Part shown: positions 1 to 64,000 of the stretch, piece by piece
Layout of the letters: each line of letters opens with the position of its first letter
Numbering within the stretch: the stretch's first letter is position 1
From: Cyclonatronum proteinivorum
GTDB lineage: Bacteria > Bacteroidota > Rhodothermia > Balneolales > Cyclonatronaceae
Reading direction: 5' to 3'
DNA: 64,000 nucleotides
NCBI RefSeq assembly: GCF_003353065.1
Contig: NZ_CP027806.1
Location: 2,748,501 to 2,812,500, forward strand
Program-made: the position numbers and the translations under genes
Notes under the pieces: model-generated
The model's database searches: none
The model's input: only the letters and a program-made list of their open reading frames with translations
What the model was told of the DNA's origin: nothing

Positions 1-2337
1 CAATCCCATACTGACAAATTTCTGTCAGTTTTATTGGTGACATTTTTTGTCACCCCAATCTTACTGTTTTGTCAGACTTCAACCATTCATGCCAGCGCAG
101 CTGCGCACGGTATCCATAGTCAGGAAAGCGATCAGCCTTATCAGGCTGTGGTTCGCTGTGCCGAAACCGGGCATGTTCTGGGCAGCGCCCACATTCTGGT
201 TCAGGATGTGCCCGGCATGCACACCGTAAGCCGCGCGGACGGAAGTTTTGAGCTCCGTCTCAGCCTACAAGGTTCTGAACAGGTGCTGCAGATTTCGCAC
301 CTGGGTTTTCACCCGCTCAGCCTTCGATTCACGCATATCAGTGAACTGCCCGCTGAAATTTTATTGACGCCCAAGCGCGTAAACATGAGTCCGGTTTCCG
401 TAGTAGCGCACCACACGGTCGGCAGGCCCAAAAACGGCCTCGATATTACGCAAGCGAGTTTCACACCGATCGACTCCGGCGCTTTTTTGCGCGAAGCCGA
501 CAATGTTTCCGGTGTACGCAGGGGCGGATTCGGTATCGATCCCGTCGTGCGCGGAAACAGCGGCAGCCGGCTCAATATCCGCGTTGATGGCCTTGCTTCA
601 AGCGCTGCAGCCTGCCCGAACCGCATGGATCCCCCCACCTCCCACATTCGGTTGAGCGACATTGAGCGAATCGAAATTCACCACGGTCCGCATGCGCTGC
701 GTTTTGGCCCGTCTTTTGGCGGAACGGTTGATTTCATCCGGCACAAGCCTGAAGTGAGTCCACAGTTTCAGGTTCAGGGGGATGTTCGCCTTGCGCTTGA
801 GAGCAATACCGGCAACCGCGTAACGGATGCGCGCCTGCACCTCGGCAACGCCCGCTACGACCTCATGCTTAGCGGCGGCTTTTCCGCAACAGACGACTAC
901 ACCGGCGGCGACGGCCTGAAAGTGCCGGCCTCATTTGAGAGCAGCGATTTTGGCGCCGAATTGTTTTTCCGGCCTGCAACAGGCCATCAGCTGCAGGCGG
1001 GATTCTCACAGTCCTATGTGCGAAACGCCGATTTCCCGGCCCTGCCGATGGATATGGCCATGGATGACACCTTTAAACTAAAAGGCGGTTACGCATGGAA
1101 TCCACAGGACGTGCCCGGGCTGCGGAGCCTTCGCGCGGATGCTTACTACAGCTATGTTGATCACGAAATGAACAACCACAATCGTGAATCCTTCAACATG
1201 CGTGACGCTGTTGCTCTTGCCGAAACCAAAACATGGGGCGTGCAGGGGGAAGCTATCGGGATGTACCGCAGCCTGCGCTGGAACGCTAACGCCTCCTACA
1301 CCAATCAGCAAATTGATGGCACCCGCTTCGTAGATTTCAAGGCCGGTCCCAATGCCGGTAACAGCATGACCTACAATTTGTGGCAGGATGCCATCATCCA
1401 AAACAGCGGCCTTTATGCGGGCGCGGATTATTTTTTGGATGCCTGGACGATCTCAACGGCCATCCGGCTGGATTACAATACTGCGGAAGCCCGAAATCTT
1501 GCCCCGCGGTTTGCCGGTACGGATACTTCGAGCGAGCACTTCAACCTGAGTCTAAGTGCCGGAATCAGCCGGGAGTTGAGCACCAACACGGGGATCAGCC
1601 TGTACGCAGGACGGGGCGTTCGGTCGCCGGATGTTACCGAGCGCTTCATCAACTTTCTGGCCGTTGGACGCAACGCGTTCGAGTTTGCCGGAAATCCAAA
1701 TCTGAAACCGGAATCGACCCATCAGCTTGATCTCGTTTTCCGTACCCGCACAAACGACGATGCACTTAACCTGCAGCTGAATGGCTTCACCGCGCTCATG
1801 CAAAATTATATAGCCGGGGTACGCAACGAAGAGCTGCAGCCGATGGTGGCAAGCGCACCGGGCGTACTTGAGTTTCAGAACCGGGACGATGTCTTTACGG
1901 CGGGCTTCGAAGCTACTGCCGAATACCGATTGCCTTCTGTGGCTTCTGCACGTCTGAGTGCGTCCTACACCTATGCGGAATTCACGGATGATGGCAGCGC
2001 CGTTGCCGAGATTCCGCCCTTTGAAAGCCGCCTTGTGCTGACCGGACTTTTCAGCGGACGCTTCATACCCGAAGCAAACATCCGCAGGGTACTGACTCAG
2101 AATCGGTTTGATGCCGGTTTCGGTGAAGAAAAAACGGATGGGTTCTGGCTCGCAGATATCAGTGTGCGAACCCGCGTGCTGCAGAATCTCAGCCTGAATG
2201 CAGGCGTGCGCAACCTGTTTGACGAAGCCTATTCCGAACACCTGAACCGCAACATACGTCCGGATATAAACGAAGGCACCATGAAGCTGCCCGAGCCGGG
2301 CCGACGGGTATTCGTTGAAGTCAGCTGGCGGTTTTAA
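1..2337 (+). CDS. TonB-dependent outer-membrane receptor, OprC/NosA-like (probable copper uptake), 5' end open at window edge
   Basis: TonB-dependent outer-membrane receptor. Numbering from the TTG at 34, it has a hydrophobic leader (about 1-20), a carboxypeptidase-regulatory-like domain (about 37-112), a plug domain (about 135-240) and a beta-barrel ending in the usual terminal aromatic (VSWRF). The plug contains C194-P-N-R-M198 and the barrel contains H377-E-M379. This is the CxxxM...HxM pattern known to bind copper in Pseudomonas OprC, and the spacing of 183 residues is close to OprC's 180. The frame is open to base 1, and the extra upstream residues (including a lysine before the hydrophobic stretch) would make a better signal peptide, so the true start is probably outside the window. 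Copper as substrate is inferred from the motif. A terminator follows the gene. Confidence 0.85.
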   Translation, partial: QSHTDKFLSVLLVTFFVTPILLFCQTSTIHASAAAHGIHSQESDQPYQAVVRCAETGHVLGSAHILVQDVPGMHTVSRADGSFELRLSLQGSEQVLQISHLGFHPLSLRFTHISELPAEILLTPKRVNMSPVSVVAHHTVGRPKNGLDITQASFTPIDSGAFLREADNVSGVRRGGFGIDPVVRGNSGSRLNIRVDGLASSAAACPNRMDPPTSHIRLSDIERIEIHHGPHALRFGPSFGGTVDFIRHKPEVSPQFQVQGDVRLALESNTGNRVTDARLHLGNARYDLMLSGGFSATDDYTGGDGLKVPASFESSDFGAELFFRPATGHQLQAGFSQSYVRNADFPALPMDMAMDDTFKLKGGYAWNPQDVPGLRSLRADAYYSYVDHEMNNHNRESFNMRDAVALAETKTWGVQGEAIGMYRSLRWNANASYTNQQIDGTRFVDFKAGPNAGNSMTYNLWQDAIIQNSGLYAGADYFLDAWTISTAIRLDYNTAEARNLAPRFAGTDTSSEHFNLSLSAGISRELSTNTGISLYAGRGVRSPDVTERFINFLAVGRNAFEFAGNPNLKPESTHQLDLVFRTRTNDDALNLQLNGFTALMQNYIAGVRNEELQPMVASAPGVLEFQNRDDVFTAGFEATAEYRLPSVASARLSASYTYAEFTDDGSAVAEIPPFESRLVLTGLFSGRFIPEANIRRVLTQNRFDAGFGEEKTDGFWLADISVRTRVLQNLSLNAGVRNLFDEAYSEHLNRNIRPDINEGTMKLPEPGRRVFVEVSWRF
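10..54. promoter_or_regulatory. Two adjacent TGACA/TGTCA inverted repeats at the start of the copper-type TonB receptor gene
   Basis: Two perfect 7-bp inverted repeats lie side by side: ACTGACA-N6-TGTCAGT at 10-29 and GGTGACA-N5-TGTCACC at 36-54. A further TGTCA half-site is at 70-74. Shared TGACA/TGTCA arms on about one helical-turn pattern look like tandem binding sites for a dimeric regulator. They overlap the possible TTG (34) and GTG (37) starts of the receptor gene, so either the promoter lies here or the dyads are inside the signal-peptide coding region. No regulator can be named from this alone. Confidence 0.4.
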
Positions 2338-2404
2338 TGAAATGAAGTAGGAGCACTTACTCTAAGCTGCCGTTTATATCAGAAGTAAGCTTCACCTAAT
2401 AATC

Positions 2405-2445
2405 AAAGCTCCGGGCCTGTCTCAGACCCGGAGCTTTGTATTTTC
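2405..2445 (+). terminator. Rho-independent terminator after the TonB receptor gene
   Basis: A perfect 11-bp stem (2405-2415 with 2427-2437; arms AAAGCTCCGGG and CCCGGAGCTTT) with an 11-nt loop is followed by a T-rich tail. It sits 68 bp past the receptor stop codon. Confidence 0.85.
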
Positions 2446-2615
2446 TTCCCAAAAAAGCAAGGGATTCATCTTAGATTTACGCGCGCTAATCTTTCACGAA
2501 AGACAGTGAGGTGCACGGGGTTTCACCCAAAAAAACAAGCAACAATTTGGCAGAAATCTTCCTGTCCGAACTCCCGGCTTTATGCCAAGTGCAGCGGACT
2601 ATGCGAACAGGAATG

Positions 2616-4694
2616 TCAGCTGCCTTCTTTTTGTCTGTTGAAACCGGAAATAAATTTACCCAAACTGCCGGGATTGGTGGCTACAAAATCCGGGTAGTGC
2701 ATTAGGCTGCGGTGACAGACTTCCTGCAGGATGAAATGGGTGAAATGTACCAGCTTGTCCGCTTCCTGATCAGCTTCAGGATTTAAAAAGTAAATGTTTT
2801 CCAGGGCAGTAAGTCCTGCGTCTTTTGGAGTGTTCACGTTTTGATACAACGGGTGGTAAGGCGTGCTGTGCAACTCTTTGTAATTTCGGGGCCAGTTAAG
2901 CACCATGAAATCGGCAAGCAGATCTTCCGCCTTGCCTGTATCCTGATCGGGACTGTTGGTTTTCATCAAACGATTAATGTGTGACCTGATGAGCCGGCTG
3001 AAGCGCAGTCCTTCTGCTGTGTAATCGTATCGGTTTAATACTGCGAACAACAGCGTGGGCGCAGCAAATACAATGAGAAAAAGACCCATAAAAGAACCCA
3101 GAATCATCAGGTAAACCGCAACAAGTACAGCTATTAGGCCAATGTAAACGGCGTTTCGGTCTTCCTTAAAGTGTGACAGTCCGGCTGTCAGGTCTTCAAA
3201 ATAGCTTTCCCGGAGAGCCGCCTTTAGCTTTTTCAGGCCCGCCCGCAGTTCTTTGGCTCTCTCTTCATTTGAGCTGCCTGATTTTTTGAGATTTGCGAGT
3301 CCGGTCCTTGTTGGAAACAGCTCCTTTAGAGGTAACTGTTTTCCCTTGCAGCGGCTGTTTATGTATGCAGATAATAGCTTGTGCCAGGGCCGCAGCGTGC
3401 TGTTCTCGTTTGCTTCAAGTGGCTGAATAAGGATGGTGCTGTTCTCAATAAGCTGTTTGATTTCGAACGGCAGCATTTTACGCAACGCGCTTGTCCCCAA
3501 TGCTGAAGTAATGGCCCTGTCTTTCAGAAAGTTGGAAGGAATACTAATTTCCATCCGCAGATGTCCGGCGCGGGCAAGGTCTGTGAGGGCGAGTCCGGTG
3601 AGCCGCAGGACACGGTTGCGGGGCTGTAGTACCGTTGCGCTGTAGAGCGTCTTCATGACCCCAACCGGAAGATTGCGCAAATCAGCCATGGTCAGGGGCT
3701 GGTTGAAATCGAGAGATTCCGCTTCTTTCTTGGCCCTGCGCTTGCGGATACGGCGTGCGACAAAAGTGTATAAGCAAAGGAAAAACAATATCCAGCCTAC
3801 CGGGCGCCAGAAGACGAGTTTACCTGCGGCCGTCTCCTGACGCTGCCGCTCGTCTTGTATGCGGGAAGACCACATCAGGTAATTTTCATCGAGGCTTTCC
3901 TGCGTCACATCAGAAGCTGCCGCTTCGGGCGGGAGTCCAAAAACAGCGCCCTTGCTAAACAGAAGCTGCAAATGCAGCGGACGAATCGGGCTGATCTCCA
4001 TAGGATGAAGGCGGATTCGCAAACCGTCTTCATCCAAAACCTGCAGTACCAGTGGTTCTCCCGCACTTGCGGTAAGGAACCTTGCGAACGGTATTTCTTC
4101 CGGCGCCTCTTCGAAATCGAGCGTGAAGCCGGTTTGAAGCCTGCGGACATTGGGTCGTTGTTGCGCTTCAGCCATATTTACCGGCGCAGCATGTGCGAAA
4201 ACATGGTCAAAGAATGCAAACCCGTCCGCATCTTGCACCAAGTTTTGAAGTCGGTAGCGCAGCTGTAGTTCCGTTTCCCCAAAGCGTCCGAAAACGGAAA
4301 TCGTGGTTGTTTCGGGGCCTTCTGACAGTACAAATCCCGGACCGGGCTCTTCCGCTGCCGGGTTTGTGGCAAATTCTGGCATTTCCGGAAAAGCGGCCAA
4401 AACAGACCCATTCAGGACAACCTCCAAATCATTCACGGACGAGTTACCGTGAGAAATATCAGCTATAAAAAAAGGCCGGAAGGGATTGATTTGATACCGC
4501 CGCGTTTCTGTGATTTGCAGCGTGCCATCCGTCAGCACCAAGGCCTCAATTTCCAGCCGTTCAAAGGAATCCTGATTTTGGGACGCAGCATTTAAACTAT
4601 TTTCCCAAAAGAACATCAAAAGCACCAGCATCCCTGCCATAAGAAACAAGGTTCTGACGGGATGAAAACCGGTGATAAGCACATTACGCATCAT
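2616..4694 (-). CDS. DUF2207-like membrane protein
   Basis: A 692-residue predicted membrane protein. It has an N-terminal signal or anchor (about 13-30), then an extracytoplasmic domain (about 40-290) that begins with the 'DGTLQITETRRY' type of segment seen in DUF2207 proteins. One membrane helix (about 295-314) is followed by a basic RRIRKRRAKK stretch. A cytoplasmic region follows, then two closely spaced hydrophobic segments (about 525-560) and a C-terminal cytoplasmic tail. This layout matches DUF2207/YciQ-type proteins, whose function is not established. The gene stands alone: it converges on the TonB receptor gene and lies downstream of the efflux operon with a 184-bp gap. Family membership rests on layout and the N-terminal motif, so it is moderately sure. 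Confidence 0.6.
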   Translation of the reverse strand: MMRNVLITGFHPVRTLFLMAGMLVLLMFFWENSLNAASQNQDSFERLEIEALVLTDGTLQITETRRYQINPFRPFFIADISHGNSSVNDLEVVLNGSVLAAFPEMPEFATNPAAEEPGPGFVLSEGPETTTISVFGRFGETELQLRYRLQNLVQDADGFAFFDHVFAHAAPVNMAEAQQRPNVRRLQTGFTLDFEEAPEEIPFARFLTASAGEPLVLQVLDEDGLRIRLHPMEISPIRPLHLQLLFSKGAVFGLPPEAAASDVTQESLDENYLMWSSRIQDERQRQETAAGKLVFWRPVGWILFFLCLYTFVARRIRKRRAKKEAESLDFNQPLTMADLRNLPVGVMKTLYSATVLQPRNRVLRLTGLALTDLARAGHLRMEISIPSNFLKDRAITSALGTSALRKMLPFEIKQLIENSTILIQPLEANENSTLRPWHKLLSAYINSRCKGKQLPLKELFPTRTGLANLKKSGSSNEERAKELRAGLKKLKAALRESYFEDLTAGLSHFKEDRNAVYIGLIAVLVAVYLMILGSFMGLFLIVFAAPTLLFAVLNRYDYTAEGLRFSRLIRSHINRLMKTNSPDQDTGKAEDLLADFMVLNWPRNYKELHSTPYHPLYQNVNTPKDAGLTALENIYFLNPEADQEADKLVHFTHFILQEVCHRSLMHYPDFVATNPGSLGKFISGFNRQKEGS

Positions 4695-4878
4695 TAAAAA
4701 GCCCCTGTAAAAATCTTCAGTATAGATGAACAGGTAATAATAATGATTATTTCTTACATAGTTACCCCCTGAAATATAGGTTAGAAAGTCGAAATTTTTT
4801 AATATTCGCCGCTCGATAGTACGAAGCTACAGAGCTCCTCAGGACGGATGAGTGGGCTCCTACGGCAAAACCACGGAA

Positions 4879-5190
4879 TCACACAAATTCTTCAACAGCG
4901 ATCTGATAGGCATGCAGGGGATTATCGCGGCGGCCTTCCCAGCTTTTGTTGTAGCTTTTGATTTCATTCAGCACGGTTGCTACGGTTTCCTCTGTCTGAA
5001 AGGAAAAGAACAGCGTAGAGTAAATCCCGTGATCGCCCTGTGAAAACCAGGTACGCACATCGGGCTGATGTTTTTCAGTCCGGAATCCATGCATGGGCGT
5101 TTCGCTGTAGACAGCAACTTTGTTTCGGGCCATCATTTGGCGGACTTCATCCGCAAATTCGGCTACACTCAGAATAATCAGCAGTTTCAT
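4879..5190 (-). CDS. PII-like transporter-associated protein (PG0541-like)
   Basis: A 103-residue soluble protein with no signal peptide. It starts MKLLIILS and continues with a compact alpha/beta pattern typical of PII-like (ferredoxin-fold) trimers; it resembles the PG0541 transporter-associated group. It is the last gene behind the TolC-adaptor-RND set on the same strand, 125 bp after the RND stop. Small PII-like proteins are known next to RND and other transporters in Bacteroidota, where they may sense a cytoplasmic ligand, but the ligand is unknown. The efflux link here is inferred from position. Confidence 0.6.
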   Translation of the reverse strand: MKLLIILSVAEFADEVRQMMARNKVAVYSETPMHGFRTEKHQPDVRTWFSQGDHGIYSTLFFSFQTEETVATVLNEIKSYNKSWEGRRDNPLHAYQIAVEEFV

Positions 5191-5315
5191 GGCAACAGTA
5201 TGTTTTGTTGAGGGAAAACCCGGGACAGTCAGCCTTGCTGCGCTGTGCTGTCACGGGTTTTGTGTTTTCAGGATGGAGATGGAATCTGCCTGAGCGTATC
5301 AAACAGCTTCAGGCT

Positions 5316-8300
5316 TTATTTTTTGACCATGTAGTAGATCAGTGGCACCGTGATGAGCGTGAGCGCGGTAGAAGCAAGTGCACCGCCCATCAGGGAGATG
5401 GCGAGACCCTGGAAAATCGGATCGAAAAGGATGACGATGGCGCCAATCACAACGGTTCCGGCCGTAAGCAGGATCGGCATGGTGCGCACAGCACCGGCTT
5501 CAATGACCGCATCGTGCAGGTTGTTGCCGTCTTTCAGGCTGATTTGGATGAAGTCGATAAGCAGCACCGAGTTTCTGACCATGATACCCGCAAGGGCAAT
5601 GAGGCCGATCATGGAGGTTGCGGTGAAGAAGGCTCCGGTAAACCAGTGTCCCAGCAGGATACCGATCAGGGACAGCGGGATGGCGATCATCATAATGATG
5701 GGAACGCCGAAATCCTGGAACCAGCCCACAATCAGAATGTAAATGATGATGAGCACGACCGCGAATGCAATGCCGAGATCGCGGAAAACTTCGAGGGTTA
5801 TCTGCCACTCGCCGTCCCATTTTACGGTTACGTTTTCGCTGTTGAACGGCTGACCCGCAAATTGCTGCGTAACCGGGCTTCCTGCGGCCTGAAGAGCGTC
5901 AATTTCGGCTCCGGCATCGAGAATGGCATAAACCGGACTTTCAATTTCTCCGGCAACTTCTGCCACTACGTACACTACCCGCCGCTGATTTTTGCGGTGA
6001 ATGCTGCGCCCAAGCTCCTGCTCGTGTACTTCCACAAGATCTGCAACGGGCAGCATGGCCCCGGTTTGTGATTGGACGTGCAGACCAGCAATGCTGCCAA
6101 GTCCCGAACGGGAAGCATCGTCGAGGCGCAGCACCATCGGGATGGGATCGGCATGCCGCGGCTGATACAGGTAAGAAACCGGGTGCTCACCAAGTACCAG
6201 ACCCAGGCTTTCGGTTATTTGCATGGGGGCAATCCCGCTTAGCTGTGCTTTGTCGCGCATGACCGAAAAGCGGTATTCGGTTTGGGCCGCTTCCACCATC
6301 CAGTCCACATCCACAATACCGGGGGTGCGCTCAAAAATATCCATGATATCCCGTGCTGTAGCCCGCTGTGTTTCGAGATCCGGTCCGTACACTTCAGCCA
6401 CAAGGGTTGAAAGCACCGGCGGCCCCGGAGGCACTTCCACTACTTTCACATTGGCACCGTGTCGTAAGCCGACTTCCTGCACCATCGGACGAATCCGCTT
6501 GGCAATATCATGGCTTTGATCAGAGCGCTCGCTTTTATCAACGAGATTAACCTGAATATCGGCTACGTTCGGCATCTGCCGCATGTCGTAGCTGCGCACC
6601 AGGCCATTGAAGTTAATGGGCGCATTTGTTCCGGCATACACCTGATAGTCGTACACTTCCGGTACCTCAAGCAGGCGCAGGGCGACTTCCTGCGCTACGG
6701 CATGCGTACGCTCCAGCGTAGTGCCTTCCGGCATATCGATGATGAGCTGAATTTCATTCTTATTGTCGAAAGGCAGCATTTTCACTTCCACCCAGCGTAC
6801 ATAAAAAAGCATCAGCGTCGCAAACAAAATAGCCGTCGTTCCCAAAAGAAAACTCCACCGAAGCCAGGCTTTGCTCAGCAGCGGACGCATGGTCGCTGCA
6901 TATACTTTGAAAACCACCGTTTCTTCCAGCTTATACGGCTTTTTAGCTTTACTGCCCGCTTTGGGTTCAGGCTCCTTAAGCAGGCGATAACCCAACCAGG
7001 GGGTCACAATCAGGGATACGATCAGGGAGAAAATCATGGCAACCGTTGCCCCGATAGCGATGGGACTCATGTAGGGTCCCATAAGACCTGAAACGAAGGC
7101 CATCGGAATAACCGCAGCAATTACGGTGAAGGTCGCCAGAATGGTCGGATTTCCTACTTCGTTAATCGCGTAGATTGCCGCCTGCCGGAACGGCAGTTTT
7201 TTAATCTTAAAGTGACGGTGCATGTTCTCCGCCACAATAATTGAGTTATCAACCACAATACCGGTCACAAACACCAGCGCAAACAGGGTGATGCGGTTCA
7301 GGGTGTAGTCGTACATGTAGTAGAAAAACAGGGTGAGGGCGAAGGTGATGGGCACCGAAATAAACACCACAAGTCCGCCGCGCCAGCCCATGGCCAGAAA
7401 TACAACAAACGTAACTGCAAGCACCGCGACAATCAGGTGAATGAGCAGGGTGTTGACCTTTTCAGTAGCTGTTACACCGTAGTTGCGGGTTACAATAACT
7501 TCGACATCATCGGTCAACAGACTGCCGCTGAGCTGACGGTTCATTTCCAGAATCTGATTGGCGATGGTGTTGGCATCCGCGCCCTGCCGCTTGGCAATGG
7601 AAATCGTGACGGCCGGGTAGCTTATGCCCGCCTGCGATTCGTAGCGCTCCGCTGCGGCAGGTCCATGACTGTAGCTCGCATAATTTACTGCCTGACCCGG
7701 TCCATCGGTTACGCGGGCGACATCCCGCAGAAAGACCGGCTCGCCCTGATGCACGCCCAGTACGAGTCCGGCCACATCTTCTGCCGTCTCCAGGAAACTG
7801 CCTGTCTGTACCAGAAACTCCGTATCATTCCGGCTGAAGCTGCCGCTGCGAAACTCACTGTTGGCCGCCTGAAGCGTTTGGGCAATGCGCAGCGGATCAA
7901 CGCTGAATGCCGCCATCCGGGCAGGATCGAGGGTAATTTCCACCGCGCGGGTGCGCCCGCCGTGAAGGCGTATCTGCGACACATCGGGAATGCTTGTGAG
8001 CTCATTGGTGAGCTGTTGCGCGAGCTGACGCAGCAGGTAGTCATCCTTACTGCCGTCGCGGCTGTAGAGGGTGAGGGTTACAATCGGCACATCGTTGATG
8101 GAGCGGGATTTCACCAGCGGCATGGTTACACGCTCAGGCTTGGTATCCATGAAGCGCATCATTTCATTGTAGAGCCGCACCAGACTGCGTTCCACATCTT
8201 CCCCAACATAAAAGCGGGCGGAAACAACTGCCATTTCAGGCATGGATGTGGAGTAAATGTACTCGATACCGGAAATGTTCGAGAGCACTTTTTCAAGGGG

Positions 8301-8510
8301 GATGGCAATGGTGTTCTCCACTTCTTCGGGCGAGGCGCCCGGGTATCCGACAAAAATATCGGCCATGGGCACATCAATCTGCGGTTCTTCCTCACTTGGG
8401 GTAAGCCAAACGCCGTAGGCGCCAATGGCAAGGAAGGCAATCATCAGCAGCAGCGTAAGCTTGGAGTCGATGAAGGCCTGCGCTATTTTTCCTGCTAAAC
8501 CAGTATTCAT
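5316..8510 (-). CDS. RND efflux transporter, inner-membrane pump
   Basis: A 1064-residue RND permease of AcrB/CusA type, full length for the family. A first membrane helix (about 17-37) is followed by a periplasmic porter domain that opens with the usual GYPGASPEEVE signature (55-65). Helices then cluster at about 355-540, with a second porter half and a second cluster at about 880-1062. The proton-relay helix TM4 reads G-I-V-V-D421-N422, so the second aspartate of AcrB's D407/D408 pair is Asn. The TM10 lysine (K940 in AcrB) is replaced by R979 in VRN. These changes point away from canonical AcrB. Substrate, drug or metal, cannot be told from sequence. It forms an operon with the adaptor and TolC-type genes. 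Confidence 0.92.
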   Translation of the reverse strand: MNTGLAGKIAQAFIDSKLTLLLMIAFLAIGAYGVWLTPSEEEPQIDVPMADIFVGYPGASPEEVENTIAIPLEKVLSNISGIEYIYSTSMPEMAVVSARFYVGEDVERSLVRLYNEMMRFMDTKPERVTMPLVKSRSINDVPIVTLTLYSRDGSKDDYLLRQLAQQLTNELTSIPDVSQIRLHGGRTRAVEITLDPARMAAFSVDPLRIAQTLQAANSEFRSGSFSRNDTEFLVQTGSFLETAEDVAGLVLGVHQGEPVFLRDVARVTDGPGQAVNYASYSHGPAAAERYESQAGISYPAVTISIAKRQGADANTIANQILEMNRQLSGSLLTDDVEVIVTRNYGVTATEKVNTLLIHLIVAVLAVTFVVFLAMGWRGGLVVFISVPITFALTLFFYYMYDYTLNRITLFALVFVTGIVVDNSIIVAENMHRHFKIKKLPFRQAAIYAINEVGNPTILATFTVIAAVIPMAFVSGLMGPYMSPIAIGATVAMIFSLIVSLIVTPWLGYRLLKEPEPKAGSKAKKPYKLEETVVFKVYAATMRPLLSKAWLRWSFLLGTTAILFATLMLFYVRWVEVKMLPFDNKNEIQLIIDMPEGTTLERTHAVAQEVALRLLEVPEVYDYQVYAGTNAPINFNGLVRSYDMRQMPNVADIQVNLVDKSERSDQSHDIAKRIRPMVQEVGLRHGANVKVVEVPPGPPVLSTLVAEVYGPDLETQRATARDIMDIFERTPGIVDVDWMVEAAQTEYRFSVMRDKAQLSGIAPMQITESLGLVLGEHPVSYLYQPRHADPIPMVLRLDDASRSGLGSIAGLHVQSQTGAMLPVADLVEVHEQELGRSIHRKNQRRVVYVVAEVAGEIESPVYAILDAGAEIDALQAAGSPVTQQFAGQPFNSENVTVKWDGEWQITLEVFRDLGIAFAVVLIIIYILIVGWFQDFGVPIIMMIAIPLSLIGILLGHWFTGAFFTATSMIGLIALAGIMVRNSVLLIDFIQISLKDGNNLHDAVIEAGAVRTMPILLTAGTVVIGAIVILFDPIFQGLAISLMGGALASTALTLITVPLIYYMVKK

Positions 8511-8548
8511 AAATTTTGGGATTATTCGTAATTGGATTCAGTTCTGGT

Positions 8549-9634
8549 TTACAGGCTCACACGCTGACCTTGTCTCACAGGCGTATCAAGCACGGAGATG
8601 TAGCGTTCTCCGGATCGCAGACCCGATACGATTTCAACCCGTCCTTCATGCGCACGCCCCGTTCGCACCCAGCGCAATACCGCCTGACCCGATTCGGTTA
8701 CGGCGTAAAGTCCGGTGAGCTGTCCGCGGTGCACAAGCGCAGACTGCGGCACAAAAATAGCCGGCTCGTCGGAAATGCTCAGATGAAGCGTTGCAAACAT
8801 ACCGGGCCGGATGCCGCTTTCATGAGCGTCAGGCAGGACAGCTTCCGCTGAAAACTGCCTTGACATCTGATCGCCGCTACTGTTGACACGGGTAAGGGGA
8901 ACGGAATCCATTTCAATGCCGGCAGCCGGCACGCTGTACCGGATGGTTTCACCCGCAGTTAACTCACGGATGAGATTTTCCGGCAGATGGGCCCGGATTT
9001 TCAGCAAACCGGGACTTGATAGGGTAACAACGGGCTGTCCCGGTGCGGCGAGGTCTCCGGCACGCATAAATTTGCGGGAAACAACGCCCTCAAAGGGCGC
9101 ACGGATGACTGTATAGGCCAGCATTTCCTGTACTTCCTGTTCGGAAGCTTCCAGCATTTCAAGCTGTGCTTTGGCCATGTTGTAGCCGGCGGTCGCTTCA
9201 TCAAGTTCGTGCCGGGTTGCGCTTTCCTGCTCGTAGAGATTGGTGATTCGGCGAAAAGCGGCAGCGGCAAGCTCATATCCGGCGGCAGCCTGCATTTTGG
9301 CCGCCTGAATCTGCATGAGCTGCGCCCTGATCTGATTGTCGTTGATACGTGCAATCACCTGTCCGCGGCTAACCCGGTCGCCTTCATTAACATCAAGCAT
9401 GGTAATCGTGCCCATTACGATTGTGCTGAGGCGGGCTTCCTGCGCACTGATTGCAGAGGCAGGAAAGCTGTGGGTTACGATGGAAACTTCGGTACCGGCG
9501 AGCTCGGTCTGTACGGCAAGCGGCGTTTCCTGCGGGGTGGTTTCGGGTGATGCGCCACAGGCCTGAAGAATCAGCCCGGCCATTATCAGGGCTGAAATCA
9601 AAAGAAAAGACTTATTGGTATGGATAAAATGCAT
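8549..9634 (-). CDS. Periplasmic adaptor (membrane fusion) lipoprotein of RND efflux system
   Basis: HlyD/AcrA-type membrane fusion protein linking the RND pump to the outer-membrane channel. The chosen ATG gives a short basic leader ending in the lipobox L-Q-A-C, so the mature protein is a lipoprotein. An in-frame TTG 13 codons upstream (9673) is possible but would place a charged extension before the signal peptide. The mature part has a lipoyl-like half (V-S-R-G-Q-V-I-A-R), a coiled-coil hairpin rich in Ala, Glu and Gln, a second lipoyl half (F-E-G-V-V-S-R-K) and a beta-barrel/membrane-proximal end. It lies 38 bp upstream of the pump gene and just after the TolC-type gene. Confidence 0.9.
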   Translation of the reverse strand: MHFIHTNKSFLLISALIMAGLILQACGASPETTPQETPLAVQTELAGTEVSIVTHSFPASAISAQEARLSTIVMGTITMLDVNEGDRVSRGQVIARINDNQIRAQLMQIQAAKMQAAAGYELAAAAFRRITNLYEQESATRHELDEATAGYNMAKAQLEMLEASEQEVQEMLAYTVIRAPFEGVVSRKFMRAGDLAAPGQPVVTLSSPGLLKIRAHLPENLIRELTAGETIRYSVPAAGIEMDSVPLTRVNSSGDQMSRQFSAEAVLPDAHESGIRPGMFATLHLSISDEPAIFVPQSALVHRGQLTGLYAVTESGQAVLRWVRTGRAHEGRVEIVSGLRSGERYISVLDTPVRQGQRVSL

Positions 9635-9676
9635 GGGTTGAAGAATTTTGACGGTTTGTTTTTTTGATTTCAAAGC

Positions 9677-11005
9677 TTAGTTGCCGAGCAACAGCTCAAG
9701 GGCTGCGGCGCTCATATTGTACTGAAAGAAGGCTTCAAGCTGCTGCAGGCGGCTTTCGGACAGCCGGGTTTCGGCGAGGAGTAAATCGGTTGTGCGTTCC
9801 AGGCCTTCGGCGAAGCGATTGCCGCGGATGCGCGCGTTTTCTGTTGCACCGGCTACCGCTTCTTCAGAAAGTGAAATCCTGTTCAGGGCATGTTCAAGCG
9901 AGCGTGCGGCCTGACGCAAATCGGTGTGCTGCTGCTGCTGAAACTGATCGAGGCCTGTTCTCGCCATGCGGGCCCTTGCCGAAGCTTCTGCCCTGCGTCC
10001 GGCCTGCTGAAAACCGGAAAACACGTTCCAGCTCAGGCTTGCCCCGATCATGTAGGCCGAAGCACCAAAGCCAAAAGGGTCGTTGTCATTGAGTTCAAAG
10101 CTTCCAAACACATTCAGACGGGGCACAAAACTGTAAGCTGCGGATTTAACCATGTAGCCGGCGGCTTCGGCCTGAAGCGCTGCAGCGCGTACAAACGCAT
10201 TATCAGGCGGGGTTTCAACAGCTGCGCTATCCGGGAGGAATCCCGCCTGCTGTTGCAGCGAATCCGTAGGCAGAATGCGGGTCATAGCGTCCATCCCAAG
10301 TAACAGCGACAGTTTTTCCTGTGCAGTCTCCGCTTCATTAGCGGACTTCGCCAGCCGGCTTTCCAGCTCAAGACGGTGCACCCGTGCGGCGAGGAGGTCT
10401 TCGCGGCTGAGCATGCCTTCATTATAAAAGTTCTGTGCCTGCTTTTCGTAGGCTGCGGCCGTTTCAGCTGCTTCTGCAATTACCTGCTGTATCTGACCGT
10501 AAAGCACCAGCTTGTAATAGGCCTGCTTCACCTGAAAAGTTATCATGGCTGCGGTGCCATCAAGCATTTCACCGGCTGCTTCCGTCTGTGAGCGGGAAGC
10601 CCGGCGCGCGAACATCATATCGGCGTTGAACACAGGCTGTTGCACCGTGATACGGGCAGCATAGTTCTCGTACGAGCCGGGATTGTTCAGCCGCGCAGGA
10701 TCAAAGTCCGGAGCCGTTACCCGCTCTTGCTTTAACCTGAAGCCGAATACGTTCAGAGGATCATCGGTGCTAACCGCCTGATACTCCAGGGAAACAGAAG
10801 GCAGAAAGACAGCGCTCGTCTGACGATACTGCGCCTGTGCCACCTGCTGTTCATGGCGTTTCATAGCAATATCCCGGTTGTTTTCTGCTGCCAGCTCAAG
10901 GGCCTGTTCCAGCGACAATTCAAGCGTCTGTTGTGCGCTGAGCTGTAAGGGCGCGCCAAACAGCAACAGTAAGATCGGCACGAACAGTAACCCGGATACC
11001 CGCAT
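9677..11005 (-). CDS. TolC-family outer-membrane efflux channel
   Basis: Outer-membrane factor of the tripartite efflux system. The start chosen (11005) gives a clean signal peptide ending near L-S-A-Q-Q. An in-frame ATG at 11053 would add 16 residues with no signal-peptide character and would sit almost on the 11060-11075 dyad. The mature protein has two long alternating coiled-coil/beta repeats typical of OEP (PF02321) proteins, about 440 residues in all. It is the first gene of the channel-adaptor-pump-PII operon, 89 bp (or 40 bp with the longer start) after the ArsR-rhodanese gene, so it is likely under that regulator. Confidence 0.9.
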   Translation of the reverse strand: MRVSGLLFVPILLLLFGAPLQLSAQQTLELSLEQALELAAENNRDIAMKRHEQQVAQAQYRQTSAVFLPSVSLEYQAVSTDDPLNVFGFRLKQERVTAPDFDPARLNNPGSYENYAARITVQQPVFNADMMFARRASRSQTEAAGEMLDGTAAMITFQVKQAYYKLVLYGQIQQVIAEAAETAAAYEKQAQNFYNEGMLSREDLLAARVHRLELESRLAKSANEAETAQEKLSLLLGMDAMTRILPTDSLQQQAGFLPDSAAVETPPDNAFVRAAALQAEAAGYMVKSAAYSFVPRLNVFGSFELNDNDPFGFGASAYMIGASLSWNVFSGFQQAGRRAEASARARMARTGLDQFQQQQHTDLRQAARSLEHALNRISLSEEAVAGATENARIRGNRFAEGLERTTDLLLAETRLSESRLQQLEAFFQYNMSAAALELLLGN

Positions 11006-11059
11006 TGTTTTGCGTGGGTTTAGCTGACATGATGTTTGATACGACATTTGCATAATTGT

Positions 11060-11075
11060 ATAACTATGTAGTTAT
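11060..11075. promoter_or_regulatory. Inverted repeat between the regulator and efflux genes, candidate second operator
   Basis: ATAACT-ATGT-AGTTAT is a perfect 6-bp dyad in the short gap between the ArsR-rhodanese stop and the TolC-type gene. Its AT-rich arms and 16-bp size suit a winged-helix dimer. Its sequence differs from the 11781-11818 operator, so binding by the same regulator is uncertain. Confidence 0.4.
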
Positions 11076-11093
11076 TAAATGGTTAAAAAAAAA

Positions 11094-11753
11094 TCAGCGC
11101 TGCAATTGGCTGTTTTCCCACTCGGGGAGTCCTTTTTCCATGCGACGGGCGCTGTACCCGTTAGCGCGGAGTATTGCTACGGCTTCATCTGCCATGAGGC
11201 AAAACTCGCCCCTGCAATACGTCACAATCTCACAGTCCTGCGGAAGCTCAGCTATCCGTTTCGGCAGCTCGCGCACCGGAATGGAAACTGCACCCGGCAG
11301 CGCAGCAATCTCAAATTCTTCAGCCGGACGCACATCAAGGAGCACGACCTTACCACTGTTGATCATCCCGCTGATTTCTTCGAGACGAACCTGATCCGCG
11401 CTGTGCTTTTGCTCCCGGTAGGATTCCAAAAGCCGGCCAATTTCGGCATTCCTGCTCACGGCTGCTGCACGCAGCTGACACAGCAACTTATGCGTATCGG
11501 TACCAGAAAGACTGTAGAAAACCTGCTTGCCATCCCGACGGGCACTGACCAAACGGGCCTGACGCAGCACCTGTAAATGTGCCGAAGTATTGGCGACGCT
11601 TAATCCCGTGTTTTCCGAGATGTATTCTACAGACAGCGCCCCCTGTGCGAGAAGATCCAAAATTTCCAGACGCAGCGGATTGCCTAGCGCCTTGGTTAAA
11701 GCGGCTGATTCAGAATAGAGCTGTTTTTTGAGAACGGATGTTTTCATAGGCAT
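11094..11753 (-). CDS. ArsR-family repressor fused to a rhodanese domain
   Basis: A 219-residue two-domain regulator. Residues about 10-95 are an ArsR/SmtB winged helix (A-L-G-N-P-L-R-L-E-I-L with the N-T-S-A-H-L-Q-V-L recognition helix). Residues about 120-215 are a rhodanese domain with active-site loop C-R-G-E-F-C. ArsR-rhodanese fusions are known to respond to sulfur species or thiol-reactive compounds, with the rhodanese cysteine as likely sensor or sulfur carrier. That mechanism is inference here. A strong inverted repeat 28 bp upstream suggests self-repression, and the efflux operon follows on the same strand. An additional cysteine (L-C-Q-L) lies between the domains. Confidence 0.9.
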   Translation of the reverse strand: MPMKTSVLKKQLYSESAALTKALGNPLRLEILDLLAQGALSVEYISENTGLSVANTSAHLQVLRQARLVSARRDGKQVFYSLSGTDTHKLLCQLRAAAVSRNAEIGRLLESYREQKHSADQVRLEEISGMINSGKVVLLDVRPAEEFEIAALPGAVSIPVRELPKRIAELPQDCEIVTYCRGEFCLMADEAVAILRANGYSARRMEKGLPEWENSQLQR

Positions 11754-11780
11754 TTTTTATTCGCAGCAAATATACTAAAA

Positions 11781-11818
11781 CATTCAATCATTCAAAATTT
11801 TATTTGAATAATTGAATG
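11781..11818. promoter_or_regulatory. Near-perfect 16-bp inverted repeat, probable ArsR operator
   Basis: The left arm (CATTCAATCATTCAAA, 11781-11796) and right arm (TTTGAATAATTGAATG, 11803-11818) match at 15 of 16 positions around a 6-bp spacer. ATTCAA/TTGAAT arms are typical of ArsR/SmtB operators. The site lies just upstream of the ArsR-rhodanese start (11753), which fits autoregulation. Confidence 0.75.
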
Positions 11819-11862
11819 AACGCTGATCCAAAGCCTGAAGCGGTTTTGGTAAAATCACATCC

Positions 11863-11902
11863 AAAAAAAAGAAACCCCGATCTGCACTGTGCAAACCGGG
11901 GT
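11863..11902 (-). terminator. Terminator after the DUF3467 gene
   Basis: The stem ACCCCG (11874-11879) pairs with CGGGGT (11897-11902), and an inner TGCAC/GTGCA stem extends the hairpin. The run of eight A at 11863-11870 gives a U-tract on the minus strand. It ends the cbs-DUF3467 transcription unit. Confidence 0.75.
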
Positions 11903-11923
11903 AGATACAAGTTGAAAAAAGTA

Positions 11924-12241
11924 TCAGGCTTCGGGAAGCGGGCCGCGGTAGTTGAAGGGTACGTCGGGCTTGCCCGTTGTTTTGATGGTGCCGTGCTGCT
12001 TCTCGAAACGGCTGATGTTGTCGTTGAGCGCACCTGCGAGACGCTTGGCGTGATCCGGAGTGAGCACGAGGCGCTTCATCACTTTGGCTTTGGGCAGGCC
12101 GGGCATGACCGCAATGAAGTCAAACACGAATTCCGAAGCGGAATGGGTGATCATCACAAGGTTGGAGTACGTGCCGGGCGCTTCTTCTTTGGTGAGTTCT
12201 ATTTCAAGTTTTTTCTGCTTTCCTTGGTTAGGATTCTGCAT
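11924..12241 (-). CDS. DUF3467 domain protein
   Basis: A 105-residue soluble protein matching DUF3467, a small Bacteroidota-associated family of unknown role. The pattern is an N-terminal charged segment, then Y-S-N-L-V-M-I-T-H-S-x-x-E-F-V-F-D-F, then R-L-V-L-T-P-D-H-A-K-R-L. It lies 72 bp downstream of cystathionine beta-synthase on the same strand and is followed by a terminator, so the two are probably co-transcribed. No functional link to cysteine metabolism can be shown. Confidence 0.8.
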   Translation of the reverse strand: MQNPNQGKQKKLEIELTKEEAPGTYSNLVMITHSASEFVFDFIAVMPGLPKAKVMKRLVLTPDHAKRLAGALNDNISRFEKQHGTIKTTGKPDVPFNYRGPLPEA

Positions 12242-12313
12242 GATGGATGTGGGTCAGGGTTGGGATTGGTTGATTATATGGTCGGGTGCGCGCGAAGCAT
12301 TACAGCTACCGGC

Positions 12314-13690
12314 TCAGGCCGAGAGCGTGTGAATGAGATCGCTTCGCGTGATGATTTCGTAGCTGCCGTCTTTCATCCGAACGACCACAGCCTGATTTTC
12401 CTGATTGAGTAGGGTCGTGACTTCCGGAAACGGCGTGGAGTACTCGACCACAGGAAAAGGCTTGTCCATTACTTCGGCAATTTTCATGCCGCGCGCGCCG
12501 GGATCCTGAATTAACAGGGAAAGAATCATGGAGTCGGTCACGCTGCCGGTGAATTTGGTACCATCCATCACGGGAATCTGAGATATGCCGCTTTCATTCA
12601 TGCGATCAATAACATCGGAGAGTTTTTCATGCTCCTGCGCGGTGATAAGTCCCTTTTGATGCTCGCTTTTCATGCGCACCACAAAGTCTGCCACACGTGA
12701 TGAAGGCGGCTCCATGAAGTTGTTCTGTATCATCCACTCATCGTTATAAATCTTTGATACGTAACGGGTTCCGCTATCAGGAAGTACAACAACAACCACA
12801 TCGTCTTCGGTAAGGTTGTTGATTCGGGCGTACTCAAGTGCCCCCCAAACTGCCGCGCCGCATGAGCCCCCGATAAACAGGCCTTCCTTGCGGGCAAGGT
12901 CGCGGGTAGTAACAAAAGCTTCCTTATCCGGACACTGAATCACTTCATCAATGTAGTCGAAATCGATGGTTGTCGGGATGATGTCCTCCCCTATTCCTTC
13001 GGTGAGATAGGGCGCAATCTGAGACTTGTCAAATTTGCGGGTGTGATAATACGACAGATATACGGAACCAATGGAATCAACTCCGACAACTTTGATGTCG
13101 GGATTTTGCTCTTTCAGATATTTCGAAGTACCTGTAATGGTACCGCCGGTTCCCATGCCGGCAACAAAATGCGTGATCTTGCCTTCCGTCTGCTCCCAGA
13201 TTTCAGGGCCGGTAGTCTCATAGTGGGCCTGCGGATTGCTTGGGTTGTCGTACTGATTCGGGTAGTACGAGTTTGGAATTTCTTCGCTGAGCCGTTTGGC
13301 AACCGAATAGTAGCTGCGCGGATCATCCGGCTCCACATTGGTCGGGCAAATGCGCACTTCCGCACCCAAAGCCCGCAGAAGGTTGACCTTTTCCATGCTT
13401 TGCTTGTCGGTTGTTGTGAAAATACATCTGTAGCCCTTCACGACGGCAGCAAGGGCAAGTCCCATACCGGTATTTCCGGAAGTACCTTCAATAATGGTTC
13501 CGCCCGGTTTAATCAGCCCTTTGGCTTCGGCGTCTTCAATCATTTTAATGGCAATACGGTCTTTCACACTTTGACCGGGGTTGAAATATTCAACTTTGAC
13601 CAGAATGGTTGCCTTGGTTTTCGCGGCTACTTTTTGAAGCTTGATCAGCGGTGTGTGGCCGATGGTTTCGAGAATAGATTGCTTCCACAT
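12314..13690 (-). CDS. cbs: Cystathionine beta-synthase with C-terminal CBS pair
   Basis: PLP enzyme of transsulfuration, condensing serine and homocysteine (or acting as an O-acetylserine-type synthase). The catalytic part (about 1-320) has the PLP lysine K43 in N-P-G-Q-S-V-K-D-R, the substrate loop E-G-T-S-G-N-T-G and the phosphate-binding loop G-T-G-G-T-I-T-G. Residues about 335-458 hold two CBS modules (I-S-Q-I-P-V-M-D and E-V-M-D-K-P-F-P-V-V), which separates it from plain cysteine synthase CysK. Length (458) suits bacterial CBS without a heme domain. The CBS pair may bind an adenosyl ligand, but this is not shown. Confidence 0.88.
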   Translation of the reverse strand: MWKQSILETIGHTPLIKLQKVAAKTKATILVKVEYFNPGQSVKDRIAIKMIEDAEAKGLIKPGGTIIEGTSGNTGMGLALAAVVKGYRCIFTTTDKQSMEKVNLLRALGAEVRICPTNVEPDDPRSYYSVAKRLSEEIPNSYYPNQYDNPSNPQAHYETTGPEIWEQTEGKITHFVAGMGTGGTITGTSKYLKEQNPDIKVVGVDSIGSVYLSYYHTRKFDKSQIAPYLTEGIGEDIIPTTIDFDYIDEVIQCPDKEAFVTTRDLARKEGLFIGGSCGAAVWGALEYARINNLTEDDVVVVVLPDSGTRYVSKIYNDEWMIQNNFMEPPSSRVADFVVRMKSEHQKGLITAQEHEKLSDVIDRMNESGISQIPVMDGTKFTGSVTDSMILSLLIQDPGARGMKIAEVMDKPFPVVEYSTPFPEVTTLLNQENQAVVVRMKDGSYEIITRSDLIHTLSA

Positions 13691-14074
13691 AATCGTTGGG
13701 TTGTATAAGTTATTTATAAACAGTCGTGTCGTTACAGCGACACTTCAGAATACGCAATACAGCGAACATAAGCGCCTTCGCTGATTTACAGCTTTACACT
13801 ATCATCAATACTATTTTAGCTGAAAAATGCGGGTTTATTCGGGCTTCCCTGGTTTTAGCTGTGGAATACTTTTTCTACTTTGCACAGCTTTGCGCATGCG
13901 CATGCAACATCCGTTCAGCCTTAAAGCCGGAACAGAATCTGTTGCCTTTTCCGGCAAAAAGAATGACGAATTCCCGTATTCAGAATTTAAAATTAACTTA
14001 CGCCTTGAGCCATAAAAAACCAACTTTAAACCACTTTCAAAGCTTTGAAATCTGAGTCAGACTGCGGGGTTTTG
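13691..14074. other. Intergenic stretch between divergent cbs and the SpoIID-like gene
   Basis: About 380 bp without a convincing gene. It is AT-rich near cbs and must hold both divergent promoters. A TACTTTG-like element near 13877-13884 could be a Bacteroidota-type minus-7 box for the plus-strand gene, but it is one base short of TAnnTTTG. Confidence 0.4.
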
Positions 14075-15475
14075 ATGTCCTGTTCGCGCAGCTTGCATGC
14101 ACAGCTTTTTGGGCTTGCAAGCATGATGGCCGTGATTTTTTGGATGACGTGCTGTGCAACGCTTCCCGAAGGTGACACGCAACCCCCAAAACCTGATCCG
14201 GCAGAAGCGGAAGCACAGCTGAAAGCGGCAGCCGACCGAAGCGACCTTATCCGGCTGCACGGTATTTTTGAGCTCTATCCGCTGCAGCGTCCTGCGTATG
14301 GATCTTCGGGAGAGATTGCTGACGAATCAGCAACAGACCCTTTGGCCGACTCAGATGAGCTTCCAACGCATGACATCAGCTGGAACCCCATTGTGCGGGT
14401 GAATCTCTTTGCGATGAATCCGCCGCAACAGCTCACGCTTCAGGCGCACGAAGGCAATATCGCTGTTCAGGCAGCCGGACGCCCTGCGCAGCTCACAGCC
14501 GGACCCGGTGAACCGCTTCAGCTTCAGGCCGACGGGAACCTGGTAATACTGCAGTCCGGTACGCGGCAAACAGAAGCCGGTCAGTTCGACATTCATACGG
14601 AAGCAAGCGGCTTGGTACGCGCCATTCACCCGGAAAAACCCTGGCGCTATTATCGGGGTTCACTTCGGATAGAAGCCCGAAACAATCAGCTGCAGCTCAT
14701 CAACTATGTGACCCTTGAAGACTACGTCAGTAGTGTAGTAGGCAGTGAAATGAATTTCATGAACCCGGAAGCCTTAAAGGTTCAGGCCGTGATTTCACGC
14801 ACCTATGCGGTTTGGAACAGCGGTCGCAGTACATCCGCAGCGGGGTATGATCTCAATGACAGCGTACTGAATCAGGTGTATTTGGGAGAGCTGATTACAA
14901 GCCCCCGGTTTCGGGAAGCTGCTTACGCTACTTCAGGGGAAGTGCTGAGCTGGAGCGGGGAACTCATTCTTGCGGCCTATCACAGCACCTGCGGCGGGCA
15001 AACGGCAGCCAATGAAACGGTCTGGAGCGGTGCGCCCCTGCCCTGGCTCCGGGGGGCGGAAGACTTCGGGAGCTGTTCAGCTTCCCCGCACTTCCGCTGG
15101 CGCTTTGAAGTGCCTGCGGCTGAGCTGCACGAACTTTTTAATACAAACGGCATTCGGGTGGAAAACGGGAGCGGACAAGACCGGGCTTCGGTTGTGTATC
15201 TGAGCAAGGGCAGCGGATATGAAACGATTGGTGCCAATGCATTTCGTCTTCGGTTCAATCAGCGATACGGCACGCTTGCGCTGCGAAGTACGCATTTCAG
15301 ATTGGAAGAAGACGGGGAAACCTATATTTTTGAAGGTCGCGGCCTTGGGCACGGTATCGGGTTGTGTCAGTGGGGTGCCCTTGGAAAGGCCGAAGCCGGC
15401 TGGAATTACCGTGACATTCTGCGTTTTTACTACAACGGCGCCGATCTGAGCCGCCTGCCGGAACCACAGCCCTGA
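14075..15475 (+). CDS. SpoIID/LytB-domain lipoprotein
   Basis: An exported protein of about 466 residues. The ATG start gives a leader ending in W-M-T-C-C-A, a lipobox-like site. The middle part is beta-rich. The C-terminal half (about 200-460) is a SpoIID/LytB domain with the hallmark Y-V-S-S-V-V-G-S-E-M, A-L-K-V-Q-A-V-I-S-R-T-Y-A, H-S-T-C-G-G and G-H-G-I-G-L-C-Q-W-G-A segments. SpoIID is a lytic transglycosylase acting on stem-peptide-free glycan in spore formers. In this non-spore-former the homologue probably acts on peptidoglycan in the periplasm. It is followed by the small DUF4290-like gene on the same strand. Confidence 0.85.
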   Translation: MSCSRSLHAQLFGLASMMAVIFWMTCCATLPEGDTQPPKPDPAEAEAQLKAAADRSDLIRLHGIFELYPLQRPAYGSSGEIADESATDPLADSDELPTHDISWNPIVRVNLFAMNPPQQLTLQAHEGNIAVQAAGRPAQLTAGPGEPLQLQADGNLVILQSGTRQTEAGQFDIHTEASGLVRAIHPEKPWRYYRGSLRIEARNNQLQLINYVTLEDYVSSVVGSEMNFMNPEALKVQAVISRTYAVWNSGRSTSAAGYDLNDSVLNQVYLGELITSPRFREAAYATSGEVLSWSGELILAAYHSTCGGQTAANETVWSGAPLPWLRGAEDFGSCSASPHFRWRFEVPAAELHELFNTNGIRVENGSGQDRASVVYLSKGSGYETIGANAFRLRFNQRYGTLALRSTHFRLEEDGETYIFEGRGLGHGIGLCQWGALGKAEAGWNYRDILRFYYNGADLSRLPEPQP

Positions 15476-15551
15476 ATTGTAATCCCACATTGCAGCCCTT
15501 TTTCTGCCATTTTTCAAACATCTTCATCCCAATCCATCACATCCTTCCAAC

Positions 15552-15827
15552 ATGTTCATCCCCGTAAAAAAACCCAAAGATTTTGACTGTGGCTACAATC
15601 TCGACCTTATGATCGAAGCCCTTCCCCGCATTCAGGATTTGGAAGAACGCAAAACATACGCCAAGCGGATTGTGGGGCTCATCAAACAAAGTCACATCAA
15701 CTGGGTGAACATGAAAGGTGAGAGTCAGGCCGCCTGGGATTATTTTTTCAAGCTTGCCGACTACAACCCGGAAGATTACGGCATTGTAAGTCCTTACAAG
15801 ACTGGTGAACCGGACGATGCCCGCTGA
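15552..15827 (+). CDS. DUF4290-like small protein
   Basis: A 91-residue protein with the Bacteroidota DUF4290 pattern: a Gly-Tyr-N segment, then L-M-I-E-A-L-P-x-I-x-D-x-E-E-R-x-x-Y-A-x-R-I-V and a W-D-Y-F-F-K-L-A-D-Y motif. It is shorter than many members, which run to about 200 residues, and has no signal peptide. It lies 76 bp after the SpoIID-like gene and converges on coaE, whose stop is 17 bp away. Function is unknown; the family call is moderate. Confidence 0.6.
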   Translation: MFIPVKKPKDFDCGYNLDLMIEALPRIQDLEERKTYAKRIVGLIKQSHINWVNMKGESQAAWDYFFKLADYNPEDYGIVSPYKTGEPDDAR

Positions 15828-15844
15828 AATTCGTCAGCTGCTAA

Positions 15845-16441
15845 TCAGCTGATTAGCTCCGCCCAAACGGCGCGTGCTTTTTGATGCAGTTCTTCGCGTG
15901 TGCCGTTGTTTTCTATGATGATATCGCGCTGCGGATCAAGCGCTTCAAACAGGCCTTTTTGCTGCGCCATACGCTGGCTGATGTGCGCTTCGTTGTGCCC
16001 GTCACGCGCCTGAACCCGCGCCTTTCGAACGGCCTCTCCGGCTTCACAGAGCACGACGACATCAAGCATGGCAGGGCGCCCATGCTTTAGAAGCAAGGCG
16101 GCTTCCTTTACAAAAACCGGCGTCCCCTTCTCCCGCTGTACGCCAATTAAACGGTCCGTTTCCCGGTACACGGCGGGGTGCACGAGCCGATTCAGCTCCT
16201 CAACCCGTCCTTTTTCAAACGCTTCCTGCGCGAGATATGGCCGGTTGAGACTGCCATCCGACGTATAAACAGCTTCGCCGAACGCGGCTTTGAGTCCGGC
16301 GATAAGCTCCGGATCAGTTGTCATCAGGGTTTTGGCCGTCTGGTCTGCGTCCATCACAAAAGCGCCCAAATCCGCCCAGATTTTGGCAACGGTTGTTTTT
16401 CCGCTCCCAATGCCGCCGGTCAGCCCTACAAGTTTCATCAT
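15845..16441 (-). CDS. coaE: Dephospho-CoA kinase
   Basis: The last step of coenzyme A synthesis, phosphorylating the ribose 3'-OH of dephospho-CoA. The P-loop G9-G-I-G-S-G-K15-T-T is at the N-terminus. It is followed by the family's D-A-D-Q-T-A segment and the H-P-x-V-Y-R lid region. At 198 residues it is full length. It lies 11 bp downstream of nadB on the same strand, so the two cofactor genes are likely one unit. Confidence 0.93.
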   Translation of the reverse strand: MMKLVGLTGGIGSGKTTVAKIWADLGAFVMDADQTAKTLMTTDPELIAGLKAAFGEAVYTSDGSLNRPYLAQEAFEKGRVEELNRLVHPAVYRETDRLIGVQREKGTPVFVKEAALLLKHGRPAMLDVVVLCEAGEAVRKARVQARDGHNEAHISQRMAQQKGLFEALDPQRDIIIENNGTREELHQKARAVWAELIS

Positions 16442-16452
16442 CCCCCCTCCCG

Positions 16453-18033
16453 CTATAAAATATTGTGATGCTCAATGACATCACTTGTGTTCGGGTAATC
16501 TGTCGTAAAGTGCAGTCCGCGGCTTTCTTTGCGAAGCATGGCCGATCGGATGATGAGATAAGCAACCGCAATCATATTGCGAAGCTGACAAACCGGCACA
16601 CTCACCTTCGATTTTTTATAAAAAGCTTCGACTTCCTGATGCAGGAGTTTGGTACGGCTGAAGGCCCGCCGCAGACGCAGATCACTTCGCACAATACCCA
16701 CGTAGTCGGTCATCACCTGCTGCAGCTCGCGCTTGTCGTGTGATACGAGCACCCATTCTTCCGTATCGAAGGTGCCGGAATCATCCCATTGGGGTATATC
16801 CGTGCGGAATTCGGTTTGTCGCATAACATCAGGCGCCACGCGGGCAGCTTTTTCCGCTACGACGAGCGCTTCCAGCAAACTGTTGGAAGCCAGACGGTTC
16901 GCCCCATGAAGCCCGGTGCAGGCCACCTCACCCGCTGCAAAAAGCTTGTTGATGGTCGTCTGCCCGTTTATGTCGGTCCACACGCCTCCGCACATATAGT
17001 GCGCCGCAGGCACAATTGGGATGAGATCGGTTGCCATATCCATGTTGTGCTCAAGACATTTGCTGTAAATGTTCGGAAAGGTAGCCTTTAGCTCATCCCT
17101 GCCCAAATGTCGGACATCCAGCAAAACATATTCATCCCCCCGTTTTTTTAGCTGATCGTCGATCGCACGGGCAACAATATCCCGCGGGGCAAGCTCTTTG
17201 CGGGAATCGTAGCGCTCCATGAAAGCTTCGCCATCTGTGTTTCGGAGAATGGCACCATGCCCGCGAACGGCTTCAGATATCAGAAAGGAATCAGCGTCCG
17301 GGTGCCAGAGAGAAGTCGGGTGAAACTGAATGAACTCCATATTCGAAACCCGGGCCTTGGCCCGGTAGGCCATCGCAACACCGTCACCGGTCGCAATCTC
17401 AGGATTGGTCGTGTGCAGGTACACCTGACCTGCACCGCCTGTTGCCAGCAAGGTCACTTTTGCCAGCACGCGCTCAACCCGATCCGTTTCCGTATCCAGC
17501 ACATAGGCCCCGAAACAGTTTTTTTCGACATACTTGGTAACCTGTATGCCAAGATGATGCTCGGTGATAAGCTCTACAGCAAAGTGATGTTCGAGTATGG
17601 TGATGTTGGGATGTTCATCAGCTTTGGCAAGAAGGACGCGCTCAATTTCACGACCCGTCATGTCGTCGGCGTGAATGATGCGGTTGTGGCTGTGCCCGCC
17701 TTCCCGAACCAGATGCAGCTCGCCTTCTTTCCGCGTGAATGCCGCTCCCATTGCGATCAGCTTGCGGATGGTTGCCGGACCGCTTTTCACGATCTCGGCA
17801 ACAACTTCGCGGTCGCACATGCCGGCGCCGGCAATGAGCGTATCTTCCACATGCTTGTCGTAGCTGTCGGCAGCGTCGAGCACGCTCGCAATACCGCCCT
17901 GCGCATAATTCGTATTCGATTCAGCGCGCTCTTTTTTAGTGATGATGCCTACCGTACCCGAGCCGGCTACTTCAAGCGCAAAAGAAAGTCCGGCGCTGCC
18001 GCTGCCTATCACCAAATAATCAAACTGTTTCAT
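16453..18033 (-). CDS. nadB: L-aspartate oxidase
   Basis: A flavoenzyme that oxidises L-aspartate to iminoaspartate, the first step of de novo NAD synthesis. The N-terminus has the FAD-binding G-S-G-S-A-G-L-S loop. The active-site regions T-N-Y-A-Q-G-G-I-A and [11 protein letters not shown] are present, as is the A-T-G-G-A-G-Q-V-Y segment. The C-terminal helical domain runs to residue 526, a normal NadB length. No nadA or nadC is next to it; coaE follows after 11 bp. Confidence 0.93.
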
Positions 18034-18089
18034 GATCGCCCAATGGTTTGAATGTGCACCCCGGAAACAATCCTCCTGCTTCCAAAAAG

Positions 18090-18153
18090 GCGCTAAAAAA
18101 AGGAAGCGGAAATCCGGTCAGCGGCAGACTGTTGCCGGTACCGGACTTCCGCT
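18090..18153 (-). terminator. Terminator after prfB
   Basis: A 14-bp stem (18105-18118 with 18140-18153, one mismatch) is followed on the minus strand by a T-tract (T7, complement of 18095-18101). It lies 9 bp past the prfB stop. Confidence 0.85.
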
Positions 18154-18162
18154 GAAAGTGTT

Positions 18163-19288
18163 CTAATTCGATTCACTCATAAGGAAAGCTTTGATGAAGT
18201 CATCAAGCTCGCCTTCCATCACCGCGTCCACATTTGAAGTTTCGTGATTGGTGCGGTGATCTTTCACCATATTGTAGGGATGCATGACGTACGAACGAAT
18301 CTGCGAGCCCCACTCATTGGCTTTTTTCGTACCCTCAAGCGCACTGCGCTGTGCGTCTTTAATTTCTTTCTCGAGGGTGTAAATACGTGATTTGAGAAGC
18401 TGCATGGCCTTTTCCCGGTTTTGCAGCTGACTCCGCTCCTGCTGACACTCAGCCACTACCCGCTCTTCGCTGCCATCACTGAGCTTGCCGGTCCAGATCA
18501 GGCGAACACCGGTTTCCACCTTGTTCACATTCTGACCGCCCGCACCGGAGGAGTGAAAGCGCTGCAGCTCAATATCAGCGGGATTCAGGTCGATTTCGAT
18601 TTCATCATCAATGATCGGATAGATGAAAACCGAACAAAACGAGGTGTGTCTTCGGGCGTTGGAATCAAAAGGCGAGATGCGCACGAGGCGGTGCACGCCG
18701 TTTTCGGCTTTCAGGTAGCCGTAGGCAAATTCCCCTTTTACTTCGATAGATGCACTCTTGATGCCTGCCACATCCCCGTGCTGATATTCTACCGTCGAGA
18801 CGGAGAATCCAGACCGGTCGGCCCAGCGCGAGTACATGCGATAGAGCATGTTGGCCCAATCCTGACTCTCGGTACCGCCTGCTCCGGGGTTGATGGTAAT
18901 CAGGGCGTCGCGCCGGTCGTCTTCATGCTGCAGCATATTACGGAATTCCAGCTCGTCAATACCGTCTGTCAGCGCCTTAATTTCCGCATTGATTTCATCG
19001 GCAACGGGTTCGCCTTCATCCAGCATTTCGCGGTATACGCCGATATTCTCGCGCTTTTCGTTGAGGGCGTCCCAGGCCTGAATCCATGATTTTTCGAAAT
19101 TGAGGGATTTCATCACCTGCTGCGCTTTATCGGGATCATCCCAAAAATCGGGTGCCTGCGTATTCTGCTCTATTTCTGCGATGCGGAGGGTTCGTTGATC
19201 GTAGTCAAAGATACCTCCTCAGTTCGTCTAAGCGCGCGAACTGCTTTCTGATGTAGTCGGTGGTATAGTTAAGTTCTTTTGTAGACAT
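18163..19288 (-). CDS. prfB: Peptide chain release factor 2 with programmed +1 frameshift
   Basis: RF2 recognises UGA and UAA stops. Reading from the ATG at 19286-19288 gives 27 codons (M-S-T-K-E-L-N-Y...R-Y-L), then an in-frame UGA at 19205-19207. A +1 slip at CTT-TGA-C continues as D-Y-D-Q-R-T-L-R into the main frame, giving 374 residues. The SPF stop-recognition tripeptide falls at 205-207 and GGQ at 250-252, the same positions as in E. coli RF2. The slip site has an AGGAGG Shine-Dalgarno-like element 3 bp before it. The frameshift is the known RF2 autoregulation, not a broken gene. A start at 19116 would lose the N-terminal 57 residues. Confidence 0.95.
19204..19219 (-). promoter_or_regulatory. 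prfB programmed frameshift signal
   Basis: On the minus strand AGGAGG (19214-19219) is followed after three bases (TAT) by CTTTGAC (19204-19210). This is the classic internal Shine-Dalgarno plus CUU-UGA-C slippery site, which measures RF2 level: slow UGA reading at low RF2 allows the +1 shift. Confidence 0.93.
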
Positions 19289-19373
19289 GAAAACTGAATG
19301 GTTCTGATTAAGATGATTAAGTATGGCGCTATCGGGCCTGACCGCGACCGCACCGAAAACGGGTTCAAGATAC

Positions 19374-19419
19374 AAAAAAAGAAAGCGGCTTTAGAGTACT
19401 GACTCCAAAGTCCGCTTTC
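19374..19419 (-). terminator. Terminator after the YqjD-like gene
   Basis: GAAAGCGG (19381-19388) pairs with CCGCTTTC (19412-19419), with an inner stem CTTTAGAGT/ACTCCAAAG (one mismatch). A run of A just before 19381 gives a U-tract on the minus strand. It lies about 70 bp past the small gene's stop. Confidence 0.8.
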
Positions 19420-19486
19420 ATTTGTTACGGGAAGGATTCATTGGCTTGATTCAGCCGTGGAATCTTCATCAAATAGCTGTTGCGGC

Positions 19487-19711
19487 TTAATCGAACAATT
19501 TTGCTACAAGAAATCCGAGCACTACGCCACCAAGAACGGCAAATCCTACGCCCTGCTCCGGGTTGGTTCGCACATAGCGTCGGGCATTGCGGTATTCTTT
19601 ATACAGCTCGCGTTCGAGTCTTTCCTTTTCATCGGAGAGCGCTTTAATTTTCTCATCATAGCCGGTCTTATCAAGCACACTGTTTACGGTTTCGCTGACT
19701 TTATTTTCCAT
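19487..19711 (-). CDS. Small YqjD/ElaB (DUF883)-like membrane-anchored protein
   Basis: A 74-residue protein. An N-terminal charged helix with coiled-coil character (about 1-45, many Lys and Glu) is followed by Y-V-R-T-N-P-E-Q-G-V-G and a C-terminal glycine-rich membrane helix (G-V-G-F-A-V-L-G-G-V-V-L-G-F-L-V-A). This matches the YqjD/ElaB/DUF883 layout. In E. coli such proteins are C-tail-anchored and bind stationary-phase ribosomes. Whether this one does is unknown. It has its own terminator and is divergent from the CysQ-like gene. Confidence 0.7.
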   Translation of the reverse strand: MENKVSETVNSVLDKTGYDEKIKALSDEKERLERELYKEYRNARRYVRTNPEQGVGFAVLGGVVLGFLVAKLFD

Positions 19712-19901
19712 AGCTTTCTCGGGATTAAATTACGTTTCTGATTATTTGTATCTTCAGCCTGTAGTTTCAAACAGGCAGGCTACGGTATTCCACCGTCTGC
19801 TTTTTAATATAACTATAATTAAGGACGCAGCGTTTGGTGAACCGTTTCTAAGGTCATTTTCCCTGCCTTCTTCCGGACAAACTTTCTTAATCGCCATTCT
19901 T

Positions 19902-20744
19902 TTGATTTCTTCAGACGAGCTTCAACACCGGTTTACTAAACTTCAGCCGCTTATCCGAAAAGCGGGACAGCATGTCACCCACATGCGCAAAATGAATCAG
20001 GCGACCGTGACCTATAAAAGTGACGGGAGTCCGGTAACGCGGGCAGATGAATGGGCTAACGAATTTCTTAAGCATGAAATCAGCACGCTTTTTCCGGAGG
20101 ATGTAATTATAGGGGAAGAAGATGAGCGAAAAGAATACCCTGCGGGCAGTAAGCTTGTGTGGTACCTTGACCCCATCGACGGGACAAGTTCCTTTGTGAA
20201 AGGGGGTTCTGATTACTACGTGCTTGCGGGGCTCAGCTGCGAAGGACAGCCGGTGCTTGGCCTGCACTATCATCCCAAAACAGACCGCCTTATTTACGGC
20301 TGGACCGGACATGGCGCGAAAAGCATAACCGGAGACACTTCCCCTGAACCGCTTGAAGCAAAGATGCCGGCCTGGAGTCAGGAGAGCCGGATTTTCATCA
20401 AAAGCTACATTGCTGAACTTCGGGAACAGGTAAAAGGACTCGGCATTACGCGGGCCCGCTACCTGCCGGGCATGGTTGATATGGTGGGTCCGCTCTTCGG
20501 CAAGTCTGAAGGCTTTGTGAGCTACCGCACTACGGCCTACTGGGATCTCGTGGCTCCCGCTGCCATTATGGCTGCCGCCGGATTTCAGCACAGCGGCACG
20601 CCACCAAACGGGCAGGCGCCGCTTCTGTTTAATGACGGGAAGTGGACCACAACCTTTTATTACTGCCTGCCGCCCAATACGCCCGACACCTTCATAGCGT
20701 CTCTCTATGAAATTCGGCAGACCTTTGAGACGGAAGAGCGTTAG
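19902..20744 (+). CDS. Inositol-monophosphatase-family protein, CysQ-like 3'(2'),5'-bisphosphate nucleotidase
   Basis: A Mg-dependent phosphatase of the IMPase superfamily. It carries the metal-site motifs K-S-D-G-S-P-V-T-x-A-D, G-E-E-D and W-Y-L-D-P-I-D-G-T-S-S-F in order, then the late W-D-L-V-A-P-A segment. CysQ (removing the 3' phosphate from PAP) is the likeliest role, but inositol or sugar phosphatases share these motifs. The frame is open back to 19746, but that would add about 52 residues unlike the family. The TTG at 19902 places the family's N-terminal helix correctly, so I prefer it; the start is the least sure part. Confidence 0.75.
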   Translation: MISSDELQHRFTKLQPLIRKAGQHVTHMRKMNQATVTYKSDGSPVTRADEWANEFLKHEISTLFPEDVIIGEEDERKEYPAGSKLVWYLDPIDGTSSFVKGGSDYYVLAGLSCEGQPVLGLHYHPKTDRLIYGWTGHGAKSITGDTSPEPLEAKMPAWSQESRIFIKSYIAELREQVKGLGITRARYLPGMVDMVGPLFGKSEGFVSYRTTAYWDLVAPAAIMAAAGFQHSGTPPNGQAPLLFNDGKWTTTFYYCLPPNTPDTFIASLYEIRQTFETEER

Positions 20745-20883
20745 GACGCAGCTGTTCTGCGATTCGACAGACCCGCCTTAAATGTTTTTCAGAAACGGGG
20801 TAAGCGTCCTATCTTACGGCTTCGCCTTCGGGCTGATGATGTCCGAAATATCGCATATAAATCAACTATTTACACGCAACCAC

Positions 20884-21762
20884 ATGTCTGATCAAGCTGC
20901 CAACGATCCCCAAGCGCTGCTGGCAAAAGCTGAGGCTTTTCTGAAACTTCAGGAAGAGGTCTATGCCCCCATCGGAGAGGTGCCGCGACCCAAAAAGGCC
21001 ACCGCGTCAGCTGAAGCCGCAAAGCCTGCTCCTTCCGCGTCGCAGCAACAGCCGCAAACGCAGATTCAGGGAGAGCAACAAAACAAAGCGCAGGCCATGC
21101 CGCAAACGCATGATCAGGCTCCGGAACCATCCATCGATAAAAACCAAACCCAACCCGACTTGACTACTTCTCTGGAAAACTGCAAAACGCTTGAAGAACT
21201 AAAGGCTTTTTGTGAAGCCGCCGAAATCCTGAAAACAGATCTTGAAAATACGCGGCTTGTGTTTGGCAAGGGAAACCCGCAAGCCGACCTGCTGCTGATC
21301 GGTGAAGCGCCGGGGGCTAAGGAGGATCAGATGGGGGAACCTTTTGTGGGCGCTTCGGGCAATCTGCTCACAAAGATTCTGGGGGCCATTAAAGTTGACC
21401 GGAGTCAGATTTATATCGCAAACATCCTGAAACACCGTCCGCCGGATAACCGCAATCCGACTGCCGATGAACGCACCCGCAGTTTGCCTTATCTCGAGCG
21501 GCAGATAGACCTGATTCAGCCTAAGCTTATTCTTTGTCTCGGGCTTATTTCCGCGCAGACGCTGCTGCAGTCAACCGCTGCGCTTAAAGATATGCGGGGC
21601 AGCTTCTACCCCTATCGCGGTGCGGAGCTGATGGTGACCTATCATCCGGCGGCGCTGCTTCGTAATTCGAATCTGAAGCGGGGCACCTGGGAGGACGTCC
21701 AAACGCTGCGACAGCGGTACGACGCGCTGGGGTGTAAACCCGAACTTCCGCCATATCTGTAA
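20884..21762 (+). CDS. Family-4-like uracil-DNA glycosylase lacking most Fe-S cysteines
   Basis: Removes uracil from DNA in base excision repair. From the ATG at 20884 there are about 85 residues of low-complexity Ala/Gln/Pro-rich linker, then the catalytic domain with G-E-A-P-G-A-K-E-D, E-P-F-V-G-A-S-G, I-A-N-I-L-K-H-R-P-P-D-N-R-N-P and the closing Y-H-P-A-A-L-L-R. Family 4 enzymes normally hold a 4Fe-4S cluster by C-x-x-C, K-C-R-P-P and C-x-P-Y-L. Here these read C-E-A-A, K-H-R-P-P and S-L-P-Y-L, so at most one ligand survives. A longer reading from 20782 is possible but adds a hydrophobic, unlikely extension. dnaB follows 60 bp later. Confidence 0.82.
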   Translation: MSDQAANDPQALLAKAEAFLKLQEEVYAPIGEVPRPKKATASAEAAKPAPSASQQQPQTQIQGEQQNKAQAMPQTHDQAPEPSIDKNQTQPDLTTSLENCKTLEELKAFCEAAEILKTDLENTRLVFGKGNPQADLLLIGEAPGAKEDQMGEPFVGASGNLLTKILGAIKVDRSQIYIANILKHRPPDNRNPTADERTRSLPYLERQIDLIQPKLILCLGLISAQTLLQSTAALKDMRGSFYPYRGAELMVTYHPAALLRNSNLKRGTWEDVQTLRQRYDALGCKPELPPYL

Positions 21763-21822
21763 GCGCCCGCTCCCGAACCATCGCTGAGGCTTCATTTTTT
21801 TTCCGCATTTTCACATCAATAC

Positions 21823-23463
21823 ATGAGTAACGGTTACGCAAATTCACCCGGCAACTACGCCGCGCCGCGCGGGCAGGATGGCGCGGCTGCCTATCCCGAG
21901 GGCGGGGTGCTTCCACCACAGGCCATCGAAATTGAACAGGCTGTGCTGGGCGGCATGCTTATCGAGCACGAGGCTGCAACCCTGGCCATAGAGCTGCTGC
22001 AGCCATCAGATTTCTACCGCAAAGGACACCGGCACGTTTTTGAGATCATGCAGGAGCTTTATGAAAAGAGCAATCCGCTCGATCTCATCACTGTGGAAAG
22101 CGAGCTGCGCGACCGCAAGCTGCTGGAAGAAATCGGAGGACCGGCCTATCTCGGCGAACTCACCCGGGCCGTCAGCTCGGCGGCAAATATTGAGTATCAC
22201 TGTCAGATTCTGGCTGAAAAAGCCATCAAACGCACCATCATCAGCACCTTCACCGATGTGGTGAAGGAATCCTACGATCCGGGCACTGACCCCTACGACA
22301 TGCTGGATAAGGCTGAGCGCTCGATTTACGAGCTCGCCAACGCGAAGCGGGGGATTGAGTCAAACAACATGAGCGATATTCTCAAGAAAACCCTGCAGCA
22401 CCTTGAGGATATCCGCGGGCAAAAAGGCGGGATTACGGGCATTCCGTCCGGCACCGACGTGGACAAATGGACGGCGGGATGGCAGAAGGGGGATATGGTA
22501 ATTATCGCGGCGCGCCCCTCTATGGGAAAAACTGCTTTTGTACTTACTATTGCCCGAAATGCCGCGCTGTTTCCGGTGGAAGAGAAGCGGGCGGCAGTTG
22601 CGATCTTCAGTCTTGAAATGTCTTCACAGCAACTTGTGCAGCGCCTGCTTACCATGGAAGGCCGCGTGAATGCGCAGGATGCCCGAACCGGCCGGCTCAC
22701 GGACAATGATTTCAAACTGCTGATTGATGCGGCGAGCCGCTTGTTCAAAGCCAAAATTTTCATTGACGACACCCCTGCCCTGAGCGTGCTTGAGCTGCGT
22801 TCCAAATGCCGCCGCCTGAAAAGTGAGCACGACATCAATCTCATCATCATTGACTACCTGCAGCTGATGCGCGGCAACACCAATGACCGCAACTCCAACC
22901 GTGAACAGGAAATTGCGACCATTTCCCGCGGTCTCAAAAGTCTTGCGAAAGAGCTTGATGTGCCGGTTATCGCGCTGTCACAGCTTAGCCGCGCGGTTGA
23001 AACACGGGGCGGCAACAAGCGGCCCATGCTGAGCGACCTTAGGGAATCGGGCAGTATTGAACAGGATGCGGATGTAGTTTGCTTTCTTTATCGTCCGGGC
23101 TACTACAACATCACAACTGATGATGAAGGCAACAGCACCGAAGGCGTAGCCGAGGTTATTATCGGGAAACAGCGTAACGGGCCGGTTGGCACCGTGAAAC
23201 TGCAGTTTGTGGAGCAATACGCACGCTTCGAGAACTTTGCGTCCTACCAAAACAATGCACCCGGCATGGACAGCGCAGAAAGTGAGGGCGACGGGAATCA
23301 GGGCGGTGGCAACAGCAGTGCAGCGTTACCCCCCTTCGATGATGATGATGAAACTGCAGGCGCGGTCAGCCCATCGGAACCCGGAACTTCCCGGCGCCCC
23401 CCAATGTATCAGCCCGGGCCGGCCGACTTTTCGGATGATTCGGGAGAAAATCCCCCTTTTTAG
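21823..23463 (+). CDS. dnaB: Replicative DNA helicase
   Basis: The hexameric helicase of the replication fork. The N-terminal domain (about 30-135) begins after a 30-residue Gly/Ala-rich leader with P-P-Q-A-I-E-I-E-Q-A-V-L-G. The RecA-like C-terminal domain has Walker A A-R-P-S-M-G-K236-T and Walker B L-I-I-I-D-Y-L-Q-L-M. Arginine-finger region E-S-G-S-I-E-Q-D-A-D is present. A low-complexity acidic/Pro tail of about 70 residues follows. There is no intein. It is probably co-transcribed with the glycosylase gene upstream. Confidence 0.95.
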   Translation: MSNGYANSPGNYAAPRGQDGAAAYPEGGVLPPQAIEIEQAVLGGMLIEHEAATLAIELLQPSDFYRKGHRHVFEIMQELYEKSNPLDLITVESELRDRKLLEEIGGPAYLGELTRAVSSAANIEYHCQILAEKAIKRTIISTFTDVVKESYDPGTDPYDMLDKAERSIYELANAKRGIESNNMSDILKKTLQHLEDIRGQKGGITGIPSGTDVDKWTAGWQKGDMVIIAARPSMGKTAFVLTIARNAALFPVEEKRAAVAIFSLEMSSQQLVQRLLTMEGRVNAQDARTGRLTDNDFKLLIDAASRLFKAKIFIDDTPALSVLELRSKCRRLKSEHDINLIIIDYLQLMRGNTNDRNSNREQEIATISRGLKSLAKELDVPVIALSQLSRAVETRGGNKRPMLSDLRESGSIEQDADVVCFLYRPGYYNITTDDEGNSTEGVAEVIIGKQRNGPVGTVKLQFVEQYARFENFASYQNNAPGMDSAESEGDGNQGGGNSSAALPPFDDDDETAGAVSPSEPGTSRRPPMYQPGPADFSDDSGENPPF

Positions 23464-23489
23464 TACAAAGAACTGCAAATCAAAATCAT

Positions 23490-24299
23490 ATGATGTCAAG
23501 CCACCGACATAAAAAACACCTTCTTAACCTTAGATATGTAACCCTGTTTTTACTTTTTATTTTTGTTTGGGCAGGATGCGGAAGTGAAGAAAAAGACCTT
23601 GAACAGCATACTGAAATTCAATCGGGTGAACGCTATGCATTTAGCCAATGGCAGCCAAACGTAACTTATGAAGGTGCCTTACGCAACATCATGCGGGAGA
23701 ATAATCTTAGTGCACACCTTCACTTTGAAGATTTCCCGCTGCGCAGTACAATCTATGCGCTTGGCGCATTTGAAGATCTCAAAGGGGAAATTCTGATTTT
23801 ACGCGGAGAATCATACAGCACACGTGCAGTAGCCGATGAAGTGCGTTTTATAGATCTTGAAAATGAGTCTGCCGCTTTTATGGTATGGGCCGAAGTTGAA
23901 AAATGGCAGGGGTTTGAAGTTCCGGATTCTGTTCTAAGCTTTACTGAACTTGAAAATTTTACCGCTTTGCAGGCCAATAACTTTGGAATTGACCAGACAA
24001 AACCTTTCCCATTCGGCCTGACGGGAACTGTCGCAGAGCTTTCCTGGCACGTGATTGACTGGCCCGAAGATGATACCGTGCATACGCATGAAAAACATAT
24101 GGTCACGGGTCCGCATGGCGTACTGACTGGTATTCCTGCGGAAATCCTTGGCTTTTATTCTGACAGCCATCATGGCATTTTCACACATCACAGTTCAAAT
24201 ATGCACCTACACTTTGTCTCACAGCCACCGCTCTATTCCGGACACGTTGACGACCTGACCCTAAGCCCGGGCTCAACATTATGGCTGCCTGCAGAATGA
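23490..24299 (+). CDS. Acetolactate decarboxylase-like lipoprotein
   Basis: A 269-residue exported protein. Its leader ends in W-A-G-C30, a lipobox, so it is probably anchored on a membrane outside the cytoplasm. The mature part follows alpha-acetolactate decarboxylase (AlsD/BudA, PF03306): an N-terminal Y-A-L-G-A-F-E-D-L-K-G-E-I-L-I-L-R-G segment like the family's G-T-F-x-x-L-D-G-E-L-I-I-L-D-G, and the metal triad H239-x-H241-x10-H252 in M-H-L-H-F-V-S-Q-P-P-L-Y-S-G-H. Spacing 0, 2, 13 matches the zinc ligands of Brevibacillus AlsD (194, 196, 207). The family makes acetoin in the cytosol or outside the cell. A lipoprotein form suggests another substrate or an extracellular step. Base composition is more AT-rich than neighbours. 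Confidence 0.75.
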   Translation: MMSSHRHKKHLLNLRYVTLFLLFIFVWAGCGSEEKDLEQHTEIQSGERYAFSQWQPNVTYEGALRNIMRENNLSAHLHFEDFPLRSTIYALGAFEDLKGEILILRGESYSTRAVADEVRFIDLENESAAFMVWAEVEKWQGFEVPDSVLSFTELENFTALQANNFGIDQTKPFPFGLTGTVAELSWHVIDWPEDDTVHTHEKHMVTGPHGVLTGIPAEILGFYSDSHHGIFTHHSSNMHLHFVSQPPLYSGHVDDLTLSPGSTLWLPAE

Positions 24300-24405
24300 G
24301 AAACAGGTCTTTTGATAGAAAACGGTAGCTTTTTAATCAGCCGACATTTTACACCTTATCCGCAAATCACCGCAGCAACCTGAACCTTCACGTTTACACA
24401 GCCGC

Positions 24406-25152
24406 ATGTTCCGTTTTTTGTTTAACCGCCGCGGGCGCTGGATGGAAGAAGGCCTTACCAAAGATCAGGCGGACATACTGCGGAGCCTGCCGGAACTGGC
24501 GGGACTAAAAGAGCCCGCTTTTCAGAAAATCTGCGGTCTAAGCCGGGTGCTGATGGAAGAAAAAACCTTTGAAGGCTGCAGCGGTCTCACCCTTACCGAA
24601 CGGATGAAACTGATCGTTTCCGGCTATGCGGCCCTGATGCTCGCGGGCGATGTTTCCGACTACTTTCCCGGGCTTCAATCTATTCTCATCTATCCCAAAC
24701 CCTATATTGCGCCGGTCGAAGACTACGACGAAGCGGGTATTGTGACGAGCGGACACGAGCGCAGGTTCGGTGAATCGTGGGAGTTTGGAAGCCTGGTTCT
24801 TGCCTGGAATGAAATCGAGCGGCATATCAGAACGGCTTCACGTGACAATCTTGTGATTCACGAATTTGCCCATCAGATCGATGATGAGCTGGGAATTTCG
24901 CTGGAGGTCGAGCGTGTGCTAAACGGCAACGCAGACACCCCCTGGGCGGCAATCATAGCGCGCAAATTTGAGACCTTCAGCCGGAACCCGGGACGGCTGC
25001 CCTCGGTCGACACTTACGGCGCCGAAGACCTGCACGAATTTTTCGCCGTGCTTTCTGAACTCTTTTTCACCTACCCCCAACACCTTCGCTCCGATTCAAA
25101 GGCCCTTTTTGATGTGATGTGTACCTGCTACAATCAAAAGCCCATTCCCTGA
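24406..25152 (+). CDS. MtfA-like zinc metallopeptidase
   Basis: A 248-residue protein of the MtfA (Mlc titration factor A) family. The zinc site is H152-E-F-A-H156 with E211 in H-E-F-F-A-V as likely third ligand; a long helical N-terminus and Y-P-K-P-Y segment also fit. E. coli MtfA binds the glucose repressor Mlc and cleaves aminopeptidase substrates. No Mlc is near here, so the role is open. It has no signal peptide and lies 106 bp after the ALDC-like gene. Confidence 0.82.
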   Translation: MFRFLFNRRGRWMEEGLTKDQADILRSLPELAGLKEPAFQKICGLSRVLMEEKTFEGCSGLTLTERMKLIVSGYAALMLAGDVSDYFPGLQSILIYPKPYIAPVEDYDEAGIVTSGHERRFGESWEFGSLVLAWNEIERHIRTASRDNLVIHEFAHQIDDELGISLEVERVLNGNADTPWAAIIARKFETFSRNPGRLPSVDTYGAEDLHEFFAVLSELFFTYPQHLRSDSKALFDVMCTCYNQKPIP

Positions 25153-25165
25153 AACCAATGCTATC

Positions 25166-26143
25166 ATGACCATTAAAGAACTGAAAGCCGCATTGTCTTC
25201 GCACTCCAATGAAGACCTGAACAGGATTATTAAGGAACTGTACAAAGCGATTCCTAAAAAAACGAGAGAAGAAAAAAACCTTGATGCGCTGATTAAATCA
25301 CCCGCCTCATGGGATATCAAACGCAAAGCCCCCGCTCAGGAAATAGATACGGATTTCCTGTATAATGATATCTGTACTTTTGAACAGGATGTGCGGGATG
25401 GCTACTATGGATCACCCAACCGGTATATTTCGAAGAAAAAGCGTTCCGGCTGGCGTTTTGAAGTCATGCGGTTTTTGAAAGAGCTGGAGACCTTGCAACG
25501 CACGGGAATCAAAAGCCCCAAATCTGGTATGGGTGCCCAAAAATTGTATATACTGCTGTGCCTGTGCGAACGATATACCCTACTGGCCTCGCCTTACCCT
25601 TTTGAAACCATCAAGCGGGAAAAAGAAGATTTTTTCAAATTTGTGATGGATTTGAAGCGTGGTGTTATTTCCTGGCCGGAATACATCCGGGACGGAGTAA
25701 CAATTCTCACGGAGACGCACCATGCGATTTACATGTCAGACTTGTCGAATTTTCAGTACTTCACCCAAACGATTAAGTATCCGGAGCTCAGTGAGATGGC
25801 TATCGAATATTGCAACAAAAAGCTCAGCGAAGATAGGGTCAAGCCGCTCAACGATAAATACAACAGAGACCGAAGCCCGGATCAGGAAAAAAATGCGCTC
25901 AGTTACATCATCTTCTTCTGCTACCTGAACCTGTACGAACCCGATAAGGCCGTAGAAAGCGTGATACAAAATATTAAACCCACCAAAAAAAACGACGGAA
26001 TTAACAACATTCTTCAACTCCTCAGAGAAGCCCGACTTGACGATGCTTTCCTAAAATTCTATGAAGCATACGCCCCAATGGCAAGCCGGAACATTTACAT
26101 GAGCAATTTAGAGCACTACAAGCACCTCAAAGACAAAGAATAA
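25166..26143 (+). CDS. Hypothetical helical protein
   Basis: A 325-residue soluble protein I cannot place. It is Lys/Glu-rich, with no signal peptide or membrane helix. Predicted structure is mostly alpha-helical: an N-terminal bundle (about 1-50, with D-L-N-R-I-I-K-E-L-Y-K-A-I), a middle domain with Y-I-L-L-C-L-C-E-R-Y-T-L-L, and a helical-repeat-like C-terminus (about 240-325). It starts 13 bp after the MtfA-like stop, so the two may be co-transcribed. It is AT-richer than its neighbours and borders a 2.6-kb repeat region, which hints at a recombinogenic or acquired segment. Confidence 0.6.
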   Translation: MTIKELKAALSSHSNEDLNRIIKELYKAIPKKTREEKNLDALIKSPASWDIKRKAPAQEIDTDFLYNDICTFEQDVRDGYYGSPNRYISKKKRSGWRFEVMRFLKELETLQRTGIKSPKSGMGAQKLYILLCLCERYTLLASPYPFETIKREKEDFFKFVMDLKRGVISWPEYIRDGVTILTETHHAIYMSDLSNFQYFTQTIKYPELSEMAIEYCNKKLSEDRVKPLNDKYNRDRSPDQEKNALSYIIFFCYLNLYEPDKAVESVIQNIKPTKKNDGINNILQLLREARLDDAFLKFYEAYAPMASRNIYMSNLEHYKHLKDKE

Positions 26144-26227
26144 AGTGTGCTGAGGGCTTGTAGGTACAGATAATGGAGGGTTGGTTGTAAAAACGAATGC
26201 TCGTAGCGGCGAATAGGGGGATTCTAA

Positions 26228-26735
26228 GAATAATTACGCCAACGCAACCACAGCCCTGAAAGAGCGAAATACCACAGCCCGGGGTGCCACCCCCGGGATT
26301 GCGGCCCCACACAAATGGAGCCCTGAAAGGGCGGCATATCATCGGGAGTTGCGTCCCGAATCGTGCGCAACCATTGCGGATACGGCTGATAATGTATTTC
26401 GGGAGCCGCACCCGCCTCGCTCCTTCTTTTCATTACTATTCGGGTTGCACTGAATAACAAAGCCTTCGGTCAGCATTCCCACACCCCGTCCCGCCACCAT
26501 CGGGGCGTTGAATGAGATTTGAGGCTACTCAGGCCTAATCAACCCTAACAAATTCCTACCGGGGCCACCCCTCTCGAGAGGGGAATTTTATATCCCAAAT
26601 AATATCAACATTATAACTCATAAACGACAAACTGACATACTGTGCGGTGACATACTGAAAATGCCTTCTCGAGAGGGGAATTTGTAAGTCCCGTGATAAT
26701 CATAGCTTCGGATACCTTAATTTCTTTCTTCTTTT
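26228..26735. repeat. Array unit 1 (5'-truncated)
   Basis: Begins within the CCCTGAAAG module and runs through the CCTTCGGTCAG block, CCCCTCTCGAGAGGGG palindrome (26568-26583) and a GACATACTG pair. It lacks the ACGCCACGGAACC front part of units 2 and 4. Confidence 0.7.
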
Positions 26736-26739
26736 TTGG

Positions 26740-27290
26740 CTAAGAGTCCTGCAACGCCACGGAACCAAACTCCCCGCTGCGAGAGGGGTGCCCGGGTTGT
26801 AGGAGCGATCCTATGTGTCCGCCTGCAAACGGGCGGGGTGTGACCGCCCGGAAGCCGGAATTCGGGCACCTTACGCCACGATAGAAAACATCACGCATTT
26901 GTAATGAGCTCAAAAAAAGAATTACCAAAGGCTAACCCAGCCCTGAAAGGGCGGCATACCACAGCCCGGGGTGCCAACCCCGGGATTGCGGCCCCTCACA
27001 AATAGAGCCCTGTAAGGGCGGCATATCTTCGGGGGTGGGTTTCGATTCGTGCGCAACCATTGCGGATACGGCTGGTAATATATTTCCGGAGTCGCACCAG
27101 CCTCGCTCCTTCCTTTTATAGCGACTCAGCCTGCACTGAAATGCATGGCCTTCGGTCAGCATTTCCACACCCCGTCCCGCCACCACCGGGGCACTGAAAG
27201 AGTGTAAAAATAATTCCGGCACCACAAACCCTAACAAATTCCTACCGGGGCCACCCCTCTCGAGATGGGAGTTTTATATCCCAAATAATA
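26740..27290. repeat. Array unit 2
   Basis: Contains the front part (ACGCCACGGAACCAAACTCCC, in two pieces), the CCCTGAAAGGGCGG hairpin, the GCCCGGGGTGCC unit and the CCTTCGGTCAG block in the same order as unit 4, offset by about 1377 bp. A few bases per ten differ, so copies have aged. Confidence 0.75.
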
Positions 27291-27317
27291 TCAAGATCAA
27301 GATTGGGGCTAAAATGA

Positions 27318-27351
27318 AACCCTCCATGGGTTTAGAAACCCTTGGAGGGTT
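27318..27351. repeat. Inverted repeat in the divergent unit
   Basis: Arms AACCCTCCATGGGTTT and AAACCCTTGGAGGGTT pair at 15 of 16 positions around 2 bases. It resembles short palindromic repeats scattered in many bacterial genomes and could form a strong hairpin. Confidence 0.6.
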
Positions 27352-27701
27352 GATTTGGCTCAAATATACCATAACCCCGTCATCCCGGAAAGGCCCACAC
27401 TGAAGCCGAAAAATGCCCCAATGCGGCCGGCCTTATCCGGGATCTGCCAGCTTCGGCCTGAGACAATGCCGGTAGTTGGGCCTCCAATGGCGACCGGGGT
27501 CTTTGTGGTTCCGGCTTCCCAGGTCAGCTATTGCATTGCGGTAGTTCAGGCTTGGAAGATCCCGGATAATGCTGCACGCCTTTTCTTAATGGTAAAAAAA
27601 CGCCGAATGGCAGCATTTCCGGGATGACGGGTTCTTTGTGGGATGGTATTTGAGAGAACAAATTCAGTTTCTTGGATTTGATTTTGATATCCGAAATTGT
27701 A

Positions 27702-27723
27702 GAGACGCGATTCATCGCGTCTC
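27702..27723. repeat. Perfect short palindrome GAGACGCGAT-TC-ATCGCGTCTC
   Basis: Ten paired bases around a 2-nt loop, flanked by unrelated sequence. Similar GAGACGCGAT...ATCGCGTCTC repeats are common as dispersed intergenic elements in other bacterial phyla. It belongs to a different repeat family from the 688-bp units. Confidence 0.65.
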
Positions 27724-27839
27724 GGATTCACCACGTTTTGAATTACCGCGCTTCCACGCACGGGTGGTCGGGCAAATGATCAGTTTCCAGCCCGATGGGT
27801 ACCCCACCAACTGCCGCTGTGCCCGTAATTTGGCTTTTT

Positions 27840-28065
27840 GCCTTCGACCGCCCTTCGGTCTCACCCCGTCCCGCCACTATCGGGGCGTTGAATGAGATTG
27901 GAGGATACTCAGGCCTAATCAACCCTAACAAATTCCTACTGGGGTCACCCCTCTCGAGAGGGGAATTTTATATCCCAAATAATATCAATATTATAACCCC
28001 AAAATGACATACTGACATACTGTGAGGTGACATACTGAAAAGGCTTTCTCGAGATGGGAATTGAT
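27840..28065. repeat. Array unit 3 end (interior replaced)
   Basis: Only the end of the unit is recognisable: CCCCGTCCCGCCACTATCGG, the TTGAATGAGATT-GGAGG piece shared with unit 1, the landmark and the 16-bp palindrome. The stretch 27294-27830 before it is unrelated to the other units, although the period is kept. Confidence 0.65.
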
Positions 28066-28116
28066 AAGTGCTGTGATAATACCTTTCGTGACCCTATTTA
28101 GATAGTTTTTTTGACT

Positions 28117-28750
28117 TGAAAGTCCTTAAACGCCACGGAACCAAACTCCCCTCTGCGAGAGGGGTGCCCGGGTTGTAGGGGCGGACCTATGTGTCCACCC
28201 GCAAACGGGCGGGGTGTGAGCGCACCGGAAGCCAGAATTCGGGCACCTAAGGCCACGAAAAAAAACATCACACACTTGTAATGAGCTCAAAAAAAAAATT
28301 ACCACAACGTAACCACAGCCCTGAAAGGGCGACATACCACAGCCCGAGGTGCTAACCCCGGGATTGCGGCCCCACACAAATGGAGCCCTGAAAGGGCGGC
28401 ATATCATCGGGAGTTGCGTCCCGAATCGTGCGCAACCATTGCGGATACGGCTGATAATGTATTTCGGGAGCCGCACCCGCCTCGCTCCTTCCTTTCATTA
28501 CTATTCGGGTTGCACTGAACTACATAGCCTTCGGTCAGCATTTCCACACCCCGTCCCGCCACCATCGGGGCACTGAAAGAGTGTAAAAATAATTCCGGCG
28601 CCACAGACCCTAACAAACTCCTACCGGGGCCACCCCTCTCGAGAGGGGAGTTTTATATCCCAAGTAATAACAACATTATAGCCTAAAAATGACACACTGA
28701 CATACTGTGCGGCGACATACTGAAAATGCCCTCTCAAGAGGGGAATTGAG
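28117..28750. repeat. Array unit 4
   Basis: The longest copy, parallel to unit 2 with all modules in order, ending with the CCCCTCTCGAGAGGGG palindrome and GACATACTG pair near 28740. It stops about 40 bp before the tRNA terminator. Confidence 0.75.
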
Positions 28751-28792
28751 CGTATATGAAGCCCGCCGAGCTGATTCCTCTCCAAAAACAAA

Positions 28793-28826
28793 AAGGGCTG
28801 ACTTCCAATTAAGAAAATCAGCCCTT
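28793..28826 (-). terminator. Terminator of the initiator tRNA gene
   Basis: AAGGGCTGA (28793-28801) pairs perfectly with TCAGCCCTT (28818-28826). On the minus strand it is followed by TTTTTG, 6 bp past the tRNA 3' end. Confidence 0.85.
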
Positions 28827-28832
28827 GTTTAG

Positions 28833-28905
<73 letters not shown>

Positions 28906-28981
28906 GTGTAGATTCACAATATAGGGGTCAAATGCCCCCTATGTCAAGCTTTATTTCAGAAGAATTCAAAAAAGCCTGTTT

Positions 28982-29845
28982 CTACCGGAAATGCCCGTTT
29001 TGCTTCATGAGCTGACTTACTTCTTCGATGTAATTCAGGGCTTTGTCTTCGTTGCGGACGGCAATTTCGGTTACGAGTGCATTCACGACAACAGAAAGTG
29101 CGGCAATACTGTTGGTGAACAACAGGTTTTCACTTTCAACTGCGAGTACATGATCGCTGTATTCGGCAACAGGTGCCGTCGGCAGGTCGGTGATGCCTAC
29201 CACTTTTACTCCTTTTTGATTTGCCATAGCTGCGATTTCAATGGTCCGGGCTGAGTATGGCGGAAAGGAAAAGCACAGCAACACATCTTCATCCCCCAGA
29301 AACAACAGCTGTTCTTCAAAACTCAGGTGTCCGCTTACTACCGACTGTGCCCGAATGGCGACCTGACAGAGCGAATATGCCGCTAGCTGCGCTACGAGCG
29401 CAGAGACCCCAAGTCCGTAGCTGCTGACAGAGCGGCAGCCCGCTATCAGATCAGCGACTTTATTGAAAGCTTCCAAATCCAGGTTCTCAATGGTCTTGTT
29501 GATGTTGCTCACATCCTGTTGTGCGACCTGAAATACCGATTTGCCTGCCGCATGCCGGATCAGCTTAAAGCGGTCGGTTTCTGAGTAGCGCTTCTGCACC
29601 GAAGCCTGAAGGGCATTTCGAAACAGCATGAATCCGTCGAACCCGAGCCGCTGTGCAAAGCGGACGACCGTTGCTTTGGAGACTCCGCTTCGCTCCCCTA
29701 TTTCTACGACCGAAAGAAAAGCCGCTTCATTCAGGTTTTTTACTACATAATCAGCTACTGCCCGCTGATTTTTAGGCAGTTGTTCGTACTCAGACGCAAT
29801 CATGCGCACGAATGCTTCAGCGGTGTATTCTTTCACGGTATTCAT
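28982..29845 (-). CDS. MurR/RpiR-family transcriptional regulator
   Basis: A 287-residue regulator. The N-terminal RpiR-type helix-turn-helix (about 10-85) contains Q-R-A-V-A-D-Y-V-V-K-N, I-G-E-R-S-G-V-S-K-A-T-V-V-R-F-A-Q-R-L-G. The SIS domain (about 120-255) has G-L-G-V-S-A and C-F-S-F-P-P-Y-S-A-R-T segments and would bind a sugar phosphate. The usual SIS G-x-G-S-S loop is changed to G-L-G-V-S. It lies 57 bp downstream of the S51 lipoprotein gene on the same strand, so it probably regulates the locus upstream. The tRNA follows. Confidence 0.85.
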   Translation of the reverse strand: MNTVKEYTAEAFVRMIASEYEQLPKNQRAVADYVVKNLNEAAFLSVVEIGERSGVSKATVVRFAQRLGFDGFMLFRNALQASVQKRYSETDRFKLIRHAAGKSVFQVAQQDVSNINKTIENLDLEAFNKVADLIAGCRSVSSYGLGVSALVAQLAAYSLCQVAIRAQSVVSGHLSFEEQLLFLGDEDVLLCFSFPPYSARTIEIAAMANQKGVKVVGITDLPTAPVAEYSDHVLAVESENLLFTNSIAALSVVVNALVTEIAVRNEDKALNYIEEVSQLMKQNGHFR

Positions 29846-29902
29846 TGATCAGGAGTTTGCAGGCCCAAAATATGGTGAAGGTCCAGCTACCTAAGTTTAG
29901 GC

Positions 29903-30832
29903 TTACAGCTCCGCTGCGTCAATGGGTAAAATTAGATCCTGCACCTGCGTTCCGTCCCAGCGGAAGCGCGAGCCGGGCGGCAGGATGTGCGTCACAATGC
30001 CGCGCGCACCGAGATTGCCTTCTGCAAAAATACCGCTATCGGCTCCCGAAGCGTCCAGCAAAATCACCTGACTTTCCCCGACCACTTCCACCATACCGTC
30101 GCCTGCGAACCAGAGTGCCGTTGCTTCGTCGATACCGGCGGCGAAGGGAACACCTTCATCCAACATCACATTGAACAGCCGGTTGAGACGGCTGCGCCGG
30201 ATGAAGTGCTGATCCGCGATCATGTTTTGGAGCAAGCCGAGCCCGGGTGTCGTAATTACGTTTTCGTGCCGGATGATGCCGAAAGGCTGCCGTACGCCGT
30301 GCCGCTCATCGCCGGTGATCATTACTGCAGACTGAACCGCTGTTCCGGCGCTTGTGCCCGCAATGACTGCACCGTTCTGCCAGGCTTCATGCACCGCAGC
30401 CCGCATGGCGTCGGTGCCGAAATAGTGCATAAGCTGACGCTGATCGCCCCCGCTGAACCAGATGCCCGAAGCCGTACGGAGCTGTTCCAGAATTTCGGGC
30501 CGGTCGATATCATCATCTTCCAACATCATAATATCGACGGATTTCGCCCCGTAGCCCAGAAACATATCCCGGTGCTCCCAGCCAATCGTATCGGCAATGG
30601 CGGAAGCCATGGGAACCACGATAAAGGTTGAATCCGGACTCAGGCTCACAATCAGCTCCATAATTTCCGCAGGACGCGGCCCGCCGCCTATCATCACGAG
30701 ATGGCCCTGAGATGAAAAAACGGAAAGTTCTTCAAGGGCTGATGGCTGGTCTGAGCTACCGGAACAGGATACGAGCATTGCGCTCATCATCCCAGATAGT
30801 ACAATCAAAATAAATGTTTTCAGGCTATTCAT
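29903..30832 (-). CDS. Cyanophycinase-like S51 peptidase lipoprotein
   Basis: A 309-residue exported peptidase. The leader ends in M-L-V-S-C23, a lipobox. The domain follows peptidase S51 (cyanophycinase, aspartyl dipeptidase): M-I-G-G-G near 47-51, F-S-G-G-D-Q, the nucleophile S161 in A-G-T-S-A-G-T, D207-Q-H-F-x-x-R-S-R-L-N-R-L with the catalytic histidine, and G-I-D-E-A-T-A-L. Cyanophycinases with the D-x-H-F-x-x-R-x-R-x-x-R-L motif cut beta-Asp-Arg polymer to dipeptides. The substrate here is not proven. Its start overlaps the M20 peptidase stop by 8 bp, so the two are translated together. Confidence 0.8.
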   Translation of the reverse strand: MNSLKTFILIVLSGMMSAMLVSCSGSSDQPSALEELSVFSSQGHLVMIGGGPRPAEIMELIVSLSPDSTFIVVPMASAIADTIGWEHRDMFLGYGAKSVDIMMLEDDDIDRPEILEQLRTASGIWFSGGDQRQLMHYFGTDAMRAAVHEAWQNGAVIAGTSAGTAVQSAVMITGDERHGVRQPFGIIRHENVITTPGLGLLQNMIADQHFIRRSRLNRLFNVMLDEGVPFAAGIDEATALWFAGDGMVEVVGESQVILLDASGADSGIFAEGNLGARGIVTHILPPGSRFRWDGTQVQDLILPIDAAEL

Positions 30833-32063
30833 GGATATGTTGGGTTTCGGATGATGGCGACTGTGCCTTAAATCGTTGGCTTGCCTGTGCGAGCAATGCG
30901 CGGATCATGTCCATGCCTGCAAGCATGTCTTCAAGAAGCACAAACTCTTCGTCGGCATGTGGTTTTTGGGCGCCTATGCCCAGATTTACGGCGGGTATCC
31001 CCGCTTCCGCGAGCGCATTTGCGTCGCTGCCGCCGGAATAGGTGACCCCGACCGCTTCGAGACCGGCCTGAGCAAGGGCGTTACGGACAAAGCATACGTG
31101 CGGGCTGTCAGCTTCGTGCTGATAGGGCGCGAAATCGGGCGTGACTTCAAAATAGAGACTGCCACCGGATTTTTCTGCGACGGAGCGACAGATGGCTTCC
31201 CAGCTCTCCAGCACGGCTTTGAGCAAGTTGCCCTTCACCGCCCTGACTTCCCCGTTGAAGCGGCAGCCCGCAGGAATCACGTTCGAAACCGTAAGGTCGC
31301 CCCCGCTGATGCCGCCCACATTCGCGGTCACGCCTTTCGGCAGCGGCTGCATGAATATAACGGAAAGGGCTTCAGCCGCCATGGCTATGGCGTTCAGTCC
31401 GTCGGAAGGCCGGACTGCAGAGTGTGCGGCACGGCCGGTAAATTCGGCTTCAAAAAGGCTCATCCCCGCACAGCTTTCGATGTACGCGCCGGGACGCAGG
31501 GCCGAATCGAGAACCATGGCCATTTCCACATTCCAGGGCTTCAGGTCGAGCTGTTTGGCACCCAGCATGCCGGCTTCTTCGCCGACCGTGCACACAAAAA
31601 TAATGTTAGGCCGCGCTTCTTCGGGCAACTCGAAATACAGGTCAATCAACCGGAGCAGCAAGGTAAGACCCCAGCGGTTGTCGGCGCCAAGCTGCGTATT
31701 ACCCGCTGAAGTGATGCGGCCTTCTTTCACCAGCACATGCGTTTTTCCGGTATCGCGGACCGTGTCGAGATGCGCCAGAAAGGCAAGCGCAGGCGCGTCA
31801 GGGTTGTGCTGATCGGGTACCAGAATCAGGTTTCCCTGACTGCCGCCGAAAGACGTACCGGCTTCATCTTCGAAAACCTGAAGCGGATAGGATTTCACGT
31901 ATTGCTTCACTTCCAGCGCAACGGGCCGCTCTTTACCGGTCACGCCGCTGATGGTCGCAAACCGGCTAAAAAGTTCTATCAGTCCCTGTAATTCGTCATA
32001 ACGGTCGGGCGCCAATGCTTCAGCCAAAGCCGCCTGCCCTAACATCTCATCTATAGGTTTCAA
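30825..32063 (-). CDS. M20-family peptidase, PepT-like
   Basis: A 412-residue zinc aminopeptidase/carboxypeptidase of family M20. Metal and catalytic residues are visible: H98-L-D100, G-A-D128-N, E162-E163, D186 and the final H in K-P-H-A-D-E-E. A dimerisation lid lies between about 205 and 315. It has no signal peptide, so it should act on short peptides in the cytoplasm. PepT (tripeptidase) is the closest match. It lies 17 bp after the PorV-like gene and overlaps the S51 gene, in the centre of an operon with a TonB receptor. Confidence 0.82.
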   Translation of the reverse strand: MKPIDEMLGQAALAEALAPDRYDELQGLIELFSRFATISGVTGKERPVALEVKQYVKSYPLQVFEDEAGTSFGGSQGNLILVPDQHNPDAPALAFLAHLDTVRDTGKTHVLVKEGRITSAGNTQLGADNRWGLTLLLRLIDLYFELPEEARPNIIFVCTVGEEAGMLGAKQLDLKPWNVEMAMVLDSALRPGAYIESCAGMSLFEAEFTGRAAHSAVRPSDGLNAIAMAAEALSVIFMQPLPKGVTANVGGISGGDLTVSNVIPAGCRFNGEVRAVKGNLLKAVLESWEAICRSVAEKSGGSLYFEVTPDFAPYQHEADSPHVCFVRNALAQAGLEAVGVTYSGGSDANALAEAGIPAVNLGIGAQKPHADEEFVLLEDMLAGMDMIRALLAQASQRFKAQSPSSETQHIHE

Positions 32064-32080
32064 ACAACTATCTCCTAAAA

Positions 32081-33109
32081 TTAAAAAGACAAAGCGACAC
32101 TCAGCCGCTGAATGCCGGGCAAATACTCATGCTCCGACCAGGAATAATCTACGAAAATATTGTATCCGCTGAGGTCAATCATCAGGCCGGTTCCAACCGA
32201 CCACTTCTGATCGGGGTTGTTAAAGGTGTAGCCGCCCCGGCCAAACACGCTTGCAAACTCCAGCCGGAATTCAAACTCGGTGCCAAAACTAATCATTTCA
32301 TAATTGTCGCTCGGGTTTTTGAGGTCGGCCGCGAGGCGCCACAGCAAGTAGCGGCTATCGAAGGCGTCTATGGCTGCACCAACCTGAAAATGCAGGGGCA
32401 GCGGGAAGCCGAGGGTTTCGAGACTCGCCAGCGGACGACGACCGGGAGCTTCGGAGGGGTCGTTGCGGTCGGGTATGAAGAAGGCGAGGTCCGAGCCGCT
32501 GTACTGCATGTCGGGGCCGAAATTGCTGACCGTCATGCCGAGGGTGAGGTTGCGGTAGCCGAAGTTGTATTGCGTGCCAATATCGAAGGCGACGGCACTT
32601 GCCCGCTGATTCCAGATGCGCTGATTCACATATTTAGCCGAGATGCCCACCGAAAACTGCGGCAACAGCTTCCGGGCATAGGAAAGGCCGACCATCAGAT
32701 CGCCTGCGTCAAAAAAGCGGCCGGTACCGGCCGGCTGATCGACCGTCGTGATTTCCTGTTCGGGCACGCTGAGGCTGACCACGCTCAGGCCAAACACCCC
32801 AAGATTTCCTGCATTGAGCGCGGCCGCAAACTGATTGATTTCCACATCAGCCCACCACGGAATGTTGGTGAAGCTGACCGAGCCCCGCTCAATTTGCGCG
32901 AGACCTGCCGGGTTCCAGAAAACGGCGGTTGCGTCGTTGGCGCTGCCCGCGAAGGCGCCGCCCATGGCTTCAGCCCGTGCGCCGGCGTTGATTTTGAGAA
33001 ACTGCGCGCCGCTCGTACCGGCATTCACAGACTGCGAAAAGGCGGGGTCTGTCCAAAACAACATCAGTAAGGCGGTGAACAGCAAGCTTGGTTTCAATGT
33101 ATTCATCAT
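32081..33109 (-). CDS. PorV/PorQ-family outer-membrane protein
   Basis: A 342-residue beta-barrel of the PorV/PorQ (OMPP1/FadL-like) family. The signal peptide ends at F-S-Q. The mature start G-T-S-G-A-Q-F-L-K-I-N-A-G-A-R-A-E-A-M-G-G-A-F is the family signature, and the chain ends in an aromatic (A-L-S-F). PorV carries T9SS cargo to the attachment complex in Porphyromonas. This copy lies 12 bp after a T9SS cargo gene and may be a dedicated partner for it. That role is inferred from position. Confidence 0.85.
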   Translation of the reverse strand: MMNTLKPSLLFTALLMLFWTDPAFSQSVNAGTSGAQFLKINAGARAEAMGGAFAGSANDATAVFWNPAGLAQIERGSVSFTNIPWWADVEINQFAAALNAGNLGVFGLSVVSLSVPEQEITTVDQPAGTGRFFDAGDLMVGLSYARKLLPQFSVGISAKYVNQRIWNQRASAVAFDIGTQYNFGYRNLTLGMTVSNFGPDMQYSGSDLAFFIPDRNDPSEAPGRRPLASLETLGFPLPLHFQVGAAIDAFDSRYLLWRLAADLKNPSDNYEMISFGTEFEFRLEFASVFGRGGYTFNNPDQKWSVGTGLMIDLSGYNIFVDYSWSEHEYLPGIQRLSVALSF

Positions 33110-33121
33110 GGCTGTTTACTC

Positions 33122-36031
33122 CTATTTGATGACCGCAAAGCGGCTGATGTGTTCGCCCACGTTGGACCGGACGAGGTAGATATACACGCCGGGCGCTATT
33201 TCGCGGCCCGCTTCCGTACGCAGGTTCCAGCCGATCTCGCCGGATGAATCGCTTTTTTGCAGCGTTTTGATGCGCTCCCCTGCCATGGTGAAAATGTGGA
33301 TGGTCGCTTCATTGGGCAGGTTGCGGAAGCGGATGAGGCGTTCCGGTTCACGGCGGGTCAGGCTCACGTCCGGCTCCCAGGCATTGCTGACCAGATAGGG
33401 ATTCGGCACGACGTTGATGCGCGAGAGGATATCTTCACTCGCGTCAGTCCGTACCGTGCCCGCGTCTTTTTCATAGCGGAACAAGTCGTTTTCGGTTGGG
33501 AAGCGTACGGGGGTTGTTTCTATGCTGAAGGTCGCCCCAACCAGCGACTGCGGCTGAATGCCGTCAAAGTCAAGGGTGAGGGTGAAGGAAAAGCGGGTAA
33601 GGCTGATGAGGCCGCCGTTTTCGATGCGGTGTGTGCTTTGCTGATTGTTGCTTGCACGGGTGATGCGCACTTCAATACTATCGGCTTCAACAGCGCGGAT
33701 CTCCCCGGTGTAGGTTTGGCTGAGGAGGGCGCCAAAACTTGCGTCCGCAATATTCAGCGAAAGGCGGCTACTTGAGCGGGTGATGCGGAAGGGATTGTGC
33801 CGCAGGGTGAGGCCTACCCCGTCGCTTGTCACGAATTCGCGGTCCCGCAGATAAGGACGCTTTGGCAGCACAACGTCTCCGGTACTGCGGCTTGTAACCT
33901 GCAGGGCCGGAATGATGCGGAGTACGTCGCCGGCCTGCGGGCGCAAATCGGGATCATCGGAGCCTTCGATGAAGGTGAAGGCAATGTGGTCTTCTTCGAT
34001 TTCGTAGCGCTGCCCCGGCACGTAGGCTTCATTCCGGATCCGGTTCCGCCCTGCCGCGTCGTTGCGGACGGAGAATACGTCCGCTGCGCTCCAGCTCACG
34101 GTGAAGGTCGTTGGCGGGGTGAGCGCGGGATCAAGCGGTTCGGAAATGACTTCGGTGAGGATGGTCGTTTCGGGCTGACCCATGCGGCCAAAGGTGATGT
34201 CGTATTCACCGAAATCGAGGTCAAGCGGATCGAGGACGCGCAGAAAAACGGAATCGGTCGCGGCGCCCTGCACGTGATCCGCGAGGCGTACCTGTGAACC
34301 GAGCCAGTCGCCGGCTACGGTTCGGGGCGTAATGACCGCGATGTTGATTTCATCTTCGTTGCTGCCAATGGGCGTGGAAAGCGAGCCCAGGTCGGGCAGG
34401 CCGCGGTCGTAGGCTACCAGGCTGTACCAGTAGGTGAAGCCTTCCCGCACCGTATCATCCGTGAAGGAATACTGAATGCCGTCTTCATCATCCAGATCAA
34501 AAACTGCGATGGGCACAGGATCGGAACCGACGTTCGGATTTCGGTTTCGGTCAATCTGATCCCAGCTTCGGCCCTGATCTATGGAGCGGTACAGGCGGTA
34601 GCCCTGAAAGTCGAATTCGCCGGTGAAAGGGTCGGGCGTCATTTCGGAGCGGTTGTCCCAGGTGAGGGTTACGCTGTTTTGGTCGGCGTAGGCACGGAGC
34701 TTGGGTCTTGGGGGCGGAGAAGGCAGGAGCCAGTCGTTGGCAAAGGACTGATGGACGTTTTCTACGGTCTGCCGGATACCTGCGTAATCCGGGCCTGCGA
34801 CGACCGCGAGCACAAAGGTTAGGGTATCACCCGGTGCGATGGTGTAGGGTCCGGATGAGGAGTTGTTCACCAGATCCATGCCGGTTTCGGGAATCAGGCT
34901 GACGTCAGAAATGCGGCGTCCTGGCTCAACCGGATGGAAGAACTGCGGCCAGAGTTCTTCCGGCACCATGTCGTAGTTGGAGGTCCACACGCCGTAAAAC
35001 CAATCCGGGTTTTCGTCGAGCAAGGGGGTATCCTGCCAGAGGTTGTAGTGCAGATCGGTCATGCCGAGCCGCTGCCCGTTCACTTCGGGCGTGGAAATCC
35101 AGGTCAGGCCAAAGTGACCGGTCGGGCCGCCCCAGTCCGGCGAGAAGCCGTTATCGAAGTAGTAGAAAAAATCCAAGTCTTCATCCAGCCCCATGCGGTC
35201 GTTGAGGTAACCGGCGTAGTCCGTGCCAGCCCGGTTGCCGATGTCGAAATCGCTGTACATGCCGAAATACATGTCTTCATAGGTGTTGTTGGAATGATTG
35301 ACGACATCGAAAGTGTAAATGACGGCGTCGCGTATAAGCGGCGAGGAAAAAGAATAACCGGTCTGATACACGCTGATTTGCAGAATCTGTTCCCGGTTCA
35401 GGCTGTCGTTGTAGGCCGCAAAGGTATCCTGATCGGAGATGATGATGGGATTGCCGTCATCATCCTGCACAGGCCAGCCGCGGGAGGGCCAGGTTGAAGG
35501 ATCGGTTGAAGTCGCGACCCGCACACTTTCCGGATTGTTGAAACCGAACTCGGCTTCCCACTCTTCATTGGCGGTATCCCGGCCCTGAATCACGTTGCCG
35601 GGAAAGAGCACGACCGGGTTGAGCTGATAGATGTACTCTTGTTCGGAGTTGATGGGGAATTCGCCCGAAACGCCGATGGCACTTGAGCGGGCGTACAGCT
35701 TGCCGCGGTTTTCGAGGAACATGCCGATGTTGCTGCGGTTGTGCGTCGTGAAGCCGCGGTCTTCAATGCCCATGAGTCCGGCTCCGCCTTTGGCACCAGC
35801 GGCTTCGTTACCGCTTCCGTTACCGCCCGGATTTTTGGCCTGAGCACGGGCGTCCTGAACGGCTGCCCCCGGCTGGGCCTGACCGGTGACCGGATTCGGC
35901 TGAAGAAACAGGAAAAGCAAGGCAGCCATCATCCCCCGAAAAAAAACAAGGCGGGAATAAGCACGGACCTGGTTCAGGACACAGGGTACATCATCCCTGC
36001 GTTTTCCTGATGGTAACTGAAATGATTTCAT
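33122..36031 (-). CDS. Large secreted protein with T9SS/FlgD-like C-terminal domain
   Basis: A 969-residue exported protein. The ATG at 36031 lies 8 bp after the TonB receptor stop; an upstream in-frame start (36109) would overlap that gene. A signal peptide ends near V-T-G-Q-A. The body is beta-rich, with a fibronectin-type-III-like segment (about 450-560, T-L-T-W-D and G-Y-R-L-Y-R). The last about 90 residues (V-P-N-P-Y-L, F-T-M-A-G-E-R-I, G-V-Y-I-Y-L-V) are a FlgD/T9SS sorting domain, so the protein is probably delivered to the cell surface. No catalytic motif was seen. It sits between a TonB receptor and a PorV-like barrel. Confidence 0.85.
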   Translation of the reverse strand: MKSFQLPSGKRRDDVPCVLNQVRAYSRLVFFRGMMAALLFLFLQPNPVTGQAQPGAAVQDARAQAKNPGGNGSGNEAAGAKGGAGLMGIEDRGFTTHNRSNIGMFLENRGKLYARSSAIGVSGEFPINSEQEYIYQLNPVVLFPGNVIQGRDTANEEWEAEFGFNNPESVRVATSTDPSTWPSRGWPVQDDDGNPIIISDQDTFAAYNDSLNREQILQISVYQTGYSFSSPLIRDAVIYTFDVVNHSNNTYEDMYFGMYSDFDIGNRAGTDYAGYLNDRMGLDEDLDFFYYFDNGFSPDWGGPTGHFGLTWISTPEVNGQRLGMTDLHYNLWQDTPLLDENPDWFYGVWTSNYDMVPEELWPQFFHPVEPGRRISDVSLIPETGMDLVNNSSSGPYTIAPGDTLTFVLAVVAGPDYAGIRQTVENVHQSFANDWLLPSPPPRPKLRAYADQNSVTLTWDNRSEMTPDPFTGEFDFQGYRLYRSIDQGRSWDQIDRNRNPNVGSDPVPIAVFDLDDEDGIQYSFTDDTVREGFTYWYSLVAYDRGLPDLGSLSTPIGSNEDEINIAVITPRTVAGDWLGSQVRLADHVQGAATDSVFLRVLDPLDLDFGEYDITFGRMGQPETTILTEVISEPLDPALTPPTTFTVSWSAADVFSVRNDAAGRNRIRNEAYVPGQRYEIEEDHIAFTFIEGSDDPDLRPQAGDVLRIIPALQVTSRSTGDVVLPKRPYLRDREFVTSDGVGLTLRHNPFRITRSSSRLSLNIADASFGALLSQTYTGEIRAVEADSIEVRITRASNNQQSTHRIENGGLISLTRFSFTLTLDFDGIQPQSLVGATFSIETTPVRFPTENDLFRYEKDAGTVRTDASEDILSRINVVPNPYLVSNAWEPDVSLTRREPERLIRFRNLPNEATIHIFTMAGERIKTLQKSDSSGEIGWNLRTEAGREIAPGVYIYLVRSNVGEHISRFAVIK

Positions 36032-36039
36032 AAGCTTGA

Positions 36040-38529
36040 TCAAAATGTATAGCGTAGGCCAAAGTTGGTAGTGCGGGGCGGATACCAGTTGCTCGGGTTC
36101 AGAATCCACTCTTCCGACTGCGGACGAAGGGTGAACTCATCGGGGCGTCCGGTGTCGGTGTACACGTTTCGCACGTTGCGGCGGTTCAACAGATTGGTGA
36201 CGTTGGCGAAGAGCGAAATTTGCTGTGACCCCGCAAGGGTGAAGCTGCGGCTTGCGAACAGGTCGATGTTGTAGGTGAAGGGCTGCCGCTCGCTGTTGCG
36301 CTCCACGAAGCCGATATCGCGGCCCGTTGGCGTGTACGGGAAACCCGATGCCCCGCTGATGACCAGCCCGAGGTTGGTGTTGGCCAGCGGTCGGAGGTTG
36401 AAAAACTGCGGACCATCATTTTCGCCGAAGCTCAGGTTGGCGCGTACATTCAGAAGGTGCCGCTGATCGAAATTGAGGAAATAGAGGCGGGTATCTTCAA
36501 TGCGGCGCGGGAAGCCTTCGAGCTCGGAACTCGCGCTGCCCTTCGCGATGGAGTAGGTGTAGGAGCCGAGCACATCGAGGTTGCGGGTGAGGCGCAGGTC
36601 GGCGCTGAGCTCAAAGCCGCGAACGTTGGCGTAGGCTTCATTCACAAAAAATGAGTACGAGGTGAAGGCCGGACGCCCGTTCACGAGCTGTCCCTGTGCC
36701 ACGTACTCGGTGCCGATCAGGCCGCGGATGTCTTTATAATAGGCCGAAAGCGTGACGGCGGCCCGCTCCGAAAACTGATGGATGAGGCCGAATTCGTAGG
36801 CGGTTGTGCGCTGCGCGTCGAGATCAGGAGAGCCGAACAGCGGCTCACGGGTGCCGAATTCGTAGAAGTTGTTCTCGTAGATGAAGCGGTAATCCGGGTT
36901 CTGAAAGAAGCGGCCGTAGCTGAAGCGCAGGATGGAGCTCGCCGAAATCGGGTGCGAAATCCCGATACGCGGACTCAGCTGATAAATCGGACTCGAACTG
37001 ACTTCCGACTCCGGACGCAGCGGGTCAGCGCGGAAGTTGCTCCGCTGATTCGCGAAATCGAAGCGCAGCCCGATGTTGAGCACGAAATTGTCTTGCTCAA
37101 TTTTATCCTGAATGAAAACCGCCCCTTCATAGGGCCGCTGACCGCTGACATCCGTGATGTAGGGCTGCACGGCCTGAATGTTGATGATCTCAAACCAATC
37201 AATGTTGAATTGCTGAAACTGTACCCCGGCCTTGATTTCGTGCGTGTTGTTCGGGGCCCAGATCAGGTCGGAACGGAAATTAAAGGTACTCGTTGTGGTT
37301 TCTTCACGGGAGGTCGGGTTGGCCGAAGCGTAGAACTCACCCACAAAAGTCGGGTTTCGGAAAGTGACCGTCTGCAGGTAGTCTTCGACTGGTTTTCGGA
37401 GGCCGCGGAAAAAGTCCTGCCGGAAATAGCTGACGGTCGCATTCAGCGCCGCGCGGCTGCCCAGCGCCTGCGTGAGCTGCACCATCCCCTGAAAACTTTC
37501 CGATTCCTGAATATTCCAGCTTTCCGGAATGTACTTGTACGCGTGACGATAGGTCTGCCAGTTTTCCTGCGAGTAACGGCCCGAAAAGTTCAGCTTGGTG
37601 CCGGGAACAGGCCGCCAGGTCAGCTTCCCGAAGGCATTGTAGCCGTTGTCGTAGCCGAAAGGCGTAAAGGGGGTTTCGTCGTAGTGTTCCGCTGAAATCA
37701 GGAAACTAAGGCGATCGCGCAGGATGGGGCCATCCAGCCGGAAGCTGTACAGATTGCTCGCGGGGCGCCCGAACAGCGTATCGGCCTGTTCGTTGATGAA
37801 GCCGAAGCTTTGGTTCACTTCCGCCAATCCGCGGAAGGTGTTGCCGCCTTCACGCGTTGTGATGTTGATCACGCCCGACATCGCATTGCCGTACTCGGCA
37901 TTGAAGGTGCCCGAAAGGAGCGTGAGCTCTTCGATGATGTCATTGCCCAGGTTGGTCGCAACCGAGCCGCTGACCGGGTCGCGCACCATCACGCCGTCAA
38001 TCATGAAGGCGACTTCGTTGGAACGGCCGCCGCGGATGTTGAATGAACGGCGTCCCGCAGAAACGACCCCGCTTTGCAGGGCGACGACATCCGCAAAATT
38101 CTGCACGGGCAGATCTTTGATCTGATCGCCGGAAACGGACTGTCGCGTTGCCGTTTCATCCCGGCGAATGAGCGGCTGTTCGGCAACAACAACAACTTCA
38201 TCACCGGTCAGGCCGCCGTCGGGCGAAAGCTGTACGTCAACGGTTGTGGTGAGATCGGTCCGGACCACAACTTCCTGAATAATTTGTGTCTGATAGCCGA
38301 TGTAGGTCACGCGCAGGGTGTAGGTGCCGGGGCGCACGTTCAGGATGATGAACTCCCCTTTGAGATTGGTTGAAGCCCCCTGTGCGGATTCAAGAATGAA
38401 GACATTGGCGCCGATGAGCGTTTCACCGGTTTGTGCGTCGGTAATTCGCCCGGCGATTTTATCGGCAAAAGCGAGCTCCGCGCCCGCAGCGAAAACCAGG
38501 AACAGGCTCAGAAAAATAATGCGTTTCAT
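36040..38529 (-). CDS. TonB-dependent receptor with carboxypeptidase-regulatory-like domain
   Basis: An 829-residue outer-membrane receptor. The ATG at 38529 gives M-K-R-I-I-F-L-S-L, a good signal peptide ending near A-F-A-D; an in-frame ATG 11 codons upstream is less likely. It has a carboxypeptidase-regulatory-like domain (about 22-105), plug (about 115-225, V-V-V-V-A-E-Q-P-L) and barrel ending in L-R-Y-T-F. It is the first gene of the operon, with the T9SS cargo 8 bp downstream. No SusD-type lipoprotein is present, so the pairing with a T9SS cargo replaces the usual SusC/SusD pair. Substrate is unknown. Confidence 0.9.
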   Translation of the reverse strand: MKRIIFLSLFLVFAAGAELAFADKIAGRITDAQTGETLIGANVFILESAQGASTNLKGEFIILNVRPGTYTLRVTYIGYQTQIIQEVVVRTDLTTTVDVQLSPDGGLTGDEVVVVAEQPLIRRDETATRQSVSGDQIKDLPVQNFADVVALQSGVVSAGRRSFNIRGGRSNEVAFMIDGVMVRDPVSGSVATNLGNDIIEELTLLSGTFNAEYGNAMSGVINITTREGGNTFRGLAEVNQSFGFINEQADTLFGRPASNLYSFRLDGPILRDRLSFLISAEHYDETPFTPFGYDNGYNAFGKLTWRPVPGTKLNFSGRYSQENWQTYRHAYKYIPESWNIQESESFQGMVQLTQALGSRAALNATVSYFRQDFFRGLRKPVEDYLQTVTFRNPTFVGEFYASANPTSREETTTSTFNFRSDLIWAPNNTHEIKAGVQFQQFNIDWFEIINIQAVQPYITDVSGQRPYEGAVFIQDKIEQDNFVLNIGLRFDFANQRSNFRADPLRPESEVSSSPIYQLSPRIGISHPISASSILRFSYGRFFQNPDYRFIYENNFYEFGTREPLFGSPDLDAQRTTAYEFGLIHQFSERAAVTLSAYYKDIRGLIGTEYVAQGQLVNGRPAFTSYSFFVNEAYANVRGFELSADLRLTRNLDVLGSYTYSIAKGSASSELEGFPRRIEDTRLYFLNFDQRHLLNVRANLSFGENDGPQFFNLRPLANTNLGLVISGASGFPYTPTGRDIGFVERNSERQPFTYNIDLFASRSFTLAGSQQISLFANVTNLLNRRNVRNVYTDTGRPDEFTLRPQSEEWILNPSNWYPPRTTNFGLRYTF

Positions 38530-38667
38530 GGGCAGGAGATGATGAAAACAGAGCAAAAGCATTCGGGCAGACGTGCACCCGCAAAAAAACGGGCTGACAT
38601 ACAGTCCCGAAAAGGAAGACCCTAAGCCGCTGAATACATGGGACTTCCGGATTAATGTTGGCGGATC

Positions 38668-38707
38668 AAACCGCGCCGCCGGTCAAAAGCGACCGGCGGT
38701 TCGGTTT
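38668..38707. other. Strong hairpin between the T9SS protein and TonB receptor genes
   Basis: Arms at 38668-38684 and 38691-38707 (about 17 bp, two mismatches, GC-rich) around a 6-nt loop. No clear U-tract follows on either strand, so it may be a weak terminator or mRNA processing/stability element in the 250-bp gap. Confidence 0.5.
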
Positions 38708-38780
38708 GTATCGGTCAGTCCAACCTAATGGGTGTTGCAGCCGTGAGTAGGCTTATAAAAAATGAAAGCTCGAGATAAGC

Positions 38781-39968
38781 TTACTTCATCAGCGTCATGC
38801 TGCGGGTCAGGGTCTGACCACCGGCCTGCAGGCGGTACAGATATACGCCGGAAGAAAGGTTGGTAGCGTCAAAGGAAACCGTGTGCGTACCGGCGCTCAG
38901 GTTCTCGTTCACCAGCAAAGCGACCTGACGGCCGAGCATATCGTACACACCAAGGCTCACCTGCCCGGCTTCTGCCACATCGAAGCGAATGTTAGTCGTA
39001 GGATTGAAAGGGTTCGGGTAGTTTTGCTCGAGCGCAATCCGAACGGGAGCTTCCGGTCCTTCAGGCCCAACCGAAACGGGATCGCCGATAATGCCAATAT
39101 CTTCGGCTTTCGCAAGGGCTGCGTCGAGACGGTCATCCACTTCATCGAGATCCGGACCGTGCGTAAAAGCCAGCCATACATAGGCCGTGTCGCCGGTTGC
39201 GATATTGGAGACATCCCCGAAATTCATGAAAGCCCAGCCGCCGTCAGGTCCCGCGTTAATAGATCCGGCGGGGAAATCTTCTTCAACCATGATGTCCCAA
39301 CGGGCAAAATCCCGGGCATTGTCGCGGGGTGGCTCCGTGCTGTCATACTCATCGAAATCCATCAGCACCACGCCAACCGGATCGGTCGTCAGCGCCTGAA
39401 TGCCTATGGCCGCGTTATTATTGAAAATGTACAGGCGTTCGGTGCCGGCGTCCCACTCCATGGTTTCGCCGCCCCACTCTTCGAAAATCTTAGCCCGCAG
39501 CAAGGCCGTCAGCTTGAAATCACGCTCATCCTGACGCACAACGCCAAAACGGACAAGGCCGTAAAGCTCGTCCTTGAAGAGACGAACCATCGTATGAACT
39601 TCGATATCAAAAGGTGGATTGGCACGGAACGAGTTATCCATCAACAGCTCGCGAAAATACATCACATCATCTTCACCGGCATAATACACCGTATCGATCA
39701 GGTTGAGATCGGGATCATCATTCGGATTCCAGACATAGTTGCTGTCGAAGCCTACCATCTGATAAAAACGATCTATGACTTTGTCATCGAAGGAATCCCA
39801 GCGGCCGTCTTCGCCGTCATACGTCTGAATGCGCCCGAACGCATTGGTCGTCGCAACAAAGGCGTAGGTTGAGTCATTGTGCGGAAAAAACTGTGCTTCA
39901 GCCAGATCAGCCGCCATCAGCGACAGCGCAAAGCCAAAAAGCACTGCAGATTGTAAGATATGTTTCAT
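38781..39968 (-). CDS. Secreted protein with T9SS type A sorting domain
   Basis: A 395-residue exported protein. The signal peptide ends at A-E-A. The body (about 25-310) is beta-rich and acidic with several W-D and Y-A-G-E-D-D segments and no known catalytic motif. The C-terminus (about 320-395) has the T9SS hallmark Y-P-N-P-F-N-P-T-T-N-I-R-F, Y-D-M-L-G-R-Q-V and G-V-Y-L-Y-R-L. It is upstream of the TonB operon on the same strand with 250 bp between. A possible operator lies at 40039-40076 upstream. Confidence 0.82.
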   Translation of the reverse strand: MKHILQSAVLFGFALSLMAADLAEAQFFPHNDSTYAFVATTNAFGRIQTYDGEDGRWDSFDDKVIDRFYQMVGFDSNYVWNPNDDPDLNLIDTVYYAGEDDVMYFRELLMDNSFRANPPFDIEVHTMVRLFKDELYGLVRFGVVRQDERDFKLTALLRAKIFEEWGGETMEWDAGTERLYIFNNNAAIGIQALTTDPVGVVLMDFDEYDSTEPPRDNARDFARWDIMVEEDFPAGSINAGPDGGWAFMNFGDVSNIATGDTAYVWLAFTHGPDLDEVDDRLDAALAKAEDIGIIGDPVSVGPEGPEAPVRIALEQNYPNPFNPTTNIRFDVAEAGQVSLGVYDMLGRQVALLVNENLSAGTHTVSFDATNLSSGVYLYRLQAGGQTLTRSMTLMK

Positions 39969-40038
39969 AAGAAAAACTGGTTGATTGAAGGGTGTAAAGG
40001 GGTGTTAAGCGAGTTGACAATTCCAAATAAAGAAAAAT

Positions 40039-40076
40039 ATTTCTCACTTTCAATATTAACTGAGAAATAATTCTCA
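40039..40076. promoter_or_regulatory. Triple TTCTCA/TGAGAA half-sites upstream of the T9SS protein gene
   Basis: ATTTCTCA (40039-40046), TGAGAAAT (40061-40068) and TTCTCA (40071-40076) form two overlapping dyads; the inner one is TGAGAA-N4-TTCTCA. The AT-rich layout resembles a Fur-type box (TGATAAT-N-ATTATCA) but has one extra base between arms. It lies about 70-110 bp before the gene start, a normal promoter distance. Confidence 0.4.
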
Positions 40077-40080
40077 TTTT

Positions 40081-40170
40081 TATTTTTTTAGGAAAAATCA
40101 GAGAACATCAGGGGCTTCGTGACAGATTGACAGTTCCCAAAACGAAGATGAAGGCGTTGCTTTTTTTGGG
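40081..40170. repeat. Dispersed repeat, copy A (about 85 bp)
   Basis: Shares AACATCAGGGGCT, CAGATTGA, CGAAGATGAAG and GTTGCTTTTTTT with copy B at 46471-46556, in the same order and orientation. Both begin and end with T-runs. It lies in the 450-bp gap between the T9SS gene and rlmN. Confidence 0.7.
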
Positions 40171-40405
40171 ATCTCAGCTGAGCGGTATGCCGTGGCCGGA
40201 TCAGCTACAGGACTGAACCTGAATGAGTTGAGACGACTTTTTTGAAGAATGATGATGGCTGTTGGGGTGCGTCAGGCAGCTGCGTCGCGTCATCAAAGCC
40301 CGACCGGCAGCGGATTCCGAATCAAAATCCGTGCAGGAACTGGCACTCCCGTAAAAATCCCCCCGAAGCTGTTGCCGTGAATCTGCCGTATTGCCGCAGA
40401 ATTCG

Positions 40406-40413
40406 TATCTTTG
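40406..40413 (+). promoter_or_regulatory. Bacteroidota-type minus-7 element before rlmN
   Basis: TATCTTTG matches the TAnnTTTG consensus exactly. It ends 5 bp before the ATG at 40419, so transcription would start almost at the start codon, giving a leaderless or near-leaderless mRNA. No clear minus-33 element was found. Confidence 0.55.
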
Positions 40414-40418
40414 CCGCC

Positions 40419-41558
40419 ATGAAAACTACCGAAATGCAGCCAAATTCAGCGGGAAACGATGACATCCTTCCCGCCCCCAAAACCAACCTTAAAAGCCTGA
40501 GCCGTGCAGAACTCTCTGCCTTCTGCACGGAACGCGGCCTGAAACGCTTCCGGGCCGATCAGCTCTTCCAGTGGATGTATCAAAAAGATGTGTCCGATTT
40601 CGGCGAGATGACCAATCTCTCCAAAGATCTGCGTGCTGAGTTGAGCGAACTTGCCGTAGTCGGCACTATCGAAGCCGCTTCGCAACAGCGCTCCGCCGAT
40701 GGCACCATCAAATTCCTGTTCCGTCTTGCTGACGGACACAAGGTCGAAGCCGTTCTCATCCCCGATTTCGATGAAGATGGCAGTGCGAAGCGGCTCACCG
40801 TTTGCGTGAGTTCGCAGGTCGGCTGTGTATTCGGGTGCTCCTTCTGTGCGACCGGCAAAATGGGTTTGCTACGCAACCTGAGTCCCGGCGAAATTGTGGA
40901 TCAGGTCGTCAAGATTAATACCGTGTCCGAAGGAGCCTACGGCAAGGGCATTACCAACATCGTTTATATGGGGATGGGTGAACCCCTGCACAACTACAGC
41001 GCCGTGACCGAATCGGCGGCCATCATCTGCGACGAAAAAAGCCTGGGACTTTCCCCCAAGCGGATTACGGTTTCAACCGTAGGCCTTACGAAACAGATTA
41101 CGCGCCTTGCCGACGAAGGGCAGCCCTTCCGGCTCGCCATTTCCCTGCACGCGGCAAGCGACGAAAAGCGGGATAAAATCATGCCCATCAACAGCTCGCT
41201 AAACCTTTCCGCGCTGAAAGAAGCCGTGCAGTATTATCATCAAAAAACGGAAATGCCGGTCACTTACGAGTACCTTCTCTTCGATCAGTTCAACGACACC
41301 GCCGAAGACGCGCGCCGACTCGCCCGGATTTCGAAGTGGGCCCCGAGTAAGGTCAACATCATCATGTACAACAATGTCGCCGGCGTAGAACTCCAACGCG
41401 CCCGCGAAGGACGCCTTGACGCCTTCATGCGCGCCCTGCGCGATCAGCACGTTCGCGCAACCGTCCGCCGCAGCCGCGGCGACGACATCGACGCCGGCTG
41501 CGGACAGCTCGCCATCCGCGAAGGCGCCCCTAAAGGCAAAACCATCCGCAAAGACTGA
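40419..41558 (+). CDS. rlmN: 23S rRNA (adenine-2503-C2)-methyltransferase RlmN
   Basis: A radical-SAM enzyme that methylates A2503 of 23S rRNA (and A37 of some tRNAs). From the ATG at 40419 it has 379 residues. The cluster motif C136-V-F-G-C140-S-F-C143 is followed by the M-G-M-G-E-P-L-H-N segment and the catalytic-cysteine region D-A-G-C-G-Q-L near the end. The frame is open 59 codons further upstream, but that extension is unlike the family and runs through the promoter. Confidence 0.93.
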   Translation: MKTTEMQPNSAGNDDILPAPKTNLKSLSRAELSAFCTERGLKRFRADQLFQWMYQKDVSDFGEMTNLSKDLRAELSELAVVGTIEAASQQRSADGTIKFLFRLADGHKVEAVLIPDFDEDGSAKRLTVCVSSQVGCVFGCSFCATGKMGLLRNLSPGEIVDQVVKINTVSEGAYGKGITNIVYMGMGEPLHNYSAVTESAAIICDEKSLGLSPKRITVSTVGLTKQITRLADEGQPFRLAISLHAASDEKRDKIMPINSSLNLSALKEAVQYYHQKTEMPVTYEYLLFDQFNDTAEDARRLARISKWAPSKVNIIMYNNVAGVELQRAREGRLDAFMRALRDQHVRATVRRSRGDDIDAGCGQLAIREGAPKGKTIRKD

Positions 41559-41645
41559 GCCACACGATTTATTGCAATCAGATGTGGCACCATACACACG
41601 CTTCAAGAAGTAACACCACCTAAACAGAAAAAAGTAAGCACATAC

Positions 41646-41708
41646 CAAATCCCGAAAGTCGCGGGGCGGGATATGGGAATGGTGGCCGAAGGCTATGGTA
41701 ACAGTGTA
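41646..41708 (-). repeat. Inverted copy of the array CCTTCGGTCAG/CCCCGTCCCGCC module
   Basis: Reverse-complemented it reads ACACTGTTACCATAGCCTTC, then CGGCCACCATTCCCATATCC, then CGCCCCGCGACTTTCGGG, matching GCACTGAA-taacaaAGCCTTCGGTCAGC in the 26.4-kb unit. So the family is not confined to the array. Confidence 0.6.
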
Positions 41709-41732
41709 ATCCCTGAGGATAACGCAGGCCGA

Positions 41733-41815
41733 GTCGAAGAATCCGGTTATTGGCTTGAGAGGTTAATCCCAAAAATCCTGTTCATCCCGCAATCCTAAAA
41801 AATCCTGTTAAAAAA
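41733..41815. repeat. Direct repeat copy 1 (about 83 bp)
   Basis: Shares GTCGAAGAATC, GAGG-TTAATCCC, AAATCCTGTT and ATCCCG-AATCCTAAAAA with copy 2 at 42081-42165. Differences are spread over the length. Confidence 0.6.
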
Positions 41816-42080
41816 ACAGCGAGCCGGAAAAAGCCACTCTTCGAAACCCCGCTACATCCGCCTTTTATCATCTGCGTAATGCCTTCACATCGCGCGTCTC
41901 GCGTATCCTTCCCCTTCCCCTTCCCCTTCCCGCTACCGGGCCCCACCACGAGATCCTTCGACTACGCTGCGCTTCGCTCAGGATGACACGTTCAGCTTGC
42001 ATTAAACAGCGCGGCAAGCCGCGCCGGTTTTGGAAACGCCCCTGGCATTCTAAGCACAGCCACAGCGCTGCACACGCGAA

Positions 42081-42165
42081 GTCGAAGAATCTGTGACAGG
42101 ACTTTAGAGGCTAATCCCAAAAAATCCTGTCTATCCCGTAATCCTAAAAATCTTGTTCAAAAAAT
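42081..42165. repeat. Direct repeat copy 2 (about 83 bp)
   Basis: Second copy of the 41733 element, about 350 bp downstream in the same orientation. Its end runs into the terminator of the transporter gene. Confidence 0.6.
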
Positions 42166-42205
42166 AAAACCCGTTCGAAATGGACGTTGCCAATCGAACG
42201 GGTTT
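42160..42205 (-). terminator. Terminator after the NHS-type transporter gene
   Basis: A perfect 12-bp stem, AAACCCGTTCGA (42167-42178) with TCGAACGGGTTT (42194-42205), is followed on the minus strand by TTATTTTTTG. It lies 75 bp past the stop codon. Confidence 0.85.
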
Positions 42206-42279
42206 ACGTTTTCGGGAAGTCTGGAGGAAACTTCCGTCTATCTTTATGAATTATATCACTTTAATTTAAAATCTGCAAA

Positions 42280-43572
42280 CTATGCGGCTTTAGCCGTTTC
42301 TTCGTCTATTTCGCGCTTCTCCCAGAAGGTGAAGAAGAACAGAACCGCGACCGCAAGGGCGAGCAGAGCAGGCATGATCCAGAAGGTAAAGGCACCGTCG
42401 AGCCAGCCGGCCATTGATGAACCGTCGAGTCCGATATTATCGCCCCACCATCCGAGGACGTAGTTCCCGATCAGCATTCCCGCACCGTAGGTGAGCAGCG
42501 CAAACAGGCCCTGCGCGCTTGATCGCATGGCTTTGGGCGCTTTCTTATCTACATACAGCTGTCCGGTCACAAAGAAGAAATCGTAACAGACGCCGTGCAG
42601 CGCAATCCCGAAGATGAGAAGAGCCGCGGATTCCGGAAAGGCCGCGAAGACAAAGTAGCGCAGCGTCCAGGCCAGCATGCCGATAAGGAGCATCCATTTA
42701 ACCCCCAGACGAATCAGGAAAAACGGGAGTAACAACATGAAGAGCACTTCGCTCATCTGCCCGATAGCCATGAACGAAGCCGAAGCTTCACCGAAGGCCA
42801 TGGCAGCAATAAAGTCGTTTGTACGCGCATAATAGAAAGCCAGCGGAATGCTGATAAGAAAACTACAAAGGGCAAAAATACCGAAGTTGCGGTCGCCCAT
42901 AAGCTTGATGGCGTCGAGGCCCAATGCTTCCCCTACGCTGAATTTCTTGCCTTTAGCCTGCGGCGGGGCAGCAGGCAGGGTGAAGCTGTAAATCCCGTAA
43001 ATCAGGGAGATGATGGCACACATTTGCAGCGGAATAGCGGTGACCTGCGCGTTTTCAACCCCGGTTAGCATAGCAATTATGGGCACATTGATAAAGCCAA
43101 GTACGGTTTGCGCGACCACAAATCCGGCCACAATCCAGCCGATGGTACCCCAAACCCGGATTTTCGGGAAGTCATTATCCGGGTTGTCGATGTTGGCGAA
43201 GGAAATCGCATTTACAAGCGCAAGCGTCGGCATGTAGAGCATGAAGTAGAAGAACATCACCCAGATGAAGGTGCCCGGCTCTGTGACCGTCGCGGCATAC
43301 CAGAGCAAACCCGCGCCCAGAATGTGGCAGACCGCATTTACGCGCTCTGCATTAAAATAACGGTCGGCAATTAAGCCAACGAACAGCGGCGCGAGCAGAC
43401 CGGCCCAGTTGTGGGTCGCATAGGCCTGCCCGATAATGGAATTCAGCCCTTCTTCCCCCCTAAAGACCTCAAGCAGGTAGGCGCCCATCGTTACGAAAAA
43501 GCCCCCCCAAATGAAAAACTGCAAAAACATCATCAGGCTCAGCCTGATGTAGGTGGATTGGTTAGTCCCCAT
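42280..43572 (-). CDS. NHS-family nucleoside/sugar H+ symporter
   Basis: A 430-residue inner-membrane transporter with 12 predicted helices. The start M-x-x-x-x-Y-I-R-L-S-L-M-M-F-L-Q-F-F-I-W-G and the N-x-x-x-V-N-A segments match the nucleoside:H+ symporter (NupG/XapB-like) family of the major facilitator superfamily. It is divergent from a Gfo/Idh/MocA dehydrogenase and TIM-barrel isomerase, so the true substrate may be a sugar or inositol-like compound that those enzymes break down. Confidence 0.82.
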   Translation of the reverse strand: MGTNQSTYIRLSLMMFLQFFIWGGFFVTMGAYLLEVFRGEEGLNSIIGQAYATHNWAGLLAPLFVGLIADRYFNAERVNAVCHILGAGLLWYAATVTEPGTFIWVMFFYFMLYMPTLALVNAISFANIDNPDNDFPKIRVWGTIGWIVAGFVVAQTVLGFINVPIIAMLTGVENAQVTAIPLQMCAIISLIYGIYSFTLPAAPPQAKGKKFSVGEALGLDAIKLMGDRNFGIFALCSFLISIPLAFYYARTNDFIAAMAFGEASASFMAIGQMSEVLFMLLLPFFLIRLGVKWMLLIGMLAWTLRYFVFAAFPESAALLIFGIALHGVCYDFFFVTGQLYVDKKAPKAMRSSAQGLFALLTYGAGMLIGNYVLGWWGDNIGLDGSSMAGWLDGAFTFWIMPALLALAVAVLFFFTFWEKREIDEETAKAA

Positions 43573-43758
43573 GTCGAATTAAGATTAGGTTCACTTTGTA
43601 GTTAGTCAGGATCAAAGCAGTCCGGTTTGAACTTGCGGAATAATAAGAAAATGCTTTCAATCTGACACAGCTGAATTGCAGTTCCTTGATTATCAACGCA
43701 GTATGCTTGTGAACGCCCTGTATATGCTGTCAAGGGAAAAGCCTTAGTCTGTGGTAAC

Positions 43759-43949
43759 TTAGCCCGCATTATTCACCAAGAAATTTTCTTGCTGGCAAGG
43801 CGAAGCCAGCGGGGAAATTTCACTTCGGGGGAATCGCTACGCTCGGAGCGCTGTCTTTACATTTGGGCTACCGGTGCATTTCACTAAGCCAAATTAGTGA
43901 CATACATTTAGCAAATGAATCATGGTAAATTGTGAATAATGCGGGTTAG
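43759..43949. mobile_element. MITE-like element with 18-bp inverted ends, no transposase
   Basis: TTAGCCCGCATTATTCAC (43759-43776) and GTGAATAATGCGGGTTAG (43932-43949) are inverted repeats matching at 16 of 18 positions. They bound about 155 bp with no gene. The size and layout fit a miniature inverted-repeat element moved by a full transposon elsewhere. A target-site duplication is not clear. It lies in the 455-bp gap between the divergent transporter and dehydrogenase genes. Confidence 0.6.
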
Positions 43950-44027
43950 CTTGAATTTCTGCCTTTAATTTGGCAGATTCCGCCAGAATGTAAACTGACA
44001 CCTTACCTTAATTTTTTGATTACGACT

Positions 44028-45176
44028 ATGAAAATCCGTTACGGAATGATTGGCGGGGGCGAAGGCTCATTTATCGGGGCCGTTCATCGCAAGGCTGCCG
44101 CACTCGACAGCCGCTTTGAGCTGGTTTGCGGGGCGTTCAGCAGCAACGCCGAAAAAGCGAAACGCTCCGGCGCAGCCCTTGGGCTTGATCCCGCGCGTTG
44201 CTACGGCAGCTTCGCGGAAATGATGACCGCCGAGCAAAAACTGCCGGAAAACGAGCGCATGCAGGCTGTCTCGATTGTGACGCCCAATCACGTGCATTTC
44301 GCACCGGCCATGATGGCGCTCGAACACGGCTACCATGTCATCATCGATAAACCAATCGCGTTTTCGCTGGATGAAGCCGAAGCCTTACACGCCAAGGTGC
44401 AGGAAACCGGCCTGGTTCTCGCCCTCACGCACACCTATACCGGTTACCCCATGGTGAAAGAAGCGCGGCACCGGATCGCACAGGGAGATCTCGGTCGTAT
44501 CCGAAAAATTTTCGTGGAATACCCGCAGGGCTGGCTCTCGACTTTCCTTGAAGCCGACGGCAACAAACAGGCCGACTGGCGCACGGATCCTTCAAAAAGC
44601 GGCGCAGGCGGGGCTACCGGCGATATAGGCACGCATGCCGCCAACCTTGCGGAGTACGTGAGCGGACTCGAAATCACTAAGATTTGCGCGGACATCAATA
44701 TTGTAGTTGAAGGCCGCAAACTCGATGACGACGCCGCAGCCCTTCTCAAATTCAGCAACGGAGCTTCGGGCTGTCTCATCGCAACGCAGGTCGCTGCCGG
44801 GGAAGAAAACAACCTCAAGCTGCGCATATACGGCGAAAAAGGCGGCTGCGAATGGACGCACACCGATCCCAATACCTTGCTCTGGAAGCCGCTCGACGCT
44901 CCGGTTCAGGTGCTTCGCGCGGGCACCGGCTATCTGTGTGACGCCGCCCAAAAAGGCCTCCGGCTTCCGGCAGGTCACCCCGAAGGCTACCTCGAAGCCT
45001 TCGCCAATATCTACGTCAACTTCGCTGATGCCGTGCACGATCACATGCAGGGCCGCTACACTTCCGAAGCGGATTACGATTTTCCGGGCACTGCCGATGG
45101 CGTACGGGGCATGCGGTTCGTAGAACGCATGGTCGCCTCCGGCAAATCCAACGACAAATGGACGGATTTCAGCTAA
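44028..45176 (+). CDS. Gfo/Idh/MocA-family oxidoreductase
   Basis: An NAD(P)-dependent dehydrogenase of sugars or inositols, 382 residues. The Rossmann loop G-M-I-G-G-G-E-G-S is at the N-terminus, the D-K-P segment (in place of the usual E-K-P) near 107-110, and the catalytic region G-D-I-G-T-H-A-A-N-L-A-E near 205-216. The ATG at 44028 is preferred to a TTG 4 codons upstream. A TIM-barrel isomerase gene follows 130 bp later on the same strand, a common pair in sugar/inositol catabolism. Confidence 0.88.
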   Translation: MKIRYGMIGGGEGSFIGAVHRKAAALDSRFELVCGAFSSNAEKAKRSGAALGLDPARCYGSFAEMMTAEQKLPENERMQAVSIVTPNHVHFAPAMMALEHGYHVIIDKPIAFSLDEAEALHAKVQETGLVLALTHTYTGYPMVKEARHRIAQGDLGRIRKIFVEYPQGWLSTFLEADGNKQADWRTDPSKSGAGGATGDIGTHAANLAEYVSGLEITKICADINIVVEGRKLDDDAAALLKFSNGASGCLIATQVAAGEENNLKLRIYGEKGGCEWTHTDPNTLLWKPLDAPVQVLRAGTGYLCDAAQKGLRLPAGHPEGYLEAFANIYVNFADAVHDHMQGRYTSEADYDFPGTADGVRGMRFVERMVASGKSNDKWTDFS

Positions 45177-45308
45177 ACGAACCTTAATCCCGATCACGGA
45201 CATAAGTCCCCTCATTTTTTTACTCACCGATGGATGTTTTCTGATGATGACATCCAGCCCCCTGAGACAGTTTTCGGGGGCGCCTTCCAAAACCTCGATT
45301 TTTCTGTT

Positions 45309-46364
45309 ATGATGAAAACCATAAAAGGCCCCGCCATTTTCCTGGCACAATTCGTCGGCGATGAAGCGCCGTTCAACGACATCATATCCATCTGCAAATG
45401 GGCCGCAGATCTCGGCTACAAAGGCGTGCAGATCCCGACCTGGGAATCCCGCCTGATTGACCTTGATAAAGTCGCGGAAAGTCTAACCTACGCCGACGAA
45501 TACCGCGGCCGCATCGAAGAAACCGGCGTAGAAATCACCGAACTCTCCACACATCTGCAGGGGCAGCTCGTTGCCGTACATCCCGCCTACGACGACATGT
45601 TCGACGGCTTTGCGCCGCCTGAACTGCGCGGCAATCCGAAAGCCCGCACCGAATGGGCCGTGGAGACTGTCAAAAAAGCCGCCAGAGCAAGCGCCAACCT
45701 CGGCATTTACGTGCACGCCTCCTTCACCGGCGCCTTGCTCTGGCACACGCACTACCCCTGGCCGCAGCGCCCCGCCGGGCTCGTAGAAGAAGGCTTTGCC
45801 GAACTCGCCCGCCGCTGGACCCCCATCCTCGATGAATTCGACCGCAGGGGTGTTGACCTCTGTTTTGAAGTCCACGCCGGAGAAGACGTGCACGACGGCG
45901 TGACCTACGAGCGCTTCCTTGAAGCCACCGAAAACCACCCGCGCAACCGCCTCCTCTACGATCCGAGCCACTTCATCCTGCAGCAACTCGACTATCTCGC
46001 CTTCCTCGACATCTATCACGACAAAATCGGGATGTTCCACGTCAAAGACGCCGAGTTCAATCCTAACGGACGCTCGGGGGTATATGGCGGCTTTCAGAGC
46101 TGGGTAGACCGCCCCGGAAGATTCCGCTCCCTCGGCGACGGGCAGGTCGATTTCAACGCCATTTTCAGCAAACTCTCGCAATACGGCTACGACGGATGGG
46201 CCGTGCTCGAGTGGGAATGCTGCATCAAAAGCCCCGAACAGGGCGCAGCCGAAGGCGCCCCCTTCATCGCCGACCATATCATCGAAGTCACCCAAAAAGC
46301 CTTCGACGACTTCGCCGCAACCGCCCCCGACAAAGCGCTGAACCGCAAAATCCTCGGCCTGTAA
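45309..46364 (+). CDS. Sugar phosphate isomerase/epimerase (xylose-isomerase-like TIM barrel)
   Basis: A 351-residue TIM-barrel enzyme. Metal-site acids and His appear in order: Q-I-P-T-W-E, H-A-S-F-T-G, F-E-V-H-A-G-E-D-V-H, D-P-S-H-F, H-V-K-D-A-E-F and W-A-V-L-E-W-E-C. Such enzymes act on keto sugars made by the partner Gfo/Idh/MocA dehydrogenase. The ATG at 45309 begins a normal N-terminus; the frame is open 25 codons upstream, without family likeness. A perfect terminator follows. Confidence 0.85.
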   Translation: MMKTIKGPAIFLAQFVGDEAPFNDIISICKWAADLGYKGVQIPTWESRLIDLDKVAESLTYADEYRGRIEETGVEITELSTHLQGQLVAVHPAYDDMFDGFAPPELRGNPKARTEWAVETVKKAARASANLGIYVHASFTGALLWHTHYPWPQRPAGLVEEGFAELARRWTPILDEFDRRGVDLCFEVHAGEDVHDGVTYERFLEATENHPRNRLLYDPSHFILQQLDYLAFLDIYHDKIGMFHVKDAEFNPNGRSGVYGGFQSWVDRPGRFRSLGDGQVDFNAIFSKLSQYGYDGWAVLEWECCIKSPEQGAAEGAPFIADHIIEVTQKAFDDFAATAPDKALNRKILGL

Positions 46365-46396
46365 CAACCCGCAACCCACCCCGCACGAAATACCCC

Positions 46397-46436
46397 AGCG
46401 GATATCACCCTACGCAGGGAGATATCCGCTTTTTTG
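46397..46436 (+). terminator. Terminator after the isomerase gene
   Basis: AGCGGATATC (46397-46406) pairs perfectly with GATATCCGCT (46421-46430), followed by TTTTTG. It closes the dehydrogenase-isomerase unit. Confidence 0.88.
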
Positions 46437-46470
46437 CGTCCGCACAACAAGCCCCTCGCTATTCAGCTCT

Positions 46471-46556
46471 TTATTTTTTTGGGAAAACTCAGATAACATC
46501 AGGGGCTCAAAGCCAGATTGAAACACCCCAAATCGAAGATGAAGTAGTTGCTTTTT
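46471..46556. repeat. Dispersed repeat, copy B (about 85 bp)
   Basis: Second copy of the 40081-40170 element, 6.4 kb away, same orientation, with AACATCAGGGGCT, CAGATTGA and CGAAGATGAAG-tagTTGCTTTTTTT. Differences are mostly single bases. Confidence 0.7.
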
Positions 46557-46571
46557 TTCGTGCAGAACCGC

Positions 46572-46660
46572 TCACCTACCCTCCCGGCCCGCACCCGCCA
46601 CACTCCCTCCTTTGATCATATTCGGGTGACACTGAGTTATTCAGCCTGGAACTCCCACCA
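46572..46660. repeat. Diverged remnant of the 26-kb array module
   Basis: CCCGCACCCGCC...CTCC-CTCCTTTGATCATATTCGGGT-GACACTGAGTTATTCAGCCT follows the order of the array's GCACCCGCCTCGCTCCTTC...ATTCGGGTTGCACTGAACTACATAGCCT. It adjoins copy B of the 85-bp repeat. Confidence 0.5.
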
Positions 46661-46806
46661 CCTTACCGTAAAGCGACCGAAAAAAATGGCCGTTCTGATG
46701 TGGGTTTATAAAAAAACGGACACCCGGTGACGCCATCTGTCACCGGCAAGACTTATATTGCGCATCCGCATCCCAAACCGTTCGCTTTCTTTTTGACTTT
46801 TTTGCC

Positions 46807-49800
46807 ATGCTCGAAATCATTTCCGCCTGCCGGCTTGAGGACCTTTTTCGCGCTTTTGAGGCGCGCCTTGATGCGCACAAGCCCGATACCATGCTTGCAC
46901 CCGATACCCTGCTGGTGCCGAACCGCGACCTTGCGCGCTGGCTGCAGATCCGGCGGGCGCGGAGCAGCGGGGTGAGCGCGAACCTGAAAGCTGTATTGCC
47001 GGCGCGTTTCATGCACGAGCTGAATTTGCAGGTCAACCCAAGCTACGAAGAGCAGCTGCCTGACAAGCACGCCCTGGCCTGGATGATTTTTTCGGTCCTG
47101 CGGGATTTACAGTCGGGCCCACAAACGCAATCGGTATGGAAACCACTGCTGGCGTACATCCGGAAGTCCGGGCCTGATATGGAAACGGTGCGGCGCTATG
47201 AGCTCTCCGCGAATATCGCGGATATTTTTGATGAGTATCAGCTTTTCCGGCCCGAGTGGATGCAGGCATGGAACCGGGGGGAGGCTGCGGAGGTACCCGC
47301 GCTGTTTACGCAAACCGCAGACTGGCAGCGGCAGCTTTGGGCGGCACTCAAAAAGCAAAACCCCGGCATGACCGACCGGGCCCGGCTCAATGAAGCGCTC
47401 ATGGACGCCATCGGGGCCGGTCAGCTTCGGCTGCCGTACGCGCTGCATGTATTTGGCACCGCTCCCTTCCCGCCGCTGTACCTGCGCGCAATTCTTGGAC
47501 TGAGCCGTCATATCCCCGTGCTGATTTACCGCGTACAGCCCGAAGCAGAGGCAGCTTCCGGCACAGTGCATCCGCTGATGGCGGCCATGGGTGCGGAGCA
47601 TCGTCAGTACAGCGAACTGCTCGAACAGCTCACTGCCGGCCTTCAGACAAAATCCTTTTTTCAGGCCGGAAGCCCATCCCCCGAAACCCAAAACCCCAAG
47701 CCGGAAACCCTGCTAAAACGGGTTCAGGCATCGGTGCAGGAGCGCGATTTGCGCGAGCTTCCCGCGGATTTGCCCGCGGACGACCGAAGCCTGCTGGCGC
47801 ACGCCTGTCACAGTGCGATGCGGGAAGTCGAAGTCCTGCACGACCGCATCATTCGGTTTTTGGATGACAACCCCGATGCGGGCCCTTCCGATGTGTTGGT
47901 TGTAGCGCCGCAGCTCAGCGATCACCTGACGGCCATCCGTGCCGTGTTCGGGCATCCGTCCGACGAGGCCCTGCGCCTGCCCTGGTTCCTGCATGATCCC
48001 GCCGGTTCGCCCCTTGTGCGCGCAACCGATCTGCTGATGCAGCTCCTGCGCTTAGACGAAACCCGCTTCCGCGCGGACGTGCTGCTCGAAATGCTGGACC
48101 GTCCGCTGCTGCGGGAGCGCCTGGGTTTGGGGGATGACGACCTGCGCCTGATCGCGTTTTGGGTGCGGGAAACGGGCATCCGCTGGGGACTCGACGCCGA
48201 AGACCGCGAGGATGCCGGGCTGTTTTCCTGGGAGTTTGGCCTCGACCGTTTGCTGCTTGGTCTGATGATGCCCGCCGAAACCGAGGAGCCTGTGCTCGGC
48301 CTGATGCCCTTCCCGCACATCGAAGGCGAAGGACAGCTCCGGGTAGCGGGTCAGCTCGCCGGTTTCGTGGAAACCCTCGCGCGTTGGGTGAAGCAAAGCC
48401 GCGAACCCAAACCGCTACACGCCTGGCCGGAACTGATCCGGCAGCTCATGGTTGAGGTCTTCCCGCTCACGCCCGATACCGAGCGCATGTTGCGTCCGCT
48501 GTTCGCGGCGGTCGATCGTCTCCCGCAGATGGAGCAGTGGACCGGCGATGAGAACCTGCCTGCGGAGGTCATCGCGCAGGCGGTGGGCGCACAAATCCGG
48601 GAGCAGACCGCAGGTGCGGGATACCGCAAGGGGAGCGTCACCTTTTCGACCATGGTGCCAGTGCGTCACATGCCGTTTCGCTTTATTGCGATGTTAGGCC
48701 TGAACGAAGGTAGTTTTCCGGGCCGGGAAGAAGTCTCTGGATTCAACCTGATGGCACGGAGTCCGAAGCCGGGCGACCGCGTGAAGCGCCTCAGCAACCG
48801 CGCCCTGTTTCTGGATACGCTCATGGCGTGCCGGCAGCAGCTGCACCTCAGCTATGTCGGCTTCAGTTTCCGGGACGGCTCCGAGCGCGCGCCCTCGCTG
48901 GTGCTGCGCGAACTCTGGGACATGCTGCGTCAGCAGGGCCTGAGCAAGCCTGAAGAGCAGCTTCTGGTGAAGCATCGCCTGCACGGGCACCATCCCGCGT
49001 ACTTTGTGCAGGGTCCGGATTCGGGGCTGTTTTCGTATGATGCCTCCCGTATCGAAGCCCTCCGTCTCGGACATTTCGCCGCCGTTTCGGGGGATGCACA
49101 GCGTCGGTTCGATCAGCCGCTGCCTGCACCCGAAGCCAAATCCCTGCTGGTCGTGGAGCTGCACGAGCTGATGGGCTTCGTGCAAAAACCGGTTGGCTGG
49201 ATGATGCAGCACCGCGCCAACATGGCCCGCTTGCGCGAGGAAGAGCTGCCCCCGCGCCGCGATCCCTTCGCCCTGAACAAGCTGGAAGAATACCTCCTTA
49301 AAGACCGCATGCTCAAACACATCGGACTTCAGCCCGGCGCAGATCAGCCTGAATCTGAGTTGGTGCAGCCGCTTCGCACCCGCCTCGCGCTCGAGGCACG
49401 GATGCCCTACAGCAAATCCGGCGAACGCGCCTTCGATGCCAATTGGGATGATCTCCAATCATTTTTGCAGGAAATTCCCTCTGAGCACCGCGAGCTTGCC
49501 GCGCAGCCGGGCGTGCTTGCGGAGGTCGAGCTGGAAGTCAGCGGGCGCATGGTGCTGGTCCGCGGACTCGTGCCGCCGGTCATAGAGGGGAAATCCGTCA
49601 CCATTGAGCACGGCAAGATGAAGGCCAAGCGAAAGCTCAAAGCCTGGCTGCGTCAGCTGCTGGTGCAGGCCGCCCTCGATGAAAACGCGACCGGCTACAC
49701 CTACGGCCCTGACGAAGACGACAAAAAACCTGCATTTGAACTCTGTCTCCGCGCGCGCAACCCAAAGGAGAAGCTCACAAAGCTCATCGCCCTTTGGCTC

Positions 49801-50067
49801 AACTGCCACGAACTGCCCCCGCCTGCCACGCCGGAGTTCCTTGAGCGGCTCGACAAGCTTCGGCAATCGGAATCTGAAAAAGGCGCGGTCTCGAAACTTG
49901 CGGCCTATTTCCGGGAGAATCCGAACAGTTACAGCACCCTGCCCAACGACGACCCCTGGGCCGCGCAGTTTTACCCCGAATATCAGGACGAGCTGCCCGA
50001 TCTTGCCGCGCCCTTCTATGAAGCCATCTGGCTCCCCTTCGAGGCCTCGATTGTGGAGAACGAATAG
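46807..50067 (+). CDS. recC: Exodeoxyribonuclease V subunit gamma (RecC)
   Basis: A 1086-residue subunit of RecBCD, which opens and processes double-strand ends for recombination. It begins with the RecC N-terminus M-L-E-I-I-S-A-C-R-L-E-D-L, followed by P-D-T-L-L-V-P-N-R-D-L-A-R-W-L, and has the inactive helicase-like and nuclease-like layout of RecC without Walker motifs. Length suits RecC (about 1100). It is followed by recB after a 300-bp gap and then recD, the order of proteobacterial recC-recB-recD. Confidence 0.9.
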   Translation: MLEIISACRLEDLFRAFEARLDAHKPDTMLAPDTLLVPNRDLARWLQIRRARSSGVSANLKAVLPARFMHELNLQVNPSYEEQLPDKHALAWMIFSVLRDLQSGPQTQSVWKPLLAYIRKSGPDMETVRRYELSANIADIFDEYQLFRPEWMQAWNRGEAAEVPALFTQTADWQRQLWAALKKQNPGMTDRARLNEALMDAIGAGQLRLPYALHVFGTAPFPPLYLRAILGLSRHIPVLIYRVQPEAEAASGTVHPLMAAMGAEHRQYSELLEQLTAGLQTKSFFQAGSPSPETQNPKPETLLKRVQASVQERDLRELPADLPADDRSLLAHACHSAMREVEVLHDRIIRFLDDNPDAGPSDVLVVAPQLSDHLTAIRAVFGHPSDEALRLPWFLHDPAGSPLVRATDLLMQLLRLDETRFRADVLLEMLDRPLLRERLGLGDDDLRLIAFWVRETGIRWGLDAEDREDAGLFSWEFGLDRLLLGLMMPAETEEPVLGLMPFPHIEGEGQLRVAGQLAGFVETLARWVKQSREPKPLHAWPELIRQLMVEVFPLTPDTERMLRPLFAAVDRLPQMEQWTGDENLPAEVIAQAVGAQIREQTAGAGYRKGSVTFSTMVPVRHMPFRFIAMLGLNEGSFPGREEVSGFNLMARSPKPGDRVKRLSNRALFLDTLMACRQQLHLSYVGFSFRDGSERAPSLVLRELWDMLRQQGLSKPEEQLLVKHRLHGHHPAYFVQGPDSGLFSYDASRIEALRLGHFAAVSGDAQRRFDQPLPAPEAKSLLVVELHELMGFVQKPVGWMMQHRANMARLREEELPPRRDPFALNKLEEYLLKDRMLKHIGLQPGADQPESELVQPLRTRLALEARMPYSKSGERAFDANWDDLQSFLQEIPSEHRELAAQPGVLAEVELEVSGRMVLVRGLVPPVIEGKSVTIEHGKMKAKRKLKAWLRQLLVQAALDENATGYTYGPDEDDKKPAFELCLRARNPKEKLTKLIALWLNCHELPPPATPEFLERLDKLRQSESEKGAVSKLAAYFRENPNSYSTLPNDDPWAAQFYPEYQDELPDLAAPFYEAIWLPFEASIVENE

Positions 50068-50265
50068 GACGTGGCATTTTAAAAATGTGTGCAAATCCTG
50101 CCCGTCATCTAAGTCCGCGTTCCATTCTCGGTGCGAAACCATTCCAAGGAGATCCCTCACATGTATCCATCCTTCATTTCCCGCTTTACCCGCCTCCCGG
50201 CCTTCGAACCACTTCCACCCAAATAAACAGCGTTCGGGATGACGCCTTCTCAGAATAATGTTTCA

Positions 50266-50313
50266 AATCATCGAATCATCGAATCATCGATTCATCGAAT
50301 CATCAAATCATTG
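50266..50313. repeat. Tandem octamer repeat between recC and recB
   Basis: Six 8-bp units, AATCATCG x3 then ATTCATCG, AATCATCA, AATCATTG. It is in the 300-bp gap between recC and recB, which has no gene, and ends about 55 bp before the recB ATG, so copy number may change spacing to a recB promoter. Confidence 0.75.
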
Positions 50314-50368
50314 AATTTTTAAATCCTCAAATCGCCAAACTCTGAACCCTGAAATCTGAACTAATCCC

Positions 50369-53300
50369 ATGCTACCTTTTTCCATTTTTGACGCTCCCGT
50401 TTCCGGACTGAACCTGGTCGAATCCTCGGCGGGGACGGGCAAGACGTACAGCATCACCTCGCTGGTCGTCCGCTTTCTCGCGGAGGGGCGCGTAGCCGGG
50501 CCGGGGAATCTGGTGGTCGTGACTTTCACCAAGGCGGCGACGCAGGAGCTGCGCGACCGGATTGCCGCGCGAATCCGGCAGGCGGCAGAGGTGCTGCGCA
50601 TGCCGGATGAACCGGCGGGGGATGAGTTTCTGGAAGCGCTGCGTCAGCAGTTTGGAGGAAATGCCGACGCGCTCCAAAACCTGGAGCGGGCTTTAGGGGA
50701 ATTTGATCAGGCAGCGATTTACACCATCCACGGATTTTGTCAGCAGGCGCTGCAGGAGTACGTTTTCGAGAGCGGCAGCCGCTTCGACATCACCTACTCG
50801 GGCAATGATGCCGAGCTGATGCAGGAGGCTGCCGATGACGTCTGGCGCAGCGAAATGAACCGCCTCACCGCAGCCGGCGAGACCGAACAGCCGCTGCTCA
50901 TGTACCTGCTCGCCGGACTCCAAACCCCGGATGACATGCTCGCGCTCTTTCGTCCGCTCACAGGAAAGCCCTACCTGCGGTTCAGCGAGATGGATCCGGA
51001 GGAAGTCTATGCTTCCCTCGAAAACTATCGCGCCCTCGCAGTGGACCTGCTGCAAAAGTGGGATAAAAAAGAAGTGCTGAGTGTCATCTCAGAGGCCATC
51101 ACCCGAAAAGACCTGAAAGGAAACATTTACAGACAAAACACGATCAGCACTGCAGTTTTGATGGTGGACAAATACCTGCTGGTCAGGGACTGGATGGGGT
51201 TGAGCGAATATGATCAGCTGGAGAAATTTACGGTTTCAAAGCTCCAAAGTGCGGTCAGTAAAAAAGGCACCCTGCCGGCACATCCGTTTTTTGATGCGGC
51301 ACAGGCGTTCCTTGATTTCAGAATTACGGCCGTGCGGGAGGCCTTTTGCGTGCGGCTGTACCGTGCCTTTCTGGCACGTTTCGAAGTCCTCAAGGAGCAG
51401 CGTCGGCAGCGGTCGTTTGATGACATCCTGATCATGGCGCGGGATGCCGTGCGCGACAATCAGGAGATGCGGATGCGCCTGCGCGCGCAGTATCCGATTG
51501 CGCTCGTGGATGAGTTTCAGGATACCGACCCGGTGCAGCTCGACATTTTCAGGACGCTCTACGATACGGGCAGTCCCGATCATGCGCTGTACATGATTGG
51601 CGACCCGAAGCAGAGTATTTACAAATTCCGCGGGGCGGACATCAACAGCTACCTGCAGGTGCGCGACAAGCCCGGGGTGAACCGCTTCACGCTCGATAAA
51701 AATTTTCGCTCGGTCAGGCCGATGGTTGATGCGGTGAGCGCGCTGTTTACCTCGGTACCCGGCGGCGAGGACGGTCACTGGCCCGGTGGCATTCAGTTCA
51801 CGCCCTCGCAGGCGCACCGCTCGGGGCTGGAATTTCGGACTGCTGACTTCGGCGCGACAAGCGACAAACCTGAGCCTGCTCTGCATTTTTTGCTGCCGGA
51901 TGATGAGGTCGGGGAGAAAGAAAACAAAGATGAAGCTATAGACCGGATTGCGCATCAGGCGGCGAATGAGATAGCGCGGCTGCTGGGTGCGGACGGCACA
52001 CCTGCGGAGGTATTCGAAAAAGAGGTCTGGCGGAAGTTGAGACCCGGCGATATCGCCGTGCTGGTGCGGGACCGCTACGAGGCCGCGACTTTCAAGAAGG
52101 TGCTGGGTTTGCACGGCATCAAAAGCGTGCACAGAAGCAGCGAGAGCGTTTTTCAGCAGGAGGAAGCGCAGTTTTTGCTCGAATTGCTGCATTTGGTGCG
52201 TGAAAACGCGCGACCGGCGCAGTTGCGCGCCTTCCTGTTTCGGGATGAAATCGGGCAGCGGATCAGCGACCTGCAGCGCATGGAGGCGCAGCCGGAGGTA
52301 CTCTCGACAGTGATTGACGGCTTCGGGGAGCTGCGCCGGATTTTCAACACGAGCGGCTTCACGGCCATGCTCCGGCGCTTCCTGAATCAGGAGATTGGCC
52401 GTGTTGAGGGTCAGCCGGTTCGCGTGCGCACGCGCATCCTGAGCTTGGGGGAGGGCGAACGGATTTTCACCAACCTCATGCACCTGAATGAGCTGATCGA
52501 CGCCTTCGAGCGCGAGCACCGTCCCGGCACGGACGCTCTCATCAAGTGGCTGGGCACCAAAATCAGCGAGGCGGGTACCCGCGACGAAGAGGGGGAAATC
52601 CGCCTCGATACCGATGACGATCTCGTTCAAATCGTGACCATGCACAGCAGCAAAGGGCTCGAATATCCGGTGGTGTTTTGTCCGTCGCTGTGGTATGTGA
52701 AGTCGGGGGGGCAGAGGGGGCTTTCCGCGACGCTTTGGTATGAGGAAGGAAAGACGCAGGCCGACCTGACAAATTTTCGGGCAAAAACAGATGAAGTACG
52801 GGCACAGGTAAAATTAGAGGAGCTTGCCGAAAGCTTGCGGCTGATGTACGTGGCCCTCACGCGGGCGCGGCTACGCTGCTATGTTTCAGTCGCGGCTTAC
52901 AAAGGCAGCAAGGCCAACGCCCTCGCGTACGTGCTACGCGGTGAAATCTACGCCTTTGCTGACAAGCAATCAGAGCCTTACGACCTCGCCGATGCAGCGC
53001 AGGCTTTGGTGCAGAGCCATCCGGAGCTGATGCAGGCTACTGCGGATATTCCGTATGCGTACTACCGCGCAGATCAGGAAGAAGCGGCCGAACCGGAAGT
53101 GTTGCGTCCCGCGCGGGAGCTGCCGAAGCGGCCTGACTGGTACGTGACGTCCTATTCCGCGATCAAGAAACAGGGTGAAAAAAGCACCGGAAGCGGATAT
53201 TCTTCCGCCGAGACAGATATCGAAGGCACGAAGCCCGATCAGATGCCAGCCGGCGAAACGGAACTCGGGAGTACAGGCAAGGAGGCCTCCGGCGAGCCGG

Positions 53301-54082
53301 AAGCACCTTTCACCCGAAAAAAAATAAAACCGAATGCTGAACAGCCGTCGCAGCCGGATTCGGGCATCTTTGCATTTCCGAAGGGGGCGCGGCCGGGGAC
53401 GATGATTCACCGGTTGTTTGAGGAGCTGGATTTCACCCGGCTGGCGGAGGATGGTCCCGCGCTTGTGGCGCGCTGTCTGGCCGATGAGGGCTACGGGCAG
53501 GAATTTGCGCCCGCGCTGCTCGAAATGCTCCGACAGGTTCTGGGCGCGCAGCTTCCGGAATCGGGGGCGCGGCTCGCGGAGAAGGGTCCGGCGCAGACCG
53601 TTGATGAGCTCGAGTTTTACTTTCACCTCAATCGGGCGAATGCAGCGGAGATTGAGGCGATTTTAGGCGGGGCGCCGGGCGAAGCGGCCCCGGTCGGGCG
53701 TGAGGAAGGATTTATGACGGGTTTCATTGACCTGGTTTTTGAGCACGAGGGCCGGTTTTATATCGCGGATTACAAGAGCGACTGGCTCGGGGATGCGGCC
53801 TCGGATTACGGGGCAGAGGCGCTGTCGGAGGCGATGCAGGCGCGGGGTTATGCACTGCAGTATCCGATTTATCTGGTGGCGCTGAGCCGCTGGCTGAAGT
53901 CACGGCTCGGGACGGCGTTCGACTATGACAGGCACATCGGCGGGGCCTACTATTTGTTTGTGCGGGGGATGACGGCCTCCGGGGGCGAAACCGGCATTTT
54001 CTTCGACCGGCCGGATGCGGCGGTTATCACCCAACTTGATCACTATTTTAAAGGAGAAGGCCATGCAGCAGGACTTGTTTGA
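50369..54082 (+). CDS. recB: Exodeoxyribonuclease V subunit beta (RecB)
   Basis: The 3'-5' helicase and nuclease subunit, 1237 residues. Walker A is S-A-G-T-G-K25-T-Y. UvrD-type motifs follow (D-E-F-Q-D-T-D-P-V-Q, G-D-P-K-Q-S-I-Y-K-F-R-G). The C-terminal nuclease domain has G-F-I-D1121-L-V-F and D1134-Y-K-S-D-W. The linker between helicase and nuclease (about 930-1010) is low-complexity. It overlaps recD by 20 bp, so RecB and RecD are translationally coupled. Confidence 0.93.
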   Translation: MLPFSIFDAPVSGLNLVESSAGTGKTYSITSLVVRFLAEGRVAGPGNLVVVTFTKAATQELRDRIAARIRQAAEVLRMPDEPAGDEFLEALRQQFGGNADALQNLERALGEFDQAAIYTIHGFCQQALQEYVFESGSRFDITYSGNDAELMQEAADDVWRSEMNRLTAAGETEQPLLMYLLAGLQTPDDMLALFRPLTGKPYLRFSEMDPEEVYASLENYRALAVDLLQKWDKKEVLSVISEAITRKDLKGNIYRQNTISTAVLMVDKYLLVRDWMGLSEYDQLEKFTVSKLQSAVSKKGTLPAHPFFDAAQAFLDFRITAVREAFCVRLYRAFLARFEVLKEQRRQRSFDDILIMARDAVRDNQEMRMRLRAQYPIALVDEFQDTDPVQLDIFRTLYDTGSPDHALYMIGDPKQSIYKFRGADINSYLQVRDKPGVNRFTLDKNFRSVRPMVDAVSALFTSVPGGEDGHWPGGIQFTPSQAHRSGLEFRTADFGATSDKPEPALHFLLPDDEVGEKENKDEAIDRIAHQAANEIARLLGADGTPAEVFEKEVWRKLRPGDIAVLVRDRYEAATFKKVLGLHGIKSVHRSSESVFQQEEAQFLLELLHLVRENARPAQLRAFLFRDEIGQRISDLQRMEAQPEVLSTVIDGFGELRRIFNTSGFTAMLRRFLNQEIGRVEGQPVRVRTRILSLGEGERIFTNLMHLNELIDAFEREHRPGTDALIKWLGTKISEAGTRDEEGEIRLDTDDDLVQIVTMHSSKGLEYPVVFCPSLWYVKSGGQRGLSATLWYEEGKTQADLTNFRAKTDEVRAQVKLEELAESLRLMYVALTRARLRCYVSVAAYKGSKANALAYVLRGEIYAFADKQSEPYDLADAAQALVQSHPELMQATADIPYAYYRADQEEAAEPEVLRPARELPKRPDWYVTSYSAIKKQGEKSTGSGYSSAETDIEGTKPDQMPAGETELGSTGKEASGEPEAPFTRKKIKPNAEQPSQPDSGIFAFPKGARPGTMIHRLFEELDFTRLAEDGPALVARCLADEGYGQEFAPALLEMLRQVLGAQLPESGARLAEKGPAQTVDELEFYFHLNRANAAEIEAILGGAPGEAAPVGREEGFMTGFIDLVFEHEGRFYIADYKSDWLGDAASDYGAEALSEAMQARGYALQYPIYLVALSRWLKSRLGTAFDYDRHIGGAYYLFVRGMTASGGETGIFFDRPDAAVITQLDHYFKGEGHAAGLV
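54050..54056 (+). promoter_or_regulatory. Shine-Dalgarno site deciding the recD start
   Basis: AAAGGAG lies 6 bp before the ATG at 54063. It fixes that ATG rather than the longer in-frame reading from 54015, and sits inside recB. Confidence 0.8.
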
Positions 54083-56039
54083 GAAACGGACTGAAGGAAA
54101 GAACCCGGAAGCTAATCCGCTGGAAATTTTTGAAACATCCGGGCTGGAAGAGCCGGTTGACCGGGCACTGCGTGCGTTTTTCCGTCGAAAAGGTGGGACG
54201 GATGAAATGCTGCTTTTGGCCGTTTCGCTGCTTTCCGCTGCGGGGCGAATGGGACACACGACGCTGCGCCTGCGCGACCTGAACGCGGATGCTGATGCCC
54301 TGTTTTCGCGTCCCGGTCGGGAGGTGAGCGGTCTCGGCGGGATTCGGCTCGATGCCCGACGCCTCGTGGAATCGCCTTTCGTGCACGTGCAGCGGGGCGA
54401 GGAGCGTCCGGAACGGCCCCTTGTTTTGGACGGTGACCGGCTGTATTTCAACCGGTATTTTTGTTTTGAGCTGGAAACTGCGCAGCGGCTGCTTTCACTC
54501 GCGGAGACTGAACAGTCTCAGGATGGTGCCGAAGCCAGGGATTCCGCAGAAAGCGGGAAGCTGTTGAAGCTGGTATTTGGAGAAGAGGAATCCGCGCTGT
54601 GGCAGCGGGTTGCGGGGGCAGCGGCGCTGAACCGGCGTCTGAGCGTGCTCACGGGCGGACCGGGAACGGGCAAGACGTACACCGTGCTGCGGCTGCTGCT
54701 TTTGTTGCTGCACCGAGCCGAGGCAGAGGGCCGGCGGCTTCGGGTCGCTATCGCGGCCCCGACGGGCAAGGCCGCGAACCGGGTGCGGGAATCGCTCATT
54801 GCCGGCATCGAGGACCTGCGGAATCCGCAGTTTATGGCGGCATTCCCGGAGCTGGAATCGCTGATTGCGCAAATTCCGGTGCAGGCCATGACGCTTCACC
54901 GGCTGTTGGGCGTGCTGTATCAACATGCGACTTTCCGGCACAGGCGCGACAATCCGCTGCCGCATGATCTCGTGATTGTGGACGAAGCATCGATGGTGCC
55001 TGCCGCGCTGATGGCGCGTCTGCTCGAAGCGCTGCGTCCGGAGGCGCGCCTTATTTTGCTGGGCGACAAGCATCAGCTGGCCTCGGTGGAGTCAGGCGCG
55101 GTCTTCGCCGATATCTGCCATGAACCGGAGCTGAACCGGTTTTCCGCGGACTTCGCGGACCGGGCTGCGAAGCTGGGCGTCGTGCTGCCTGCCGAAGCAG
55201 TTGCCGCCCCCGATGAAGCGGTGCCGCCCCTGCGGGACTGCATCGTGGAGCTGACGCACTCGCGGCGTTTCAGCGCGGAATCAGGGATTGGTCAGCTCGC
55301 ACGAGCCATCAACGCAGGTGATGCGGATGCGGCTCTTGCCCTGCTGCAATCGGGTCGGGACGACGTGCGGCTGCTTCCGCCGCGGGTTCGGGACTGGCTG
55401 CCGGCGGTTTTGCCGGAGCTAGAGGCGCAACTCGCGGTGTACCGCAGCCCGGGCGTACAGCCGGAGCACTGCCTCAGCGTAATGAAGCATTTTCAGATTC
55501 TGTGTGCGCACCGTCGCGGCGGGGGCGGCACGCAGGAGGTCATTCCGCGCATCGAACAGGCGCTGGGGCTGCCGCATGAAAGCGGCTTCTGGTACGCCGG
55601 TCGCCCGGTGATTATGACCCGAAACGATTATCAGCTCGGTCTCTACAATGGCGACCTCGGTATCACGCTGACCTTGGCCGGTGAGGCGGAACAGGTGGGC
55701 GAGGAAGAAGGCTCGGCAGGGTTTCCGCTTAGGGTTGCGATGGAGGCCTTTGACCCGGTGCGATCCGTGCCGTATGTCGCTCTCCGCACCCCGGCACAGC
55801 TTCAGGAAATGGAAACCTGCTGGGCGCTGACCGTGCACAAAAGTCAGGGCTCGGAGTACGGCAAAGTCCTGCTCGCCCTGCCCGAACAGGACTCGCCCGT
55901 GCTCACCCGCGAACTCCTCTACACGGCCGTAACCCGCGCCAAAGACAGCATCCTGATTGCCGGCTCGGAAGCGCTGATCCGCGCAGCGATTGCGCGGCGT
56001 ACGCGAAGATTTAGCGGGCTTGGGGAAAGGCTGGGGTGA
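54063..56039 (+). CDS. recD: Exodeoxyribonuclease V subunit alpha (RecD)
   Basis: The 5'-3' helicase subunit, 658 residues. Walker A is G-G-P-G-T-G-K-T-Y-T-V-L-R-L. Walker B is V-I-V-D-E-A-S-M-V. The C-terminal motif V-H-K-S-Q-G-S-E is followed by L-Y-T-A-V-T-R-A. The Shine-Dalgarno at 54050 fixes the start. It overlaps recB by 20 bp and completes a full RecBCD set. Confidence 0.92.
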   Translation: MQQDLFEKRTEGKNPEANPLEIFETSGLEEPVDRALRAFFRRKGGTDEMLLLAVSLLSAAGRMGHTTLRLRDLNADADALFSRPGREVSGLGGIRLDARRLVESPFVHVQRGEERPERPLVLDGDRLYFNRYFCFELETAQRLLSLAETEQSQDGAEARDSAESGKLLKLVFGEEESALWQRVAGAAALNRRLSVLTGGPGTGKTYTVLRLLLLLLHRAEAEGRRLRVAIAAPTGKAANRVRESLIAGIEDLRNPQFMAAFPELESLIAQIPVQAMTLHRLLGVLYQHATFRHRRDNPLPHDLVIVDEASMVPAALMARLLEALRPEARLILLGDKHQLASVESGAVFADICHEPELNRFSADFADRAAKLGVVLPAEAVAAPDEAVPPLRDCIVELTHSRRFSAESGIGQLARAINAGDADAALALLQSGRDDVRLLPPRVRDWLPAVLPELEAQLAVYRSPGVQPEHCLSVMKHFQILCAHRRGGGGTQEVIPRIEQALGLPHESGFWYAGRPVIMTRNDYQLGLYNGDLGITLTLAGEAEQVGEEEGSAGFPLRVAMEAFDPVRSVPYVALRTPAQLQEMETCWALTVHKSQGSEYGKVLLALPEQDSPVLTRELLYTAVTRAKDSILIAGSEALIRAAIARRTRRFSGLGERLG

Positions 56040-56282
56040 AGAAAGGACACAGACGGGCTGCTAAGTATCAGTGCTTCAGGTTTTGGAGCCCCTGTCACTG
56101 TTGCACTTATTTGATACTGTACCGTTAGCCATAACCAGATCAGAAAATAGAATTTGATTTTCTTACTTTGAACTCATCACCCTGAAGTTGTCTTCTCAGA
56201 ATTTTGCGTCGGGTTGGTTATCTTTCATTAAAATTCCTTTCATGTTCGGGTTCCTCCTCCGGCAGATTTTTCGATTCCCATA
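56040..56282. other. Gap with no gene seen between recD and the DUF4296 gene
   Basis: About 240 bp with no reading frame of note and no strong hairpin. The promoter of the DUF4296 gene must be in the AT-rich 56140-56280 part. Confidence 0.4.
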
Positions 56283-56648
56283 ATGTTTATCGCTTTGTTC
56301 AACAGGTTCATCATATCCACCCTCTTTCTCAGCACTTTTCTTCTGATAAGCTCGTGCAATCAGGAACCGGATGACCTCATCCCAGAAGAAATTTATGTGG
56401 ATCTGCTTGTTGAGTTTGAGCTGATTAATTTTGTGTACGGTGCCGAATCGGACAGCCTCGCACAGCGGGAATTTTTAAACCTTCTGTTCAATACCTACAA
56501 CATTAGTCCCGAGCAGTTCGACCGCTCACATGAATGGTACGAACGCGATATCGAAGCACAAATTCAGCGAAAAAGGCGGGCGGTTGACCGGATTAATCAG
56601 GCGTACGGGCAGATTCACTCCAGGATGAGAGAACAAAATGAAGAGTAG
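56283..56648 (+). CDS. DUF4296-domain lipoprotein
   Basis: A 121-residue exported protein. The leader ends in I-S-S-C25, a lipobox. The mature part has the DUF4296 layout: L-I-P-E-E-I-Y-V-D-L-L-V-E, then N-T-Y-N-I-S-P-E-Q-F-D-R-S-H-E-W-Y. This family is small, lipid-anchored and specific to Bacteroidota; its role is unknown. It converges on recQ. Confidence 0.82.
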   Translation: MFIALFNRFIISTLFLSTFLLISSCNQEPDDLIPEEIYVDLLVEFELINFVYGAESDSLAQREFLNLLFNTYNISPEQFDRSHEWYERDIEAQIQRKRRAVDRINQAYGQIHSRMREQNEE

Positions 56649-56680
56649 TCTCAGCCCTGGGCAAACGTTAGGAGCGGTTT

Positions 56681-58645
56681 TCAGCACAGCTCATAATAAG
56701 CACCGGTAGCCGTGCGGTTTTGCCGCACGAGTTTCTCGCGCATCAACTGATTAAGGCCCGTACGCAAGGCTTTAGGTCTTATGCCGGTCTGCTCCGAGAG
56801 TCCGTGAATATGCAGCTTTTTATGCTTCCGCAGGGCGAACAGAATTTTTCGGATGGTCTCGGAATCCTGTTTAATCCCTTCCGCTGAAGACTTTTTGGCT
56901 CGCTTTACGCAGTTATCGCAGGTGCCGCACCTTGGCGGGTTTACCTCCCCAAAATACGTACGCAAGAAGCGGCTCCGACAGTCCGATGTTTCGCAGTAGG
57001 CCTGCATGTACTGTAGCTTTTTAAGGAGAATTTCCCGGTACTGCTCTACGACCACACTATCAAGGTGTGGCTTCAGCTCTCTGATCGTTGTGATCCGCAC
57101 CATAGGATCACCGTTGAGCACCTTTGCGGTCAGAAGCTGTTCCCGCTGCAGCACTTCAAGACCGGACACAACGCGGTTGAAGGTAAAACCGGTCTTTTCT
57201 GCTACATAAGACGCTGAGAGCCAGACAATCTCATGCAGACTTCCCGGGCCAAACAAGCGGAAGATATCCTGTATAAACTGCCGCTTCCGCTCCGAATAAT
57301 GGGTGTCCTGCGTGATTTGCCGGATAAGTCCTAAATCCATCGAAAACTGTACGCCAATTTGCCGGCCGGGCTCACTGCTCAGATCAAATAATTCAAGGCG
57401 CTTAAATATGCGCAGGGCCGCCATTATTTTGCCAGTACCGAACCCGCTGCGCTGCTCTACGCTTTTAAGATCCAGAATTTCCGCACGATCCATTTCAGAG
57501 CCAACCGCAAGATCGAGGGTGTCACACACACAATTATATATTTTGAGAAGCTGATCGCGGGTAGGATAACTGTTTTCGATTTGCTGCCGCATCACCGTAA
57601 AGGTATGCGGATTGTAGAGCAACACCGGATACCCCGTCTCCCCGTCGCGCCCTGCCCGGCCGGCTTCCTGATAGTAGGCTTCGAGGGAAGCGGGGGCGTC
57701 GTAGTGAATCACGTAGCGGCAGTCGGGCTTGTCGATCCCCATCCCAAAGGCATTGGTCGCCACAACGAGCGGCACTTTCCCGCTCACCCACTGCTCCTGC
57801 ACTTGACTGCGCTGCCTGGGACTCAGTCCGGCATGATAAGGCTTCACGGCACGTCCGCTAACCTGCTGCAATTGTGCGGAAAGCTCGTTGCAGCTTTTTC
57901 GGGTTCCGGCGTAAATCAGCCCGGACCCCTGATGACGCTTAAACATGCGCTGCACGGCATGAATGCGGTCTTCTCCGTAATACACCCACCAGTGAAGATT
58001 GGGCCGGTCAAACCCTTTGGAAATAACCTTTGGCGTTTTAAATCCCAGCACCTTCACAATATCATCGCGCACTTCAGGCGTAGCTGTTGCAGTGAGCGCG
58101 AGCCATTTCACCCGATCGGCAACGGCTTCCATATTTTCCCGGATTTCCCTGTAAGAAGGCCGGAAGTCATGTCCCCATTCTGAGATACAGTGCGCTTCAT
58201 CAATCGCAATGAGAGCCGGTTTGAGGTTCAGAAGTTCATACTGAAAAAGGGGTGTAGCAAGCCGTTCTGGTGCCATATAGAGCAAGCGGTACATGCCGTT
58301 CCGGGCATTGATGAGACGCTGCTCAATCTCGCTTTTGGTGATGGTGCTGTTGATATAAGTCGCCCGGATATTTCGGCTGTTGAGCTGCTCTACCTGATCT
58401 TCCATCAGGGCCACAAGGGGCGAAATCACGATGGTGAGGCCTTCAAGCACGAGCGCCGGCACCTGATAACAAAGCGACTTCCCGCCCCCGGTAGGAAACA
58501 GTACAAGCGTATCATTGCCCGCAAAAACAGATTTGACGACTTCATCCTGACCCGGTCTGAATTGCGGATAGCCCCAGTATTTCTGCAACGCCTGCTCTGC
58601 CTGCCTGAAAAGCTGATCAAGGGTATCCGTAGAAGCGTCGGGCAT
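56681..58645 (-). CDS. recQ: ATP-dependent DNA helicase RecQ
   Basis: A 3'-5' helicase in DNA repair, 654 residues. Walker A is F-P-T-G-G-G-K56-S, followed by D-E-A-H-C-I-S-E-W-G-H-D-F-R and the conserved aromatic loop. The zinc site is C-E-T-S-D-C-R...C-G-T-C-D-N-C. The C-terminus is winged-helix-like without a clear HRDC domain. It lies 40 bp downstream of prfA on the same strand. Confidence 0.92.
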   Translation of the reverse strand: MPDASTDTLDQLFRQAEQALQKYWGYPQFRPGQDEVVKSVFAGNDTLVLFPTGGGKSLCYQVPALVLEGLTIVISPLVALMEDQVEQLNSRNIRATYINSTITKSEIEQRLINARNGMYRLLYMAPERLATPLFQYELLNLKPALIAIDEAHCISEWGHDFRPSYREIRENMEAVADRVKWLALTATATPEVRDDIVKVLGFKTPKVISKGFDRPNLHWWVYYGEDRIHAVQRMFKRHQGSGLIYAGTRKSCNELSAQLQQVSGRAVKPYHAGLSPRQRSQVQEQWVSGKVPLVVATNAFGMGIDKPDCRYVIHYDAPASLEAYYQEAGRAGRDGETGYPVLLYNPHTFTVMRQQIENSYPTRDQLLKIYNCVCDTLDLAVGSEMDRAEILDLKSVEQRSGFGTGKIMAALRIFKRLELFDLSSEPGRQIGVQFSMDLGLIRQITQDTHYSERKRQFIQDIFRLFGPGSLHEIVWLSASYVAEKTGFTFNRVVSGLEVLQREQLLTAKVLNGDPMVRITTIRELKPHLDSVVVEQYREILLKKLQYMQAYCETSDCRSRFLRTYFGEVNPPRCGTCDNCVKRAKKSSAEGIKQDSETIRKILFALRKHKKLHIHGLSEQTGIRPKALRTGLNQLMREKLVRQNRTATGAYYELC

Positions 58646-58685
58646 GATTTTCCGTTGTATGGGCGGCGTTGGAGGCGGATGCAGA

Positions 58686-59765
58686 TCAGTTCTCGGCTAC
58701 ATCCTGTAGCTTACGCAGGTTATCTTCAAGCTGAAGCGCATCAATAACCCCGTCAATATCCCCTTTCATAAAATCATCGAGGTTGTAGATGGTGTAGTTG
58801 ATACGGTGATCGGTCATGCGTCCCTGCGGGAAGTTGTAGGTGCGGATTTTGGCACTGCGGTCGCCCGTTGAAACCTGATTTTTCCGGTTGGCATCGCGTT
58901 CAGCCCGTTTGGCTTCGAGCTCCACTTCATAGAGTTTGGTTCGAAGCATCATCATGGCTTTGTCCCGGTTTTTGTGTTGCGAACGCTCTTCCTGACTGCC
59001 GACCACGATACCGGACGGAATATGCCGGATTCGCACGGCTGAGTCCGTAGTATTTACGTGCTGTCCGCCCGCACCGGAAGCGCGAAAGGCTTCAAATTCG
59101 AGGTCCGCCGGATTGATCTGAATATCAACTTCTTCGGCCTCGGGCAGCACCGCCACAGTTGCTGCAGAGGTATGCACGCGCCCCTGAGATTCCGTCTCAG
59201 GCACCCGCTGCACCCGGTGCACGCCGCTCTCCCATTTCATTCGCGCAAAAATATCTGTACCGCTGAGCATAAACACGATTTCCTTTACGCCGCCTTTGGC
59301 TGCGGGGGAAGAGTCAATGATCTCCACATTCCAGCGCTTGCTGTCGGCATAGCGGCGGTACATATTGAAGAGGTCACCCGCAAAAATGGCTGCTTCATCA
59401 CCGCCGGTACCTGCACGGATTTCAATGATGGCATTTCGGGCATCTTCCGGATCACGGGGAACGAGCATCATCTTAATTTGCTGCTCGAGTTCGGCTCTTT
59501 TCTCCTGAAGTTCCTGCAGCTCAAGCTCAGCCATTTCAACCATATCGGGGTCTGATTCTGAACGCATCATCTCCTGCGCGCCGCTGAGTTCATCACCGGT
59601 TTTTTGCCATTCTTCGTAGGCGCTGATAATTTCACGGAGCTCAGCATGCTCTTTGCTGAAAGCGGTAAACTGCTTCTGATTGCTGTAAATATCCGGGTCG
59701 CTTAGCGCGACAGTGAGTTCCTGATAGCGGGATTTCAGCCGCTCCAGCTTATTTTCAATGTTCAT
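58686..59765 (-). CDS. prfA: Peptide chain release factor 1
   Basis: RF1 reads UAA and UAG. At 359 residues it is full length. The GGQ motif is at 233-235 (G-A-G-G-Q-H-V-N) and the stop-reading tripeptide is P189-E-T191, a variant of P-x-T. It is divergent from purK with 78 bp between and precedes recQ. It should methylate-couple with PrmC, which is not in this window. Confidence 0.94.
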   Translation of the reverse strand: MNIENKLERLKSRYQELTVALSDPDIYSNQKQFTAFSKEHAELREIISAYEEWQKTGDELSGAQEMMRSESDPDMVEMAELELQELQEKRAELEQQIKMMLVPRDPEDARNAIIEIRAGTGGDEAAIFAGDLFNMYRRYADSKRWNVEIIDSSPAAKGGVKEIVFMLSGTDIFARMKWESGVHRVQRVPETESQGRVHTSAATVAVLPEAEEVDIQINPADLEFEAFRASGAGGQHVNTTDSAVRIRHIPSGIVVGSQEERSQHKNRDKAMMMLRTKLYEVELEAKRAERDANRKNQVSTGDRSAKIRTYNFPQGRMTDHRINYTIYNLDDFMKGDIDGVIDALQLEDNLRKLQDVAEN

Positions 59766-59843
59766 ACAGGCGTGTGGGTTTCAATTTGCTTATCTTGGTA
59801 AAATACGAAAATTCAGAGCTGCTAACGAACAGGAGACGACTGC

Positions 59844-61007
59844 ATGAATAAACGATTCGGACTCCCCCCCGGCTTCAGGCTCGGGATCATCGGGGGAGGA
59901 CAACTGGCGCGCATGAGCGCTTATGAAGCCTTCAGGCTGGGCATTCATACCGGTGCTGTGTGCAGCACTTCGGGTAAGGACCCGATGGAACAGGTAACGC
60001 CCGTCATTTTCAGAGGGGATGTATCCGACTATGACACGCTGATGAAGCTTGCCGAATGGGCAGATGTCATCACCCTTGAAAATGAGTTTCTGGACGGTGA
60101 AGTTCTGGAACGCGTGCAGCGGGATTCCGGCAAACCCGTGTATCCTTCCCCGAAATCGTTCAAACTGATTGAAAGCAAGCGCCTGGAGAAAGAGACCTTT
60201 CGGGACGCGGGCATTCCTGTAGCGGATTTTGTAGTTGTGGAATCGGTAGCTGCGCTTCAAAAAACGGGTGCGCGCCTGGGCTGGCCCTTTATTCTGAAGT
60301 CTTCCAAAGGCGGTTACGACGGATACGGCAATGCCGTAGTAAGCAATCAGGCGGAGGCCGAAGCTGCGTTCCGGAAATTTGGCGGAGAGTCGGGAAGGGA
60401 AGTTATTGCCGAAGAAATGGTGGACTTCACAAAAGAGCTTGCTGTTATGGTCGCCCGGAATGCGCATGGCATGGTATCCTATCCGTGCTGCGAAACCATT
60501 CAGCATCATCACATTTGTGCCAAAGTGCTGGCACCGGCACCCATATCGAGAAGCCTGAGGGACGAATGCGTGAGCCTTGCAGAAAAGGCTATTCAGGCAA
60601 TCGACGGGATCGGGCTGTTCGGTTTTGAGTTTTTCTTAACCAAAGACAATGAGCTGCTGCTCAACGAGTCCGCACCGCGTCCGCATAATTCGGGGCATTT
60701 CAGCATGGAGGCCTGCTCGGTATCCCAATTCGAAACCCATGTTAGGGCGGTTTGCGGGCTCCCCCTTGCTAAGCCTGTTATGCGCTATCCCGCTGCTGTG
60801 ATGATCAACCTTTTGGGCAAGTTTAACGGACCGGCAGAACTGACCCTTCCCGATTCAGAGTCCGCACATGAAGAAGTTCACCTGCATGTGTACGGCAAAG
60901 CGGAAAGCCGGCTTGGCAGGAAAATGGGGCACATTACAGTGCTCGGAAACAACCTGGAGAATACGCTGGTCACAGCCGACCGCATTGAACAGGCAACCAT
61001 ACTATGA
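59844..61007 (+). CDS. purK: N5-carboxyaminoimidazole ribonucleotide synthase
   Basis: An ATP-grasp enzyme of purine synthesis that carboxylates AIR to N5-CAIR. The N-terminus has L-G-I-I-G-G-G-Q-L-A-R-M; the grasp region has L-K-S-S-K-G-G-Y-D-G-Y-G, and late motifs N-E-S-A-P-R-P-H-N-S-G-H match PurK. 387 residues. A Shine-Dalgarno AGGAG lies about 10 bp before the ATG. purE follows 42 bp later. Confidence 0.93.
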   Translation: MNKRFGLPPGFRLGIIGGGQLARMSAYEAFRLGIHTGAVCSTSGKDPMEQVTPVIFRGDVSDYDTLMKLAEWADVITLENEFLDGEVLERVQRDSGKPVYPSPKSFKLIESKRLEKETFRDAGIPVADFVVVESVAALQKTGARLGWPFILKSSKGGYDGYGNAVVSNQAEAEAAFRKFGGESGREVIAEEMVDFTKELAVMVARNAHGMVSYPCCETIQHHHICAKVLAPAPISRSLRDECVSLAEKAIQAIDGIGLFGFEFFLTKDNELLLNESAPRPHNSGHFSMEACSVSQFETHVRAVCGLPLAKPVMRYPAAVMINLLGKFNGPAELTLPDSESAHEEVHLHVYGKAESRLGRKMGHITVLGNNLENTLVTADRIEQATIL

Positions 61008-61049
61008 TTACGAATACACCTACAAAAACTACCATCTGAAGACGAGCAC

Positions 61050-61553
61050 ATGAGTAATTCTGAATACAAAGTACAGCCCGTTGTAGGTATTGTGATGGGC
61101 AGTGATTCGGACTGGCCTGTTATGAAAGCCGCCTTCAATATTTGCGAGCACTTCGATATTCCTTGCGAGTGCCGGGTTGTATCCGCACACCGAACTCCTG
61201 AAGTTATGGTTGCTTATGGCAAGGAAGCCCTGTCTCGGGGTTTAAAAGTCATCATTGCCGGGGCTGGCGGAGCGGCACATCTGCCGGGTATGCTGGCTGC
61301 CTGTACCCCCCTTCCGGTGATTGGCGTGCCGGTTGAAAGTAAAAGTCTGAAAGGCATAGACAGCCTTCTTTCAATTGTTCAAATGCCAAGGGGCATTCCG
61401 GTAGCAACCGTCGCGATTAACAATGCTGAGAATGCCGGGCTGCTTGCTGTCAGTATTTTGGGTGCTTTTAGTGAAGAAATTTCAGAGAAGCTTAAATCCT
61501 ACCGCCAAAGCATGCATGATGAAAGTCTGAAAAAGACAGAGAATTTGACGTGA
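61050..61553 (+). CDS. purE: N5-carboxyaminoimidazole ribonucleotide mutase
   Basis: Class I PurE, which converts N5-CAIR to CAIR after PurK. 167 residues with [11 protein letters not shown], the S-A-H-R-T-P-E active loop and [11 protein letters not shown]. Coupled with purK in one unit. The C-terminus has about 15 charged residues past the core. Confidence 0.94.
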
Positions 61554-61615
61554 TCAATTTTCCTTTCAGACACATCACAAAATCTTTAATGATGGGAATT
61601 ACGGAAATTTATGAT

Positions 61616-61747
61616 CTAACTTAAAAATCTTGAAACAGCTTCTAATATCCCGACTGCGGCAACAATCACATACGTAATAAAGCCAAAAATAAGAAGGAAA
61701 AAAGCCCCTGTCGTTGTTACAGATTCATTTCTGGTGCGCATATTCAT
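61616..61747 (-). CDS. Possible small membrane protein
   Basis: About 43 residues from the ATG at 61747: a short polar start (M-N-M-R-T-R-N-E-S-V) and one hydrophobic helix (F-F-L-L-I-F-G-F-I-T-Y-V-I-V-A-A-V-G-I-L). No homology was recognised. It may be chance coding in the 510-bp gap between purE and the T9SS gene. Confidence 0.3.
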   Translation of the reverse strand: MNMRTRNESVTTTGAFFLLIFGFITYVIVAAVGILEAVSRFLS

Positions 61748-62066
61748 CAACGTTTTTAGAATGCAAAATTTATATTGAATACTCTTATACAGTCCTATTG
61801 TACTCAGCAATTATAAGGGTAAACACGTAGTAAATTCAGTATTTTTCGATAAAACCCCCTCATTTATCGATGAATGTCAATCTTAACTGGACATAACTAC
61901 TTTTTTGTCGGCAAGTCAACCCACAGGCTATATATACCTGATTATTTTAAGGTTGAAAACACAAGCTGTACCGTTTTGAAAATATGCGAAGCATAGGGGT
62001 TAGGGCACCTTTCAGTACGTATACCTACGGAATCCAAGCAGGTAATACTTCATGCTCTTCCCTTTT

Positions 62067-64000
62067 TCACTTTAAGAGCGTCATTTTCCGTACGATTGAC
62101 GCTTCTTGCGTTCGCATTTCGTAGAAATATAGTCCTGACGATAAATTTCCCGAATTAAATATAACAGCGTGCACACCTGCAGATTTGGTGCCGTCTGCGA
62201 GTAACGCAACCCTCCTGCCCAAGCTGTCATACACCGTTAAACGAACGTCAGCGGTTTCAGGAAGTGCAAACCGAATAACCGTTTGTGGGTTAAACGGATT
62301 GGGGTAGTTTGGGAAGAGCTTTATCGTTGCGGGCATTTCCGCCAACGGTTCAGCAGAAGTTGCAGGTTCCGGCTCGATGATGAGAGAAAATACAGGCTGC
62401 GTAAACAGCTGAGCAGGCCCGGAGGCTGCTGTAAAAGGTTCCTGACTTCGACTCATCCCTTCCGATGTATGAAATAAATAGCTTGATTCTTCACGGAGGT
62501 TAATGTGTATACCTGTTTCGTGATGAATGAGTGTAAGCCCCCACTCTCCGGGTAACTGATCATCAATTACCCAGCGCATTTCAGATAAACCGGTAAAAGG
62601 CTCTGCATTGATAACTGCATACGGATACATGCCAACTTCAATCCTTTCAGTCAACCCCACCGGCTGTGACATCAGCATGTAGGGTTTAGGGTGCGATTCC
62701 GAGATTAACGCGAGATAGGCGAAATTATGGGAGAGCGGCCACAAAGCGGGTGCGTCGTAAGCAGATGGTTCTGTACCGCTTTCAAAGCGATCCCCGAAGC
62801 GCACTGCAGCTGCACTTTCATATCTGTCTGCTTCAAAAATAAACCTTACAAACGGTTCCGTTTCACCTGTTTCAGGTCTGAAGAAAGTTTCAGCGTTTTT
62901 TTCCCGGGTAATGGCCTCAGGCAGGATGGAAAGTGCCGGATTTTCATCAGAAGCACGAACCCAAAACGCCTGAAAAGGCGCGATATACGGAGCCGTCGTA
63001 ACATCGGGTATCGGTACACCGCCCCCCATCTCCATGAGCCGGTACTGCTGTGCGGCAGGCTCCCAAACCCATGCAAAAATATCCATATCAGCAGCCTGCC
63101 ATCCTTCAGTCTTACCCCAGTCGAGCCATGCTGCAAACGGGTTACCAAGCAGATTCCAACCATTCGTTTGGCCGTCAAAAGCGGTATGCAGGTTTTCAAA
63201 AGCATAAGGCACCATACCATTTTCAAACCAGGGAACCTGCCCGGAAACCCGAAGGGGTTGTGAGAAATCAACCGGAGCGTTTGTATCATCGGGCGGATTG
63301 TTTTCAAGCACATAAACAAGTGCGCCTACTCCCGGAGAAATGGCATTTTCTGCAGGCGGCGTATACGCTGTATCTTCTGACTCTGCCGTGAAAAACAATA
63401 CGGAGGAATCCGATCCCGGAATGTTTTCATTAGCCCCCGGAAATCCTTGCGTCCACAACGGCTCGAGTAAACCGCCTGTTCCTGCAATTGCGACTGGAAC
63501 CGGACTCGCAAGGTTAATCCAATGCCCCTGATTGCCACCACTACTCTGAGGCGAAGTAATGAGACGCTCAAAATTCAGCTGTGGCTGCAGTTCGCCTTCA
63601 TCCCATACGCTTGCACCCGAAGCTACTGTGATACTTGTGTCATCCAACAGAGTCAATTCACCGGATTCCAGCGACAGCAGCCCAGTAATTCTAATATGAC
63701 TGCCCTCCGTAAGCTGCACCTTACCCGCAACTTTAGCGATCACCAGTTCATCAGCTGACCACACCGGTTGCAGGTTTAATGTCTGATCCGCGGAACCTTC
63801 TATTACAAAGCGCCATCCGTCGGTATGCTGTAAGGCTGCTTCAGTATGAATCAGCGAAAGGTCGCCCCGAATGGATACTGTTTTGGGGTTATCCAGGGCT
63901 TTGAATGCTGATTCCAGAATAGCCAGCGTCCAAAAGCTGCTTTCTGAAAGCTCAAGATCAGGTACCCCGCTGATGGTTACGGTAGTACCGTCAGCTACAT
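62067..64000 (-). CDS. Large secreted protein with T9SS sorting domain, 5' end beyond window
   Basis: At least 640 residues are visible; the frame stays open to the right edge, so the start is outside. An in-frame GTG at 63764 is not the real start, because coding sequence with the same beta-rich style continues upstream of it. The body has repeated beta segments (I-R-I-T-G-L-L-S-L and G-E-L-T-L-L-D-D-T) like surface adhesin or polyfold proteins. The C-terminus has N-Y-P-N-P-F-N-P-Q-T-V-I-R-F, Y-D-S-L-G-R-R-V-A and G-L-Y-F-Y-E-M, a T9SS type A domain. No catalytic motif was seen. Confidence 0.82.
   Translation of the reverse strand, partial: VADGTTVTISGVPDLELSESSFWTLAILESAFKALDNPKTVSIRGDLSLIHTEAALQHTDGWRFVIEGSADQTLNLQPVWSADELVIAKVAGKVQLTEGSHIRITGLLSLESGELTLLDDTSITVASGASVWDEGELQPQLNFERLITSPQSSGGNQGHWINLASPVPVAIAGTGGLLEPLWTQGFPGANENIPGSDSSVLFFTAESEDTAYTPPAENAISPGVGALVYVLENNPPDDTNAPVDFSQPLRVSGQVPWFENGMVPYAFENLHTAFDGQTNGWNLLGNPFAAWLDWGKTEGWQAADMDIFAWVWEPAAQQYRLMEMGGGVPIPDVTTAPYIAPFQAFWVRASDENPALSILPEAITREKNAETFFRPETGETEPFVRFIFEADRYESAAAVRFGDRFESGTEPSAYDAPALWPLSHNFAYLALISESHPKPYMLMSQPVGLTERIEVGMYPYAVINAEPFTGLSEMRWVIDDQLPGEWGLTLIHHETGIHINLREESSYLFHTSEGMSRSQEPFTAASGPAQLFTQPVFSLIIEPEPATSAEPLAEMPATIKLFPNYPNPFNPQTVIRFALPETADVRLTVYDSLGRRVALLADGTKSAGVHAVIFNSGNLSSGLYFYEMRTQEASIVRKMTLLK

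Follow-up and report, generated by a model that had tools for sequence, protein, structure and literature searches.

The window analysed here, a stretch of 64,000 nucleotides from the Cyclonatronum proteinivorum genome, carries a gene whose product combines the three-histidine metal motif of acetolactate decarboxylase (ALDC) with the signal of an exported lipoprotein. The locus raises the question whether this protein is an ALDC-type enzyme with an acetolactate-like substrate outside the cytoplasm, a possibility raised by the original prediction, or a protein of the same fold with another function. The evidence presented below indicates that it is probably a new variant within the ALDC fold family and not an ALDC.

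A probable lipoprotein with a predicted ALDC fold

The open reading frame has no internal stop, and the reverse strand at this place is interrupted by stops. Scanning for promoters and terminators yielded signals at or below chance. The lipobox A-G-C30 noticed in the original prediction is present, and a cysteine occupies the lipobox column in 76 of the 80 aligned family members (drawn from the best 80 of 387 relatives). The tryptophan at position -3 of W-A-G-C30 is unusual; the closest homologue reads L-S-G-C. From the sequence we infer export through Sec and lipid anchoring at Cys30.

The protein matched the Pfam family PF03306 (AAL_decarboxy) with 34 bits (cut-off 25, E 2.3e-8), which is beyond chance. 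The ALDC equivalog model TIGR01252 (NCBIfam) gave 17.5 bits, far below its cut-off of 180.65; of three relatives, two scored 29.6 and 56.6 bits and the third had no match. An AlphaFold2 model based on 64 aligned family members (structure alignment A5, 64 of the 80 sequences) reached a mean pLDDT of 86.7 and a pTM of 0.77. Comparison of this model with solved structures revealed nine ALDC or ALDC-like entries as the best matches (Z 21.3-22.8 over about 200 residues). Since the top structural matches are all acetolactate decarboxylases, the predicted fold is that of ALDC, and the likeness to AlsD on which the original prediction depended was borne out at this level (Z 21-23).

Table 1. Positions in the window of the family gene, its functional elements and its two flanking genes.
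Feature	Position	Strand	Basis or remark
dnaB, replicative helicase	21823..23463	+	Pfam; 26 bp upstream of family gene; order kept in L003/L053
ALDC-fold lipoprotein gene	23490..24299	+	269 aa; ORF call, Pfam, fold prediction
Signal peptide, residues 1-29, lipobox W-A-G ahead of Cys30	23490..23576	+	sequence; helix 16-26 in model
Cys30, predicted lipid-anchored +1 residue	23577..23579	+	family conservation, closest homologue
Glu100, equivalent of ALDC Glu65	23787..23789	+	alignment to canonical ALDCs and 4BT2; 79/80 members
His187 at ALDC Arg145 position	24048..24050	+	His in 80/80 family members, 18/18 in alignment A1
H198-x-H200-x-K202-H203, family-specific motif	24081..24098	+	80, 79, 80 and 80 of 80; canonical ALDCs without motif
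H227 and T232-H233-H234, family-specific histidines	24168..24191	+	80/80 each
H239-L-H241, triad ligands one and two (4BT2 H194, H196)	24204..24212	+	alignments; 80/80
H252, triad ligand three (4BT2 H207); D254	24243..24251	+	80/80 each
M90 (MtfA-like) metallopeptidase	24406..25152	+	Pfam; downstream; order kept in L003

The altered active site and the metabolism of the host

Residues were assigned by aligning the window protein (P0001) with canonical ALDCs and the family profile with the ALDC structure 4BT2, whose numbering was taken via the alignment of a canonical relative to the 4BT2 chain. Conservation was counted over 80 aligned members including P0001, from the best 80 of 387 relatives. 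The AlsD-spaced triad H239-x-H241-x10-H252, the starting point of the original prediction, corresponds to H194, H196 and H207 of 4BT2 with identical spacing, and the 64-member family profile aligned the same columns. The active-site roles of Arg145, Thr58 and Glu253 are those known from work on 4BT2. Of the active-site acids, which were to be compared with AlsD, Glu65 is kept as Glu100 whereas the C-terminal Glu253 is absent: the window protein ends earlier, and the canonical ALDCs at L013 and L024 also lack this tail. Arg145, the catalytic arginine of 4BT2, is conserved in every one of the canonical ALDCs from Bacteroidota that were compared (14 of 14) and is replaced by histidine in all 80 family members (drawn from the best 80 of 387). 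Thr58 corresponds to Ala93 of the window protein in the alignment to canonical ALDCs and 4BT2. Moreover, seven added histidines (187, 198, 200, 203, 227, 233 and 234) are invariant or near-invariant in the family, and K202, W186, W191 and D254 are likewise invariant in the 80 aligned members from the best 80 of 387. The match of the triad is real but misleading, because Arg145 and Thr58 are exchanged, the glutamate tail is gone and seven new histidines have appeared.

The host genome, a single contig that is 99.38% complete, contains one PF03306 gene. The earlier remark that no acetolactate synthase gene lies nearby was true and can be extended, as none was found in the whole host genome with TIGR00118 (best match 28.5 bits), nor was ilvC (best match 22 bits versus 226). 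Read from the sequences, the 28.5-bit match is a MenD-like gene beside an isochorismate-synthase-like gene. Without the acetolactate synthase large subunit and ilvC, the host is probably unable to form branched-chain amino acids along the standard pathway. Among the 19 genomes that carry the family, TIGR00118 was over its cut-off in 13; of the remaining six, five had 35 bits at best and one (G285) had a sub-cut-off match of 349 bits.

A genuine ALDC supplied with acetolactate from outside would agree with the fold and the triad, and the ALDC of Bacillus brevis is an exoenzyme. However, the exchange of Arg145 for histidine in 80/80 members, the alanine in place of Thr58, the missing glutamate tail, the TIGR01252 score (17.5 versus 180.65 bits) and a host without acetolactate synthase make this highly improbable, and we rejected a true secreted ALDC on these grounds. 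The export, which had been taken as the odd feature, was also rejected as the novelty: at least 7 of 18 canonical ALDCs from Bacteroidota carry a lipobox-like start (judged by eye), and exported relatives of ALDC as such are already known. The window protein very probably has a function other than that of ALDC, so that the hunch of a new function is supported by the changes in the active site, whereas the proposed AlsD-type enzyme is not. Because members of the family exceed the cut-off of the Pfam model for alpha-acetolactate decarboxylase, databases may well label them so, and with such labels metabolic models may wrongly assign acetoin production to these bacteria.

Distribution of the family and genes beside its members

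Matches to PF03306 were found in 41 of 394 genomes of the phylum, with scores split into a group above 190 bits and a group below 77 bits; one low match (65 bits) corresponds to the terminal part of a canonical gene broken across contigs. The family's own profile matched 20 of the 394 genomes, 19 with scores of at least 122 bits and the remaining one, a canonical gene, with 26 bits. The tree (106 rows) took in 76 of the 80 family rows (selected by length) together with 15 of 23 canonical loci and 9 of 10 rows of the sister subfamily B2. Canonical ALDCs formed one side of a branch with an SH-aLRT support of 100, the B1 family (80 rows including P0001) one side of another with 98, and P0001 grouped with relatives from Balneolales with 99. 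Similar lipoproteins thus occur in other genomes, as the original prediction suggested they should be sought; the named relatives belong to Bacteroidota, Balneolota, Calditrichota and Marinimicrobia (Fidelibacterota), apart from a single Poribacteria bin. The copy in this bin barely differs from that of a Flavobacteriales bin, and an error in binning may account for it. Judged by sequence, this is a distinct family of predicted ALDC fold, mostly lipoproteins, apart from the canonical ALDCs.

Some members deviate in architecture. Locus L042 (4987-7016, minus strand) contains a tandem pair of divergent members, one of them (a B3 member) fused to an FmdE domain, and a B2 member at L045 (5175-6734, minus strand) carries a fused SASA carbohydrate acetylesterase domain. 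In the Balneolota genome G285, a stop interrupts the family gene at L038 (5496-6314, minus strand), which is possibly a pseudogene.

The gene neighbourhood was analysed for 80 relatives fetched with flanks (the best 80 of 387); L103 had no called family gene, leaving 79 to be counted. Five gene clusters were considered: an RND pump, an outer-membrane factor, a CusB-type adaptor or DUF3347 protein, a P1B-ATPase, and a small protein without Pfam match, which we take to be of the HYC type. With at least three of these inside the fetched DNA (no more than about 12 kb) counted as a Cus/Cop copper-export operon, the family gene lies in such an operon in 21 of the 79 relatives. Pfam searches on examples of the clusters returned OEP, ACR_tran (RND), the CusB-type adaptor domains HlyD_D23, HMBD and DUF3347, and the P1B-ATPase domains HMA and HMBD. 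In NCBIfam the examples scored 785 bits for CusA/CzcA (cut-off 701) and 592 bits for a copper-translocating ATPase (cut-off 397). The ATPase motifs CPC and MSFSS are present in 15 of 18 cluster members, and two of the other three are fragments. In the one pump that was aligned (offset of 7 counted by hand), methionine occupies the positions of M573, M623 and M672, which the residue list in PMC11213822 gives as copper methionines of CusA.

As a control, 20 of the 23 canonical ALDC loci from this phylum, taken with comparable flanks, were searched for the same clusters; a match was found at 1 of these 20 (one weak adaptor match) versus 25 of 80 family loci, a comparison that leans somewhat towards the family because the clusters were defined on family loci. 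Two more Cus-type operons with the gene were found in the phylum sample (L037 and L041), and in the B2 subfamily a copper ATPase follows the gene at L044. A multicopper oxidase adjoins the gene at L071 and L073, with a C-terminal piece at L077; the piece at L106 looks like a secretion tail only and was not counted. At L039 a multicopper-oxidase-like gene lies about 3 kb from the family gene, in a row with FGE-like and SCO1 genes. The 21 Cus loci are not independent, because two changes of the Cus label suffice over 91 rows of the tree, with the label concentrated in Flavobacteriaceae. Relatives outside Flavobacteriaceae have mostly mixed neighbours, the largest neighbour family comprising at most 8 of 111 proteins (the scan covered 111 of 112, one protein of 1624 aa being left out).

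A link between the family and copper was not found among the open-licence papers listed, judged on titles and the starts of abstracts. The main text of PMC11213822, a copper survey of Bizionia argentinensis, contains 0 words beginning with "decarboxylase". Within the open-licence literature searched, the rebuilt active site and the association with copper operons appear to be unreported.

No copper genes were found beside the window copy; about 2.4 Mb away, the host encodes a copper ATPase adjacent to a CusA-type pump. A role tied to the flanking dnaB or M90 peptidase genes was rejected, as among the relatives whose neighbours were listed none but the closest (L003/L053) shows this arrangement. 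On the minus strand, the window contains an efflux operon (4885-11753) with an ArsR-rhodanese regulator, a TolC-like gene, a lipoprotein adaptor, an RND pump and a small conserved protein. The RND pump as a Cus pump was rejected as well, since it scored 244 bits against the CusA/CzcA cut-off of 701 and is nearer to multidrug models. A TonB-dependent receptor is encoded at 34-2337 (plus strand), and its best NCBIfam match is a copper receptor model (218 bits, below the cut-off of 472). Further downstream, at 26226-28765, up to four copies of a repeat unit recur with a period of 685-694 bases, matching the reference copies at 62-94%, and lie just ahead of a tRNA-Met gene (28832-28905).

The neighbours in Balneolota suggest sulfur as much as copper. 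In two Balneolota loci (L038 and L039) the family gene closely follows an RND pump that is 76-78% identical to the window pump (5316-8510); DsrE adjoins the gene at L038, ArsR-rhodanese and FCSD/VKOR-like genes occur at L050, flavocytochrome-c-like oxidoreductases are among the Balneolota neighbours, and rhodanese and MBL-rhodanese genes lie upstream of the gene at L085. These neighbours are consistent with an envelope protein of redox or sulfur stress, connected with the Balneolota RND efflux operon under its ArsR-rhodanese regulator. However, such loci are few, and about 12 kb separates the family gene from the RND operon of the window, which is on the opposite strand, so that we regard this explanation as improbable.

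Proposed function and comparison with known systems

The explanation that we prefer, at about even chances, is that an ALDC-fold lipoprotein has been rebuilt as a periplasmic copper site and has lost the ALDC reaction. The protein would be exported through Sec and anchored at Cys30, as sequence and family conservation suggest, and would fold like an ALDC, keeping the three-histidine metal site and Glu100 according to alignment and prediction. The exchange of Arg145 for His187, the loss of the glutamate tail and the seven added histidines would create a histidine-rich pocket, provided that all of them face it. Gene context suggests that this pocket may bind periplasmic copper, or copper at the outer membrane, and, where the genes lie together, may serve in capture and hand-off or in redox chemistry with CusCBA-type efflux and copper ATPases. 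Because no copper genes flank the window copy, copper is argued here from the relatives; in favour of a shared chemistry, the window protein has all invariant histidines of the family, which are identical in copper-linked and other members. For a copper role of the window protein itself, the odds are about even. More tentatively, and with less confidence, the family may possess an all-histidine, possibly two-metal copper site and represent a novel type of cuproprotein in the periplasm, which might act as a copper oxidase or in copper hand-off, across Bacteroidota, Balneolota and their neighbours.

The main competitor is a zinc enzyme, such as a hydrolase, that acts on a new substrate outside the cytoplasm, with copper genes adjacent only through shared envelope stress responses. 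The retained triad and Glu100 would suit such an enzyme, and the invariant Lys202, Trp186, Trp191 and Asp254 represent a tighter constraint than a metal sponge requires. PTD012, a zinc protein whose fold appears related (Z 12.9) and for which hydrolase activity has been reported, and the fusions to the carbohydrate acetylesterase domain (L045, sister subfamily) and to the FmdE domain (L042, B3) point in the same direction. A zinc enzyme would, however, leave the loss of the arginine, the added invariant histidines and the repeated copper operons unexplained, and we consider it unlikely. If the copper reading is true, the family adds a component to copper export in Bacteroidota and shows that a decarboxylase fold can be converted to hold copper.

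Among known systems, ALDC (AlsD/BudA; 4BT2-4BT7, 5XNE, 1XV2) shares the two-domain fold, the His-x-His-x10-His triad and the Glu65 equivalent with the window family, and lipoprotein or secreted forms exist there too. It differs in the residues that the family has exchanged (His for Arg145, Ala for Thr58), in the Glu253 tail and in the seven added histidines, as well as in context, since the window host has no acetolactate synthase and copper operons occur in relatives. The human protein PTD012 (C11orf54, 1XCR; a zinc protein by its PDB title) appears to have a related fold, with an rmsd of 3.9 over 205 residues, but only 10% identity over the aligned part. PPC/DUF296 proteins (AF0104, 2H6L) match the fold over its C-terminal half, at a Z of about 8; they are single-domain proteins, to which only half of the window protein aligns. 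Finally, the periplasmic Cus/Cop copper proteins (CusF, DUF3347, cupredoxins and multicopper oxidases) are encoded by the kind of genes among which those of the family relatives lie, but their folds are unlike that of ALDC, and we know of no Cus/Cop periplasmic copper protein with an ALDC fold.
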